Shown: positions 1-64,000 of the stretch, one piece after another
Layout of the letters: each line of letters opens with the position of its first letter
How positions within the stretch are numbered: the first letter of the stretch is position 1
Assembly: GCF_005497185.1 (NCBI RefSeq)
Contig: NZ_RJTN01000024.1
Coordinates: forward strand, 1-64,000
From: Pectobacterium polonicum
GTDB taxonomy: Bacteria; Pseudomonadota; Gammaproteobacteria; Enterobacterales; Enterobacteriaceae
Direction: 5' to 3'
DNA length: 64,000 bases
The notes under the pieces: model-generated
Databases searched by the model: none
Told to the model about the DNA's origin: nothing
What the model saw: the letters and a program-made list of their open reading frames with translations, nothing else
Made by a program: the position numbers and the translations under genes

Positions 1-474
<474 letters not shown>

Positions 475-672
475 AAGATTTGTTTGATTTGCTGAACTCG
501 TCAGCGATGCTCAAAGAATTAAAACTGTTTATTCGTAATGAATTTACTGTTGTTCACTCTTCAAGACTTTTTATATCGTTAAGATACGGTCTTGTGAGTG
601 CCCACACAGATTGTCTGATTATATTGTTAAAGAGCAGTGCGTTGCGGTCTTAACCGCTTCGCGAGGTGGCGT
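475..672 (-). other. rrn leader region with boxA antiterminator
   Basis: This is the transcribed leader between promoter P2 and the 16S 5' end. On the minus strand the boxA element TGCTCTTTAACAA lies at 624-636, followed by an AATCTGTGTGGGCACTCAC segment at 598-616 that closely resembles the E. coli rrn leader. boxA recruits the NusB/S10 antitermination complex. The stretch down to 475 is AT-rich and would form the 5' half of the processing stalk that RNase III cuts in the precursor. Confidence 0.85.
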
Positions 673-700
673 ATGTTACGCTTTCCACCTTCAGAGTCAA
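673..700 (-). promoter_or_regulatory. rrn promoter P2
   Basis: Read on the minus strand, a -35 box TTGACT (695-700) and a -10 box TAACAT (673-678) are separated by 16 bp, the spacing of E. coli rrn P2. The -35 box and flanking CTCTG match rrnB P2; the -10 differs from TATTAT. It lies about 200 bp upstream of the 16S gene and just upstream of boxA. Confidence 0.75.
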
Positions 701-774
701 CGTTTATTTTAAAGCGTTTTCTCTTTCTTTATCGACCCGGTTGTGTGTTCACAGCGCCGTGTCGATGGAGGCGC

Positions 775-826
775 ATTATAGGGATCTGTTTTCGTTGCAC
801 AACAACTTTCTTGATCTTTTTTTCTG
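775..826 (-). promoter_or_regulatory. rrn promoter P1 with UP-like tract
   Basis: On the minus strand TTGTGC (797-802), a 16-bp spacer and a consensus TATAAT (775-780) are followed by a GC-rich discriminator (GCGCCTCC), the arrangement expected for a stringently controlled rrn P1. An A-rich tract at about 803-826, directly upstream of the -35, is well placed for an UP element that binds the RNA polymerase alpha C-terminal domain. Fis sites further upstream were not resolved. Confidence 0.8.
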
Positions 827-963
827 TTCGCGCGTTTTTCGACCCTTTCGATGAGATCTTACGCGATCTGCGTCATTTTTCAGTTGCCGCCGCGGTATAT
901 CTGTCGATATTTTGTCTGTTAATGCGAATAATCAGCATGTGGCAAATAACTACGAGGTTGTCG

Positions 964-1512
964 ATGAGTGCAAAAACATTCCGTCGTTATAAGGGTATTT
1001 CTCCCGTTTTAGGCGAAAGAGTCATGGTCGATCATTCTAGCGTGGTGATTGGCAAGGTAACACTAGGCGATGACGTCGGTATCTGGCCCCTTGTCGCCAT
1101 ACGCGGTGATGTTAACTACATCACGATTGGTGCAAGGAGTAATATTCAGGACGGAGCAGTACTTCATATCACCCACTGCTCAGAGAAAAAACCAGAAGGT
1201 AATCCACTTATTATTGGCGAAGACGTTACTGTAGGCCATAAAGCAATGCTGCACGGTTGCCAAATAGGAAATAGGGTTTTGGTAGGAATGGGGTCAATAC
1301 TTCTGGATGGTGCCATTATTGAGGATGATGTCATGATCGGTGCGGGTAGCTTGGTCCCTCCTGGAAAACGTCTAGAGAAAGGACATCTATACCTTGGCAG
1401 CCCAGTTAAGAAAATTCGGCCACTGACACAAGAAGAAATAGAGGGGCTGGTTTACTCGGCAAATAACTATGTTCGTTGGAAAGATGAATACCTTGCTCAG
1501 GATAATGAGTAA
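964..1512 (+). CDS. yrdA: YrdA, gamma-carbonic-anhydrase-like hexapeptide-repeat protein
   Basis: The 182-aa product matches the YrdA family (E. coli 184 aa). It has a left-handed beta-helix of hexapeptide repeats from about residue 20 to 150, including the VVIG, LIIGEDVTVGHKAMLHG and VLVGMGSILLDGA segments, then a C-terminal helix (YSANNYVRWKDEYL). Histidines in HITHC and GHKAMLHGC are in the positions used for metal binding in gamma-carbonic anhydrases, so a Zn-dependent fold is likely; the physiological activity of YrdA is unsettled. The open frame extends upstream to 637, but that part lies in the rrn promoter region. ATG 964, which begins MSAKTFRRY, gives the family length and is preferred. 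The 3' end overlaps yrdB, which converges on it, by 16 bp. Confidence 0.93.
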   Translation: MSAKTFRRYKGISPVLGERVMVDHSSVVIGKVTLGDDVGIWPLVAIRGDVNYITIGARSNIQDGAVLHITHCSEKKPEGNPLIIGEDVTVGHKAMLHGCQIGNRVLVGMGSILLDGAIIEDDVMIGAGSLVPPGKRLEKGHLYLGSPVKKIRPLTQEEIEGLVYSANNYVRWKDEYLAQDNE

Positions 1513-1754
1513 TAACCCTCATCATCCCATTCTTCAGCAACAATCATTTTTTCCAATTCATCTTCAAGATCCCATCGATGTTCCCTGAACAGCGCCAGCC
1601 ACTGTTCAGGGCTATTTCCTCCGTAACGGTGCTGAAGACGTTCTGCACGTATCAGACATTCCTGCTGAAAGCCATTCACTAAAACAGGGAAACGGATCGC
1701 CATTATCTTCTCATCCCAACTTTCACGATCTGGGAACTGGATCGCTTGATTCAT
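1497..1754 (-). CDS. yrdB: YrdB, DUF1488 family protein
   Basis: An 85-aa acidic protein with the same length and N-terminus ([15 protein letters not shown]) as E. coli YrdB. It has the family core with [18 protein letters not shown] at about residues 50-67. No catalytic motif, signal peptide or membrane segment is visible and no function is established for the family. The start overlaps the stop of aroE by 4 bp (1751-1754), so the two are very probably translationally coupled. It is the last gene of the dprA-to-yrdB series and converges with yrdA. Confidence 0.9.
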
Positions 1755-2578
1755 TTAGCGAGATCCTGCTTCAGTAAATCAATCACTGGCTCCACGTCCG
1801 GCATCACACCATGCCAAAGTTTGAACGCATGTGCCGCTTGTCCCACTAGCATTCCCAAACCATCTGCGTAATGGGTAGCGCCATGCTGTACGCACCATGA
1901 CAAAAAGGGTGTCAGTTGCGGCAGGTAAAACATGTCATAGCAACACGTTTTTGGAGAAATGAGTTCTGGCGGTAAGTCAGGAATACTGTCGTACATACCA
2001 GAAGAGGTTGCGTTAATGACCAGATCGAAAAACTGACCATGTAAATCGCCGAGAGCAACCGCTTGAATATCGCCAATATCACAGAAGGCCTTAGCTAAAG
2101 CATCAGCTTTAGAGAATGTCCTATTCGTCAGCACAACTGTACAGCCATAAGCCAGCAAGGGTTGGATAACCCCCCGCGCCGCGCCGCCCGCCCCCACCAG
2201 CAAAACACGATCCAGAGGTTTCACCAGCGCCAATCGTTGCAGATCGCTGAGCAAACCGATGCCATCGGTATTATCACCAAACAGGCGACCGTCACTCAGC
2301 CTCTTCAATGTATTCACCGCACCTGCACGCGCTGCACATTCGCTACGCTCATCAGCTTCGGCAAAAGCCCTCTCTTTAAAGGGCGCAGTGACATTTGCAC
2401 CACCAGCACCATCGCGAAAATACTGACGCAGCTGCGGCTCAAAATTATCCAGAGGCACTAACACACGTTGATATGTCAGCGTTATCCCCGTCTGTGCAGC
2501 AAATAACTCATGTATGCGAGGCGATTTACTATGCGCAATCGGATTACCAAAAACTGCAAAAGACGTTACTTCAGACAC
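1751..2578 (-). CDS. aroE: Shikimate dehydrogenase (NADP+)
   Basis: AroE reduces 3-dehydroshikimate to shikimate with NADPH, the fourth step of the chorismate pathway, in the cytoplasm. The N-terminal substrate domain shows [11 protein letters not shown] (10-20) and the catalytic lysine K68 in NVTAPFK. The aspartate D105 of GDNTDG completes the active site. The Rossmann nucleotide site is GAGGAARG (about 130-137), and NRT near 155 is the usual NADP-preferring motif. The start is taken as GTG at 2578, preceded by a strong GGAGGGG ribosome-binding site 3-4 nt away and giving 275 aa (E. coli 272). A TTG four codons earlier (2590) is also open but would place the SD inside the gene. It lies 19 bp after tsaC. 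Confidence 0.95.
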
Positions 2579-2597
2579 GTTCCCCTCCAACTTACCG

Positions 2598-3167
2598 TTA
2601 GCCCTGACGAATGAGCTCGCCTGTTAGTGCATCCCTGATTTCTGATGGATTCATTCTTCCGCCGACGTTCCCACACAGCACAGGAAAATCGTCGCCAAAC
2701 TGCTGCAATACGTCCTGAGCAGTGCGGCAAGGAGGTTGGCCACTTAAATTGGCACTGGTCGACACCAATGGTTTGCCGTAACGCTGGCACAGTTCCTTGA
2801 CTAATGGATGGTCACTAACGCGTACTGCAAGTGAAGAAAATTGCCCCGTTAACCACTTCGGCGTTGTATGTTTTGCAGGTAATACCCAAGTAACCGGGCC
2901 TGGCCATGTAGAAAACATCACGCCCTTCTGCTCGTCAGATAACGCGCTGTCATCAATATAAGACGCTAGTTGGCTAAAATCTGCTGCAATCAGGATCAAC
3001 CCTTTTTGCCAAGGGCGTTGTTTTAACGCCAGCAAGCGGTTAACCGCTACTTCACTATCAGGGTCACATCCCAACCCAAATACGGCTTCAGTCGGGTACG
3101 CAATCACCTGCTCATTATGTAATTCCCGCAAAACGGGAATCATTAGTTCATCAGACACATCACTCAT
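2598..3167 (-). CDS. tsaC: TsaC (YrdC/RimN), threonylcarbamoyl-AMP synthase
   Basis: TsaC makes threonylcarbamoyl-AMP from threonine, bicarbonate and ATP for the t6A37 modification of ANN-decoding tRNAs. The 189-aa protein has the YrdC/Sua5 fold signatures: [14 protein letters not shown] near residue 23, the [19 protein letters not shown]-binding stretch near 50, and [11 protein letters not shown] near 136. ATG 3167 is chosen because it gives the family length and an 8-bp overlap with the end of yrdD, which suggests translational coupling; a TTG three codons upstream is also open. The E. coli protein is 190 aa. Confidence 0.95.
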
Positions 3168-3717
3168 TCTTATCAACTTCTGTCGCTATTGGTTTTCCGC
3201 ATAATTTACTGGCACAAAATAGCCTGGTGCCTTGTGCCGTCTTCTTCTCAAACAATAAAGCATAATGGCAAGAAGGACATTCACCCGCTATCGGTTTATG
3301 GTTTAACGCAAACTGGCAATCGGGATAACGATCGCAAGAATGAAACACCTTACCGTAGCGAGACTTACGCTGTAGCAGCGTGCCTTCATTACACTGTGGA
3401 CATCGAATCGCCGTTTCATCAGGGCGATCGATAGTCTCTGTATGATTGCACTCAGGATAATTGCCGCAGCCGATGAACATCCCATAACGGCCTTGCCGTA
3501 GCACCAATGTAGACTGACAAAGCGGGCATTGCTGTCCATCCAACACTTTGACAATATGTCCATCAGCTTGCGCTTTAAGCGGGCGAATGAACCCACATTC
3601 CGGATACGTAGAACAGCCAAGGAATGGGCCGTGCCGACCAGAACGGATAACCAGCACTGACCCACAGTCTGGACATATTTCCTGTTTTTTTTCAGTAAAC
3701 AATTCAGGTTTAGCCAT
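3160..3717 (-). CDS. yrdD: YrdD, topoisomerase I zinc-finger-like DNA-binding protein
   Basis: A 185-aa protein made almost entirely of four C4 zinc-finger repeats of the topoisomerase I C-terminal type (CPDCGS...[14 protein letters not shown]...[12 protein letters not shown]...CDRYPDC, CPSC...CASKLC). There is no topoisomerase catalytic domain. Such standalone zinc-ribbon proteins are assumed to bind single-stranded nucleic acid, but no specific role is established. It sits 20 bp after smg and overlaps tsaC by 8 bp. Confidence 0.9.
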
Positions 3718-3737
3718 TCGAACCGTTATTCCTCTGG

Positions 3738-4211
3738 CTATTGCACATAACCGTCATTGACCTCAAAAAGTAATTCTTCCATTTGTTGATAGGCATTCTC
3801 ACAACCGGGAACATTGAAAAGCACCATGAGAATGACCCACTTCAGATCTTCCAGATCAAATTCCTGCGTTTCCAGCGCCATCACACGTTCGATGATCATC
3901 TCGCGCGTTTCAAGATTCAGAACCTGAATTTGCTCAAGGAACAGTAAAAAGCCACGACAGTCCGCATCCAGACGCAGCGCCTCATCCTGCGTATAGATTC
4001 GCATAGCCAGAGCATCGCTCGCCAAATAAAGCGGCGCAGTTTGTCCTTCCTGAATATCGGCCAATTTTTCCAGCCAACTCAACGCGCTATAAATATCGTT
4101 ACGATGGAATCCAGCGCGAGTGAGGTCATCAGTTAACGTATCCTGATCGACACGCATTTCAGTTTCATTGTGGATGTAGCTCTCAAACAAGTACATGAGT
4201 ACGTCGAACAT
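3738..4211 (-). CDS. smg: Smg family protein (DUF494)
   Basis: This 157-aa acidic, mainly helical protein matches the Smg/DUF494 family in length and in its start ([14 protein letters not shown]) and in the segment [27 protein letters not shown] at 122-149. No enzyme motif, membrane segment or signal peptide is seen, and the family has no proven function. It overlaps the 3' end of dprA by 29 bp; this dprA-smg pairing is conserved in gammaproteobacteria. Confidence 0.9.
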
Positions 4212-5304
4212 GGCTTGCCCTCCTTAATCGGACATAGCCGCCGGGTACTGCTGCGATCCATCCTGCTAACTCCAGTTCTAATAGCTTAGTGACTACCTCT
4301 GGCACAGGTTGGCCGGCACGTTCAGCGACAACGTCAACAGGTGTAACCTCATCTCCTACGTTAGCCAACACGTCGGCAAATGGCAATTCGCCATTTTCTT
4401 CTTCGTTAGAAATAGTTTGCCCACTTTCCATCGGTAGCCACTGTAATTCACTCACCAACTGTTCAAGAACATCCTTCGGATGTGTAACTAGGCTTGCCCC
4501 TTGCTGGATCAGCCAATGTGTACCCTCAGTCATGGGGTTACCGATAGCTCCCGGCAAGGCAAAAATATCCCGCCCTTGCTCCAAAGCATAACGCGCAGTG
4601 ACCAACGACCCACTACGGATAGACGCTTCGATGACCAGAACGCCCAGCCCTAACCCACTAATGATGCGATTTCTTCTGGGGAAGTTGGTTGGAAAAGGCG
4701 GCATAGCAAGGGGAAATTCAGAGACCAGTGTTCCTCCATCGCCACAAATACGCTCAGCAAGCTTGGCGTGACGCTTGGGATAAATATTCTCCAGCCCGCT
4801 CCCCAGCACTGCTATTGTTTTCCCTCCTGCATCCAAGGCAGCCCGATGAGCGATACCGTCAATACCAATCGCCAGCCCACTGGTCACCGTCAGTTCATTT
4901 GCAGCAAATTCCTGTGCAAAAAAACATCCCCAGCGCTCGCCGTAAGCGCTATTACCTCGGCTACCAACGATCGATATTTGTGGCGATGCCAATAATTCAG
5001 GAGAACCAGAAACAAAAAGCAACAGCGGAAAATCACGAATATTGCTCAACAGAAAAGGATACAGTACATCTTCGCACGTCACGATATGGTGATTGGGAGA
5101 CGACAGCCAGTTGAGAGTCTCCTCCAAGACATTGGGATCATAAGCCCAGAACTGAGATATTTGAGCAGGGGACAGGCCTAATACACTCAAGGTATTGTTA
5201 TCTAAATCATTTAGATCAATAAGCTTTCTGGCAATAGCTCGACTACGCCTGATTCCCAGATGCCGTACGCCCGTCATACGTAGCCAAATTTCCGTTGATA
5301 GCAT
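4183..5304 (-). CDS. dprA: DprA/Smf DNA-processing protein
   Basis: DprA loads RecA onto incoming single-stranded DNA in transformable bacteria; its role in enterobacteria is less clear. The 373-aa protein has an N-terminal helix-hairpin-helix-like region (1-75) and a Rossmann-like domain. Visible signatures are SIVGSR (111-116), [12 protein letters not shown] (142-153), [12 protein letters not shown] (208-219) and [18 protein letters not shown] (228-245). A winged-helix-like tail follows at about 305-365. Length agrees with E. coli Smf (374 aa). It is the first gene of the leftward cluster and is divergent from def across 128 bp. Confidence 0.95.
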
Positions 5305-5432
5305 CAGCGTCCCTTATTCCGCTATGTTCAGATAAGTCGTGCAATTCGGTGCTGATGCTGTCAATCGAGGCCGGAAATGTCTAGAATGTACGCTAAGACT
5401 CTTTCACTATTCAGATACAGATCTAAACACAT

Positions 5433-5945
5433 ATGTCAGTTTTGCAGGTATTACATTTCCCAGACGAGCGGCTGCGCATCACTGCGCAACCCGTAAAAGA
5501 AGTCAATGCAGATATTCAACGTATCGTGGATGATATGTTCGATACCATGTACGAAGAAGAAGGTATTGGACTGGCCGCAACGCAAGTGGATATTCACCAG
5601 CGTATTATTGTGATTGACGTCTCTGAAGAACGAGACCAACGGTTAGTGCTGATCAATCCAGAGCTGATTGAAAAGAGCGGTGATACGGGTATCGAAGAGG
5701 GTTGCTTGTCGATCCCCGAAACACGTGCACTGGTTCCTCGAGCAGAACATGTAAAAGTGCGAGCATTGGATCGTGAAGGTAATGTGTTCGAGCTTGAAGC
5801 AAGCGAGCTACTTGCCATTTGCATTCAGCATGAAATGGATCACTTGGTTGGGAAATTGTTTATCGATTACCTTTCCCCGCTTAAACGCCAGCGCATTCGT
5901 CAAAAACTGGAAAAGCTGGCTAAACAGAATAGCCGAGCCCAATAA
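5433..5945 (+). CDS. def: Peptide deformylase
   Basis: Def removes the N-formyl group from nascent polypeptides. All three deformylase motifs are present: GIGLAATQ (44-51), EEGCLSIPE with metal ligand C91, and HEMDH with ligands H133 and H137 and catalytic E134. The 170-aa length matches E. coli (169). ATG 5433 fits the family N-terminus [11 protein letters not shown]. It is the first gene of def-fmt-rsmB-trkA, with fmt 23 bp downstream, so formylation and deformylation are encoded together. Confidence 0.98.
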
Positions 5946-5968
5946 TTTTCCCCCTGACAGGAAGCACC

Positions 5969-6916
5969 GTGTCTGATTCTTTACGCATCATCTTTGCCGG
6001 AACCCCTGACTTTGCAGCGCGTCACCTTGACGCGCTTTTATCATCAGGGCACGAGGTCGTGGGCGTTTTCACTCAACCTGACCGCCCAGCAGGCAGAGGC
6101 AACAAGCTCACTCCTAGTCCAGTAAAAGTACTGGCAGAGCAACATAGCATCCCCGTTTTCCAGCCGAAATCCCTGCGGCCGGAAGAAAACCAAGCGATGG
6201 TTCAGGCGTTAGGTGCCGATGTTATGGTCGTTGTCGCCTATGGGTTAATTCTGCCACAGCCAGTGTTATCTATGCCGCGCCTCGGTTGCATTAATGTACA
6301 CGGTTCTCTGTTACCTCTTTGGCGCGGTGCAGCCCCTATTCAGCGTGCATTATGGGCTGGAGATAGTGAAACCGGCGTGACGATCATGCAAATGGACGTT
6401 GGGCTCGATACTGGCGCAATGCTGCACAAAATTTCATGCCCCATCCTGCCACAAGATACCAGCGCAACGTTGTACGATAAACTTGCGGAGCTGGGCCCAC
6501 GTGGCTTATTGGAAACGCTGAAACAGCTTGCAGATGGCAGCGCTGTTTCTGAAGCACAAAATGACGCCCTTGCCACCTATGCAGAAAAGCTCAGCAAAGA
6601 AGAAGCACGTCTAAACTGGCAGTTATCTGCCGAGCAGCTTGAGCGCTGTATTCGTGCTTTTAATCCTTGGCCAATCAGCTATTTCATCGTCGATGAACAG
6701 CCAGTGAAAGTCTGGAAAGCTGAGATCATCACCAAAGCACATGACTCACAGCCTGGCACAATCATACAGGCAGACAAGCAGGGTATTCAGGTAGCAACAG
6801 CCGCAGGTATATTGAATATCCAAGAATTGCAGCCTGCGGGTAAAAAAGTGATGAGTGCGCAGGATCTGCTGAACTCACGTCGTGAGTGGTTCGTTCCCGG
6901 TAATATGCTGAACTAA
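5969..6916 (+). CDS. fmt: Methionyl-tRNA formyltransferase
   Basis: Fmt transfers a formyl group from 10-formyl-THF to initiator Met-tRNA. The 315-aa protein starts with [12 protein letters not shown] (9-20). The catalytic N109/H111 lie in the [17 protein letters not shown] segment and D147 in MDVGLDTGA. The C-terminal OB-like tRNA-binding domain begins near residue 205 and includes the CIRAFNPWP stretch. Length equals the E. coli enzyme (315 aa). Confidence 0.98.
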
Positions 6917-6926
6917 TCTATTTTTC

Positions 6927-6947
6927 ATACCGGCGTCATGCCGGTAT
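6927..6947 (+). other. Stem-loop between fmt and rsmB
   Basis: ATACCGGC and GCCGGTAT pair perfectly (8 bp) around a 5-nt loop in the 67-bp fmt-rsmB gap. It is followed by pyrimidine-rich sequence but not by a clean T-run, so it may be an mRNA-stability or processing element rather than a full terminator. Confidence 0.45.
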
Positions 6948-6983
6948 ATCCTCTCTCTTTTACGTATACGTCATCGTTAACAC

Positions 6984-8273
6984 ATGAAAAGCTCATACAA
7001 TCTACGCAGTATTGCCGCAAAAGTGGTGGGACAAGTTCTGGATCAGGGGCAATCACTCAGTGCCTTATTACCGATTCATCAACGTGAAGTCTCCGATAAA
7101 GATCGTGCACTTTTACAAGAGCTTTGCTTCGGCGTATTACGCGTTTTACCGCAGTTGGAATGGTGTATTCAACAGCTGATGGCTAAGCCCCTGACGGGTA
7201 AACAACGCACATTACATTACCTTATCATGGTTGGGATCTACCAATTACACTACACCCGCATCCCACCACATGCTGCCTTGGCAGAAACGGTTGAAGGTGC
7301 CGTCGCATTAAAGAGACCACAGCTCAAGGGGTTGATTAATGGCGTATTACGCCAATTCCAACGTCAGCAAGAAGAACTCATTCAGCGCGAATCAACACTC
7401 CCGTCTCACTACCTGCACCCAAGCTGGCTGCTGTCGCGTATTGAACATGCCTATCCAAATCACTGGCAAAGCGTTATTGATGCGAATAATCAACGCCCTC
7501 CAATGTGGCTGCGCGTGAATCGGTTACACCATACACGAGAAGCGTATTTAGACTTGCTGACGCAAGAGGGAATCGAAGCGTTTCCTCATCCTGAATATTC
7601 TGATGCGATACGACTTGCTTCTCCTTGTGCCGTCGAGCTATTGCCGGGCTTTTCACTAGGGTGGGCAACGATACAGGATGCTTCGGCTCAAGGCTGTGTC
7701 TATTGGCTTGAGCCACAAGATGGCGAACAGATCCTCGATCTCTGCGCAGCACCGGGCGGAAAAACAACACATATTCTAGAGGCTGCGCCGAAATCTCATG
7801 TGCTCGCTGTCGATATTGATGAAACTCGATTAGGCAGGGTAAAGGAAAATTTACTGCGCTTAAAAATGCATGCAGAAGTGAAACAAGGAGATGGACGTTA
7901 CCCCGACTCGTGGTGTGAAGGGCGTATGTTTGATCGCATTCTGTTGGACGCCCCTTGTTCCGCTACTGGCGTAATTCGCCGCCACCCTGATATCAAATGG
8001 TTACGCCGAGACAGAGATATCGGAGAATTGGTCGCACTGCAAAAAGAGATTATTGATGCCATCTGGCCACATCTAAAGCCAGGCGGCACAATGGTCTACG
8101 CAACTTGCTCCATTCTGCCACAAGAAAATGCCCAGCAAGTTACAGATTTCCTGTCTCGCCATACTGATGCAAAATTGGCTGATACAGGTACAAGTGAAAT
8201 GCCTGGCATACAGATACTTCCCCATGCCGATGGTGGCGATGGCTTCTTTTATGCGAAGCTGGTAAAAAACTGA
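6984..8273 (+). CDS. rsmB: 16S rRNA m5C967 methyltransferase RsmB
   Basis: RsmB methylates C967 of 16S rRNA using SAM. The 429-aa protein has a NusB-like N-terminal domain (about 1-140) and a RsmB/Nop2 catalytic domain. The SAM-binding motif is [12 protein letters not shown] (about 252-263). The two conserved cysteines fall at C325 in DAPCSATG and C375 in ATCSIL, the same numbers as in E. coli, where C375 is the nucleophile. It is 56 bp upstream of trkA in the same orientation. Confidence 0.97.
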
Positions 8274-8329
8274 CAGTGAACCCAGTATTGTCTGCAACAG
8301 ACAGCAATCAATAAACGGCATGGCTTACT

Positions 8330-9706
8330 ATGAAAATTATCATTCTTGGCGCGGGTCAGGTCGGTGGAACACTGGCAGAAAACCTAGCGGGTGAAAACAA
8401 TGACATCACTGTCGTTGACACTGATGCAAATCGGTTGCGCCAGCTTCAGGATAAATTTGATCTGCGCGTCGTTACAGGCTATGCCTCCCACCCGCGTGTT
8501 CTGCGTGAAGCCGGGGCGGAAGATGCGGATATGCTGGTCGCCGTGACCAATTCAGATGAAACGAATATGGTAGCCTGTCAGATTGCCTATTCTCTCTTCA
8601 AAACACCAAACCGTATTGCGCGTATTCGTGCTGCCGAATACATTCGAGAATCAGAGCAGCTGTTTTTACCAGAAGCCGTTCCTATTGATCATTTGATCTC
8701 CCCAGAGCAGTTAGTGATCGATAACATTTATAAACTGATCGAATATCCCGGAGCACTCCAGGTCGTCAACTTCGCTGAAGGTAAAGTGAGCCTTGCTGCT
8801 GTCAACGCCTACTATGGCGGCCCACTGGTAGGTAATGCTCTAACTTCTCTCCGCGAACATATTCCTCATGTAGAGACCCGCGTTGCTGCGATTTTCCGCC
8901 ACGATCGTCCGATTCGCCCTCAAGGTTCCACCATCATCGAAGCCGGAGATGAAGTATTTTTTGTCGCAGCTTCTCAACACATTCGTGCAGTAATGAGTGA
9001 GTTACAGCGTCTTGAAAAACCGTATAAAAGGATCATGATCGTTGGTGGGGGTAACGTCGGCGCAGGATTAGCGCAGCGGCTAGAAAAAGACTACAGCATT
9101 AAGTTGATAGAACGAAATGCTGAGCGGGCGACAGAGCTAGCGGAGCTTTTGCAAAATACAGTTGTGTTTCATGGCGATGCCTCAGATCAAGAGTTACTCG
9201 CCGAAGAACACATTGAGCAGATAGATGTATTCATCGCCATTACCAATGATGACGAAGCAAATATTATGTCAGCTATGCTGGCTAAGCGGATGGGCGCAAA
9301 AAAAGTGATGGTGCTCATCCAGCGTCGAGCTTATGTCGATCTTGTTCAGGGCAGCGTCATTGACGTCGCAATTTCTCCACAGCAGGCGACAATCTCTGCA
9401 CTACTCAGCCACGTCCGTAAGGCAGATATTGTTAGCGTGTCTTCTTTACGCCGAGGAGTCGCCGAAGCGATTGAAGCCATCGCTCATGGTGACGAGGGTA
9501 CATCGAAAGTTGTCGGCAGAATGATCGAAGACATTAAGCTCCCACCAGGTACTACTATCGGTGCAATTGTTCGCGGTGATCACGTCATCATTGCCAATGC
9601 AAATAGCAAAATTGAGCAAGGTGATCATGTCATCATGTTCTTGGCTGACAAGAAATTTGTGCCTGATGTTGAACGCCTATTTCAACCAAGCCCCTTCTTT
9701 TTGTAA
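8330..9706 (+). CDS. trkA: TrkA, NAD-binding subunit of the Trk potassium uptake system
   Basis: TrkA is the peripheral regulatory subunit of the TrkG/TrkH K+ transporters at the inner face of the membrane. The 458-aa sequence has two tandem RCK modules, each with a Rossmann glycine motif: [13 protein letters not shown] (about 7-19) and [13 protein letters not shown] (about 239-251). Each is followed by an RCK-C domain. Length is identical to E. coli (458 aa). It closes the def-fmt-rsmB-trkA group. Confidence 0.98.
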
Positions 9707-9796
9707 TGCGGGAACAAATTTATTACTAACCGATAATCTGGCAAAGATGTGGCTATTGGTTAGAATTAATTTATATTTTTGGCAAGGAGAACAGAT

Positions 9797-10210
9797 ATGA
9801 GTATCATCAAAGAATTCAGAGAGTTTGCCATGCGTGGCAACGTTGTCGATTTGGCGGTGGGTGTCATTATTGGTGCCGCTTTCGGTAAAATTGTCTCTTC
9901 TCTGGTATCGGATATTATTATGCCGCCGCTAGGGCTTTTAATTGGTGGTGTCGATTTTAAACAATTCAGTCTCATTCTTCGTGATGCCCAGGGCGAAATT
10001 CCTGCCGTTGTCATGAACTATGGCGCTTTCATCCAGAATATTTTCGACTTTATCATCGTCGCTTTCGCGATTTTTATAGCGATCAAGCTTATGAATAAAA
10101 TGCGTCGGAAACAGGAAGATACGCCTGCCGCCCCACCAAAACCGAGTGCAGAAGAGAAGCTATTAGCTGAAATTCGCGATTTACTTAAAGAACAACAGCA
10201 CAAACAGTAG
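9797..10210 (+). CDS. mscL: Large-conductance mechanosensitive channel MscL
   Basis: MscL opens under membrane tension and releases solutes on hypo-osmotic shock. The 137-aa protein starts [15 protein letters not shown], with the amphipathic N-terminal helix, then TM1 (about 15-45, [18 protein letters not shown]), a periplasmic loop, TM2 (about 72-100) and a cytoplasmic helix ending in KEEQQ-like residues. ATG 9797 is preceded by AAGGAG at 9784-9789; the open frame extends 18 nt further upstream, but this start fits the family (E. coli 136 aa). Confidence 0.97.
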
Positions 10211-10240
10211 AAATCGAGTTTCTATTCGATCTCTGCTTCA

Positions 10241-10453
10241 TTACGCAAAAAGTAGAAAGGCCAGAGGTAAATAATCATTTGATTGCTTACCACTGGCCTC
10301 CCAACTACCTTTCTTCATGTGCTTGTCTTTTCTACGATAACTTCCTTTCCCTTTTTCATTCACTTCAATTCGTTGGCGAAACAGTGGGTCATGTAGCAAT
10401 GCCTCAATGGCGTTATCCTGAATTTTCCCACGCTTATGGCGATATGTAGTCAT
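10241..10453 (-). CDS. arfA: ArfA, alternative ribosome-rescue factor
   Basis: ArfA binds ribosomes stalled at the 3' end of non-stop mRNAs and recruits release factor 2; it backs up tmRNA. The sequence matches E. coli ArfA in [19 protein letters not shown] (about 10-28) and in [23 protein letters not shown] (about 35-57), with a divergent hydrophobic tail. The ATG at 10453 is preceded by AGGAG 5 nt upstream and gives 70 aa; a second ATG directly before it (10456) is too close to the SD. A hairpin inside the coding sequence (separate entry) matches the known mode of control, in which the gene yields a truncated non-stop message whose product is stable only when tmRNA fails. Confidence 0.93.
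10258..10299 (-). promoter_or_regulatory. Intragenic processing/termination hairpin of arfA
   Basis: AGGCCAGAGGTAA (10258-10270) and TTACCACTGGCCT (10287-10299) pair with one mismatch out of 13 around a 16-nt loop. In the arfA message this structure covers codons about 52-66, before the stop codon. In E. coli an equivalent hairpin is cut by RNase III or ends transcription, which produces a non-stop arfA mRNA. Position and strength here support the same control. Confidence 0.8.
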
Positions 10454-10617
10454 CATCACTCCTAAGAAAGTCGGTTTGGTATGAACATAAAAAACGTGCA
10501 GAGTATATAGCCGAAATGGATGGATGAGAATAGAGAGGTGTGTGTTTTTCAGCTGACTCAGATATCGGCAACCTTGTGCCATGTCTGTCCATTCAAAAGA
10601 ATATTTACTTCAGATAT

Positions 10618-10645
10618 AAAAAAACCGGGTTTCCCCGGTTTTTTT
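10618..10645 (-). terminator. Terminator of the alpha operon after rplQ
   Basis: A-tract + CCGGG (10625-10629), loop TTTC, then CCCGG + T-tract (10634-10645). The symmetrical A/T flanks make it work in both directions. It lies 13 bp after the rplQ stop on the minus strand. The rest of 10457-10617 shows nothing clear; in E. coli yhdN and zntR occupy this neighbourhood, and they are absent here. Confidence 0.9.
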
Positions 10646-10658
10646 ACGCTCTTACAGA

Positions 10659-11075
<417 letters not shown>

Positions 11076-11091
11076 TTAACCTGTGATCTGG

Positions 11092-12081
11092 TTACTCATC
11101 AGCAATACTTGCAGGTGGCCAGTTTTCTAGGCGCATGCCCAGAGACAGACCACGGGAAGCCAGTACGTCTTTAATCTCAGTAAGAGATTTTTTACCCAGG
11201 TTAGGCGTTTTGAGCAGCTCAACCTCGGTACGCTGTACCAGATCACCGATGTAGTGGATAGCTTCTGCCTTAAGACAGTTAGCAGAGCGGACAGTCAATT
11301 CCAGATCGTCAACAGGGCGCAGCAGGATCGGATCGAATTCTGGTTTCTCTTCTTTAACTTCTGGCTGACGAACATCACGTAAGTCAACAAAAGCTTCAAG
11401 TTGTTCAGCCAGAATGGTGGCCGCACGGCGGATCGCCTCTTCAGGATCGATCGTACCATTGGTTTCCATTTCGATGACTAGCTTGTCCAAGTCAGTACGC
11501 TGTTCTACGCGAGCTGCTTCAACATTGTAGGCAATACGCTCTACAGGGCTGTAGCAGGCATCAACTAACAGACGACCAATCGGGCGCTCATCTTCTTCCG
11601 TATGAATACGGGCAGATGCCGGCACATAACCACGGCCACGTTGAACTTTGATACGCATACTAATAGATGCGTTTTCATCGGTCAGATGGCAAATTAAGTG
11701 CTGCGGCTTGACGATTTCGACATCACCATCATGGATGATGTCGGCTGCAGTCACAGGGCCAATGCCAGATTTATTCAGGGTAAGAATAACTTCATCTTTG
11801 CCTTGAACTCTCACCGCCAGCCCTTTCAGGTTGAGCAGGATTTCCAGGATATCTTCCTGTACGCCTTCTTTGGTGCTGTACTCATGCAGTACACCATCAA
11901 TCTCAACCTCGGTCACCGCGCAACCTGGCATGGATGAAAGCAGAATACGGCGCAGTGCGTTGCCAAGAGTATGGCCGAAGCCTCGCTCTAATGGCTCAAG
12001 GGTCACCTTGGCGTGCGTCGAACTCACTTGCTCGATATCAACCAGGCGCGGTTTTAGAAACTCTGTCACAGAACCCTGCAT
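11092..12081 (-). CDS. rpoA: RNA polymerase alpha subunit
   Basis: Alpha assembles RNA polymerase through its N-terminal domain (about 1-235) and contacts UP elements and activators such as CRP through its C-terminal domain (about 250-329). The 329-aa length is the same as E. coli. The DNA-binding [15 protein letters not shown] segment with R265 is intact. It lies in the alpha operon between rpsD (25 bp upstream) and rplQ, so polymerase and ribosome synthesis are coupled. Confidence 0.99.
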
Positions 12082-12106
12082 TGTGTCCTCTCTTTGGTAC
12101 TAAGCT

Positions 12107-12745
<639 letters not shown>

Positions 12746-12757
12746 CTAAAAGCGGCG

Positions 12758-13150
<393 letters not shown>

Positions 13151-13163
13151 TCAATCACCCCGA

Positions 13164-13520
13164 TTATTTCTTGATCGGTTTGCGCGGACCCTTACGGGTA
13201 CGGGCGTTAGTCTTGGTACGCTGACCGCGAACCGGCAGACCACGACGATGACGCAAACCACGATAAGTACCAAGGTCCATAAGACGCTTGATGCTCAGGG
13301 TAACTTCACGACGCAGATCACCTTCTACAACAAACTTGGCAACTTCGTCACGCAGCTTATCGATTTGCTCTTCAGACAGCTCACTGATCTTAACATTCTC
13401 GGCAATCCCTGTAGCAGCGCAAATAGCCTGCGACCGAGTTTTACCGATACCGAAAATTGACGTTAACGCAATAACGGTATGTTTATGATCAGGAATGTTA
13501 ATGCCTGCTATACGGGCCAC
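13164..13520 (-). CDS. rpsM: 30S ribosomal protein S13
   Basis: S13 sits in the 30S head and contacts the P-site tRNA and bridge B1. The 118-aa product starts from GTG at 13520, with a GTAGGAGTGCATA context almost identical to E. coli, where GTG is also used and is part of the S4-controlled initiation site. The C-terminal [20 protein letters not shown] tail contacts tRNA. It is the first gene of the alpha operon. Confidence 0.99.
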
Positions 13521-13600
13521 TATGCACTCCTACAATTTTATACAGCAACACCATTCTGAAAAGCCCGTTTTCAGGATACTCAAATAATGTTGCAGCTACA
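13521..13600 (-). promoter_or_regulatory. Alpha-operon leader with S4-binding structure
   Basis: The untranslated region ahead of rpsM contains a CTGAAAA/TTTTCAG stem (13556-13562 with 13568-13574). Its sequence is the same as the stem in the E. coli alpha leader, followed by the GTAGGAGTGCATA initiation region. There the mRNA folds into a pseudoknot that S4 binds to entrap the 30S subunit. The pseudoknot itself was not folded here; conservation of the stem and of the start region is the evidence. Confidence 0.75.
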
Positions 13601-13612
13601 TACAAAAGATTG

Positions 13613-13631
13613 GCTGGCTAATCTAGCCAGC
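13613..13631 (-). terminator. Stem-loop at the spc/alpha boundary
   Basis: GCTGGCTA (13613-13620), a 3-nt loop and TAGCCAGC (13624-13631) form a perfect 8-bp stem 35 bp after the rpmJ stop. On the minus strand it is followed by CAATCTTTTG, a weak U-tract. It is probably a partial terminator or attenuator between the spc genes and the alpha operon. Confidence 0.6.
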
Positions 13632-13666
13632 TCAATCCAACTTTGCAAGAAAAATATGCGAGATAA

Positions 13667-13816
<150 letters not shown>

Positions 13817-15148
13817 TTAACGGTTATAGCCTTTCAGGTTTGCTTTCTTCAATGCAGACTCATATTGACTCGACATCATCAGAGTTTGCACTTGAGCCAT
13901 AAAGTCCATGATGACGACAACAACGATCAATAAAGATGTACCACCGAAATAGAAAGGTACTTTCATTGCGTCACGCATAAACTCCGGGATCAGGCAGATA
14001 AAAGTAATATACATCGCACCAATCAGAGTCAGACGAGTCATTACTTTATCGATATATTTCGCCGTTTGCTCTCCCGGACGAATTCCTGGCACGAATGCAC
14101 CGGACTTCTTCAGGTTATCTGCTGTTTCACGCGGGTTGAAAACCAACGCAGTGTAGAAGAAACAGAAGAAGATGATTGCAGACGCATAGAGTAACACATA
14201 AAGCGGTTGTCCGGGCTGCAAATACAGCGAAATAGTTGTCAGCCAGTTCCAACCGGTACCACCCCCAAACCAAGATGCAATCGTGGCAGGGAATAGAATA
14301 ATACTGGAAGCGAAGATCGCTGGAATAACACCGGCCATATTCACTTTCAGTGGTAAATGCGTACTCTGTGCTGCATAAACCCGACGACCTTGTTGACGTT
14401 TTGCGTAATTAACGACGATACGCCGTTGGCCACGCTCAATGAAAACAACGAAGAAGGTTACTGCAAACACTAAAACTGCAACCAACAGCAACAGGAGGAA
14501 GTGCAGGTCGCCTTGCCGAGCTTGCTCGATGGTATGGCCTATGGCCGGCGGGAGACCCGCAACAATACCAGCAAAGATTATGATCGAGATACCGTTACCG
14601 ATACCACGTTCTGTAATCTGTTCTCCCAGCCACATCAGGAACATTGTCCCAGTAACCAGGCTCACAACAGCGGTAAAGTAGAAAGCAAAGCCTGGGTTTA
14701 TCACCAAGTCTTGCATTCCAGGCATATTCGGCAAACCGGTAGCAATACCGATAGATTGGAATATAGCCAATACCAAGGTACCGTAGCGAGTATACTGGCT
14801 AATCTTACGACGGCCAGCTTCCCCTTCTTTCTTTATTTCAGCCAAGGCGGGATGGACCACCGTCAGCAACTGGATAATAATCGATGCCGAAATATACGGC
14901 ATAATGCCCAGAGCAAAGATAGAAGCACGGCTGAGTGCACCACCAGAGAACATGTTAAACATTTCAATGATGGTGCCTCGCTGCTGTTCAAGCAATTTGG
15001 CAAGCACAGTGGCATCAATACCAGGAATCGGGATAAAAGAGCCAATACGGAAAACAATTAGCGCACCGATAACAAACAAAAGTCTGCGCTTCAGTTCACC
15101 AACTCCGCCTTTAGCACTCTGAAAATCTAATCCTGGTTGCTTAGCCAT
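13817..15148 (-). CDS. secY: Protein translocase subunit SecY
   Basis: SecY forms the channel of the SecYEG translocon in the inner membrane. The 443-aa protein is the same length as E. coli and has ten hydrophobic segments, starting about residue 20 ([21 protein letters not shown], plug region following). The cytoplasmic loop with the conserved [16 protein letters not shown] (about 242-257) contacts SecA or the ribosome. It follows rplO by 7 bp. The pectate lyases in this window would use it for export. Confidence 0.99.
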
Positions 15149-15155
15149 CTGCTAC

Positions 15156-16289
<1,134 letters not shown>

Positions 16290-16294
16290 CTACC

Positions 16295-16657
<363 letters not shown>

Positions 16658-17191
16658 TTACTTCTTCTTAGCCTCTTTGGTACGCACGACTTCGTCGGCG
16701 TAACGGACACCCTTGCCTTTATAAGGCTCAGGACGACGGTAGGCGCGTAATTCCGCAGCAACCTGACCAATAACCTGCTTATCAGCACCTTTCAGTACGA
16801 TTTCAGTTTGGCTTGGGCATTCTGCAGTAATACCTGCCGGCAGTGCATGCTCTACTGGGTGAGAAAACCCAAGAGACAGGTTAACCACATTGCCTTTAAC
16901 AGCAGCACGGTAACCAACACCAACCAGTTGCAGCTTCTTAGTGAAGCCTTCGGTAACACCGATAACCATTGCGTTCAACAGAGCACGAGTGGTACCCGCT
17001 TGGGCCCATCCGTCAACGAAGCCTTCGCGCGGAGCGAAAGTTAGAGCGTTGTCAGCTTGTTTCACTTCAACAGCATCATGGATCTTACGACTCAGCTCGC
17101 CGTTTTTACCCTTAATCGAAACATCCTGACCGTTGAGTTTTACCTCTACGCCGGCAGGAATGACGACGGGTGCTTTTGCAACACGAGACAT
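16658..17191 (-). CDS. rplF: 50S ribosomal protein L6
   Basis: L6 binds near the sarcin-ricin loop and the factor-binding site. The 177-aa sequence has two repeats of the L6 fold (about 1-80 and 85-165) and the C-terminal signature [17 protein letters not shown] (about 151-167). It lies 12 bp after rpsH in the spc operon. Confidence 0.99.
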
Positions 17192-17203
17192 TTTTCCTCC
17201 CGA

Positions 17204-17602
<399 letters not shown>

Positions 17603-17629
17603 TTACTCCCGTGATTCAATTGGTGACAA

Positions 17630-19211
<1,582 letters not shown>

Positions 19212-19276
19212 CTAATGTCAACTACTACTTTAGGACCCTTTCGGGCCATTAAATACCCCATAATTGAGGGCGCAGC

Positions 19277-19305
19277 ATTATAACACCGCTTCCTTGGTAT
19301 GGGTA
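19277..19305 (-). promoter_or_regulatory. spc operon promoter
   Basis: On the minus strand a consensus TATAAT (19277-19282) lies in GGTGTTATAATGC, with a CTACCCAT segment at the -35 position (about 19299-19306). The arrangement closely matches the E. coli spc promoter, which also combines a perfect -10 with a poor -35. The -10 box is about 78 bp upstream of rplN. Confidence 0.75.
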
Positions 19306-19306
19306 G

Positions 19307-19339
19307 AAAAAATAAACGGCCCTTTGCAGAGCCGTTTAT
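19307..19339 (-). terminator. Terminator at the end of the S10 operon
   Basis: ATAAACGGC (19312-19320) and GCCGTTTAT (19331-19339) pair perfectly over 9 bp with a 10-nt loop. On the minus strand the stem is followed by a run of Ts (19307-19312). It lies 24 bp after the rpsQ stop and directly upstream of the spc promoter. Confidence 0.8.
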
Positions 19340-19362
19340 CATAAGAGAAGAGCGCTACTTTA

Positions 19363-21291
<1,929 letters not shown>

Positions 21292-21296
21292 CTACC

Positions 21297-21578
<282 letters not shown>

Positions 21579-21591
21579 TTATCCTCTAAGA

Positions 21592-23987
<2,396 letters not shown>

Positions 23988-24007
23988 TCAATCGCTCAAT
24001 GACCTGA

Positions 24008-24498
<491 letters not shown>

Positions 24499-24504
24499 TC
24501 GCGC

Positions 24505-24532
24505 ATTATACGCAAATTGGCTGGGGAAGCAA
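24505..24532 (-). promoter_or_regulatory. S10 operon promoter
   Basis: On the minus strand TTGCTT (24527-24532), a 16-bp spacer and a perfect TATAAT (24505-24510) followed by a GC-rich GCGCG discriminator are seen. The strength and discriminator fit a growth-rate-controlled ribosomal promoter. Confidence 0.8.
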
Positions 24533-24557
24533 CAAGCAGGATGAAATGATTTTAACG

Positions 24558-24586
24558 CGGCCGGAGCAATGTGCGCAGTCCGGCCG
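24558..24586 (-). other. GC-rich hairpin between bfr and the S10 promoter
   Basis: CGGCCGGA (24558-24565) and TCCGGCCG (24579-24586) pair perfectly over 8 bp with a 13-nt loop, 39 bp after the bfr stop. It may protect or end the bfd-bfr transcript, but on the minus strand it is followed by CGTTAAAATC rather than a T-run, so intrinsic termination is not clear. Confidence 0.5.
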
Positions 24587-24625
24587 GATTGGGGCATAAA
24601 TTACATAGCAGGCTACGATAATCAG

Positions 24626-25099
24626 TTACTCAGCTTTTAGCTGAGCGTGAAGATAGTTCTGTATACCAAGACGTGAAATCAAATCTAATTCCGTCTCTAA
24701 CCAATCGATGTGCCCTTCTTCATCAGCAAGAATTTCTATCATTAAATCCCTGCTGACGTAGTCATGCACCGAATCAGCATGGGCAATTGCCTCACGCAAA
24801 TTTTTTGCGCCATCCAATTCAAGTTGAAGATCAGAACGTAAGATCTCCTCGACATCCTCACCAATATTTAACTTACCCAAATCCTGTAGATTCGGGATGC
24901 CTTCGAGAAACAGGATTCGTTCGATGTAGCGATCAGCATGTTTCATTTCGTCAATAGACTCATGATATTCGTGATCGTTAAGACGGGTTAAGCCCCAGTT
25001 TTTAAACATTCGGGCATGAAGAAAATATTGGTTAATGGCTACCAGCTCGTTGCCCAATAACTTATTCAGGTGTGTGATGACTTTTTTATCGCCTTTCAT
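24626..25099 (-). CDS. bfr: Bacterioferritin
   Basis: Bfr is a 24-subunit haem-containing iron-storage protein. All ferroxidase ligands are present at E. coli numbering: E18, E51, H54, E94, E127 and H130, and haem ligand M52. The 157-aa length is close to the E. coli protein (158 aa). It lies 72 bp downstream of bfd, whose product helps mobilise its iron; both genes read leftward. Confidence 0.98.
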
Positions 25100-25171
25100 G
25101 ACATGTTCCTCCGCTCCAGTTCTTAAAGTGTAGAACCGGTAAGCAGAGAGTCAAAAAAACAACCCTACATT

Positions 25172-25366
25172 TTATGCTACTTCATACATATCAGGAATTT
25201 TAGCCTGCTCTTCCTCAAAAATGACACGCGCCTGACGAATACACTTACCGCAATCTGTCCCGATAGGAACAAGCTTACGCAATTGTTGCATAGATTGAGG
25301 TTGGTGCTGATGAACAGCATTACGAATGACTTTGTCAGAAATCGCGTTGCACAAACAAACATACAT
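25172..25366 (-). CDS. bfd: Bacterioferritin-associated [2Fe-2S] ferredoxin
   Basis: Bfd reduces Fe(III) in the bacterioferritin core so that iron can be released under starvation. The 64-aa protein has the Fer2_BFD arrangement: C4 and C6 (YVCLCNAIS) and C39 and C42 (TDCGKC) coordinate the cluster. ATG 25366 gives the E. coli length; the open frame continues 13 codons upstream (to 25405) but has no family match there. A candidate Fur site lies about 110 bp upstream. Confidence 0.95.
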
Positions 25367-25476
25367 ATCAGAATGACTCATTGTTATTGCGAGTGTCTTT
25401 CGCACTACCTTTCAGGACACTACAACCGGCATTTGAAACCGCTCCTAGCGATTTTTTAACCAACCGAGTTATTGTA

Positions 25477-25495
25477 AATAAGAATTATTTTTATT
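25477..25495 (-). promoter_or_regulatory. Candidate Fur box upstream of bfd
   Basis: On the minus strand AATAAAAATAATTCTTATT matches the 19-bp Fur consensus (GATAATGATAATCATTATC) at about 13 of 19 positions. bfd is Fur-repressed in E. coli, so the site is plausible. The AT-rich surroundings lower its weight. Confidence 0.5.
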
Positions 25496-25522
25496 TCAAT
25501 TTCGATTTAATCATTTAGCCGT

Positions 25523-25548
25523 AAAAAAAGGCACCGAAGTGCCTTTTT
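25523..25548 (-). terminator. Terminator of the str operon after tuf
   Basis: AAAAAGGCAC (25525-25534), a CGAA loop and GTGCCTTTTT (25539-25548) form a 10-bp stem with A/T tails on both sides, 23 bp after the tuf stop. It should work in the leftward direction for tuf and probably in both directions. Confidence 0.92.
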
Positions 25549-25570
25549 CATGCATTGAGTCTATCAGCGA

Positions 25571-26770
<1,200 letters not shown>

Positions 26771-26824
26771 TCAAATGCTCTCCCCCTATGGAGAGAGCAC
26801 GGGATTTTGTTTTAACCCTGAGGC

Positions 26825-28948
<2,124 letters not shown>

Positions 28949-29035
28949 CTATTTACTAGGGCGTTCAATTTAGTTAACCCAAGCGGGTTGGCTATTTTTA
29001 GCGCCCGCTTGGTTAGCATGACTACAGCGAAGGGA

Positions 29036-29521
<486 letters not shown>

Positions 29522-29602
29522 TTAATTCAGGATTGTCCAAAACTCTACGAGTTTAGTTTGACATTTAAGTTAAAACGTTTGGCCTTACTTAACGGAGAAC
29601 CA

Positions 29603-29977
<375 letters not shown>

Positions 29978-30058
29978 TCAAAAAGCTCCTGGGTTTTGCT
30001 TCGTAAACACGTAATAAATCGCCTCATGTTTGCGCAAGGCAAAGTATGAGGACGCAGA

Positions 30059-30087
30059 ATTTTAGGGCTGGCAGTGGAAGGAGTCAA
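30059..30087 (-). promoter_or_regulatory. str operon promoter
   Basis: On the minus strand TTGACT (30082-30087), a 17-bp spacer and TAAAAT (30059-30064) are followed by TCTGCGTCCTCA, almost the same as the E. coli str promoter. The -10 box is about 82 bp upstream of rpsL, in the gap after tusB. Confidence 0.85.
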
Positions 30088-30108
30088 GAAATATACAAAA
30101 ATTCGGCG

Positions 30109-30396
30109 TTACCACGCGAGTTGCTGCGGGTGCTCCACTGTCAGTTGAACAAACTGATTATAGTCAATGAGTGTCACATTGTTTGAAATTTGTTCAGTTA
30201 TTCCTCTTGCCTCAGCATCAGGCCGGAGCGCATAGAGAAGAACCGCTGAATCCAGCAGACGATGAATAATATCTCCACCAGCCAGCGCGGCGATAACACC
30301 ATCTTGCAATAAGACCAACGCATCACCCTGCCCCACACTGCGCAAAAGTGCATCCAGGTCAACGTGATAAGGAGAATGTGAGAGCGTATGTAGCAT
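30109..30396 (-). CDS. tusB: TusB, sulfurtransferase complex subunit
   Basis: TusBCD relays sulfur from TusA to TusE for 2-thiolation of the wobble uridine in tRNA-Lys, -Glu and -Gln. The 95-aa DsrH-like protein begins MLHTLSHSPYHVDLDALLRSV and has the length of E. coli TusB. It lacks the catalytic cysteine, as expected. It is 17 bp after tusC and directly upstream of the str promoter. Confidence 0.95.
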   Translation of the reverse strand: MLHTLSHSPYHVDLDALLRSVGQGDALVLLQDGVIAALAGGDIIHRLLDSAVLLYALRPDAEARGITEQISNNVTLIDYNQFVQLTVEHPQQLAW

Positions 30397-30413
30397 AAAG
30401 GGGAAATCCGTCG

Positions 30414-30773
30414 CTAGAATGAAAGGATGGAATGATAATCGGCCAGCTTACTGCGCCATGCTTGCGGCGCTAATAGTTCGACATCCAAAACCCAATCTGT
30501 CTCTATACTCAGCCCACGCTGACGCACAGAAGTCTCGCACAGATAGCAACATTCGATATCGTACAATGGCAACACACCAAACGTTGCGATGTAATTACGC
30601 ATCAAAATCTTTTCCGGCTGTTGATGTGGCAGCAGTTGCAGTACGCCATCACCAACAAAAAATACGCCAATCTCTTCCGTCAGTGCTGACATCGCCAATA
30701 GCGCATCCAGCCCTTCACGCCCGGAGGCACTCCCATGCGGAGAATGCGTAAAAACAAATGCGACTCGCTTCAT
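30414..30773 (-). CDS. tusC: TusC, sulfurtransferase complex subunit
   Basis: The DsrF-like subunit of the TusBCD hexamer. The 119-aa protein has the family start [25 protein letters not shown] and equals the E. coli length. It binds TusD and TusB and is not thought to carry the transferred sulfur itself. It lies 9 bp after tusD. Confidence 0.95.
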
Positions 30774-30782
30774 AACGCTACC

Positions 30783-31172
30783 TTAAAACTGAATAACCCG
30801 ATCGCAGGTCAGCACCGATTGCGCCAGTTCACCCAACCCGCTAAGAACAAAGCCGGGTTGCAGATTCGCTCCTGCAAGATTGAGCTGAGTGGCTTGCTGC
30901 GCGTCGGTCACACCTCTGCGTAATGCAGCAGCGACACAGACATTCAGCGCCACCTGATGCGTTTCACCCAACTGCTGCCAGGCGCGTACAAGATCACACT
31001 CATCATTAGCGGGTGACGTCAGTTGGTTGGCATTTAACACACCTTCTCGATAGAAGAACACACTTTTCAGCCTGTGCCCTTCAGCTAACAGCGCCTGCGC
31101 AAACTGCAACGCGCTGCTCGCTTGCTGTGTGCCATAAGCCGGGCCGGTCACCAGCAAGCAGTAACTCAGCAT
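30783..31172 (-). CDS. tusD: TusD, sulfur-carrying subunit
   Basis: TusD holds the persulfide on a conserved cysteine. The 129-aa DsrE-like protein has [26 protein letters not shown] (8-33), and C79 in [13 protein letters not shown] corresponds to the E. coli catalytic C78. The start overlaps the yheO stop by 1 bp. Confidence 0.96.
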
Positions 31173-31894
31173 TAACGTTCGTGCCCGCTGAAGTCGCCGC
31201 TTTTGAATTGACGAATATAAAGATAAACCGTGTGCTTGGAGATATTCAGACGTTCGGCAACCTGGTTGATGGCGTCTTTAATATCAAAGATGCCTTTTTC
31301 GTACAGACTCAGGACGATTTGGCGGTTTTTCGCATTATTGGAGACATTGCGATCCGCATTAACTTCCTCAATGGAAAACTCCAGCGTTTGTGCAACCAGG
31401 TCATCAACAGATGATGCGAAGTTAACAGAAGATGCAACGTCATGCGTTTCAGGTGGAATAAAGGTCTGCACAATCTGTGAGAAAGGTACATCCAGATTCA
31501 TGTTGATACACAGCAGCCCAATCACGCGCTGATCGCGATTACGGATCGCAATCGTCACTGACTTCATCAACACGCCGCTTTTTGCGCGGGTAAAATAGGC
31601 TTTCGACACGCTGCTATCTTCACCAGCCATGTCGTGCAACATACGCAATGCAAGATCCGTAATCGGCGAGCCAATCTTCCTACCGGTATGTTCCCCATTC
31701 GCAATACGCACGGCAGAACATTTAAGATCCTCAAGCGAGTGCAACACAATCTCACAGTGCTCACCAATCAACATGGCCAAGCCATCAACCACCGCTTCAT
31801 ACGATTTCAGGATCTCGTAGTCCGTTTGGCTAAACGGCCGTTCATCGAGTAAATCAAGCTCATAAGATTCGCCAGATACAAGCGAATTAGACAT
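31172..31894 (-). CDS. yheO: YheO family PAS/HTH transcriptional regulator
   Basis: The 240-aa product matches E. coli YheO. It has a YheO-type PAS-like sensor domain (about 25-140, with [28 protein letters not shown]) and a C-terminal helix-turn-helix ([27 protein letters not shown], about 206-232). The ligand is unknown. ATG 31894 ([21 protein letters not shown]) is chosen because GAGGGTGG lies just upstream and the family length results; an ATG eight codons earlier is possible. It heads the yheO-tusDCB group. Confidence 0.92.
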
Positions 31895-31994
31895 GGCAGA
31901 TACCACCCTCAACGTCATTTATTTATTTTGTATTGACAGGGGACATAGTCTAGCAAATGTCCACACTCGCGTCCCTGAATTTAACGGGCTACCT

Positions 31995-32011
31995 CTTAAG
32001 GTTGTATTAAT
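31995..32011 (+). promoter_or_regulatory. Candidate PmrA box upstream of eptA
   Basis: CTTAAG (31995-32000), five bases, then ATTAAT (32006-32011). The PmrA/BasR operator in Salmonella and E. coli is two YTTAAK half sites 5 bp apart; the first half is perfect and the second has one mismatch. It lies 61 bp upstream of eptA, suggesting autoregulation of eptA-pmrAB. The divergent yheO starts about 100 bp away. Confidence 0.65.
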
Positions 32012-32072
32012 TTAACCCCGCTAGAGTCTGCGTCTTCTTTCCTCTCCATCATGGAAATCACGAGAGACGTAT

Positions 32073-33719
32073 ATGAAAAATCCAATACCGATGGGCAGGC
32101 CACACGTGAGCAGCATTACGTTCGTGCTGATATTTTCTGCCTTTATTACTCTGGTTCAGAACATCGCCTACTACCGCCAGACGCTACAACTGCTGGACAT
32201 GACAGACTGGATCAATATTCCTTTCTTTCTCAGCATGCCGGTGGTGATTTTCGCGGTGCTGAATATTATTTTCACACTGCTGGCAGTACCTTATCTGCGT
32301 AAGGCCGTCATCGTTCTTTTCCTGCTGACTGGCGCCGCCGCGCAATACTTTATGCTGAACTACGGCATTATCATTGACCGCACCATGATCCAGAATATTC
32401 TGGAGACGACGGCCAGCGAGTCTTTCTCACTGCTTACGCCACAGCTTGTCGCCTGGGTATTCTTTATTGGCGTCATTCCCGCCGCGCTCGCTATCTGGAT
32501 AAAAATAAAGCCCGCCAAACCGACAACCCTCTATATCGGCATGCGTTTTCTCAGCATTATTATTTCGTTATTCGCCATTTTATCTGTCGCGGCATTCTTT
32601 TATAAAGATTACGCCTCGTTCATGCGTAATAACAAAGAGTTGGTCAAAGCGATTACGCCCAGCAATATTGTAGCGGCCAGCCTGTCCTACCATAAGCATA
32701 GCGCGCTGGCTAATTTACCTCTGGAGCAGATTGGTCTGGACGCTCACAAAGTGTCACCATCGTCCCCAACAGCAAAAAAGAATCTGGTTATTCTGGTGGT
32801 TGGCGAGACATCCCGTGCGCAAAACTTTTCGCTGGGTGGCTATGGGAAGGAAACCAATCCGCTGCTAGCAAAAGACAACGTAGTTTATTTTGCAAACACA
32901 TCATCGTGCGGCACATCAACAGGCGTTTCCGTTCCCTGCATGTTTTCCAACATGCCGCGCCAACGCTTTAATGGTGACGTAGCCAGCCATCAGGAAGGGC
33001 TGCTGGATATATTACAGCGGGCAAAAGTTAACGTGCTCTGGCAGGAAAATGACGGCGGCTGCAAAGATGCCTGTACACGTGTGCCAACGGCTGATGTGAC
33101 ATCGCTGAAACTACCAGGTCTCTGCACCAACGGCGAATGCCACGATGAAGCGTTATTCCACGGCGTCGAAGACTATATCAATAAACTCGATAACGACGGG
33201 ATTATCGTATTACATACCATAGGCAGCCACGGCCCGAGTTATTACCAGCGCTACCCTGACACCTTTAAGAAATTTACTCCAACCTGTGATACCAATCAGA
33301 TTCAAACCTGTACGCAAGAAGCGCTGACCAACACATATGACAACACGATCCTGTATGTCGATTTTGTTCTGGATAAAACGATCAACCTACTGAAACAACA
33401 TCAGGATAAATTTAATACGTCGCTGGTTTACCTGTCTGACCACGGCGAATCGTTAGGCGAGAACGGCATCTACCTGCACAGCATGCCCTACTCTATTGCG
33501 CCAAAGCAGCAAACGCATGTGCCGATGTTGATTTGGTTATCAACGGGTTATCAGCAACAGCACGCCATTCAGGACACCTGTCTGCGCCAGAACGCGAAGC
33601 AGCAAGATTACTCGCAAGATAATCTTTTCCATACCATACTGGGGATGTTTAGTATCGCCACGAAAGAATATCAGCCTCAGCTCGATATCCTTCAGCCGTG
33701 CAGGGACAAGGCAACATGA
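32073..33719 (+). CDS. eptA: EptA/PmrC lipid A phosphoethanolamine transferase
   Basis: EptA adds phosphoethanolamine to lipid A at the outer face of the inner membrane and lowers sensitivity to cationic peptides. The 548-aa protein has five membrane segments within about 15-180, then a periplasmic alkaline-phosphatase-like domain. The catalytic residues are visible: E245 (GET), nucleophile T281 (CGTST), D456 and H457 (SDHGES) and H469. Several cysteines (C279, C289, C330, C334, C351, C356) should form the structural disulfides of this family. The ATGA overlap with pmrA places it as the first gene of an operon eptA-pmrA-pmrB, as in E. coli. Confidence 0.96.
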
Positions 33720-34384
33720 AATTATTGATTGTTGAAGACGATAAGCTGTTGCAGGAAGGATTATTATTGGCGTTGAGTCATGAAGGTTATGCCTGCGATT
33801 GTGCAGGCACGGCCAAAGAAGCGGACGCGCTCATCAGTAGCGCGCACTACAGTCTGGTGATTCTCGATCTCGGCTTACCGGACGACGACGGCCTCGCTCT
33901 GCTATCCCGCTGGCGTAAGAATAATTATCATCATCCCGTGCTCATCTTAACGGCACGGGATAAGGTCAACGATCGCGTCAGCGGACTGGATGTCGGCGCA
34001 GACGATTACCTTGCCAAGCCTTTCGCGTTGACTGAATTACAGGCGCGCGTACGCGCGCTGATTCGCCGCAATCAGGGTTCAAGCAACAGCAAGATACAGG
34101 TCGACAACATCACATTGGATTTAAACAATCAGCAAGTGTGGCTGGACGAAAAATCGATAGTGCTGACGCCGAAAGAGTTTGCGATACTTTCCCGCCTGGT
34201 GTTGAAAGCGGGTTCTCAGGTGCACCGTGAGCTTCTTCATCAGGACATTTATGCCTGGAACGACGACCCATCCTCCAATTCGCTGGAAGTCCATATCCAT
34301 AATCTGCGGCACAAGATAGGGAAAGACCGCATCCGGACCCTGCGAGGCTTTGGCTATCTGTTGACCAAAGGGGAACAACCATGA
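33716..34384 (+). CDS. pmrA: PmrA/BasR response regulator
   Basis: An OmpR/PhoB-type regulator of 222 aa. The receiver domain (1-120) has the acidic pocket ED at 8-9, phosphoacceptor D51 in LDLGLPD, the conserved T in LTARD and K101 in AKPF. The DNA-binding winged helix covers about 125-220, with [12 protein letters not shown] and [11 protein letters not shown]. It is closely similar to E. coli BasR and of the same length. ATG 33716 overlaps the eptA stop (ATGA); its own stop overlaps pmrB by 4 bp. Confidence 0.96.
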
Positions 34385-35475
34385 AGGGCGATACCGACGC
34401 CGTCACCAGCATGCGCCGTCGTTTGGTGCTGGCTCTAGGCGGCATTCTCCTCGTCTGCCAGATGATCAGCGTATTCTGGCTCTGGCACGAAAGCGAAGAA
34501 CAGATTGGTCTGCTAGTTGATAAATCCCTGAGTGCAACCGCTCAAAATATGCAGATCGATCAAGAGATTAATGAGGCAATCGCCTCGCTCAGTATCCCAA
34601 GTCTGGTGATGGTCATCCTGACGTTGCTCATGTGCTTTCAGGCGGTCAGTTGGATCACCCGCCCGCTTTCTCGGCTACAGGAAGAATTGCAGGATCGTAC
34701 TGCTGAAAATCTGGAACCGCTGCCACAACAGAGTGACATTAAAGAAGTTGCAGCCGTCACACACACCATCAACCAGCTTTTTCAACGTCTGGACGAAACG
34801 TTGAAACGCGACAGGCAATTTACTGCCGATGTCGCCCATGAGTTACGAACGCCGCTAGCTGGCATTCGGCTGCATCTGGAATTACACCAGCAGCAACATC
34901 AGATTGATTGCAGCTCACTCATCAAACGTATCGATAAAATGGTCAAAACGGTGGAACAACTCTTACTGCTTGCCCGTGTTGGACAGGATTTCTCGGCAGG
35001 CCACCACGAAAATGTCGCATTCCTGCAAGATGTCATCTTTCCCATGCAGGATGAACTGGCCGAGATGCTGCAAAAACGTCAACAAAGGCTGAAATGGGTA
35101 TTACCGCGAGAAGATATCACTCTGCGCGGTGATGCTACGTTACTCCAGTTACTGTTACGTAATTTGGTAGAGAACGCCTATCGCTATAGCCCTGAAGAAA
35201 GTCAGATTACAGTGAGCCTTAACACCCAACAACATGTTGAATTACAGATCGAAGATGAAGGGCCGGGTATCGATGAAAGCAAAGTCGGTGAATTGAGTAA
35301 GGCGTTTGTACGAATGGACAGCCGCTATGGCGGTATCGGCCTCGGGCTGAGTATCGTTACGCGCATTGCCCAATTGCACGATGGGAAATTTTTTCTCAGT
35401 AATCGACCGCAAGGTCCTGGTGCACTCGCACGGGTAGTACTAACCACGCCTGATGACTACCCAGATTCAGCCTGA
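34381..35475 (+). CDS. pmrB: PmrB/BasS sensor histidine kinase
   Basis: PmrB senses Fe(III), Al(III) or low pH and phosphorylates PmrA. The 364-aa protein has TM1 (about 14-35), a short periplasmic loop (36-70), TM2 (about 72-89), a HAMP segment, the H-box with H153 in [11 protein letters not shown], the N-box [12 protein letters not shown], and the G-boxes DEGPGID and GIGLGLSIV. The loop keeps an ExxE metal-binding motif (ESEE, 37-40), like the iron-sensing motif of Salmonella PmrB. In Pectobacterium this system is reported to affect virulence and the response to acid and iron. Confidence 0.95.
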
Positions 35476-35546
35476 AGAACACCAATAGAAGATCTACGTC
35501 AAAATAGCACCGCGACGACACATCCCTGTGCAGAAGCCTTATCCCA

Positions 35547-36818
35547 TTATTGATACACAGGATAGCGGCGGCACAGTGCTACCACCTGCTCACGAACGCG
35601 ATCGCGTATCGTCGTTAATTCTTCATTTCCGGCACCCAGTCCATCCAGCACATCACATAACCATCCCGCCAATTGCTCACACTCCGCCACACCGAAACCG
35701 CGCGTCGTCACAGCTGGCGTACCAATACGCAGACCCGAGGTAACAAAAGGCGAACGCGGGTCGTTAGGCACCGAATTCTTATTTGCCGTGATATAAGCCT
35801 CGCTCAGCGCAGCATCGGCATCCTTACCGGTATACGGCTTGTCGGATAGATCGATCAGCAGCAAGTGGTTGTCGGTACCACCGGAGACGATCTTGTAACC
35901 ACGCTGCTGGAGGATACGCGCCATTGCCCGGGCATTGGCCACCACTTGACGTTGATAAACCGTGAAATCAGGGCGTAACGCTTCCTTGAAGGCTACCGCT
36001 TTAGCCGCAATGATATGCATCAATGGGCCACCTTGAATGCCGGGGAACACAGCGGAATTCAGCTTTTTGTAAAAATCCTCACTCTGCCCCTTGGCCAAAA
36101 TAATGCCACCACGCGGGCCGCGCAGGGTTTTATGGGTCGTACTGGTGACGACATGTGCGTGAGGAAGCGGGTTCGGGTATTCACCTGCGGCCACCAAACC
36201 TGCGACATGCGCCATATCCACCCAAAAGATCGCGCCCACCTTGTCAGCAATCGCGCGCATCCGCGCCCAGTCCTTGTGACGTGAATAGGCGGAGAACCCG
36301 CCTATCAGCATTTTTGGCCGAGTTTCCAAGGCAATACGCTCCATTTCGTCATAGTCGATAAGCCCTGTTTCAGGGTCCAGACCATAAGGTACGATCTTGT
36401 AGTGGCGACCAGAGAAATTGGAGGGGTTACCGTGAGTCAAATGCCCGCCTTGAGCCAGATTCATCCCCATCACGGTGTCACCGGGGTTAGTCAGTGCCAG
36501 AAACACGGCCGCATTAGCCTGAGCACCAGCATGGGGCTGAACGTTAGCGTAATCGCAGTCAAACAGCGCTTTGGCCCGTTCGATAGCCAGACGTTCGGCT
36601 ACGTCTACATACTCGCAGCCGCTGTAGTAGCGCTTTCCGGGGTAACCTTCTGCATATTTGTTGGTGAACACAGAATTCTGGATAGCCATCACCAGCGGAC
36701 TGGCATAGTTCTCTGAAGCGATAAGTTCAATATGGGTTTCCTGACGATTTTCTTCATGCAGGATGGCATCGGCCAACTCGGGGTCGAAATCCGTGAGAGT
36801 CAAAGAGGTGTCATACAT
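35547..36818 (-). CDS. glyA: Serine hydroxymethyltransferase, accessory paralogue
   Basis: SHMT interconverts serine and glycine with THF and PLP. The 423-aa protein has [20 protein letters not shown] (about 53-72), HLTHG and the PLP lysine K230 in [13 protein letters not shown]. It looks unlike the usual enterobacterial GlyA. ATG is at 36818, 34 bp after the yggS-like gene. The C-terminal stretch [26 protein letters not shown] and the [12 protein letters not shown] segment are closer to pseudomonad-type SHMTs, so this is probably a second, transferred copy beside the housekeeping glyA elsewhere. Its substrate could also be another beta-hydroxy amino acid such as threonine or a D-serine analogue; the sequence does not decide this. 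Confidence 0.88.
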
Positions 36819-36852
36819 GGGGCATCATCCTAATACGTTAATCATGGTTTTT

Positions 36853-37665
36853 TTAAAGACTTGCTTCTGTGCTGGTTTCATTAGGCCAGTAGTAGCTATC
36901 CGGAAGAGGACGCGCCCCGAAGATGGCCTGACCGACACGTACGACAGTGGCACCTTCCTCAATAGCTATTTCAAAATCGCCGGACATCCCCATGGATAAT
37001 TCATCCAGCCCGACGCCGACAGGCGCGTTTTGCTGCAACCAGTCGCGCAGATTACGCAGCCGAATAAAACACTGACGCACACGTTCAGCCTCGTTGGAAA
37101 ACAGCGCCAGCGTCATGAGCCCACGCACACGTAACGTAGGGAATGCGGGAAGCGCCTGAATAAAAGCGGGTACGTCTTCAGGAGACAGGCCGTACTTACT
37201 GGCCTCGCCGGAGGTATTAACCTGCACGAATACATCCAGCGAACGTCCTTCAACGTGTAAGCGGCGATCCAACGCTTCAGCCAGTCGCAGGCTATCCAAT
37301 GCCTGAAATTCGGTAGCGAAGCGCGCCACCAGCTTAGCCTTATTGGTTTGCAGGTGGCCAATGACCGACCACTGTAAGTCGGCTAAGTCCTGCATAGCTT
37401 CCCATTTGCGGTACGCCTCCTGCACCTTGTTCTCACCCAATATCCGGCAACCCGCCATATAGGCCATACGCAGGCGGTTTTCCGGTTTAGTTTTGCTGAC
37501 TGGCAGCAGTCGCACCGTTGCAGGATCGCGGCCGACGCGGTGACAGGCCGCCGCGATGCGCACCTGTACCGCCGCCAGATTACGTTGGAAATCCTCAACC
37601 GTGGCGGCTTCGGGATAGCGACCATGGCTGTCGTGGCGAGTTGGTGTATCGGAAGATATCGGCAT
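36853..37665 (-). CDS. YggS/PLPBP-family PLP-binding protein, accessory paralogue
   Basis: PLP-homeostasis protein of the YggS family, a TIM-barrel like the alanine racemase N-domain without racemase activity. The 270-aa product has K58 in LPVSKTKP as the PLP lysine, GENKVQEA (about 77-84), HFIGxLQTNK-type sequence as SVIGHLQTNKAK, and LSMGMSGDFEIAIEEGATVVRVGQAIFG near the C-terminus. A ~22-residue hydrophilic N-terminal extension is longer than in E. coli YggS (234 aa). It is the first gene of a likely operon with the SHMT and is divergent from the MocR regulator (103 bp). Confidence 0.85.
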   Translation of the reverse strand: MPISSDTPTRHDSHGRYPEAATVEDFQRNLAAVQVRIAAACHRVGRDPATVRLLPVSKTKPENRLRMAYMAGCRILGENKVQEAYRKWEAMQDLADLQWSVIGHLQTNKAKLVARFATEFQALDSLRLAEALDRRLHVEGRSLDVFVQVNTSGEASKYGLSPEDVPAFIQALPAFPTLRVRGLMTLALFSNEAERVRQCFIRLRNLRDWLQQNAPVGVGLDELSMGMSGDFEIAIEEGATVVRVGQAIFGARPLPDSYYWPNETSTEASL

Positions 37666-37768
37666 CAGCCTAACTCCTGATGAAGAGGATGAATGGGTTG
37701 TGAAACGTATTTATAGATTTAAAATAGCCGGATGTTCCCCACCATTTTTTTGATAATAGGCAGACCAA

Positions 37769-39262
37769 TTGTTCAAACACGCCCAGCTTGAATCGGTCAA
37801 AGCCTGGATTGGCAATCCTACGCACGATGCTTTACCCCTGCATGCTCGTATCCAGCGTGCGATTCGTCAGCTCATCCTCGATGGTATCCTCGACGTGGGA
37901 AAATCCTTACCCGCCTCACGCGCACTAGCGACATCACTCGGGGTTTCGCGTGATACGGTCGAATCGGCTTACAGCCAGCTTCATGCAGAAGGGTTCATTG
38001 AGCGTCGTGTTGGCAGCGGCAGTTTCGTGTCGGAACGGGCAAAGCGTCTGTCAGGACGTGGCAAAGCCCGGAAAGCAGGAGATAGCAAAGCAGAACTGCG
38101 CCTCAGCCAACGTGGCAGCGCCATGTTCCAGAATGGCGGTGTACGTGATTTCATCGTACCGCGCGCGTTCGCGCCCGGCGTGCCGGAAACACGTAATTTT
38201 CCTCTCCAGACCTGGGAACGGTTGGAACGGCAGGTGCTAAAAGAATATGGCACTCAGGCGCTGCTACACAGCCCACCGCAGGGTATGGAAGCGCTGAGAC
38301 GAGCCATCGCAGACTATGTCAATCTTGAACGAGGAGCCCGTGCCACACCTGATCGTGTGTTGGTGTTGACCAGTTCCCAGCAAGCGTTAACTCTCTGCGC
38401 GAATGTGCTGATGGATGCTGGCGATCGGATCTTCCTTGAAGATCCCGTGTACCACGGCGCACGCAAGGCTTTTGAGGCTGCCGGGCTCGCGTGCGTACCG
38501 ATACCGTTAGATGCCGATGGCTTGCAGGTCGATCGCCTGCTTGAAGCAAGCAGCGACCATCATACGCCCGCCAAAGCCGTATTCCTGACGCCATCACACC
38601 AGTTTCCAACCGGTGCGACGCTGGCGCTAGATCGAAGGCTGGCCGTTATCGAATGGGCCAGGCAGTACAAAAGCTGGATTATTGAAGACGACTACGACAG
38701 CGAGTTTCACTACGCGGGTAAACCCACTGCCTGCGTACAGGGACTCGATCCGCACGATCGCACGATCTATATCGGCACCTTCACCAAATCGCTGTTTCCC
38801 GGCCTGCGCATCGGCTACATGGTACTGCCGCCGCAGTTGATCGCACCGATGACCGTGGGCCGTACCTTGATGGATGGGCACAGCGCACCGATTCCACAGC
38901 TCACGCTGGCACGTTTCATTGAAGGTGGCCACTTCGGTGCCCATGTGCGCACGATGCGTACCATTTACGCAGAACGCCGCGATGCGTTGGCACATCTGGT
39001 TCGCCAGCATTTGGCTGATTTCGTAGAGCCACGAGTGCCGACTGGAGGTATGCAGATGCCCTGTATCTTCATTCGAGACATCCCAGAGCACGATGCGGTG
39101 GAGTCTGCACGCCGAGCCGGTATCGATCTACTGGGGCTGACAGCGCTGCATGCGTCGGGCCAGCATAAAGCTGGTTTCCTCATGGGATTTGCGGCCCACG
39201 CTCCGCATGAACTGGACATTGCCGTCAAGACGTTGGCAAAGGTGCTACGTGCGCTGTGCTGA
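37769..39262 (+). CDS. MocR/GabR-family PLP-dependent transcriptional regulator
   Basis: A chimera of a GntR winged helix (about 20-95: PASRALATSLGVSRDTVESAYSQLHAEGFIERRVGSGSFV) and an aminotransferase fold-type I domain (about 130-495). The domain holds the PLP-site sequences LEDPVYHGARKAF, IEDDYDSEFHYAGKP and GTFTKSLFPGLRIGY, with the probable PLP lysine in TKS. The 497-aa frame starts at TTG 37769; a stop lies four codons upstream and no ATG or GTG is available nearby, so TTG is the only reasonable start. Members of this family (PdxR, GabR, DdlR) activate divergent genes in response to PLP or an amino acid; here the natural targets are the yggS-like and SHMT genes. Confidence 0.9.
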   Translation: MFKHAQLESVKAWIGNPTHDALPLHARIQRAIRQLILDGILDVGKSLPASRALATSLGVSRDTVESAYSQLHAEGFIERRVGSGSFVSERAKRLSGRGKARKAGDSKAELRLSQRGSAMFQNGGVRDFIVPRAFAPGVPETRNFPLQTWERLERQVLKEYGTQALLHSPPQGMEALRRAIADYVNLERGARATPDRVLVLTSSQQALTLCANVLMDAGDRIFLEDPVYHGARKAFEAAGLACVPIPLDADGLQVDRLLEASSDHHTPAKAVFLTPSHQFPTGATLALDRRLAVIEWARQYKSWIIEDDYDSEFHYAGKPTACVQGLDPHDRTIYIGTFTKSLFPGLRIGYMVLPPQLIAPMTVGRTLMDGHSAPIPQLTLARFIEGGHFGAHVRTMRTIYAERRDALAHLVRQHLADFVEPRVPTGGMQMPCIFIRDIPEHDAVESARRAGIDLLGLTALHASGQHKAGFLMGFAAHAPHELDIAVKTLAKVLRALC

Positions 39263-39342
39263 TGATGGGTAGCAGGTAGTAGATGACAGATAGGTGCCGT
39301 CACGGTTAACGGGAAAGGGATTCAATTGCAGGGAAGTATGGT

Positions 39343-39367
39343 GAAAACCGCAGGCCAGTGCCTGCGG
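39343..39367 (-). terminator. Terminator after fkpA
   Basis: CCGCAGG (39348-39354) and CCTGCGG (39361-39367) pair over 7 bp with a 6-nt loop; on the minus strand the stem is followed by TTTTC. It lies 24 bp after the fkpA stop and also faces the convergent MocR gene. Confidence 0.7.
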
Positions 39368-39390
39368 TCATATTGCTACTATCGCGATGC

Positions 39391-40209
39391 TTACTTAGCG
39401 GCTTTCTCTTCGGCTGCTGGTTTTTCAGCTTTCGCATCATCCGCTGCTTTCAGGTCAGCTTCAGATTTGATGTCCAACAGTTCAACGTCAAACACCAGTG
39501 TGGAGTTAGCTGGAATACCAGGCACGCCGTTTTCGCCATAGGCCAGCGCTGGTGGGATAGCCAGCTTAATTTTGCCGCCTTTCTTAACGTGCTTCAGACC
39601 TTCAGTCCAACCTGGGATCACACCGTCCAGACGGAAAGAAAGCGGCTCACCACGTTTGTAGGAGTTATCGAACTCGCTACCGTCAACCAGCGTACCTTTG
39701 TAGTTAACGACTACGGTATCACTGTCTTTCGGTGCGCTGCCGCTACCTTCTTTCTCAACCTGATACAGAAGGCCAGATTCAGTTTTCTTCACGCCTTTTT
39801 CTTTGGCGAAAGTTTCAAGATACTTCGTGCCTTTATCAGCGTTATCTTTCGCATCTTGCTTCATTTTGGCTTCAGCAGCAGCTTTTACTTTGCCTTCAAA
39901 ACCTTGCAGCGTTTTCTCGATTTCTTCGTCAGTCAACTTGCTCTTGTCAGCAAACGCATCTTGCACACCAGCAATCAGCTGTTCTTTATCCAGCTTGATA
40001 CCTAACTTTTCTTGCTCTTTCAGAGAGTTATCCATGTAACGCCCTAAAGAAGCACCTAGTGCATAAGCCGCTGCCTGCTCATCGCTTTTGAATTTGGCTG
40101 CCGCAGCATTGTCAGATGCCTGCGCCTTGTCTGCTGCCAAGACCTGACCTGCGTTCAGAGCCAGAGCCATCGTTGTTGCTAACAGCGTTACTTTAAACAG
40201 TGATTTCAT
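39391..40209 (-). CDS. fkpA: FkpA, periplasmic FKBP-type peptidyl-prolyl isomerase and chaperone
   Basis: FkpA helps fold envelope proteins. The 272-aa precursor has a signal peptide (MKSLFKVTLLATTMALALNA..., likely cut after ...VLA near residue 26), an N-terminal helical dimerisation domain (about 40-140) and a C-terminal FKBP domain with VVVNYKGTLVDGSEFDNSY and PLSFRLDGVIPGWTEGL. ATG 40209 is preceded by GGAG; an ATG five codons upstream is also open. A 7-bp hairpin (CTGGAGC/GCTCCAG, 40225-40243) lies just before the ribosome-binding site and could tune translation. E. coli FkpA is 270 aa and is controlled by sigma-E; I could not identify a sigma-E promoter here. Confidence 0.95.
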   Translation of the reverse strand: MKSLFKVTLLATTMALALNAGQVLAADKAQASDNAAAAKFKSDEQAAAYALGASLGRYMDNSLKEQEKLGIKLDKEQLIAGVQDAFADKSKLTDEEIEKTLQGFEGKVKAAAEAKMKQDAKDNADKGTKYLETFAKEKGVKKTESGLLYQVEKEGSGSAPKDSDTVVVNYKGTLVDGSEFDNSYKRGEPLSFRLDGVIPGWTEGLKHVKKGGKIKLAIPPALAYGENGVPGIPANSTLVFDVELLDIKSEADLKAADDAKAEKPAAEEKAAK

Positions 40210-40491
40210 CCATTTCTCCAGCATCTGGAGCGACGTGCTCCAGCCATCATTAAAATAAATTCGCGCCTACTATAACTGTGCGGACGAAGACAACACAACG
40301 ACACACTCGACAATCCTTTGATAAAAAATGTCAGGACGCTTTTCCGACATCATTTGTATCGCCCTAAGGCCATCCGGCAACGATATGCCCCATTTCGGAT
40401 ACTGCATTGCGCCCTACTGCGACCGTTTTTACTACCAGAAGTTTCCGCTTTCTGACAAACTCGCAGGTAACAAGAAGTAAGGGGAATACCG

Positions 40492-40710
40492 ATGTCACCA
40501 TCAGCACTCGAAGAACGGCTTGAACAGTTGGAAAGCCGACAGGCCTTTCAGGAATTAACCATAGAAGAGCTTAACCAAACGGTTATTCAACACGAGCGAG
40601 AAATTAGCCGCCTGCGTGAACACGTCCGTCTACTCACCGACAGGCTGCGCAACCAGCAAACGTCGCTTGTCGCTCCTCAGTCGGAAGAAACGCCGCCGCC
40701 ACATTACTGA
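40492..40710 (+). CDS. slyX: SlyX protein
   Basis: A 72-aa highly charged protein, almost entirely a predicted coiled coil (residues about 4-56: [19 protein letters not shown]... with heptad leucines), followed by a flexible tail ending PPPHY. It matches the SlyX family and its position next to fkpA and slyD. No function is established. GTAAGGGG lies just upstream of ATG 40492. Confidence 0.92.
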
Positions 40711-40745
40711 ACCTGACATAGCGAGGTTCACCACCGGCCAGATAT

Positions 40746-40788
40746 AAAAAAACCTCAGGTGATATTCATCAACCTGAGGTTTTTTTTA
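40746..40788. terminator. Bidirectional terminator between slyX and slyD
   Basis: AACCTCAGGT (40752-40761) and ACCTGAGGTT (40773-40782) form a perfect 10-bp stem with an A-run before and T-run after. It serves slyX on the plus strand and slyD on the minus strand, which converge here. Confidence 0.93.
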
Positions 40789-40823
40789 TGACAGTATTCG
40801 GCCGTCGTATGCGCTACGACCGA

Positions 40824-41408
40824 TTAGTGGCAACCGCATCCACCGTGGCCGCCGCAGCCGCCTTTACCGTGTTGGTGATCATGGTCATGATCGTGGTCAT
40901 GGCCGTGACCGCCGCAGCAACCATCACCATGTTCATGATCGTGTTCGCCATGAACGTGGCCGTGTGCCAATTCTTCTTCCGTCGCTTCACGAATGGCAAT
41001 CACTTCAACATGGAAGCTCAGGTTTTGGCCTGCCAGCATATGGTTGCCGTCGACAACAACGTGGTCATCTTCAACTTCGGTGATTTCAACTGGAACTGGG
41101 CCCTGATCGGTTTCAGCCAGAAAACGCATACCAACTTGCAGCTCGTCAACGCCCATAAAGACATCTTTCGGTACGCGTTGAACCAGATTCTCGTCATAGT
41201 TGCCGTAAGCGTCGCTGGAACCAATGTTCACATCAAACGTTTCGCCCGCTTCACGGCCTTCCAACGCTGTTTCCAGACCTGAAATCAGGGAACCGTGACC
41301 ATGCAGATAGTCCAACGGTGCGCTCACCGGAGACTCATCAACCAACACACCGTCTTCTGTACGTACCTGATAGGCCAGACTGACCACCAGATCTTTTGCT
41401 ACTTTCAT
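40824..41408 (-). CDS. slyD: SlyD, FKBP-type isomerase and metallochaperone
   Basis: SlyD is a cytoplasmic prolyl isomerase/chaperone that delivers nickel to hydrogenases. The 194-aa protein has the FKBP and inserted-flap domains (about 1-146; LVVSLAYQVRTEDGVLVDESP, NIGSSDAYGNYDENLVQRV) and a metal-binding tail (about 148-194) very rich in H, D, G and C (for example HGHDHDHDHDHQHG). The same histidine-rich tail explains why SlyD contaminates nickel columns. E. coli is 196 aa. ATG 41408 has AGGAG upstream. Confidence 0.97.
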   Translation of the reverse strand: MKVAKDLVVSLAYQVRTEDGVLVDESPVSAPLDYLHGHGSLISGLETALEGREAGETFDVNIGSSDAYGNYDENLVQRVPKDVFMGVDELQVGMRFLAETDQGPVPVEITEVEDDHVVVDGNHMLAGQNLSFHVEVIAIREATEEELAHGHVHGEHDHEHGDGCCGGHGHDHDHDHDHQHGKGGCGGHGGCGCH

Positions 41409-41528
41409 GACATCTCCTACCGTTGGAAATTAAACTGGCGCAAATTGTAGCTGAAAAATATCCCTATGTACCGTCTGGAATCAAAAAACGTCAACGGTTG
41501 ATGACAATGCCATCATGACACTCATCCC

Positions 41529-41723
41529 TTATTCCGGACGGAAGATCCCGATAATATCGCTAGCCTGCGGAGCGGCTGCCGCAGCGGGTTCATCTGCCTG
41601 ACTCTGGCGATACCCGCACTTCACGCACACCACGACCTCGACGTCATCTTCTCGTCCAACCGCCAGCGTGTCCTGAGCCTGACACGTCGGGCACACCGCC
41701 CCTGCAATAAAGCGTTTACGCAT
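41529..41723 (-). CDS. yheV: YheV family zinc-ribbon protein
   Basis: A 64-aa protein with a CPTC...CVKCG zinc-ribbon (C11, C14, C33, C36), then an alanine-rich linker and a conserved IIGIFRPE end. It matches YheV (DUF2387); function is unknown. It is adjacent to slyD and kefB as in E. coli. Confidence 0.9.
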   Translation of the reverse strand: MRKRFIAGAVCPTCQAQDTLAVGREDDVEVVVCVKCGYRQSQADEPAAAAAPQASDIIGIFRPE

Positions 41724-41754
41724 GATAACTCCAATTCATCGCCGTTCTAAAACC

Positions 41755-41960
41755 TAGAACCTATCCCGGTAGGCGTTATTGGCGCAGCCAGTTTGGACAC
41801 GGACAGCGCGCAGAAACCGGAGCGTACACGTAGTACGTGAGGATTTATTCGCTTCGCTCACCCTACGGGCCGCCCCAAGAGGCGTTCAAACGCAATTGCG
41901 TTTGTGCGAGCACTGCCCAGGTTCAAAATGGCAAGTAAAATAGCCTAGAGAATAGGTTCT
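41755..41960. repeat. Palindromic dispersed repeat (MITE-like)
   Basis: The whole 206-bp gap after kefB has an organised inverted structure. Its ends are TAGAACCTATCCCGGTAGGC (41755-41774) and GCCTAGAGAATAGGTTCT (about 41943-41960), i.e. a terminal inverted repeat AGAACCTAT...AGGC with mismatches. Inside are an 18-bp perfect palindrome (41887-41904) and the inverted pair CGTACACGTAGTACGTG. The sequence resembles non-coding repeats that I recall from several enterobacterial genomes, but copy number cannot be checked here. Its end abuts the kefB stop codon. Confidence 0.75.
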
Positions 41961-43771
41961 TACTCGTCGTCCTCATCCCACACGCTGGGTCGACGACGCT
42001 CGCGCAGCATTTCCCGCTGGAAAATATCCTCCAGCTCACGACGCGCCTCTTTCACACGGGAGATTTGTGCAACATCTCCTGTCAGTTGCGGCATCAGTTC
42101 ACGTAGCATACGCATATCAAGACGCCGGAAGTGCTGCTGTGCGCGCATCGCCTGATGGGGATGCATGCCGAGTGTTACCAGTGTTTTCCGCCCCAGTTCC
42201 AACGCACTGGAAAAGGTTTCACGTGAGAAATGCCTCACGCCCGTCTGCAACAGTTCATGGGCTTCAACACGCCCACGCGCCCGCGCCAGAATCTCCAGAT
42301 TCGGAAAATGCTGTTGGCACAGGTGTACAATTTCCATCGTATCTTCCGGCGTATTACAGGTAATCACAATCGAACGTGCTTTGTCCGCACCTGCCGAACG
42401 CAGCAGTTCCAGCTCCGTGGCATCGCCATAATAAACCTTATAGCCATAACTGCGCATCAGGCTGACGGCGCTGATATCCCGCTCAAGAACCGTAATCCGC
42501 ATTTTGTTCGCCATTAATAAACGACTGATCACCTGCCCGAAACGTCCGAAACCCACCACAATCACCTGCGGTTCATCATCCTCGACATAGGGTTTCTCAT
42601 CCGGTACATCCTGCACGTTATAGCGACGCGCCAGAATGCGGTCGATCGCCTGCATCAGCAGCGGTGTCGTCATCATCGATAGCGTCACCGTCACAAGCAG
42701 CAGCGGCAGTTGCTCACCTTTCAATACGTTGAATGAAGCCGCGGCAGAAAACAGCACGAAAGCAAACTCGCCGCCTTGACTCAGCACGCCAGCAAACTGC
42801 AAGCGCTCGGAGCGGCGCATTCGGTTAACCCGCGCGAGGAAATAAAGTACAGCCGCTTTCACCGCCACCAGCACCAACACCGCAACCATAATTTTCACGA
42901 TGTGGGTGTAGAGAATCCCGAGATTCAGCGCCATTCCTACAGAGATAAAGAACAGGCCTAATAACAAACCTTTGAACGGTTCAATCGCGATTTCCAACTC
43001 ATGCCGGTATTCGCTTTCCGCCAGCAGAATCCCGGCGATAAAGGTGCCTAACGCCATGGAAAGCCCTAATGCTTCCATAAACAGCGCAGAGCCGAGCACC
43101 AGCAACAACGCTGCGGCAGTGAATACTTCGCGCACGCCGGATGCCGCAATAAAACGGAACAGCGGACGTACCAGATAGCGGCCACCGATTAACATACCGA
43201 GAAACGCGGCGACCTTCAGGCCAATCCGCTCCCAATCGCCGAAATCACCCTGCACACCAGCCAGAATGGGAATCAGCGCCAGCGCAGGAATCACCGCCAA
43301 ATCCTGAAACAGTAGGACAGAAAAACCAAGTTGGCCGGACTCGCTGCGGTTCATGCCTTTCTCACGCATCAGTTGCAGCGCCATGGCCGTTGACGACATC
43401 GCCAGCCCCACGCCACCAATCAACGCGGACTGCCACGAGAAGTCCGTCAGATACAAGGCTCCGCCTAAAATCAGCGCACTCAGGCCAACCTGAGCCGCCC
43501 CCACGCCGAAGATTGAACGACGCAGCGTCCAGAGCTTGGAGGGATTCAGTTCCAGACCGATGATGAACATCAGGAAAACGACACCCAGCTCCGAGAAATG
43601 CAGGATGGCGTCCACATCGCGAATAAAGCCGAGTCCCCAAGGGCCAATGGCGATCCCGGCGATCAAATAGCCCAATACGGCACCAATTCCTAATCGGGCA
43701 GCGATCGGTACAGCTACTACCGCCACAAACAAAAACAAGACTCCGGCGGTCAGTAGCGCGGAACTCTCCAT
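41960..43771 (-). CDS. kefB: KefB, glutathione-gated potassium/proton antiporter
   Basis: KefB releases K+ and acidifies the cytoplasm when glutathione adducts of electrophiles build up. The 603-aa protein has about 12 membrane segments in residues 5-385 (CPA2 family, with [13 protein letters not shown] and the HELE loop SEYRHELE) and a cytoplasmic KTN/RCK domain ([16 protein letters not shown], about 405-420) that binds GSH and adducts. ATG 43771 starts [15 protein letters not shown], the family N-terminus; the open frame upstream lies in kefG. It starts 1 nt after the kefG stop, and the ancillary subunit KefG is required for full activity. Confidence 0.96.
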
Positions 43772-43772
43772 A

Positions 43773-44327
43773 TTAGCGTTCCTCTTCAGATAAAGGGGAG
43801 GATAGCCATTCGCCGTAGGCTCTGGCGTAGCTCGATAACACGTCGGGCTGTAAACGACGCGCCCAGTAAACAATCATCGGGCGCATCCAATGCATACGAC
43901 ACATGCCGGCTGTCAGCTCAAACGGACGTAACAAATCATCCATGGGGTAACGGTTGTTGCCATCAGCATGGTAAGCATCTTCCGGTTCACCGGTCGTAAT
44001 CACTGAACGCCAGTATTTCCCCGCCAGCGCATTGCCACCAATCCCATTGGCAAAACCACGGGATAACACCCTATCGAGCCACTCTTTCAGTAACGCTGGG
44101 CAGCTATAAGTATAAAACGGGTGTTGGAAAACAATGATCTGATGCTCACGCAGCAGCTGTTGTTCGTGATGAATATCGATAAAAAAATCAGGATAGTGTG
44201 CGTAAAGATCGTGCACGGTTACATTCGCCAACTGCTGCGCCGGTTGCAATAAGACCCGGTTCGCGACCGAGTCCTGTGGTTCCGGATGGGCATACAGCAG
44301 CAAAATCTTCGGTGGCTGCGACATCAT
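43773..44327 (-). CDS. kefG: KefG, ancillary flavoprotein of KefB
   Basis: A 184-aa NAD(P)H-quinone-oxidoreductase-like flavodoxin protein that activates KefB. The flavin-binding N-terminus ([17 protein letters not shown]), the loop [25 protein letters not shown] (about 68-92) and the [17 protein letters not shown] segment match E. coli KefG, which has the same length. ATG 44327 ([15 protein letters not shown]) is the family start. It is divergent from yheS. Confidence 0.95.
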
Positions 44328-44449
44328 TCCCCTCCAAAGCGTCGTCATGATAATCGTTTTCCGTTACCATGCAGCGCAACGACTAAAAACAGGACACCGC
44401 GTGTCCTGATATGTCCACAATTTAACATACTCTGAACATACGGCGCTTT

Positions 44450-46357
44450 ATGATTGTTTTCTCTTCGCTGCAAATTCGACGTGGTGTGCGCGTTCTCATC
44501 GACAACGCGACAGCAACGGTTAATCCCGGCCAGAAAGTCGGTCTGGTTGGCAAGAACGGCTGTGGTAAATCTACGCTGCTGTCATTACTGAAAGGTGAAA
44601 TCAGCGCCGACGGTGGTAGCGCGACATTTCCGCAAAATTGGTCATTGGCCTGGGTTAATCAGGAAACCCCCGCGTTGGACAAACCCGCGCTGGACTACGT
44701 GATTGACGGTGACCGTGAGTATCGCCAGTTGGAAGCCGCGTTGCAAACCGCCAACGAAGAGAACGACGGCAACGCCATTGCCACGCTACACGGCAAGCTG
44801 GATGCGATTCAGGCCTGGACGATCCAGGCCAGGGCGTCAAGCCTGCTCAATGGGTTAGGGTTTTCTCAGCCACAGTTGCAGCAGCCTGTCAGCGCCTTTT
44901 CCGGTGGGTGGCGGATGCGTCTGAATCTGGCGCAGGCGCTGATCTGTCGTTCAGACCTGTTACTACTAGATGAACCAACCAACCACCTCGATCTGGATGC
45001 GGTTATCTGGCTGGAAAAATGGCTAAAAAACTATGCCGGCACGCTGGTTCTGATCTCGCACGACCGTGATTTCCTCGATCCGGTAGTGACCAAGATTCTG
45101 CACATCGAGCAGCAGTCGCTTAACGAGTACACGGGTAACTATTCTTCGTTTGAACGCCAACGCGCCACCCGCCTCGCACAGCAACAATCGCTTTATGAGC
45201 ACCAGCAGGAGCGTGTCGCGCATCTGCAACACTATATTGACCGATTCCGTGCGCAAGCGACCAAAGCCAAGCAGGCGCAAAGCCGGATAAAAATGCTGGA
45301 ACGCATGGAGATGATTGCGCCAGCGCATGTCGATAACCCGTTCCGCTTTAGCTTTCGCGCCCCGGAATCGCTGCCCAATCCACTGATGAAGATGGAAAAG
45401 GTCAGCGCAGGCTACAACGACAAGCTGATTCTCGAATCGATCAAACTCAATTTAGTGCCGGGTTCTCGCATCGGGCTGCTCGGCCATAACGGCGCAGGTA
45501 AATCTACGCTGATCAAGCTGCTTGCTGGCACGCTTGCCCCGCTGAAAGGAGAAATCGGGCTGGCGAAAGGCGTGAAGCTCGGTTATTTCGCCCAGCACCA
45601 GTTGGAGTTTCTGCGTGCGGACGAATCGCCTTTGCAACATTTGGTGCGTCTGGCAGAGCGGGAAACGGAACAACAGCTGCGCGACTACCTCGGTGGCTTC
45701 GGTTTTCAGGGCGACAAAGTCACGGAGATCACCGAGCGCTTCTCCGGCGGCGAAAAAGCCCGTCTGGTACTGGCACTGATCGTCTGGCAGCGCCCGAACC
45801 TCCTGTTGCTCGACGAACCGACCAACCACCTCGATCTGGATATGCGTCAGGCATTGACCGAAGCGTTAATCGATTTTGAAGGCGCGCTGGTTGTCGTCTC
45901 GCACGATCGACACCTGATCCGTTCTACCACCGACGATCTCTATCTGGTACACGACCAGAAAGTGGAACCGTTCGATGGCGATTTGGAAGACTACCAACAG
46001 TGGCTGGTCGGCCTGCAACGTCAGGAAAACGCGGCCGATGAAACACCAAAAGAGAATGCCGCCAACAGCGCACAAGGTAGAAAAGATCAGAAACGCCGCG
46101 AAGCCGAGTTGAGAACGCAAACGCAGCCGCTGCGCAAACAGATAACCAAGCTTGAGCAGCAGATGGGAAAGCTAGGGGAAACGCTGGCGGCGCTGGAAGC
46201 CCGGCTAGCGGACAGCGCCATCTATGACATCAGCCGCAAGGCCGAACTCACCGACTGCCTGCAACAACAAACCAAAGTCAAAATCGAGCTGGAAGAAACG
46301 GAAATGTCCTGGCTGGACGCACAAGAACAGCTAGAGCAGATGATGCAGAGCGAGTAA
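44450..46357 (+). CDS. yheS: YheS, ABC-F family ATPase
   Basis: ABC-F proteins lack membrane domains and act on ribosomes. The 635-aa protein has two ATPase cassettes, each with Walker A (GKNGCGKST near 35 and GHNGAGKST near 345), a signature (FSGGWRMRL and FSGGEKARL) and DEPTNHLDL. A charged linker with ALEKWLKNY...FERQRATRL...AKQAQSRIKMLERME joins them. The C-terminal extension (about 530-635) is a predicted coiled coil. E. coli YheS is 637 aa. Confidence 0.96.
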   Translation: MIVFSSLQIRRGVRVLIDNATATVNPGQKVGLVGKNGCGKSTLLSLLKGEISADGGSATFPQNWSLAWVNQETPALDKPALDYVIDGDREYRQLEAALQTANEENDGNAIATLHGKLDAIQAWTIQARASSLLNGLGFSQPQLQQPVSAFSGGWRMRLNLAQALICRSDLLLLDEPTNHLDLDAVIWLEKWLKNYAGTLVLISHDRDFLDPVVTKILHIEQQSLNEYTGNYSSFERQRATRLAQQQSLYEHQQERVAHLQHYIDRFRAQATKAKQAQSRIKMLERMEMIAPAHVDNPFRFSFRAPESLPNPLMKMEKVSAGYNDKLILESIKLNLVPGSRIGLLGHNGAGKSTLIKLLAGTLAPLKGEIGLAKGVKLGYFAQHQLEFLRADESPLQHLVRLAERETEQQLRDYLGGFGFQGDKVTEITERFSGGEKARLVLALIVWQRPNLLLLDEPTNHLDLDMRQALTEALIDFEGALVVVSHDRHLIRSTTDDLYLVHDQKVEPFDGDLEDYQQWLVGLQRQENAADETPKENAANSAQGRKDQKRREAELRTQTQPLRKQITKLEQQMGKLGETLAALEARLADSAIYDISRKAELTDCLQQQTKVKIELEETEMSWLDAQEQLEQMMQSE

Positions 46358-46385
46358 TTTTGGTATTTCTCGCCTGAAAGGAGTC

Positions 46386-46405
46386 GCGAGCGGAAAACCG
46401 CTCGC
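46386..46405. other. Hairpin between yheS and the LysE-family gene
   Basis: GCGAGCGG and CCGCTCGC pair perfectly (8 bp) with an AAAA loop in the gap where yheS and the exporter gene converge. There is no T-run, so it may only stabilise the transcript ends. Confidence 0.5.
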
Positions 46406-46429
46406 TACTTCACCTGAACCAAATCAGCA

Positions 46430-47032
46430 TTAATGCCAAATCAACAGCACACAGGCGGCGGTCAGCAGCCCCATTGACACGTTGAAGATAATCCACGCTT
46501 TTTTACTGCGCAGCAGTCGCCCAATCATCGTGCCGAACCCAAGCCAGATGACTCCCGAAACCAGATTGACCAACACAATCCCGATGCTTATCGCAATCAC
46601 CGAATGGTTATAGCCTTCGCCCGCCAGGCTAAAACTAGCAACCGCACCCAGTGCCATGAGCCACGCTTTCGGGTTCAGGAATTGCAACAACCACCCTTGA
46701 TAAAGTCGGATCGGCTGAGGCGGCGCAACGGATGTCTCCAACCGCTCGTAAGCCGCCGTGGCGATTTTCCACGCCAGCCAAAGCAGATAGGCACTACCGA
46801 GGACTTTCAGAATAAAGTGCAGCGAAGGATAAATCAGAATCAAGCCGCCGACGCCGAATGCTACCAGCAGCAAAATGCTCTGCATCCCCAACATGATGCC
46901 AACCATCAACCACAGTGAACGCATAAAGCCAAAATTCGCGCCCGAAGTGGTCAACAGCATATTATTCGGCCCCGGTGTAATAGCCGCCACCCACAAAAAC
47001 CCCAACATCGAAAGAAATAAACTCAGTTCCAT
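46430..47032 (-). CDS. LysE/RhtB-family amino-acid exporter
   Basis: A 200-aa inner-membrane protein with about six hydrophobic segments. It shows the family N-terminus LGFLWVAAITPGPNNMLLTTSGANFGFMRSL (about 9-39) and the LQFLNPKAWLMALGAVASF segment (about 117-135). Such proteins export amino acids or their derivatives (Rht/LeuE/EamB types); the substrate cannot be read from the sequence. ATG 47032 (MELSLFLSM) is preferred because it starts the first helix. It sits between yheS and yheT, which are neighbours in E. coli, so it is an insertion in the ancestral order. Confidence 0.88.
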   Translation of the reverse strand: MELSLFLSMLGFLWVAAITPGPNNMLLTTSGANFGFMRSLWLMVGIMLGMQSILLLVAFGVGGLILIYPSLHFILKVLGSAYLLWLAWKIATAAYERLETSVAPPQPIRLYQGWLLQFLNPKAWLMALGAVASFSLAGEGYNHSVIAISIGIVLVNLVSGVIWLGFGTMIGRLLRSKKAWIIFNVSMGLLTAACVLLIWH

Positions 47033-47138
47033 TATTTGTGGGCGCTCCTGACCCAAATGTCGTACCAACTGGCAGCATTGAAGCTAACAGTGTGATATTG
47101 ATCGTACAAGAGCCGACAACAAGATTTTCATATCCTTT

Positions 47139-48155
47139 ATGCATGACCATTTTCATCCGCTAAGCGGTGCGCATAATCCACATCTGCAAACGCTATTACC
47201 GCGCCTGATTCGCCGTCACGCGCAGTTTTCGCCAGTCTGGCAGGCGCTCGAATTACCCGACGGCGATTTCGTCGATCTGGCATGGAGCGAAGCGCCCGAG
47301 CAGGCACGGCATAAACCGCGTGTGGTGCTGTTTCACGGATTGGAGGGCAGTTTCCACAGCCCTTACGCTCACGGCCTGCTTCATGCCTGCAAACAGCGCG
47401 GCTGGCTGACCGTCATCATGCATTTTCGCGGGTGCAGCGGTAAGCCCAATCGGATGAAGCGTATTTATCATTCCGGCGAAACCAGCGATGCCAGCTATTT
47501 TCTGCGCTGGATGCAAGAAACGCTGGGCGATGCGCCAACCGCTGCCATCGGCGTTTCTCTCGGCGGCAACATGCTAGCCTACCTACTCGGTCAGCAGGGT
47601 GAAGCCTGTTCCCTGTCCGCTGCGGCCATCGTTTCCGCGCCATTGATGCTCGAACCTTGCAGCCGTCGGATGGAACAGGGTTTCTCCCGCGTCTATCAGC
47701 ACTACCTACTACGCCTGTTGAAACAAAACGCTGGCCGCAAGCTGGCAGCCTACCCAGATACACTGCCGATTCAGTTGCCGCAGTTGAAGCGAATCCGCCA
47801 GCTACGCGAGTTTGATGACGTCATTACCTCACGTATCCACGGCTTCCACGATGCCGCTGACTACTATCGACGCTGTAGCGCCCTGCCGCTGTTACCTCAA
47901 ATACGTAAGCCGTTGCTGATCATCCACGCAAAAGACGATCCTTTTATGACGTCAGACGTCATTCCCGATCTGTCGCAGTTACCGTCTAATATTGAGTATC
48001 AGCTAACACAACACGGCGGGCATGTTGGCTTCGTGAGTGGTACGTTATTGAAACCGGAAATGTGGCTGGAACAGCGCATTCCCAACTGGCTTAGCCCATT
48101 TTTGGACCATGCCGCCGATCCTTCTTCAGGAACCACTTTTACTCAGGAACCCTAG
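47139..48155 (+). CDS. yheT: YheT, alpha/beta-hydrolase
   Basis: A putative hydrolase of the YheT/ABHD1-3 group. The 338-aa sequence begins with the family [20 protein letters not shown], has an oxyanion segment around [17 protein letters not shown] (about 69-85), the nucleophile elbow GVSLGGN with S140, and a C-terminal HGGHVGF histidine. The natural substrate is unknown. yheU follows directly, with its GTG 1 nt after the stop codon. Confidence 0.93.
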
Positions 48156-48156
48156 C

Positions 48157-48393
48157 GTGATTATTCCCTGGCAACAGCTCGATCCAGAAACGCTGGATAA
48201 CATCATCGAATCATTTGTGCTGCGTGAAGGCACCGATTATGGCGAACAGGAGCGTTCGCTGGCGCAGAAAGTGGAAGATATCCGTAGTCAGCTCCAATCT
48301 GGCGAGGTCGTTTTGGTGTGGTCTGAGTTGCATGAGACGCTAAATATTATGCCGCGCGGACAGCTCAATGCCGGTGGACATGCTCCTTATTGA
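48157..48393 (+). CDS. yheU: YheU family protein (UPF0270)
   Basis: A small conserved protein of 78 aa that reads [20 protein letters not shown] from GTG 48157, matching E. coli YheU except for a longer C-terminus (LNAGGHAPY). The open frame extends upstream into yheT, but the family starts at this GTG, preceded by AGGAACC. Its function is unknown. Confidence 0.9.
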
Positions 48394-48517
48394 GCATGGT
48401 GAAAGGCGTGAAAGAACACGCCAAACATGCTAACAATGGGAACCATTACGTCATTTTTGAGAATGTACGCAGGCTTTCAGCCTATGCGCGCATCGCGATC
48501 ACGGAGTCACGCGCTTT

Positions 48518-49387
48518 ATGTCACATCAGCATCCGATTATTGCGGTTACGGGCTCCAGCGGAGCGGGAACCACGACAACCAGCCTAGCCTTTCGTAAGAT
48601 TTTCCAGCAGTTTGATCTACGAGCAGCCCAGTTAGAAGGCGACAGCTTTCACCGCTATACCCGCCCGGAAATGGACATGGCGATCCGCAAAGCGCGTGAT
48701 TTAGGACGCCACATTAGCTATTTCGGCCCAGAAGCGAATGATTTCAGCCTGCTGGAACAATCGTTTATCGAATATGGCCTGCATGGTCGCGGCCAGACGC
48801 GTAAATACCTTCACACTTATGATGAAGCCATTCCTTATAATCAGGTTCCTGGAACATTCACACCGTGGGAACCGATGCCGGAACCCACCGATATCCTGTT
48901 CTACGAGGGGCTGCATGGTGGCGTGGTCACTGAACAAAACAACGTGGCGCAACATGTCGATTTGCTCGTCGGCGTCGTGCCGATCGTCAATCTGGAGTGG
49001 ATTCAAAAGCTGATTCGTGACGTCAATGAACGCGGTCACTCACGTGAAGCAGTGATGGATTCCGTCGTCCGCTCCATGGAAGACTACATCACCTATATCA
49101 CGCCGCAGTTTTCTCGCACACACATCAACTTCCAGCGCGTGCCTACCGTAGACACCTCTAACCCGTTTGCCGCCAAGTCGATTCCCTCACTGGATGAAAG
49201 CTTCGTCGTCATTCACTTTCAAGGGTTGGATAATATTGATTATCCCTATCTGCTCGCCATGTTGCAGGGGTCATTTATCTCCCACATCAATACGTTAGTC
49301 GTTCCCGGCGGAAAAATGGGGCTAGCAATGGAACTCATCATGGCACCGCTGGTACAGCGGCTGATAGAAGGGAAAGCCATCGAATAA
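48518..49387 (+). CDS. prkB: PrkB, phosphoribulokinase-like protein
   Basis: A 289-aa P-loop kinase of the phosphoribulokinase/uridine kinase family. The Walker A is GSSGAGTTTT (12-21), and the RKARDLGRHISYFGPEANDF (about 52-71) and LFYEGLHGG segments are present. Enterobacteria lack Rubisco, so its substrate is unknown. The 124-bp gap from yheU shows only a short GGCGTG/CACGCC inverted repeat. E. coli PrkB is also 289 aa. Confidence 0.93.
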   Translation: MSHQHPIIAVTGSSGAGTTTTSLAFRKIFQQFDLRAAQLEGDSFHRYTRPEMDMAIRKARDLGRHISYFGPEANDFSLLEQSFIEYGLHGRGQTRKYLHTYDEAIPYNQVPGTFTPWEPMPEPTDILFYEGLHGGVVTEQNNVAQHVDLLVGVVPIVNLEWIQKLIRDVNERGHSREAVMDSVVRSMEDYITYITPQFSRTHINFQRVPTVDTSNPFAAKSIPSLDESFVVIHFQGLDNIDYPYLLAMLQGSFISHINTLVVPGGKMGLAMELIMAPLVQRLIEGKAIE

Positions 49388-49393
49388 GCGAAG

Positions 49394-49418
49394 CTGGGCA
49401 CGGCGAGGTCGTGCCCAG
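49394..49418. terminator. Hairpin between prkB and yhfA
   Basis: CTGGGCACG (49394-49402) and CGTGCCCAG (49410-49418) pair perfectly over 9 bp with a 7-nt loop in the 40-bp convergent gap. There is no clear T-run on either side, so it may be a transcript-end stabiliser rather than a complete intrinsic terminator. Confidence 0.6.
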
Positions 49419-49427
49419 AGAAAGGGA

Positions 49428-49835
49428 TTATTCCAGCACTCTAATTTCGTGGCTGTGCGTCACCTCAACGGCTTTACCCAGCATCAAGGCCACAGAGCAG
49501 TATTTTTCCGCTGACAGGGCAACGGCTCGCTCTACGGCTTTGTCAGTCAGCCCTTTTCCCGTCACGATAAAATGTAGATTGATATGGGTAAATAAGCGCG
49601 GCGCTTCAGAGCGGCGCTCCGAGGTTAATTTCACCTCACAATCTGCCACGTCGTTGCGACCTTTTTGCAGAATCGACACCACATCAATCGCACTGCATCC
49701 CCCTACGGACATCAACACCATTTCCATCGGACTGGGCGCTTTATCGCCGGAATTACCGTCCATCAATACCTGATGCCCTGATGCGGATTCGCCTAAAAAC
49801 GTTAAGCCTTCAACCCATTTTACCCGAGCCTGCAT
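49428..49835 (-). CDS. yhfA: YhfA, OsmC-like protein
   Basis: A 135-aa protein of the OsmC/Ohr superfamily, whose members reduce organic peroxides with two cysteines. The conserved PMEMVLMSVGGCSAIDVVSILQKGR (about 36-60) includes the first cysteine; the second position expected near KYCSVALML (about 111-119) is also cysteine. Peroxidase activity for YhfA is not proven. It is divergent from crp across 377 bp. Confidence 0.92.
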   Translation of the reverse strand: MQARVKWVEGLTFLGESASGHQVLMDGNSGDKAPSPMEMVLMSVGGCSAIDVVSILQKGRNDVADCEVKLTSERRSEAPRLFTHINLHFIVTGKGLTDKAVERAVALSAEKYCSVALMLGKAVEVTHSHEIRVLE

Positions 49836-50212
49836 GATGCCTCTCCACTAAAAATTTTTTGAAAATTTATACCGTTACTGTACAAAAACCAGCGTTAATC
49901 AGAGCTTTGTCATGCTGAAGCGAGACAACACAAGACACATCCTTAAAGCTGTGTTAAAACGAAAATAGAATAGACCTTTTCTGGACAAAGCCAGAAACGA
50001 AGAAGATGATGATGACGTAGCCAGACATACCCAGCCACGTTTACGGTGCACCAAGGTAGCAACCGAAAAATCAAGGGTACAGTGGTTCCAGTATATTCCC
50101 TGACGTCATTCTGACTAGACTGAATTTTATTTTTTTAGCAGTTAAACACGCCGTACAGGGAACTCTGACCCCTGTAATTTGCGCAGTGAATTACAACAGA
50201 GGATGATAGCGA
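49836..50212. promoter_or_regulatory. yhfA-crp divergent control region
   Basis: No gene is seen in these 377 bp. They should hold the yhfA promoter and the crp promoters. A leader hairpin TACAGGG/CCCTGTA (50154-50160 with 50170-50176) lies about 37 bp before crp, in a position and with sequence like the E. coli crp leader (CAGGG...CCCTG). The crp ribosome-binding site AGAGGA follows. I could not assign a convincing -35/-10 pair or CRP autoregulatory site. Confidence 0.6.
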
Positions 50213-50845
50213 ATGGTTCTCGGCAAACCGCAGACAGACCCAACTCTCGAATGGTTCCTTTCCCATTGTCATATCCACAAGTATCCATCGAAGAGCACGC
50301 TGATTCACCAAGGTGAAAAAGCAGAAACGCTTTACTACATCGTGAAAGGCTCTGTCGCAGTGCTAATCAAAGATGAAGAAGGCAAGGAAATGATTCTTTC
50401 CTACCTCAATCAGGGCGATTTTATTGGTGAGCTCGGCCTGTTTGAAGAAGGTCAGGAACGCAGTGCCTGGGTTCGGGCAAAAACCGCCTGTGAAGTGGCT
50501 GAAATTTCCTATAAAAAATTCCGCCAACTCATCCAGGTTAACCCGGATATCCTCATGCGCTTGTCTGCGCAAATGGCAAGCAGACTTCAGGTCACCTCTG
50601 AGAAAGTCGGCAACCTCGCCTTCCTTGATGTGACCGGCCGTATCGCCCAAACATTACTCAACCTGGCCAAACAACCTGATGCCATGACGCATCCAGATGG
50701 CATGCAAATTAAAATTACCCGTCAGGAAATTGGGCAAATCGTTGGCTGCTCACGTGAAACCGTGGGCCGCATTCTGAAAATGTTAGAAGACCAGAACCTG
50801 ATCTCCGCGCACGGTAAAACGATTGTCGTTTACGGCACCCGCTAA
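50213..50845 (+). CDS. crp: cAMP receptor protein CRP
   Basis: CRP binds cAMP and controls hundreds of promoters, including pel genes in soft-rot bacteria. The 210-aa protein has the cyclic-nucleotide-binding beta-roll (about 10-120, with [18 protein letters not shown] including R83) and the helix-turn-helix [24 protein letters not shown] (about 168-191) with the R-E-T recognition residues. It is almost identical to E. coli CRP in length and sequence. Confidence 0.99.
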
Positions 50846-50869
50846 TCCCTGTCGCTGTACCCTACCAAC

Positions 50870-50903
50870 AAAAAAGCGTGAAGCCTCTGCTTCACGCTTT
50901 TTT
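50870..50903. terminator. Terminator after crp
   Basis: AAAAAAGCGTGAAG (50870-50883) and CTTCACGCTTTTTT (50890-50903) form a strong stem with A and T runs on both sides, 25 bp after the crp stop. It can serve crp and, in the other direction, argD. Confidence 0.95.
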
Positions 50904-50999
50904 ATGGCGAGCTTCCTGCTCGCCACCCTATGGACCGTCGCAAGCAACGTTGAAAAACGTTCTCTACGTTTTTTATCGCTGCGCTTTTGAGAACGTCAC

Positions 51000-52346
<1,347 letters not shown>

Positions 52347-52922
52347 TTAAATTTTAAGGAAATTATCCAAAAGCTGATGTCCTTGCTGGCTGAGGATACT
52401 CTCAGGATGAAACTGTACGCCTTCCAGCGGCAACGAGCGGTGACGGATTCCCATAACCTCGTCACGCTTCCCTTCATATTCGCTCCAGGCGGTAACCTCA
52501 AAACAATCGGGTAGCGAAGCGGGATCAATGATGAGCGAATGATAGCGGGTAACCGTCAAAGGCTGAGCCAACCCGGTGAAAACACCCGTATTGTTGTGCA
52601 CAATTGCTGAAGTTTTGCCATGCATCACCTGCCGCGCCCGCACCACCCGCGCGCCAAACGCTTGCCCCATCGCCTGATGACCAAGACACACGCCAAGAAT
52701 AGGCAACTTATCAGCAAAGTGACGAATGGCAGCCAGTGAAATGCCCGCCTCGTCTGGCGTACAGGGGCCGGGTGAAATCACCAACCGCTCGGGCGCAAGC
52801 CGTTCAATCTCACGCAGTGTCAGTTCATCATTACGCTTCACCACGACCTGTGCGCCAAGCTCACAAAAGTATTGATAAAGGTTGTAGGTAAAGGAGTCGT
52901 AGTTATCGATAATTAGCAGCAT
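52347..52922 (-). CDS. pabA: Aminodeoxychorismate synthase, glutamine amidotransferase subunit
   Basis: PabA supplies ammonia from glutamine to PabB to make 4-amino-4-deoxychorismate, the precursor of folate. The class I amidotransferase triad is present: C79 (LGVCLGHQ), H172 and E174 (QFHPES). The 191-aa length fits (E. coli 187). It is 121 bp upstream of argD in the same orientation. Confidence 0.96.
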
Positions 52923-53200
52923 ATTGACTTAATGTTATGATAAATATTAGTTATTTAAATTAATCCTACTCTTGATATCCACAATAATACCCGAAAATTA
53001 TGTCAATGCGTTTTTCATAGACACATGCAACGCTGATTATTGTATCTGTATGTGCAGCGAGAAGGATGGCGAGAGGTCGATCTTAGTTGCATCCAAAGGC
53101 GTGTTAGAGGGAAGGAAGCAGAGATTCCGAGTTAAAGGTGCAGAATCTCTACTTTAGTTAGATATTGATTAGATTAACAAGCGCGATCTATTAACGCTAG
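52923..53200. other. Intergenic region at the start of the accessory block
   Basis: No convincing gene. A 61-codon frame (52972-53157, TTG start) has no recognisable similarity and no clear ribosome-binding site. It contains a short inverted repeat AGAGATTC/GAATCTCT (53120-53127 with 53143-53150). The region marks the change from conserved pabA to accessory, AT-rich sequence; E. coli has fic-yhfG-ppiA at this place. Confidence 0.5.
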
Positions 53201-53875
53201 CTAAGCGTCATCCAAGATAAAGGTTATAGGCACCCGATAAAAACCATCAACAAAATCAGGTCGTAGTTCAGCAATTGAGGTGTCTGACTTTGCCCCATAT
53301 AGCTCGATTGCTTTATCTGTCAGGGTAGTCGTTGTTACTGCTTCTTTCGCACTCGATTGGAATACACCGATCGAGGATAAATAATCCAACGGGAAATTAA
53401 ACCGATAGACGCCAAATTTATTCCCATCTCTAATGACAATATCCATAGGATTCATCACCTTTTTTCCTTTTAACGACAATTTAGGAATGTAGGTGATGAA
53501 CTCGACAGGTGTTTCATCTCTAATTTCGGCCCACGTTAGATTGCAACTCTCAGTCGCAGAAGCAAGCTTTCCTTTGGATTTGAAAGCATCAGAAAGGCAT
53601 AACCCCACTTTGCTTCCGGTTAAAGCCTCCATCGTAGACTTACGGATAACATTAATAATAACTTTTACAGCACTCTGTTGTGTTGATTTAACAGAATTGC
53701 ATTGACCTTTTTTAAATATAAACTTATCCAATCGTTCATTAATATCATTTACGTCATTAATTAACACTGCATTTATTACTATAGGTCGCTCGCCAGTTTC
53801 ACTATTTACTCTATATGCCAAGCTACAAAGGCTGAATGCAACACCGGATAAAATAAAATTCCTTCTGCTAACCAT
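53201..53875 (-). CDS. Tat-leader exported protein of unknown family
   Basis: I do not recognise this 224-aa protein. It begins MVSRRNFILSG, a twin-arginine (S-R-R-N-F) export motif followed by a hydrophobic stretch to about residue 21, so it is probably exported folded to the periplasm. The mature part has no known catalytic motif; its cysteines are C59, C93 and C111. The C17 in the leader lacks a lipobox. The protein is likely compact alpha/beta. It starts 12 bp after the ferredoxin stop, so the two are probably cotranscribed and could be functionally linked. Confidence 0.75.
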   Translation of the reverse strand: MVSRRNFILSGVAFSLCSLAYRVNSETGERPIVINAVLINDVNDINERLDKFIFKKGQCNSVKSTQQSAVKVIINVIRKSTMEALTGSKVGLCLSDAFKSKGKLASATESCNLTWAEIRDETPVEFITYIPKLSLKGKKVMNPMDIVIRDGNKFGVYRFNFPLDYLSSIGVFQSSAKEAVTTTTLTDKAIELYGAKSDTSIAELRPDFVDGFYRVPITFILDDA

Positions 53876-53887
53876 TATTCAATCCTC

Positions 53888-54184
53888 TTACTCAACCAAA
53901 TCAGCTTCAGCATGGGACATTATTGTCATATCTGATGTAGGATATGTTGTACAAGATAATATAAATGTTCCTCTCTGGGTTCCATCAAGGAAAGATTGAT
54001 CGCTATCATCATAGCTTCCAAAGATCACCCGACATGCACATGAAGAACACGCCCCAGCCCGGCAACTGTAAGGAAGATCTACTCCGGCCTCTTCAGCAGC
54101 ATCAAGTATATATTTATCATCAGGGCACATTATTTCTTGGGTACCGCCGCTGCAACTCAAAATCCGTATCTTGTATGAAGCCAT
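53888..54184 (-). CDS. Plant-type [2Fe-2S] ferredoxin
   Basis: A 98-aa ferredoxin of the chloroplast/cyanobacterial type. The cluster ligands are C41, C46, C49 and C78 in the pattern C-x4-C-x2-C-x28-C ([14 protein letters not shown] ... [12 protein letters not shown]). It is acidic, with the DQSFLD and DLVE-like tail typical of photosynthetic electron-transfer ferredoxins. It is unlike the isc-type Fdx and unlike the bfd product of this window. It has no signal peptide. Its partner reductase is not encoded nearby. GGATGG lies before ATG 54184. Pectobacteria are known to import plant ferredoxin as an iron source and to make ferredoxin-domain bacteriocins (pectocins M); this gene lacks a toxin domain. 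Confidence 0.88.
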
Positions 54185-54313
54185 GACTCATACCATCCTT
54201 TTAAATTTACTAATTGAATTTCTCAACAAAAGAATTAAAAAATTCATGAAAATGAATATAAAAAATTAACAAGATTATTTTTTAAAAGACAGTGACAAAA
54301 AACAATTTTAAAA

Positions 54314-54649
54314 TTAGAAATCACACATCGCAACGCCACCTTTACATTGTGCAAGACAACTATGAAAGTTCGTACTTCCATAATCACCAGGCATATCTAA
54401 TAGGTATGAACATTCAGCTATGCATCTATCGGTTAGGGTTCGTGAATATTTTTCCTCGACAATAATTTCATTCGATTTTTTATTTTTAACAATACAAATA
54501 TTTTGATTTTGTGTCTGTATAAAATTTACTTTCCCATTAATAAGATAAATAGGAAGGGGTTTATCATCTGAACTGATCGCTTTACTAGAAAATAAAACAA
54601 ACGACAAAATAAATGGAGATAATACCAGCAAGGTAGGGGATTTTAACAT
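54314..54649 (-). CDS. Secreted small protein with twin CX3C cysteine motif
   Basis: Unrecognised 111-aa protein. Residues about 4-24 form a signal peptide (LLVLSPFILSFVLFSSKA); the mature part has six cysteines (C52, C76, C80, C98, C102, C109). C76-x3-C80 and C98-x3-C102 form a twin CX3C pattern like that of disulfide-locked helical hairpins. Its strong AT bias resembles its neighbours. AGGA lies upstream of ATG 54649. It is followed by 130 bp of AT-rich sequence before the ferredoxin gene, so it may or may not be in the same transcript. Confidence 0.65.
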   Translation of the reverse strand: MLKSPTLLVLSPFILSFVLFSSKAISSDDKPLPIYLINGKVNFIQTQNQNICIVKNKKSNEIIVEEKYSRTLTDRCIAECSYLLDMPGDYGSTNFHSCLAQCKGGVAMCDF

Positions 54650-54886
54650 AACTCAATCCTTTAAAAGTATGCTAATTAATGTTTCTAATACTTGTACTTG
54701 GTTCTTTATATTCCAATAACCAAGATAATTTAGGCAACAAATCCATTACATTCATTGCCAAAATCTAATTAATACTAAAATAATGAGTAAGGAAATCAAG
54801 TTTTTTTTCTTTTCTCTATTATGCACCATTTAAAAACCAAAATAGCACGCTACAATAACAAAAAAGAAAAAATAACAACAAAAAAA

Positions 54887-55138
54887 TTACACATCCGCAT
54901 CCTTATTTACATAAACCGTGAAGCCATCTGGTTTTAAATCTGGATGGTCAATTGAAATATCATTTATAACCTTACCCGTTAACGTATAAATCAAGTGCCC
55001 GGCAACATGCCGACACTTTTCATATTCCTCCTGAGGCAAAGATCTTTTCAGCACGACTAATTCGGCTTTGATTTGCTCGATAAGAACAATTGATTTTTCA
55101 ATTAAATTTTCTGCAATTTTTTTATCTGAGATGAACAT
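54887..55138 (-). CDS. Hypothetical 83-aa protein
   Basis: I do not recognise this protein. It is small and soluble in appearance. Residues 1-36 are a likely amphipathic helix or coiled-coil (KKIAENLIEKSIVLIEQIKAELVVLK). A middle segment has EEYEKCRHVAGHLIYTLTG, and the acidic tail ends NKDADV. There is no signal peptide. AGGA precedes ATG 55138. It is the first gene of the leftward cassette and lies 827 bp from pelA, which is divergent from it. It could be a cytoplasmic regulator or immunity-like partner, but nothing in the sequence proves it. Confidence 0.6.
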   Translation of the reverse strand: MFISDKKIAENLIEKSIVLIEQIKAELVVLKRSLPQEEYEKCRHVAGHLIYTLTGKVINDISIDHPDLKPDGFTVYVNKDADV

Positions 55139-55622
55139 CTTACGATCCTAGTAGCGTGTATGAAAATGGCTTTCATGCATTCTAATAATGCTACCTTTCG
55201 TAAACTTCATGGTCAAGAAAAATAATTTGTCAACAAAAAATATGTACGTAAAATATTTACACAGATAAACGACAGTCGCATATCAGTGTTCTCTCTTGTT
55301 TGACGCATCGCAGTGTCTGCCGATATATTCAAATATAAAATTTCTCAATCAATAGAGTGAAATAGGTTAGATAGATTTTTACTGAGTTAAAATATAAAGA
55401 TAGCAAGATTATAATTACACAGATAACAAATTATTTATTTCTGTGAAAACTTCATAATTAATAGGTAATATTTATTACTATCCCCTATAGAAACGACTCT
55501 CCTGAAACTATTTTTAACAAAAAAAATAATAACTAAAAATCCCTCATGAATTAATTATGTTTTTTTAAATTGGCAGGCTATCCGACGGGACTTATCTTTC
55601 TCATCAATATTTATTTTTAACT

Positions 55623-55638
55623 TTTGACGGCGATCACA
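55623..55638 (+). promoter_or_regulatory. CRP-like site upstream of pelA
   Basis: TTTGA-N6-TCACA matches the CRP half-site consensus TGTGA-N6-TCACA at 9 of 10 positions. It is about 330 bp upstream of the pelA ATG, in the same relative sequence context as the pelC site (59045-59060). Pel genes of soft-rot bacteria are CRP-activated. Confidence 0.55.
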
Positions 55639-55888
55639 ATTGCTATCGAGTGAATAAAGCCTAGAGATGAAACAGGTAAAAATAAAGAATAAAAATTCAA
55701 ATAAAAACACAAAACATTGATTTAAATGAATTTAAATGGAAATTAGTTTCTATTTAAAAGTAGTAAACGCAAGTCAAGCCAACTCTCCTCTGTTATTTAA
55801 TTAATATATTTATCGCCCCATCTTGTATTGTTTATTTTTTATGTTAACACTTAGCTCGGCTTTATAGACAAACCTTAATTTCATTTTT

Positions 55889-55909
55889 GTTGAAACAGCC
55901 TTTTTATTA
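55889..55909 (+). promoter_or_regulatory. KdgR-box-like element upstream of pelA
   Basis: TTGTTGAAACAGCCTTTTTA contains TGAAACA, the left part of the KdgR consensus, followed by a T-rich right half that matches only partly. The same TGAAACA (or TGAAAAA) occurs at a similar distance from the ATG in pelB (57555-57561) and pelC (59312-59318). KdgR is the known repressor of pectinolysis genes, relieved by KDG. Confidence 0.4.
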
Positions 55910-55965
55910 CACAGGGTGTGTAGTGATAAATACCCAGAAAAATTCTATGTCAAGGAGAGTACACA

Positions 55966-57090
55966 ATGAAATACCTACTGCCTTCTGCAGCCGCTGGGCT
56001 GTTACTGCTTGCAGCCCAACCAACAATGGCAGCAAATACGGGAGGTTACGCCACCACTGACGGCGGCGACGTTTCCGGTGCTGTGAAAAAAACCGCACGC
56101 TCTCTGCAAGATATCGTCGATATCATTGAGGCAGCGAAAAAAGATTCAAACGGTAAAGCAGTCAAGGGGGGAGCCTACCCGCTCGTGATTACCTATAACG
56201 GTAATGAAGATGCACTGATCAAAGCCGCTGAAGCCAATATCTGTGGCCAATGGAGCAAAGATCCGCGCGGCGTAGAAATCAAAGAATTCACCAAAGGGAT
56301 CACCATCCTCGGTACTAATGGATCTTCCGCTAACTTTGGGATCTGGGTGGTTAACTCTTCCAACGTTGTCGTACGTAATATGCGTTTCGGTTATATGCCG
56401 GGCGGCGCAAAAGATGGCGATGCAATCCGTATTGATAACTCACCGAACGTCTGGATCGATCACAACGAAATCTTCGCGAAGAACTTTGAATGTGCCGGTA
56501 CGCCAGATAACGACACCACGTTTGAATCGGCTGTCGATATCAAGAAAGCCTCAACCAACGTCACGGTATCGTACAACTACATCCACGGCGTGAAAAAAGT
56601 AGGTTTAAGCGGTTCAAGCAACACGGATACGGGTCGTAATCTGACTTACCATCACAATATTTACAGCGATGTTAACTCACGTCTGCCGCTGCAACGTGGT
56701 GGTCAGGTGCATGCTTATAACAACCTGTATGACGGTATCAAAAGTTCAGGCTTTAACGTCCGCCAGAAAGGGATTGCCCTGATCGAAAGCAACTGGTTTG
56801 AAAATGCACTCAACCCAGTAACTGCACGTAATGACGATTCCAACTTCGGTACTTGGGAATTGCGTAACAACAACATCACCAGCCCGTCTGATTTTGCTAA
56901 ATACAACATCACCTGGGGTAAACCGTCCACACCGCACATTAATGCAGATGACTGGAAAAGCACGGGCAAATTCCCTGCCGTCCCGTATAGCTATTCCCCT
57001 GTTTCCGCACAGTGCGTGAAGGATAAACTGGCGAACTATGCTGGCGTAGGGAAAAACCTGGCCGTATTGACAGCAGCCAACTGTAAATAA
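55966..57090 (+). CDS. pelA: Pectate lyase PelA, PL1 family, extracellular
   Basis: Pectate lyase cleaves polygalacturonate by calcium-dependent beta-elimination and macerates plant tissue. The 374-aa precursor has a 22-residue PelB-type leader (MKYLLPSAAAG..., cleaved after TMA), then the parallel beta-helix. Calcium ligands lie at D150/D152 (KDGDAIRID) and D191; the catalytic region VNSRLPLQRGG gives R239, P241 and R244. WIDHNE is at 163-168. Cysteines C93-C176 and C350-C373 should form disulfides. The enzyme should be exported by Sec and secreted by the type II Out system. AAGGAGAG lies just upstream of the ATG. About 35 positions differ from PelB by eye, but the leader and some patches are PelC-like. 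The symbol follows the P. atrosepticum order and is an assignment by position. Confidence 0.93.
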   Translation: MKYLLPSAAAGLLLLAAQPTMAANTGGYATTDGGDVSGAVKKTARSLQDIVDIIEAAKKDSNGKAVKGGAYPLVITYNGNEDALIKAAEANICGQWSKDPRGVEIKEFTKGITILGTNGSSANFGIWVVNSSNVVVRNMRFGYMPGGAKDGDAIRIDNSPNVWIDHNEIFAKNFECAGTPDNDTTFESAVDIKKASTNVTVSYNYIHGVKKVGLSGSSNTDTGRNLTYHHNIYSDVNSRLPLQRGGQVHAYNNLYDGIKSSGFNVRQKGIALIESNWFENALNPVTARNDDSNFGTWELRNNNITSPSDFAKYNITWGKPSTPHINADDWKSTGKFPAVPYSYSPVSAQCVKDKLANYAGVGKNLAVLTAANCK

Positions 57091-57100
57091 ATGCGTTAAG

Positions 57101-57162
57101 CCCGGCGTATTCACTCTGCGCCGGGTTCTTCCTGAGCGAGCACTTTGGGCTCGCTCATTTTT
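57101..57162 (+). terminator. Terminator after pelA
   Basis: Two hairpins follow the stop: CCCGGCG/CGCCGGG (57101-57107 with 57119-57125), and GAGCGAGC/GCTCGCTC (57134-57141 with 57149-57156) directly followed by ATTTTT. The second is a complete intrinsic terminator. Confidence 0.9.
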
Positions 57163-57633
57163 CACAGCATATAGCACTTAATAATAATTATTTTTTAGCA
57201 AACTAAAATTCAATATAAAATCTATTCATGACAAAAAACTGAATACGCCCGTGATACTATATTCTGACTTAAGATAAATTATTACGCTAGTCACAGCGAT
57301 CGTTACAAGAAAAGTAGCAACGTAATATCAAATAGATAAAGAAATTCAAACACGCCACCGTTCCATTAAAGCAATAACTCACTGATTTAAATTAATTTAA
57401 ATGGAAAATATTTTTCTATAAAATCCAAATAATCCAACCATCGATATTACAAAATGTTTCCACCGTAATACATTTAACATTTCACCCTTGAAGTGTTGTT
57501 ATTTTTTGACCACACTCCCCTTGGTTTTTCATCAAAATTGATATTCCTTTTTGTTGAAAAATATGTACCTGCTACATCGGGCATACGGAGCAATAAATGC
57601 CCATGAAAATTCTATTTCAAGGAGACAGTTATA
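57163..57633 (+). promoter_or_regulatory. pelB control region
   Basis: No gene in this AT-rich stretch. It contains TCACA (57291-57295) preceded by a poor TATTA half-site, a possible weak CRP site. TGAAAAA at 57555-57561 lies in a CTTTTTGTTGAAAA context shared with pelA and pelC. AAGGAGAC precedes the pelB start. Confidence 0.6.
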
Positions 57634-58758
57634 ATGAAATACCTATTGCCTACGGCAGCCACTGGATTGTTATTACTCGCTGCTCAGCCAGCGATGGCCG
57701 CCAATACGGGCGGCTATGCCACCACAGATGGTGGAGATGTTTCCGGCGCCGTAAAAAAAACTGCACGTTCTCTGCAAGAAATTGTGGATATCATTGAAGC
57801 CGCAAAAGTGGATTCAAAAGGCAAGAAAGTCAAAGGCGGCGCGTATCCGCTTATTATCACCTATAACGGTAATGAAGACTCACTGATCAACGCGGCCGAA
57901 AAAAATATCTGCGGTCAGTGGAGCAAAGCTCCACGCGGTGTGGAAATCAAAGAGTTCACCAAAGGGATCACTATTCAGGGCACCAATGGCTCATCCGCAA
58001 ACTTCGGTATCTGGATTGTAAATTCATCTGACGTTGTTGTACGTAATATGCGCTTCGGCTATATGCCGGGTGGCGCAAAAGATGGTGATGCTATCCGTAT
58101 TGATAACTCACCGAACGTCTGGATCGATCACAACGAGATCTTTGCCAAAAACTTTGAGTGTAAAGGCACGCCAGACAATGACACCACTTTTGAATCGGCC
58201 GTCGATATCAAGAAAGGGTCAACTAACGTCACGGTGTCCTACAACTACATTCATGGCATCAAAAAGGTGGGATTAAGCGGCGCGGGCGACTCAGATACGG
58301 GTCGTAACCTGACTTATCATCACAATATCTATCGCGATGTTAACTCACGTCTGCCTCTGCAGCGCGGTGGTCTGGTTCACGCGTACAACAACCTGTATGA
58401 CGGCATCACCGGTTCAGGCTTTAACGTGCGTCAAAAAGGGATCGCGTTGATTGAAAGCAACTGGTTCGAGAATGCGCTCAACCCAGTGACAGCACGTAAC
58501 GACAGCTCCAACTTTGGTACCTGGGAGCTGCGTAACAACAACATCACAAAACCGGCAGACTTCTCCAAATACAAAATCACCTGGGGCAAACCGTCCTCTC
58601 CTCACATCAATGCGGATGACTGGAAGAGCACTGGTAAGTTCCCTGCCGTCTCCTATAAGTACACGCCAGTTTCTGCGCAGTGTGTGAAGGATAAACTGGC
58701 AAACTATGCTGGCGTAGGGAAAAACCTGGCAGTACTGACAGCAGCTAACTGTAAATAA
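57634..58758 (+). CDS. pelB: Pectate lyase PelB, PL1 family, with the classic PelB leader
   Basis: The 374-aa precursor carries MKYLLPTAATG..., cut after PAMA. This is the well-known PelB leader used for periplasmic expression, with one visible change (T at position 10 in place of A). The mature enzyme keeps the calcium residues in KDGDAIRID and AVDIK, the catalytic VNSRLPLQRGG motif and the four cysteines of the family. It probably works with PelA and PelC on the pectate backbone; small differences in the loops may tune preference for methylation or pH. It has its own promoter region and terminator, so it is not cotranscribed with its neighbours. Confidence 0.94.
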   Translation: MKYLLPTAATGLLLLAAQPAMAANTGGYATTDGGDVSGAVKKTARSLQEIVDIIEAAKVDSKGKKVKGGAYPLIITYNGNEDSLINAAEKNICGQWSKAPRGVEIKEFTKGITIQGTNGSSANFGIWIVNSSDVVVRNMRFGYMPGGAKDGDAIRIDNSPNVWIDHNEIFAKNFECKGTPDNDTTFESAVDIKKGSTNVTVSYNYIHGIKKVGLSGAGDSDTGRNLTYHHNIYRDVNSRLPLQRGGLVHAYNNLYDGITGSGFNVRQKGIALIESNWFENALNPVTARNDSSNFGTWELRNNNITKPADFSKYKITWGKPSSPHINADDWKSTGKFPAVSYKYTPVSAQCVKDKLANYAGVGKNLAVLTAANCK

Positions 58759-58778
58759 ACGCTATCGATTTACCCTTA

Positions 58779-58809
58779 GGCGAGCTCTTAGAGCTCGCTT
58801 ATTTTTTTA
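58779..58809 (+). terminator. Terminator after pelB
   Basis: GCGAGCTC (58780-58787), loop TTA, GAGCTCGC (58791-58798), then TTATTTTTTTAT. The stem is perfect over 8 bp and lies 21 bp after the stop codon. Confidence 0.9.
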
Positions 58810-59391
58810 TGGAAGTCCATGCAAGAACATAGGTTAACCTCCCGAATAAATAAGCAACAAATTAACTACCATGCTAATTATTTAAATTAAAATCAGTTGA
58901 ACTATCAATTAAAAAAACCATATTTAAATTAAGGATTAATCAACAAAGAAAATAATGACAGACCAACATGGGATAAATTAATAATTTGATCGGTATCAAT
59001 TGCTTTTTAACACGCCCCTCTCAATGAGAGAATTTTCCTTATTTCTTGATGGTGTTCACAGTTATCACTCCTTTCAAACCACCCCGTTCAGAAAACAATA
59101 AAACAAAATATAATTTTATTTTTAATAAAAAACAAAGATGTATTGATTTTAGAAAAAATGAAAAAAATATTATCATTTAAAATAGGAACTTATTAATCAT
59201 CGACATTTATTGTGTTATTCATCTGATAGATTCAATATCTAAATATTGAATTATTTTATTTTTATGATAACACTTAAGCGGGATTTCAATAAACCTTGAT
59301 TTCACTTTTATTGAAACAACCCAATAATATAATCTGGGCTATGTGGATCATAAATACCCAAAAAAAATTCAATTCCAAGGAGAGTACCTGA
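58810..59391 (+). promoter_or_regulatory. pelC control region
   Basis: No gene is seen. The right 120 bp closely resembles the region before pelA. A CRP-like site CTTGA-N6-TCACA is at 59045-59060, TGAAACA at 59312-59318, and a perfect TATAAT at 59328-59333, with no good -35 box, as expected for an activator-dependent promoter. The KdgR-like element would lie just upstream of the -10. ATAAATACCCA and AAGGAGAGTAC complete the shared leader. Confidence 0.65.
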
Positions 59392-60516
59392 ATGAAATAC
59401 CTACTGCCTTCTACAGCCGCTGGGCTGTTATTACTTGTGGCTCAGCCGACAATGGCGGCAAATACGGGGGGTTATGCTACCACTGACGGTGGTAATGTGG
59501 CTGGTGCCGTAAACAAAACTGCGCGTTCCATGCAGGATATCATTGATATTATCGAAGCGGCGAAGCTGGATTCCAAGGGTAAGAAAGTCAAAGGTGGAGC
59601 TTACCCGCTCGTGATTACCTATAACGGTAATGAAGATGCGCTGATCAAAGCTGCTGAGAACGATATTTGCGCTCAGTGGAAGAAAGACGCGCGCGGCGTG
59701 GAAATCAAAGAGTTTACCAAAGGCATTACCATCATCGGCACCAACGGTTCTTCCGCTAACTTCGGGATCTGGCTGACGAAATCATCCGATGTTGTCATCC
59801 GTAATATGCGTTTTGGCTACATGCCAGGTGGCGCGCAGGACGGTGATGCGATTCGTATCGATAACACGCCAAACGTTTGGATTGACCACAACGAAATCTT
59901 CGCGAAAAACTTTGAATGTGCAGGTACAAAAGACGGTGATACCACATTTGAATCGGCGATTGATATCAAGAAAGCGTCTACCAACGTGACAATTTCGTAC
60001 AACTACATTCACGGCATCAAAAAAGTGGGGCTGAGCGGCTTCAGCAGCAGCGATACGGGCCGTGACCTGACTTACCATCACAATATTTACGACGATGTTA
60101 ACGCTCGCCTCCCACTGCAACGTGGTGGTCAGGTTCATGCTTATAATAACCTGTATACCGGTATCACCAGCTCTGGCCTGAACGTGCGCCAGAAAGGGAT
60201 TGCGCTGATCGAACGTAACTGGTTCGAAAATGCGAAAAACCCTGTGACCTCACGCTACGACGGTTCCAACTTCGGTACGTGGGAGTTGCGTAATAACAAC
60301 GTCATGAGCCCAGCCGACTTCGCGAAATACAACATCACTTGGGACAAAGACACCAAGCCCTACGTGAATGCTGAAGACTGGAAAAGCACTGGCACGTTCG
60401 CTTCTGTGCCTTACAGCTATTCCCCGGTTTCAGCACAGTGCGTGAAGGACAAGCTGGCAAACTATGCTGGCGTGAACAAAAACCTTGCCGTACTGACAGC
60501 CGCAAATTGCAACTAG
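59392..60516 (+). CDS. pelC: Pectate lyase PelC, PL1 family
   Basis: A 374-aa precursor with the leader MKYLLPSTAAG... cleaved after PTMA. Calcium-binding QDGDAIRID and AIDIK and the catalytic VNARLPLQRGG are present; an alanine replaces the serine before the first arginine seen in PelA and PelB. The loops around residues 130-190 (LTKSSDVVIRN, GTKDGDTTFES) and 270-330 (ERNWFENAKNP, DKDTKPYVN) are distinct, so it is the most divergent of the three. It is secreted like its paralogues. It has its own terminator and control region. Confidence 0.93.
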   Translation: MKYLLPSTAAGLLLLVAQPTMAANTGGYATTDGGNVAGAVNKTARSMQDIIDIIEAAKLDSKGKKVKGGAYPLVITYNGNEDALIKAAENDICAQWKKDARGVEIKEFTKGITIIGTNGSSANFGIWLTKSSDVVIRNMRFGYMPGGAQDGDAIRIDNTPNVWIDHNEIFAKNFECAGTKDGDTTFESAIDIKKASTNVTISYNYIHGIKKVGLSGFSSSDTGRDLTYHHNIYDDVNARLPLQRGGQVHAYNNLYTGITSSGLNVRQKGIALIERNWFENAKNPVTSRYDGSNFGTWELRNNNVMSPADFAKYNITWDKDTKPYVNAEDWKSTGTFASVPYSYSPVSAQCVKDKLANYAGVNKNLAVLTAANCN

Positions 60517-60625
60517 TCGAGAAGAGTCAATAAGCTGGCTTCAGGCTCCTACCCTCATTGTCCTGTGCTAACAGGAGCCGGTAAGCACGCTTAATGCCCG
60601 TCGATCACTCGTTCGGGCCGCATTT

Positions 60626-60654
60626 GAGCGAGCCCTAAAGGCTCGCTCATTTTT
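60626..60654 (+). terminator. Terminator between pelC and pelZ
   Basis: GAGCGAGCC (60626-60634), loop of five, GGCTCGCTC (60640-60648), then ATTTTT. The stem is perfect over 9 bp. It lies about 110 bp after pelC and 25 bp before pelZ. A further GGCTCC/GGAGCC inverted repeat lies at about 60548-60583. pelZ is therefore either read through or has a promoter hidden in this gap. Confidence 0.9.
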
Positions 60655-60678
60655 ATCGTTAATATTCAAGGAAATGAA

Positions 60679-61956
60679 ATGAAACGTTCTCTTCTGTTCG
60701 CCGCACTGTTCAGCACCAGTACAGTATTCAGTGTTGGCATACCGATGGCTAGCGCCGCCACACCAGCAGCACCAGAGTTGAAAGGATTCGGAACGGATAC
60801 CGTGGCAGGCAGTGGTGGGCGCGTTATTCGCGTCACCACGCTGGCTTCTTCCGGGGCGGGCTCACTCAGGGAAGCACTAGCCGCCAAAGGGCCGCGGATT
60901 ATCGTTTTCGAGGTTGGCGGTATCATCGACCTGAATAAAAGTGACCTTAGATTAAGCGAGCCGTTTGTCACCATCGCAGGTCAAACCGCCCCTTCCCCCG
61001 GTATCACGATTATTCGTGGCGGCATGGGTATTAGCACCCATGATGTGCTCATGCAGCATATTCGTTTTCGCATCGGCGATGCCGGTACGGGTAAGAAAAG
61101 CGGCTTTGAACGCGATGTTTCAATCAACGGCGCAAATGCTTACAACGTTGTCATCGATCACTCAAGTTTCGCGTGGGGTACAGACGAAAACCTGTCTATT
61201 TCTGGCCCACGCTATGACGGGCCGCAGGGCACCGCACACCGCATCACGCTCTCGAATAATATCGTTGCAGAAGGCCTATACGATTCGGCTCACACCAAAG
61301 GTATTCACTCGATGGGGACGCTGGTTCACGATAACGTGACCGACGTAGCGATCGTAGGCAACCTGTATGCGCACAACAACGAGCGTAACGCCTGGTTCAA
61401 AGCGGGTTCTACGGGCGTCATGGTTAATAACCTGATCTACAACCCCGGTATTTGGGGCGTTCGCGTCGGTGGCGTAAAAGGAGAGTGGGAAGGGAAAACC
61501 ATGCCCGCCAGCCCACGCGTCTCCGTTGCGGGTAACGTGATGCACTACGGCGCGAATACCAAAGCAGGTTTAGGGCTGGTAGGCAGCAACAGCGCCGGCG
61601 ATGTCTGGATGTCAGATAACCTCGCGTATGATGCCAAGGGCAAAGCCGCACCGCAAACGTCAGGCAGTGGGATTAACTTACTCAAAGTGTCCCCTATTTG
61701 GCCTGCGGGCTTAACGGCTTCACCGGCCAGCGCGGTCACCAATCAGGTACTCCAAAGCGCGGGCGCACGCCCCAAAGATCGTGATGCCGTCGATAAACGT
61801 ATCGTAGACAATGTCAAACAGCGGAAAGGTAGCTTCGTGAACAGTCAGGAAGAGGTTGGCGGCTACCCCGTGGCAACAGCAACCTATCGTCAACTTAATG
61901 TACCAAGCACTGGCGTAGATGCCTGGCTACAGCAGATGGCAAAAGCGCTGGAATAA
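60679..61956 (+). CDS. pelZ: PelZ, secreted pectate lyase
   Basis: A 425-aa precursor with a signal peptide of about 26 residues (MKRSLLFAALFSTSTVFS...SASA). Its beta-helix repeats contain VIRVTTLASSGAGSLREAL (about 48-66), VIDHSSFAWGTDEN (about 158-171) and RNAWFKAGSTGVMVNN (about 236-251). It matches PelZ of Dickeya and Pectobacterium, a pectate lyase linked to the pel cluster and of lower activity than the major Pels. AAGGA lies before ATG 60679. Its neighbour pelC ends 163 bp upstream. Confidence 0.92.
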   Translation: MKRSLLFAALFSTSTVFSVGIPMASAATPAAPELKGFGTDTVAGSGGRVIRVTTLASSGAGSLREALAAKGPRIIVFEVGGIIDLNKSDLRLSEPFVTIAGQTAPSPGITIIRGGMGISTHDVLMQHIRFRIGDAGTGKKSGFERDVSINGANAYNVVIDHSSFAWGTDENLSISGPRYDGPQGTAHRITLSNNIVAEGLYDSAHTKGIHSMGTLVHDNVTDVAIVGNLYAHNNERNAWFKAGSTGVMVNNLIYNPGIWGVRVGGVKGEWEGKTMPASPRVSVAGNVMHYGANTKAGLGLVGSNSAGDVWMSDNLAYDAKGKAAPQTSGSGINLLKVSPIWPAGLTASPASAVTNQVLQSAGARPKDRDAVDKRIVDNVKQRKGSFVNSQEEVGGYPVATATYRQLNVPSTGVDAWLQQMAKALE

Positions 61957-61982
61957 CGCGCTAGCTGAGGCGTTAAGATCGC

Positions 61983-62006
61983 AAAAGGCCACTTTCGTGG
62001 CCTTTT
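61983..62006. terminator. Terminator between pelZ and ppiA
   Basis: AAAAGGCCAC (61983-61992), loop TTTC, GTGGCCTTTT (61997-62006): a perfect 10-bp stem with A/T tails. It serves the convergent genes pelZ and ppiA. Confidence 0.92.
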
Positions 62007-62040
62007 ATATTCTCGGTTCTTTGCTTATCTATCTCGCCAA

Positions 62041-62610
62041 TCAGGGCAGCACTTTCGCTGACTGAATGACGATCGGTGTAGTCGGCACATTCTGGTAAGG
62101 TCCAACGTTTTTCGTTGGTACCTGAGAAATCTTATCCACGACGTCCATCCCCTTCACCACTTTACCAAATACGGCATAGCCAAAATCACGCTGGCCATGA
62201 TCGAGGAAAGCGTTATCCGCGACGTTGATAAAAAACTGGCTCGTCGCGCTATCTTTGTCAGCGGTTCGCGCCATCGCGATAGTGCCACGCTGGTTACGCA
62301 GGCCGTTGTCAGCTTCATTCTTGATCGGCGCATTGGTCGCTTTTTGACTCATTTCGCCAGAAAAACCGCCGCCCTGCACCATAAAACCGGGGATCACACG
62401 ATGAAATGTCGTCCCGTTATAGAAGCCATTGTTAACGTACTCGACGAAATTTTTTACCGAAACCGGCGCTTTTTGATTATCTAAAGACAGTTCGATATTG
62501 CCTGCGGACGTCGTTAACAACACATGAGTCGTGCCAGAGGCCGCAAAGGCTGGAGAAAATGCCGTCAGTGAAATAAGGGCTGCTGCCGCAACCAGAGTAC
62601 GTTTGAACAT
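62041..62610 (-). CDS. ppiA: PpiA, periplasmic cyclophilin-type peptidyl-prolyl isomerase
   Basis: PpiA (cyclophilin A) accelerates proline isomerisation in the periplasm. The 189-aa precursor begins [23 protein letters not shown] (signal peptide, cut after AFA). The mature part shows the cyclophilin core [17 protein letters not shown] (about 85-101, including R), and [18 protein letters not shown] 62610 has AGGA upstream; the open frame runs on to 62811, but that part is the control region. E. coli PpiA is 190 aa and lies beside fic; here the pel locus and the AT-rich cassette come between ppiA and pabA. Confidence 0.96.
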
Positions 62611-62788
62611 GAGAATTCCTTTTTGAAGAGGCCGACTACAGAAAGCGTAATGATTGTAAGTATCCGCACTCTTCAGCGCTACCCATTTACCTTTTTTTAC
62701 GTATAAAAGTCTGTTCGTAACCAACTGTGAACGAAAACCTGCATAAAAGACAAAAAAGGTCGCTTGCCCTAATGCCGATCGTTTACGC

Positions 62789-62866
62789 ATCGAGATACAC
62801 GGGGCGACCACAGGGGTGAGGCCTCCCTACGGGAACCTCCCCCTGTGTTTCCCCTTATATCTCGAT
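62789..62866. repeat. Long nested hairpin before the IS110 gene
   Basis: A 78-nt region folds back on itself. The outer stem is ATCGAGATA/TATCTCGAT (62789-62797 with 62858-62866), next GGGG/CCCC (62801-62804 with 62851-62854), then CACAGGGG/CCCCTGTG (62809-62816 with 62840-62847). Inside it are GAGG/CCTC and TCCC/GGGA. It lies about 180 bp upstream of ppiA's start and at the probable left side of the IS110 element. Confidence 0.75.
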
Positions 62867-63076
62867 CATTCTCCTCAGGGTATTATGATCCCCGACTGAT
62901 CATCGGGAAGTCGCGGGTGAGATGGGGTTTCCCCTCGGGCTCACAGCCTGTGTTTTAGATTCATCCCCTGCGGCTTATTTCCCGCCAGCAAAGACCGGAC
63001 GGTATCCTGTGCTTCGAGCACGCATCTGTAAGGAAGGTCATGGCGGTTCTCTGATATGTTCACAAGGAGAAAAGCA
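62867..63076 (+). ncRNA. Candidate bridge RNA region of the IS110 element
   Basis: The 210 nt directly before the transposase contain more stem-loops. They are CCCGA/TCGGG (62891-62895 with 62903-62907), GTGAG/CTCAC enclosing GGGG/CCCC (62917-62944) and GTGCT/AGCAC (63009-63021). In the IS110 group with the recombinase downstream of a long non-coding left end (IS621 type), this region encodes the bridge RNA, with target- and donor-binding loops. No promoter or 3' end was identified here, and the guide sequences cannot be assigned without the right end and the insertion site. Confidence 0.5.
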
Positions 63077-64000
63077 ATGCATACACTCACGCCTGTCGGT
63101 ATTGATGTCGCCTCACAGAAATTTGATGTAGCGGTCTGGAAAGGCGGCACATCCTACAAAACCAAAGTGTTCCCCAATACCCCTAAAGGTTTTAAAGCGC
63201 TGCAAACCTGGCTTGAGCCCTTTGGTGAATGTCATGTCTGCATGGAAGCGACCGGGGTTTACAGCGAGCCGCTGGCCACCTTCCTGAGTGATGCGGGTTA
63301 TGTCGTCAGCGTGGAAAATCCGGCGCGTATTAAATCCTTCGGTCGCAGCGAGCTGAGCCGTAACAAAACGGACAAAGGCGATGCACGTATGATAGCGCGC
63401 TATTGCGGTCAGCACTCTCCGGTGGAATGGCAGCCGATCCCGCTGAATGAAAGAAAACTCAGGGCTCTGGTAAACCGCCTGAATAATCTGCTGGAGATGA
63501 AGCAGATGGAAGAAAATCGTCTGGAGACAGCGGATGCAGTGGTGCAGCCTTCCATCAGCGAAGTGATAGCCATGCTGGATGCCCAGTCAGAAGAGACACG
63601 GCGGGCAATAAACGACCATATCGATAATGACCCGGGGCTGAGGAAAAACAGGAAACTGCTGGAGTCGATCCCCGGGATAGCAGGTGTGCTGAGCAGTACG
63701 CTGCTGGCGTATCTGGGCGATATGTCGAGGTTCAGCAGCAGTAAGGCGGTGGTGGCGTGGACAGGGCTGAATCCGATGCAGCAGGAGTCAGGACAGTGGA
63801 AGGGAAAAAGTCGGATCTCGAAGATGGGTAACAGCATAATGCGCCGCTCACTGTATATGCCAGCGATAGTTGCGATGCAGTATAACCCGGCGGTAGCTGC
63901 GTTGAGAGAGCGGATGAATGCCCGTAATAAGTCAGGGAAAGTGGTGGTGTGTGCAGCAATGAAAAAGCTGCTGCAACTGGCTTACGGGGTGCTGAAATCG
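63077..64000 (+). CDS. IS110-family transposase (recombinase), truncated by the window edge
   Basis: The frame is open for 308 codons from ATG 63077 (AAGGAG upstream) to the window end without a stop, so the C-terminus is outside. The N-terminal DEDD (RuvC-like) domain has D10 (GIDVASQKFD), E57 (MEATGVY) and D99/D102 (KTDKGDA). A C-terminal transposase_20 domain follows, with SIPGIAGVLSSTLLAYLGD, TGLNPMQQESGQWKGKSRISKMGN and RRSLYMPAIVAMQ. IS110 enzymes have no terminal inverted repeats and use an RNA-guided mechanism. The gene is intact as far as it can be seen. Confidence 0.93.
   Translation, partial: MHTLTPVGIDVASQKFDVAVWKGGTSYKTKVFPNTPKGFKALQTWLEPFGECHVCMEATGVYSEPLATFLSDAGYVVSVENPARIKSFGRSELSRNKTDKGDARMIARYCGQHSPVEWQPIPLNERKLRALVNRLNNLLEMKQMEENRLETADAVVQPSISEVIAMLDAQSEETRRAINDHIDNDPGLRKNRKLLESIPGIAGVLSSTLLAYLGDMSRFSSSKAVVAWTGLNPMQQESGQWKGKSRISKMGNSIMRRSLYMPAIVAMQYNPAVAALRERMNARNKSGKVVVCAAMKKLLQLAYGVLKS

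Follow-up and report, generated by a model that had tools for sequence, protein, structure and literature searches.

A FerE-type ferredoxin gene and its neighbour encoding a predicted Tat-exported protein in Pectobacterium

The DNA analyzed here, referred to as the window, is a stretch of 64,000 nucleotides of Pectobacterium polonicum (contig NZ_RJTN01000024.1, positions 1 to 64,000). Four genes, all on the minus strand and transcribed in the order 83-aa protein, Cys-rich protein, ferredoxin and Tat-leader protein, form a cassette between a glutamine-amidotransferase gene and a group of genes on the opposite strand.

52347-52922: glutamine-amidotransferase gene, which we take to be pabA/trpG-like, bounding the cassette on one side
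53201..53875, minus strand: gene of the Tat-leader protein, 224 aa, with an invariant cysteine, C93 (from the ORF, alignment and family searches)
53888..54184, minus strand: gene of a plant-type [2Fe-2S] ferredoxin, 98 aa, without a leader and with an extra cysteine, Cys51 (from TIGR02008, PF00111 and the tree clade)
54314..54649, minus strand: gene of a small Cys-rich protein, 111 aa, with six cysteines and a Sec-like leader (by eye)
54887..55138, minus strand: gene of an 83-aa acidic protein, predicted to form a two-helix hairpin
55160..55176, no strand assigned: exact inverted repeat of 17 bp, ATGAAA-N5-TTTCAT, 21 bp upstream of the 83-aa gene
Genes at 55966, 57634 and 59392, strand opposite to the cassette: presumably pectate lyases (pel), forming the other boundary

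The ferredoxin and Tat genes are separated by 12 bp. Both ORFs and this gap were confirmed where an earlier, sequence-only reading had placed them, and the two linked upstream genes, 54314-54649 and 54887-55138, lie outside the coordinates covered by that reading. The AT-rich block that it had described was borne out as well, because the G+C content in 500-base windows from 53000 to 55999 was 0.27-0.41, compared with approximately 0.5 to the left. The inverted repeat resembles what we take to be a KdgR box, and the window contains a single copy of its core TGAAAN5TTTCA, with 0.10 expected; the repeat is only partly conserved and is absent from some relatives.

By its ligand set and family score, the product of 53888-54184 is classed as a plant-type ferredoxin and is predicted to carry a [2Fe-2S] cluster. 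Cysteines 41, 46, 49 and 78 form the pattern C-x4-C-x2-C-x28-C, the score against TIGR02008 (fdx_plant) was 124 bits at a cut-off of 81.15, and Pfam Fer2 (PF00111) matched with E = 7.3e-21. Among solved structures, 4zho, a chloroplast ferredoxin, was the most similar (120 bits), ahead of pectocins M1 and M2 (97 and 87 bits). Cys51, located two residues past the third ligand, was found in 6 of 6 ferredoxins of the type that we call FerE-type and in 0 of 28 other sequences compared, for which the corresponding column is Ala (20 other Pectobacterium sequences) or Gly (8 outside sequences).

The 224-aa protein starts with MVSRRNFI, and the stretch after this motif looks hydrophobic by eye. The twin arginines and the Phe are invariant in the six aligned Tat proteins of the genus, the motif being SRRNF or SRRDF in five of them and KRRQF in genome G211. 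According to this motif, the protein is classed as a Tat substrate and its export is predicted. C93 is the only Cys invariant across the six proteins. Pfam gave no family at E<=10 for this protein, NCBIfam gave one match (E 0.048, far below its cut-off), and no enzyme family was matched in any library searched; the structure model had a pLDDT of 37.6, which is too low to establish the fold. Intradiol dioxygenase was considered as a candidate and rejected at the sequence level, although the two may have a fold in common, with an hhalign probability of 1% over 20 columns against three dioxygenase-family sequences. The six-row alignment had no invariant His, and His residues are iron ligands of the intradiol dioxygenases. 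These results agree with the sequence-only description of a chloroplast-like [2Fe-2S] ferredoxin with the above ligand spacing and without a toxin domain (Pfam and NCBIfam searches), next to a twin-arginine leader protein of no recognized family, and the database search that it had proposed for the latter brought up no unrelated enzyme family.

The Cys-rich and 83-aa proteins likewise lacked Pfam families at E<=10, and NCBIfam gave nothing close to a cut-off for either. The Cys-rich protein retains C-x3-C ... C-x3-C ... C in 6 of 6 sequences, and its strong-scoring matches in the genus search came only from the six genomes having the cassette. The model of the 83-aa protein is a two-helix hairpin with a pLDDT of 70.8. 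When the ten pairs of five close genomes were compared, dN/dS was below 1 for all four genes. The ferredoxin gave 0.04-0.53, the Tat gene 0.13-0.20 and the Cys-rich gene 0.24-0.47, while the range of the 83-aa gene was 0.04-0.83, its top value coming from a pair with dS of 0.02. The comparison genes in the same five genomes, pabA and the first pel gene, gave 0.02-0.13.

The distribution of the pair was determined using 25 Pectobacterium genomes. The Tat protein is encoded in six of them. Each of these six has the FerE-type ferredoxin gene immediately upstream in the same orientation, with a spacing of 12 bp in three genomes, 3 bp in two others and 30 bp in the remaining one. Five of the six pairs share the pabA-pel site, with identities of 95, 87, 82 and 82% to the window copy of the Tat protein, and the sixth, in G211, lies between genes that we take to be hemN and glnG and shows 57-59% (ferredoxin) and 31-33% (Tat protein) identity to the window. 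The five pabA-pel copies are probably one lineage, leaving about two independent cases of pairing overall. The lasting neighbourhood of a ferredoxin and a putatively exported protein suggests a joint function, and a small redox or export module, as the sequence-only reading had proposed, withstands the comparison since the two genes adjoin each other in all six genomes with the Tat protein, at two chromosomal sites, and the Tat protein matched no enzyme family in the libraries searched. One point against a tight fixed interface is that the ferredoxin diverges faster than the Tat protein, the identities between the window and G198 being 67-68% and 82%, respectively.

The pabA-pel gap is empty in G204, and in G205 and G215 other small ORFs take the place of the cassette, resembling by eye a HigB/HigA pair (L109 2343-3009 in G205 and L108 2455-3121 in G215). 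The exchange of one small accessory module for another indicates that this gap is a variable site. Twelve of the 25 genomes encode the 83-aa protein or a relative, six of them together with the cassette. In G204, G205 and G215 it stands by itself at the pabA-pel site, and a relative with 42-43% identity to the G211 copy is found alone at the hemN-glnG site in G204, G206, G207, G217 and G218, the last of which also has the cassette at the other site. Because it occurs alone in other genomes, the 83-aa protein may be longer established there and have a separate function. A 76-aa Burkholderia ORF (L116 5989-6219) is similar to it (29%, E 0.05), including an HPDLKP stretch, and may hint at a wider unnamed family of small proteins.

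The G211 cassette is arranged differently, in the order Cys-rich, 83-aa, ferredoxin, Tat and DsbA-like gene, adjacent genes overlapping or lying no more than 30 bp apart; the 83-aa gene overlaps the ferredoxin start by 4 bp. The fifth gene, present in 1 of the 25 genomes, encodes 213 aa with a leader (by eye) and a CGKC motif. It matched PF13098 (Thioredoxin_2) with E 0.018, under the cut-off, and its best PDB match was a thiol:disulfide interchange protein (E 0.035), so that the sequence weakly points to a DsbA-like protein. Stretches upstream of this cassette (L043 6087-6660) are possible insertion sequence remains, judged by eye.

The genes around the G211 cassette are in the order dsbA, polA, engB, yihI, hemN, cassette and glnG, where dsbA was assigned from its CPHC motif and the names polA, engB, yihI, hemN and glnG are our assumption. 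FerE is reportedly under quorum-sensing control, according to the title of a 2008 paper by Sjoblom. In P. wasabiae SCC3193, the accessible part of PMC3486870 gives the FerE island, GI_55, as W5S_4688-4695 with FerE as W5S_4691, and the DsbA island, GI_56, as W5S_4700-4704. The four locus numbers between the two islands fit hemN, yihI, engB and polA of G211. The gene order in G211 and the numbering in SCC3193 thus agree in position, and the G211 cassette ferredoxin is most likely ferE itself, lying between hemN and glnG and four genes from dsbA. The window ferredoxin, which shares Cys51 and the 57-59% identity with this copy, can be classed by position and homology as FerE-type, that is, a homologue of the G211 copy at another site; it differs from FerE in being located at pabA-pel and in having no DsbA-like gene beside it. 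In the portions of the literature accessible to us, FerE is reported to contribute to oxidative-stress tolerance and in planta fitness (PMC3486870) and is listed as a virulence/fitness factor of soft-rot bacteria (with PMC3486870 among the sources), plant-type ferredoxin genes were known from several Pectobacterium species in 2012 (PMC3302902), and a 'plant ferredoxin-like protein' was recorded in 2018 in all P. parmentieri genomes tested (PMC6192338). No mechanism for FerE was found in the literature searched, the original 2008 paper lying outside that search.

The ferredoxin is leaderless and precedes a Tat gene, and its Cys-rich and DsbA-like neighbours seem to be exported proteins. These features are read most coherently if the FerE-type cassette core, with a dedicated Tat partner, is an envelope redox/thiol module against oxidants, although we put the chance of this reading at somewhat less than even. 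The best explanation also takes the cassette to be a lineage-specific accessory gene group of Pectobacterium. According to this explanation, the ferredoxin would fold in the cytoplasm and hold its [2Fe-2S] cluster there, and the Tat protein would be made directly after it, probably from the same message, and be exported folded, serving as the dedicated partner of the ferredoxin. The Cys-rich protein, joined by the DsbA-like protein at the FerE site, would act in the periplasm, and together the products would form a redox/thiol module by which the envelope withstands the oxidative conditions of attacked plant tissue. Both the contact between the ferredoxin and the Tat protein and the action of the module in the envelope are what we infer from these features.

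Substrates of the Tat system cross the membrane in a folded state, frequently with a cofactor bound, and signal-less partners are in some cases carried along. Hitchhiking through Tat is the boldest version of the envelope module: the ferredoxin, loaded with its cluster in the cytoplasm, would be carried out by the Tat partner and would work as a periplasmic electron carrier or sacrificial Fe-S shield coupled to the thiol system, and Cys51 of the ferredoxin and C93 of the Tat protein could be where the two meet. We consider this version rather unlikely. Its model would be the hitchhiker pairs in which a signal-less Fe-S protein is encoded beside a partner with a Tat leader, and, according to the part of PMC10924467 available, a signal-less tail-anchored ferredoxin has been proposed to accompany an Fe-Fe hydrogenase that depends on Tat. 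However, those pairs are respiratory or hydrogenase components (hydrogenases and formate dehydrogenases), whereas the present case consists of a small ferredoxin and a 224-aa predicted partner, and a narrow literature search found no precedent among heterotrophic bacteria for a small soluble ferredoxin of the plant type that works outside the cytoplasm. If true, a Tat-carried periplasmic ferredoxin would explain the protection by FerE against oxidants.

Nearly as good a fit is obtained if the ferredoxin is a cytoplasmic electron donor, reduced by a flavin reductase and feeding a cluster repair or detoxifying enzyme, with the Tat neighbour co-regulated for a separate job in the envelope. The ferredoxin is leaderless and complete with all four ligands, and export is unnecessary for the FerE phenotype as reported in the accessible text of PMC3486870, making this a serious possibility, with the balance tilted against it. 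It accounts less readily for the adjacency of the ferredoxin and Tat genes, which holds at two sites despite ~33% Tat identity, for the absence, across the 25 genomes, of any other ferredoxin with the Tat protein as its neighbour, and for the leaders seen by eye on the Cys-rich and DsbA-like proteins. On the envelope-module reading, the Tat partner, the Cys-rich protein and the thiol-oxidoreductase-like protein of the FerE site are concrete candidates for the rest of the FerE pathway, and such candidate exported partners would shift the FerE question from the cytoplasm to the envelope.

The relationship to other ferredoxins was determined by a tree of 26 genus ferredoxin sequences (of 34 matches) and 8 plant, algal, cyanobacterial and cyanophage sequences. 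The six FerE-type ferredoxins grouped in a clade (96/91) that excluded the bacteriocin and orphan ferredoxins (93/89), and support relative to the plant and cyanobacterial sequences was weak (41/57). What is new here is that Cys51 and the Tat neighbour separate the FerE type, found in 6 of 25 genomes, from the bacteriocin-related ferredoxins. Pectocins M1, M2 and P resemble the window ferredoxin in having a plant-type ferredoxin domain and in coming from the same genus, but pectocin-like sequences have Ala in place of Cys51 and a C-terminal toxin domain is present in these pectocins. Pectocin identity was rejected for the window protein, since the 98-aa ORF stops after the ferredoxin domain without a toxin domain and belongs to a separate clade. 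The matches in the genus include what we take to be ColM-type and lysozyme-type pectocins, besides orphan ferredoxins of 111-129 aa (both among L015-L024, L028-L031 and L044). The orphans are likewise single-domain proteins, but have a C-terminal extension, lack a Tat neighbour and group with the bacteriocin ferredoxins. Several of them share an FFEDWQRWN tail, and in L044 (6862-7251, 10400-11254) an orphan ferredoxin lies ~3 kb from a pectocin gene.

The remaining readings are weaker than the envelope-module and cytoplasmic ones. A ferredoxin that mimics the host protein, competes for FusA and so blocks pectocins or shares iron would make use of the receptor through which plant ferredoxin and pectocins both enter Pectobacterium (PMC3302902, in the part accessible), and the higher score of the window ferredoxin with the chloroplast protein than with pectocins M1 and M2 is in line with this. 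Nevertheless, a release route is not evident, the nearest characterized relative, FerE, is tied to oxidative stress in the accessible text of PMC3486870, and the Tat, Cys-rich and DsbA-like partners would be left unexplained. A decoy or partner in plant-ferredoxin (Fus) traffic, the other suggestion of the sequence-only reading, is unsupported by these indirect tests and quite improbable, considering the clade apart from the pectocin ferredoxins and the divergent relative at the FerE locus.

Orphan immunity genes are often kept alone, and the 83-aa gene or its relative stands alone at either site in several genomes, as would be expected if it were an immunity gene outlasting the rest of a ferredoxin-delivered antibacterial system. 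Ferredoxin domains do serve bacteriocin entry in the genus, according to the available part of PMC3302902; however, the present ferredoxin stops after its own domain and no toxin families were found among the proteins scanned, and such a bacteriocin remnant seems very improbable. Accidental adjacency of two unrelated accessory genes in an AT-rich variable site, to which the changing content of the pabA-pel gap in G204, G205 and G215 would lend itself, is hardly credible, as the same neighbours occur at two sites with strongly diverged sequences and pairwise dN/dS is below 1 for both genes.

Besides these ferredoxins, the genus search gave a set of 100-110-aa proteins resembling ferredoxins, with S, D and S in place of the three clustered ligand cysteines and D in place of the fourth (LTD/LSD).

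L053 4932-5264, plus strand (the same as L033): ligand-less ferredoxin-like gene
L037 1495-1824, minus strand: ligand-less ferredoxin-like gene
L025, L032, L035 and L036: further ligand-less ferredoxin-like genes

Six ligand-less sequences formed a 100/100 clade. By sequence and gene neighbours, they are predicted to be a clusterless ferredoxin relative within a contractile tail module, which is worth a separate study: the L053 gene is flanked by what we take to be a P2-like tail tube gene and by a small gene that precedes what resembles a tape-measure gene, and the L037 gene adjoins what is presumably also a tail tube gene.
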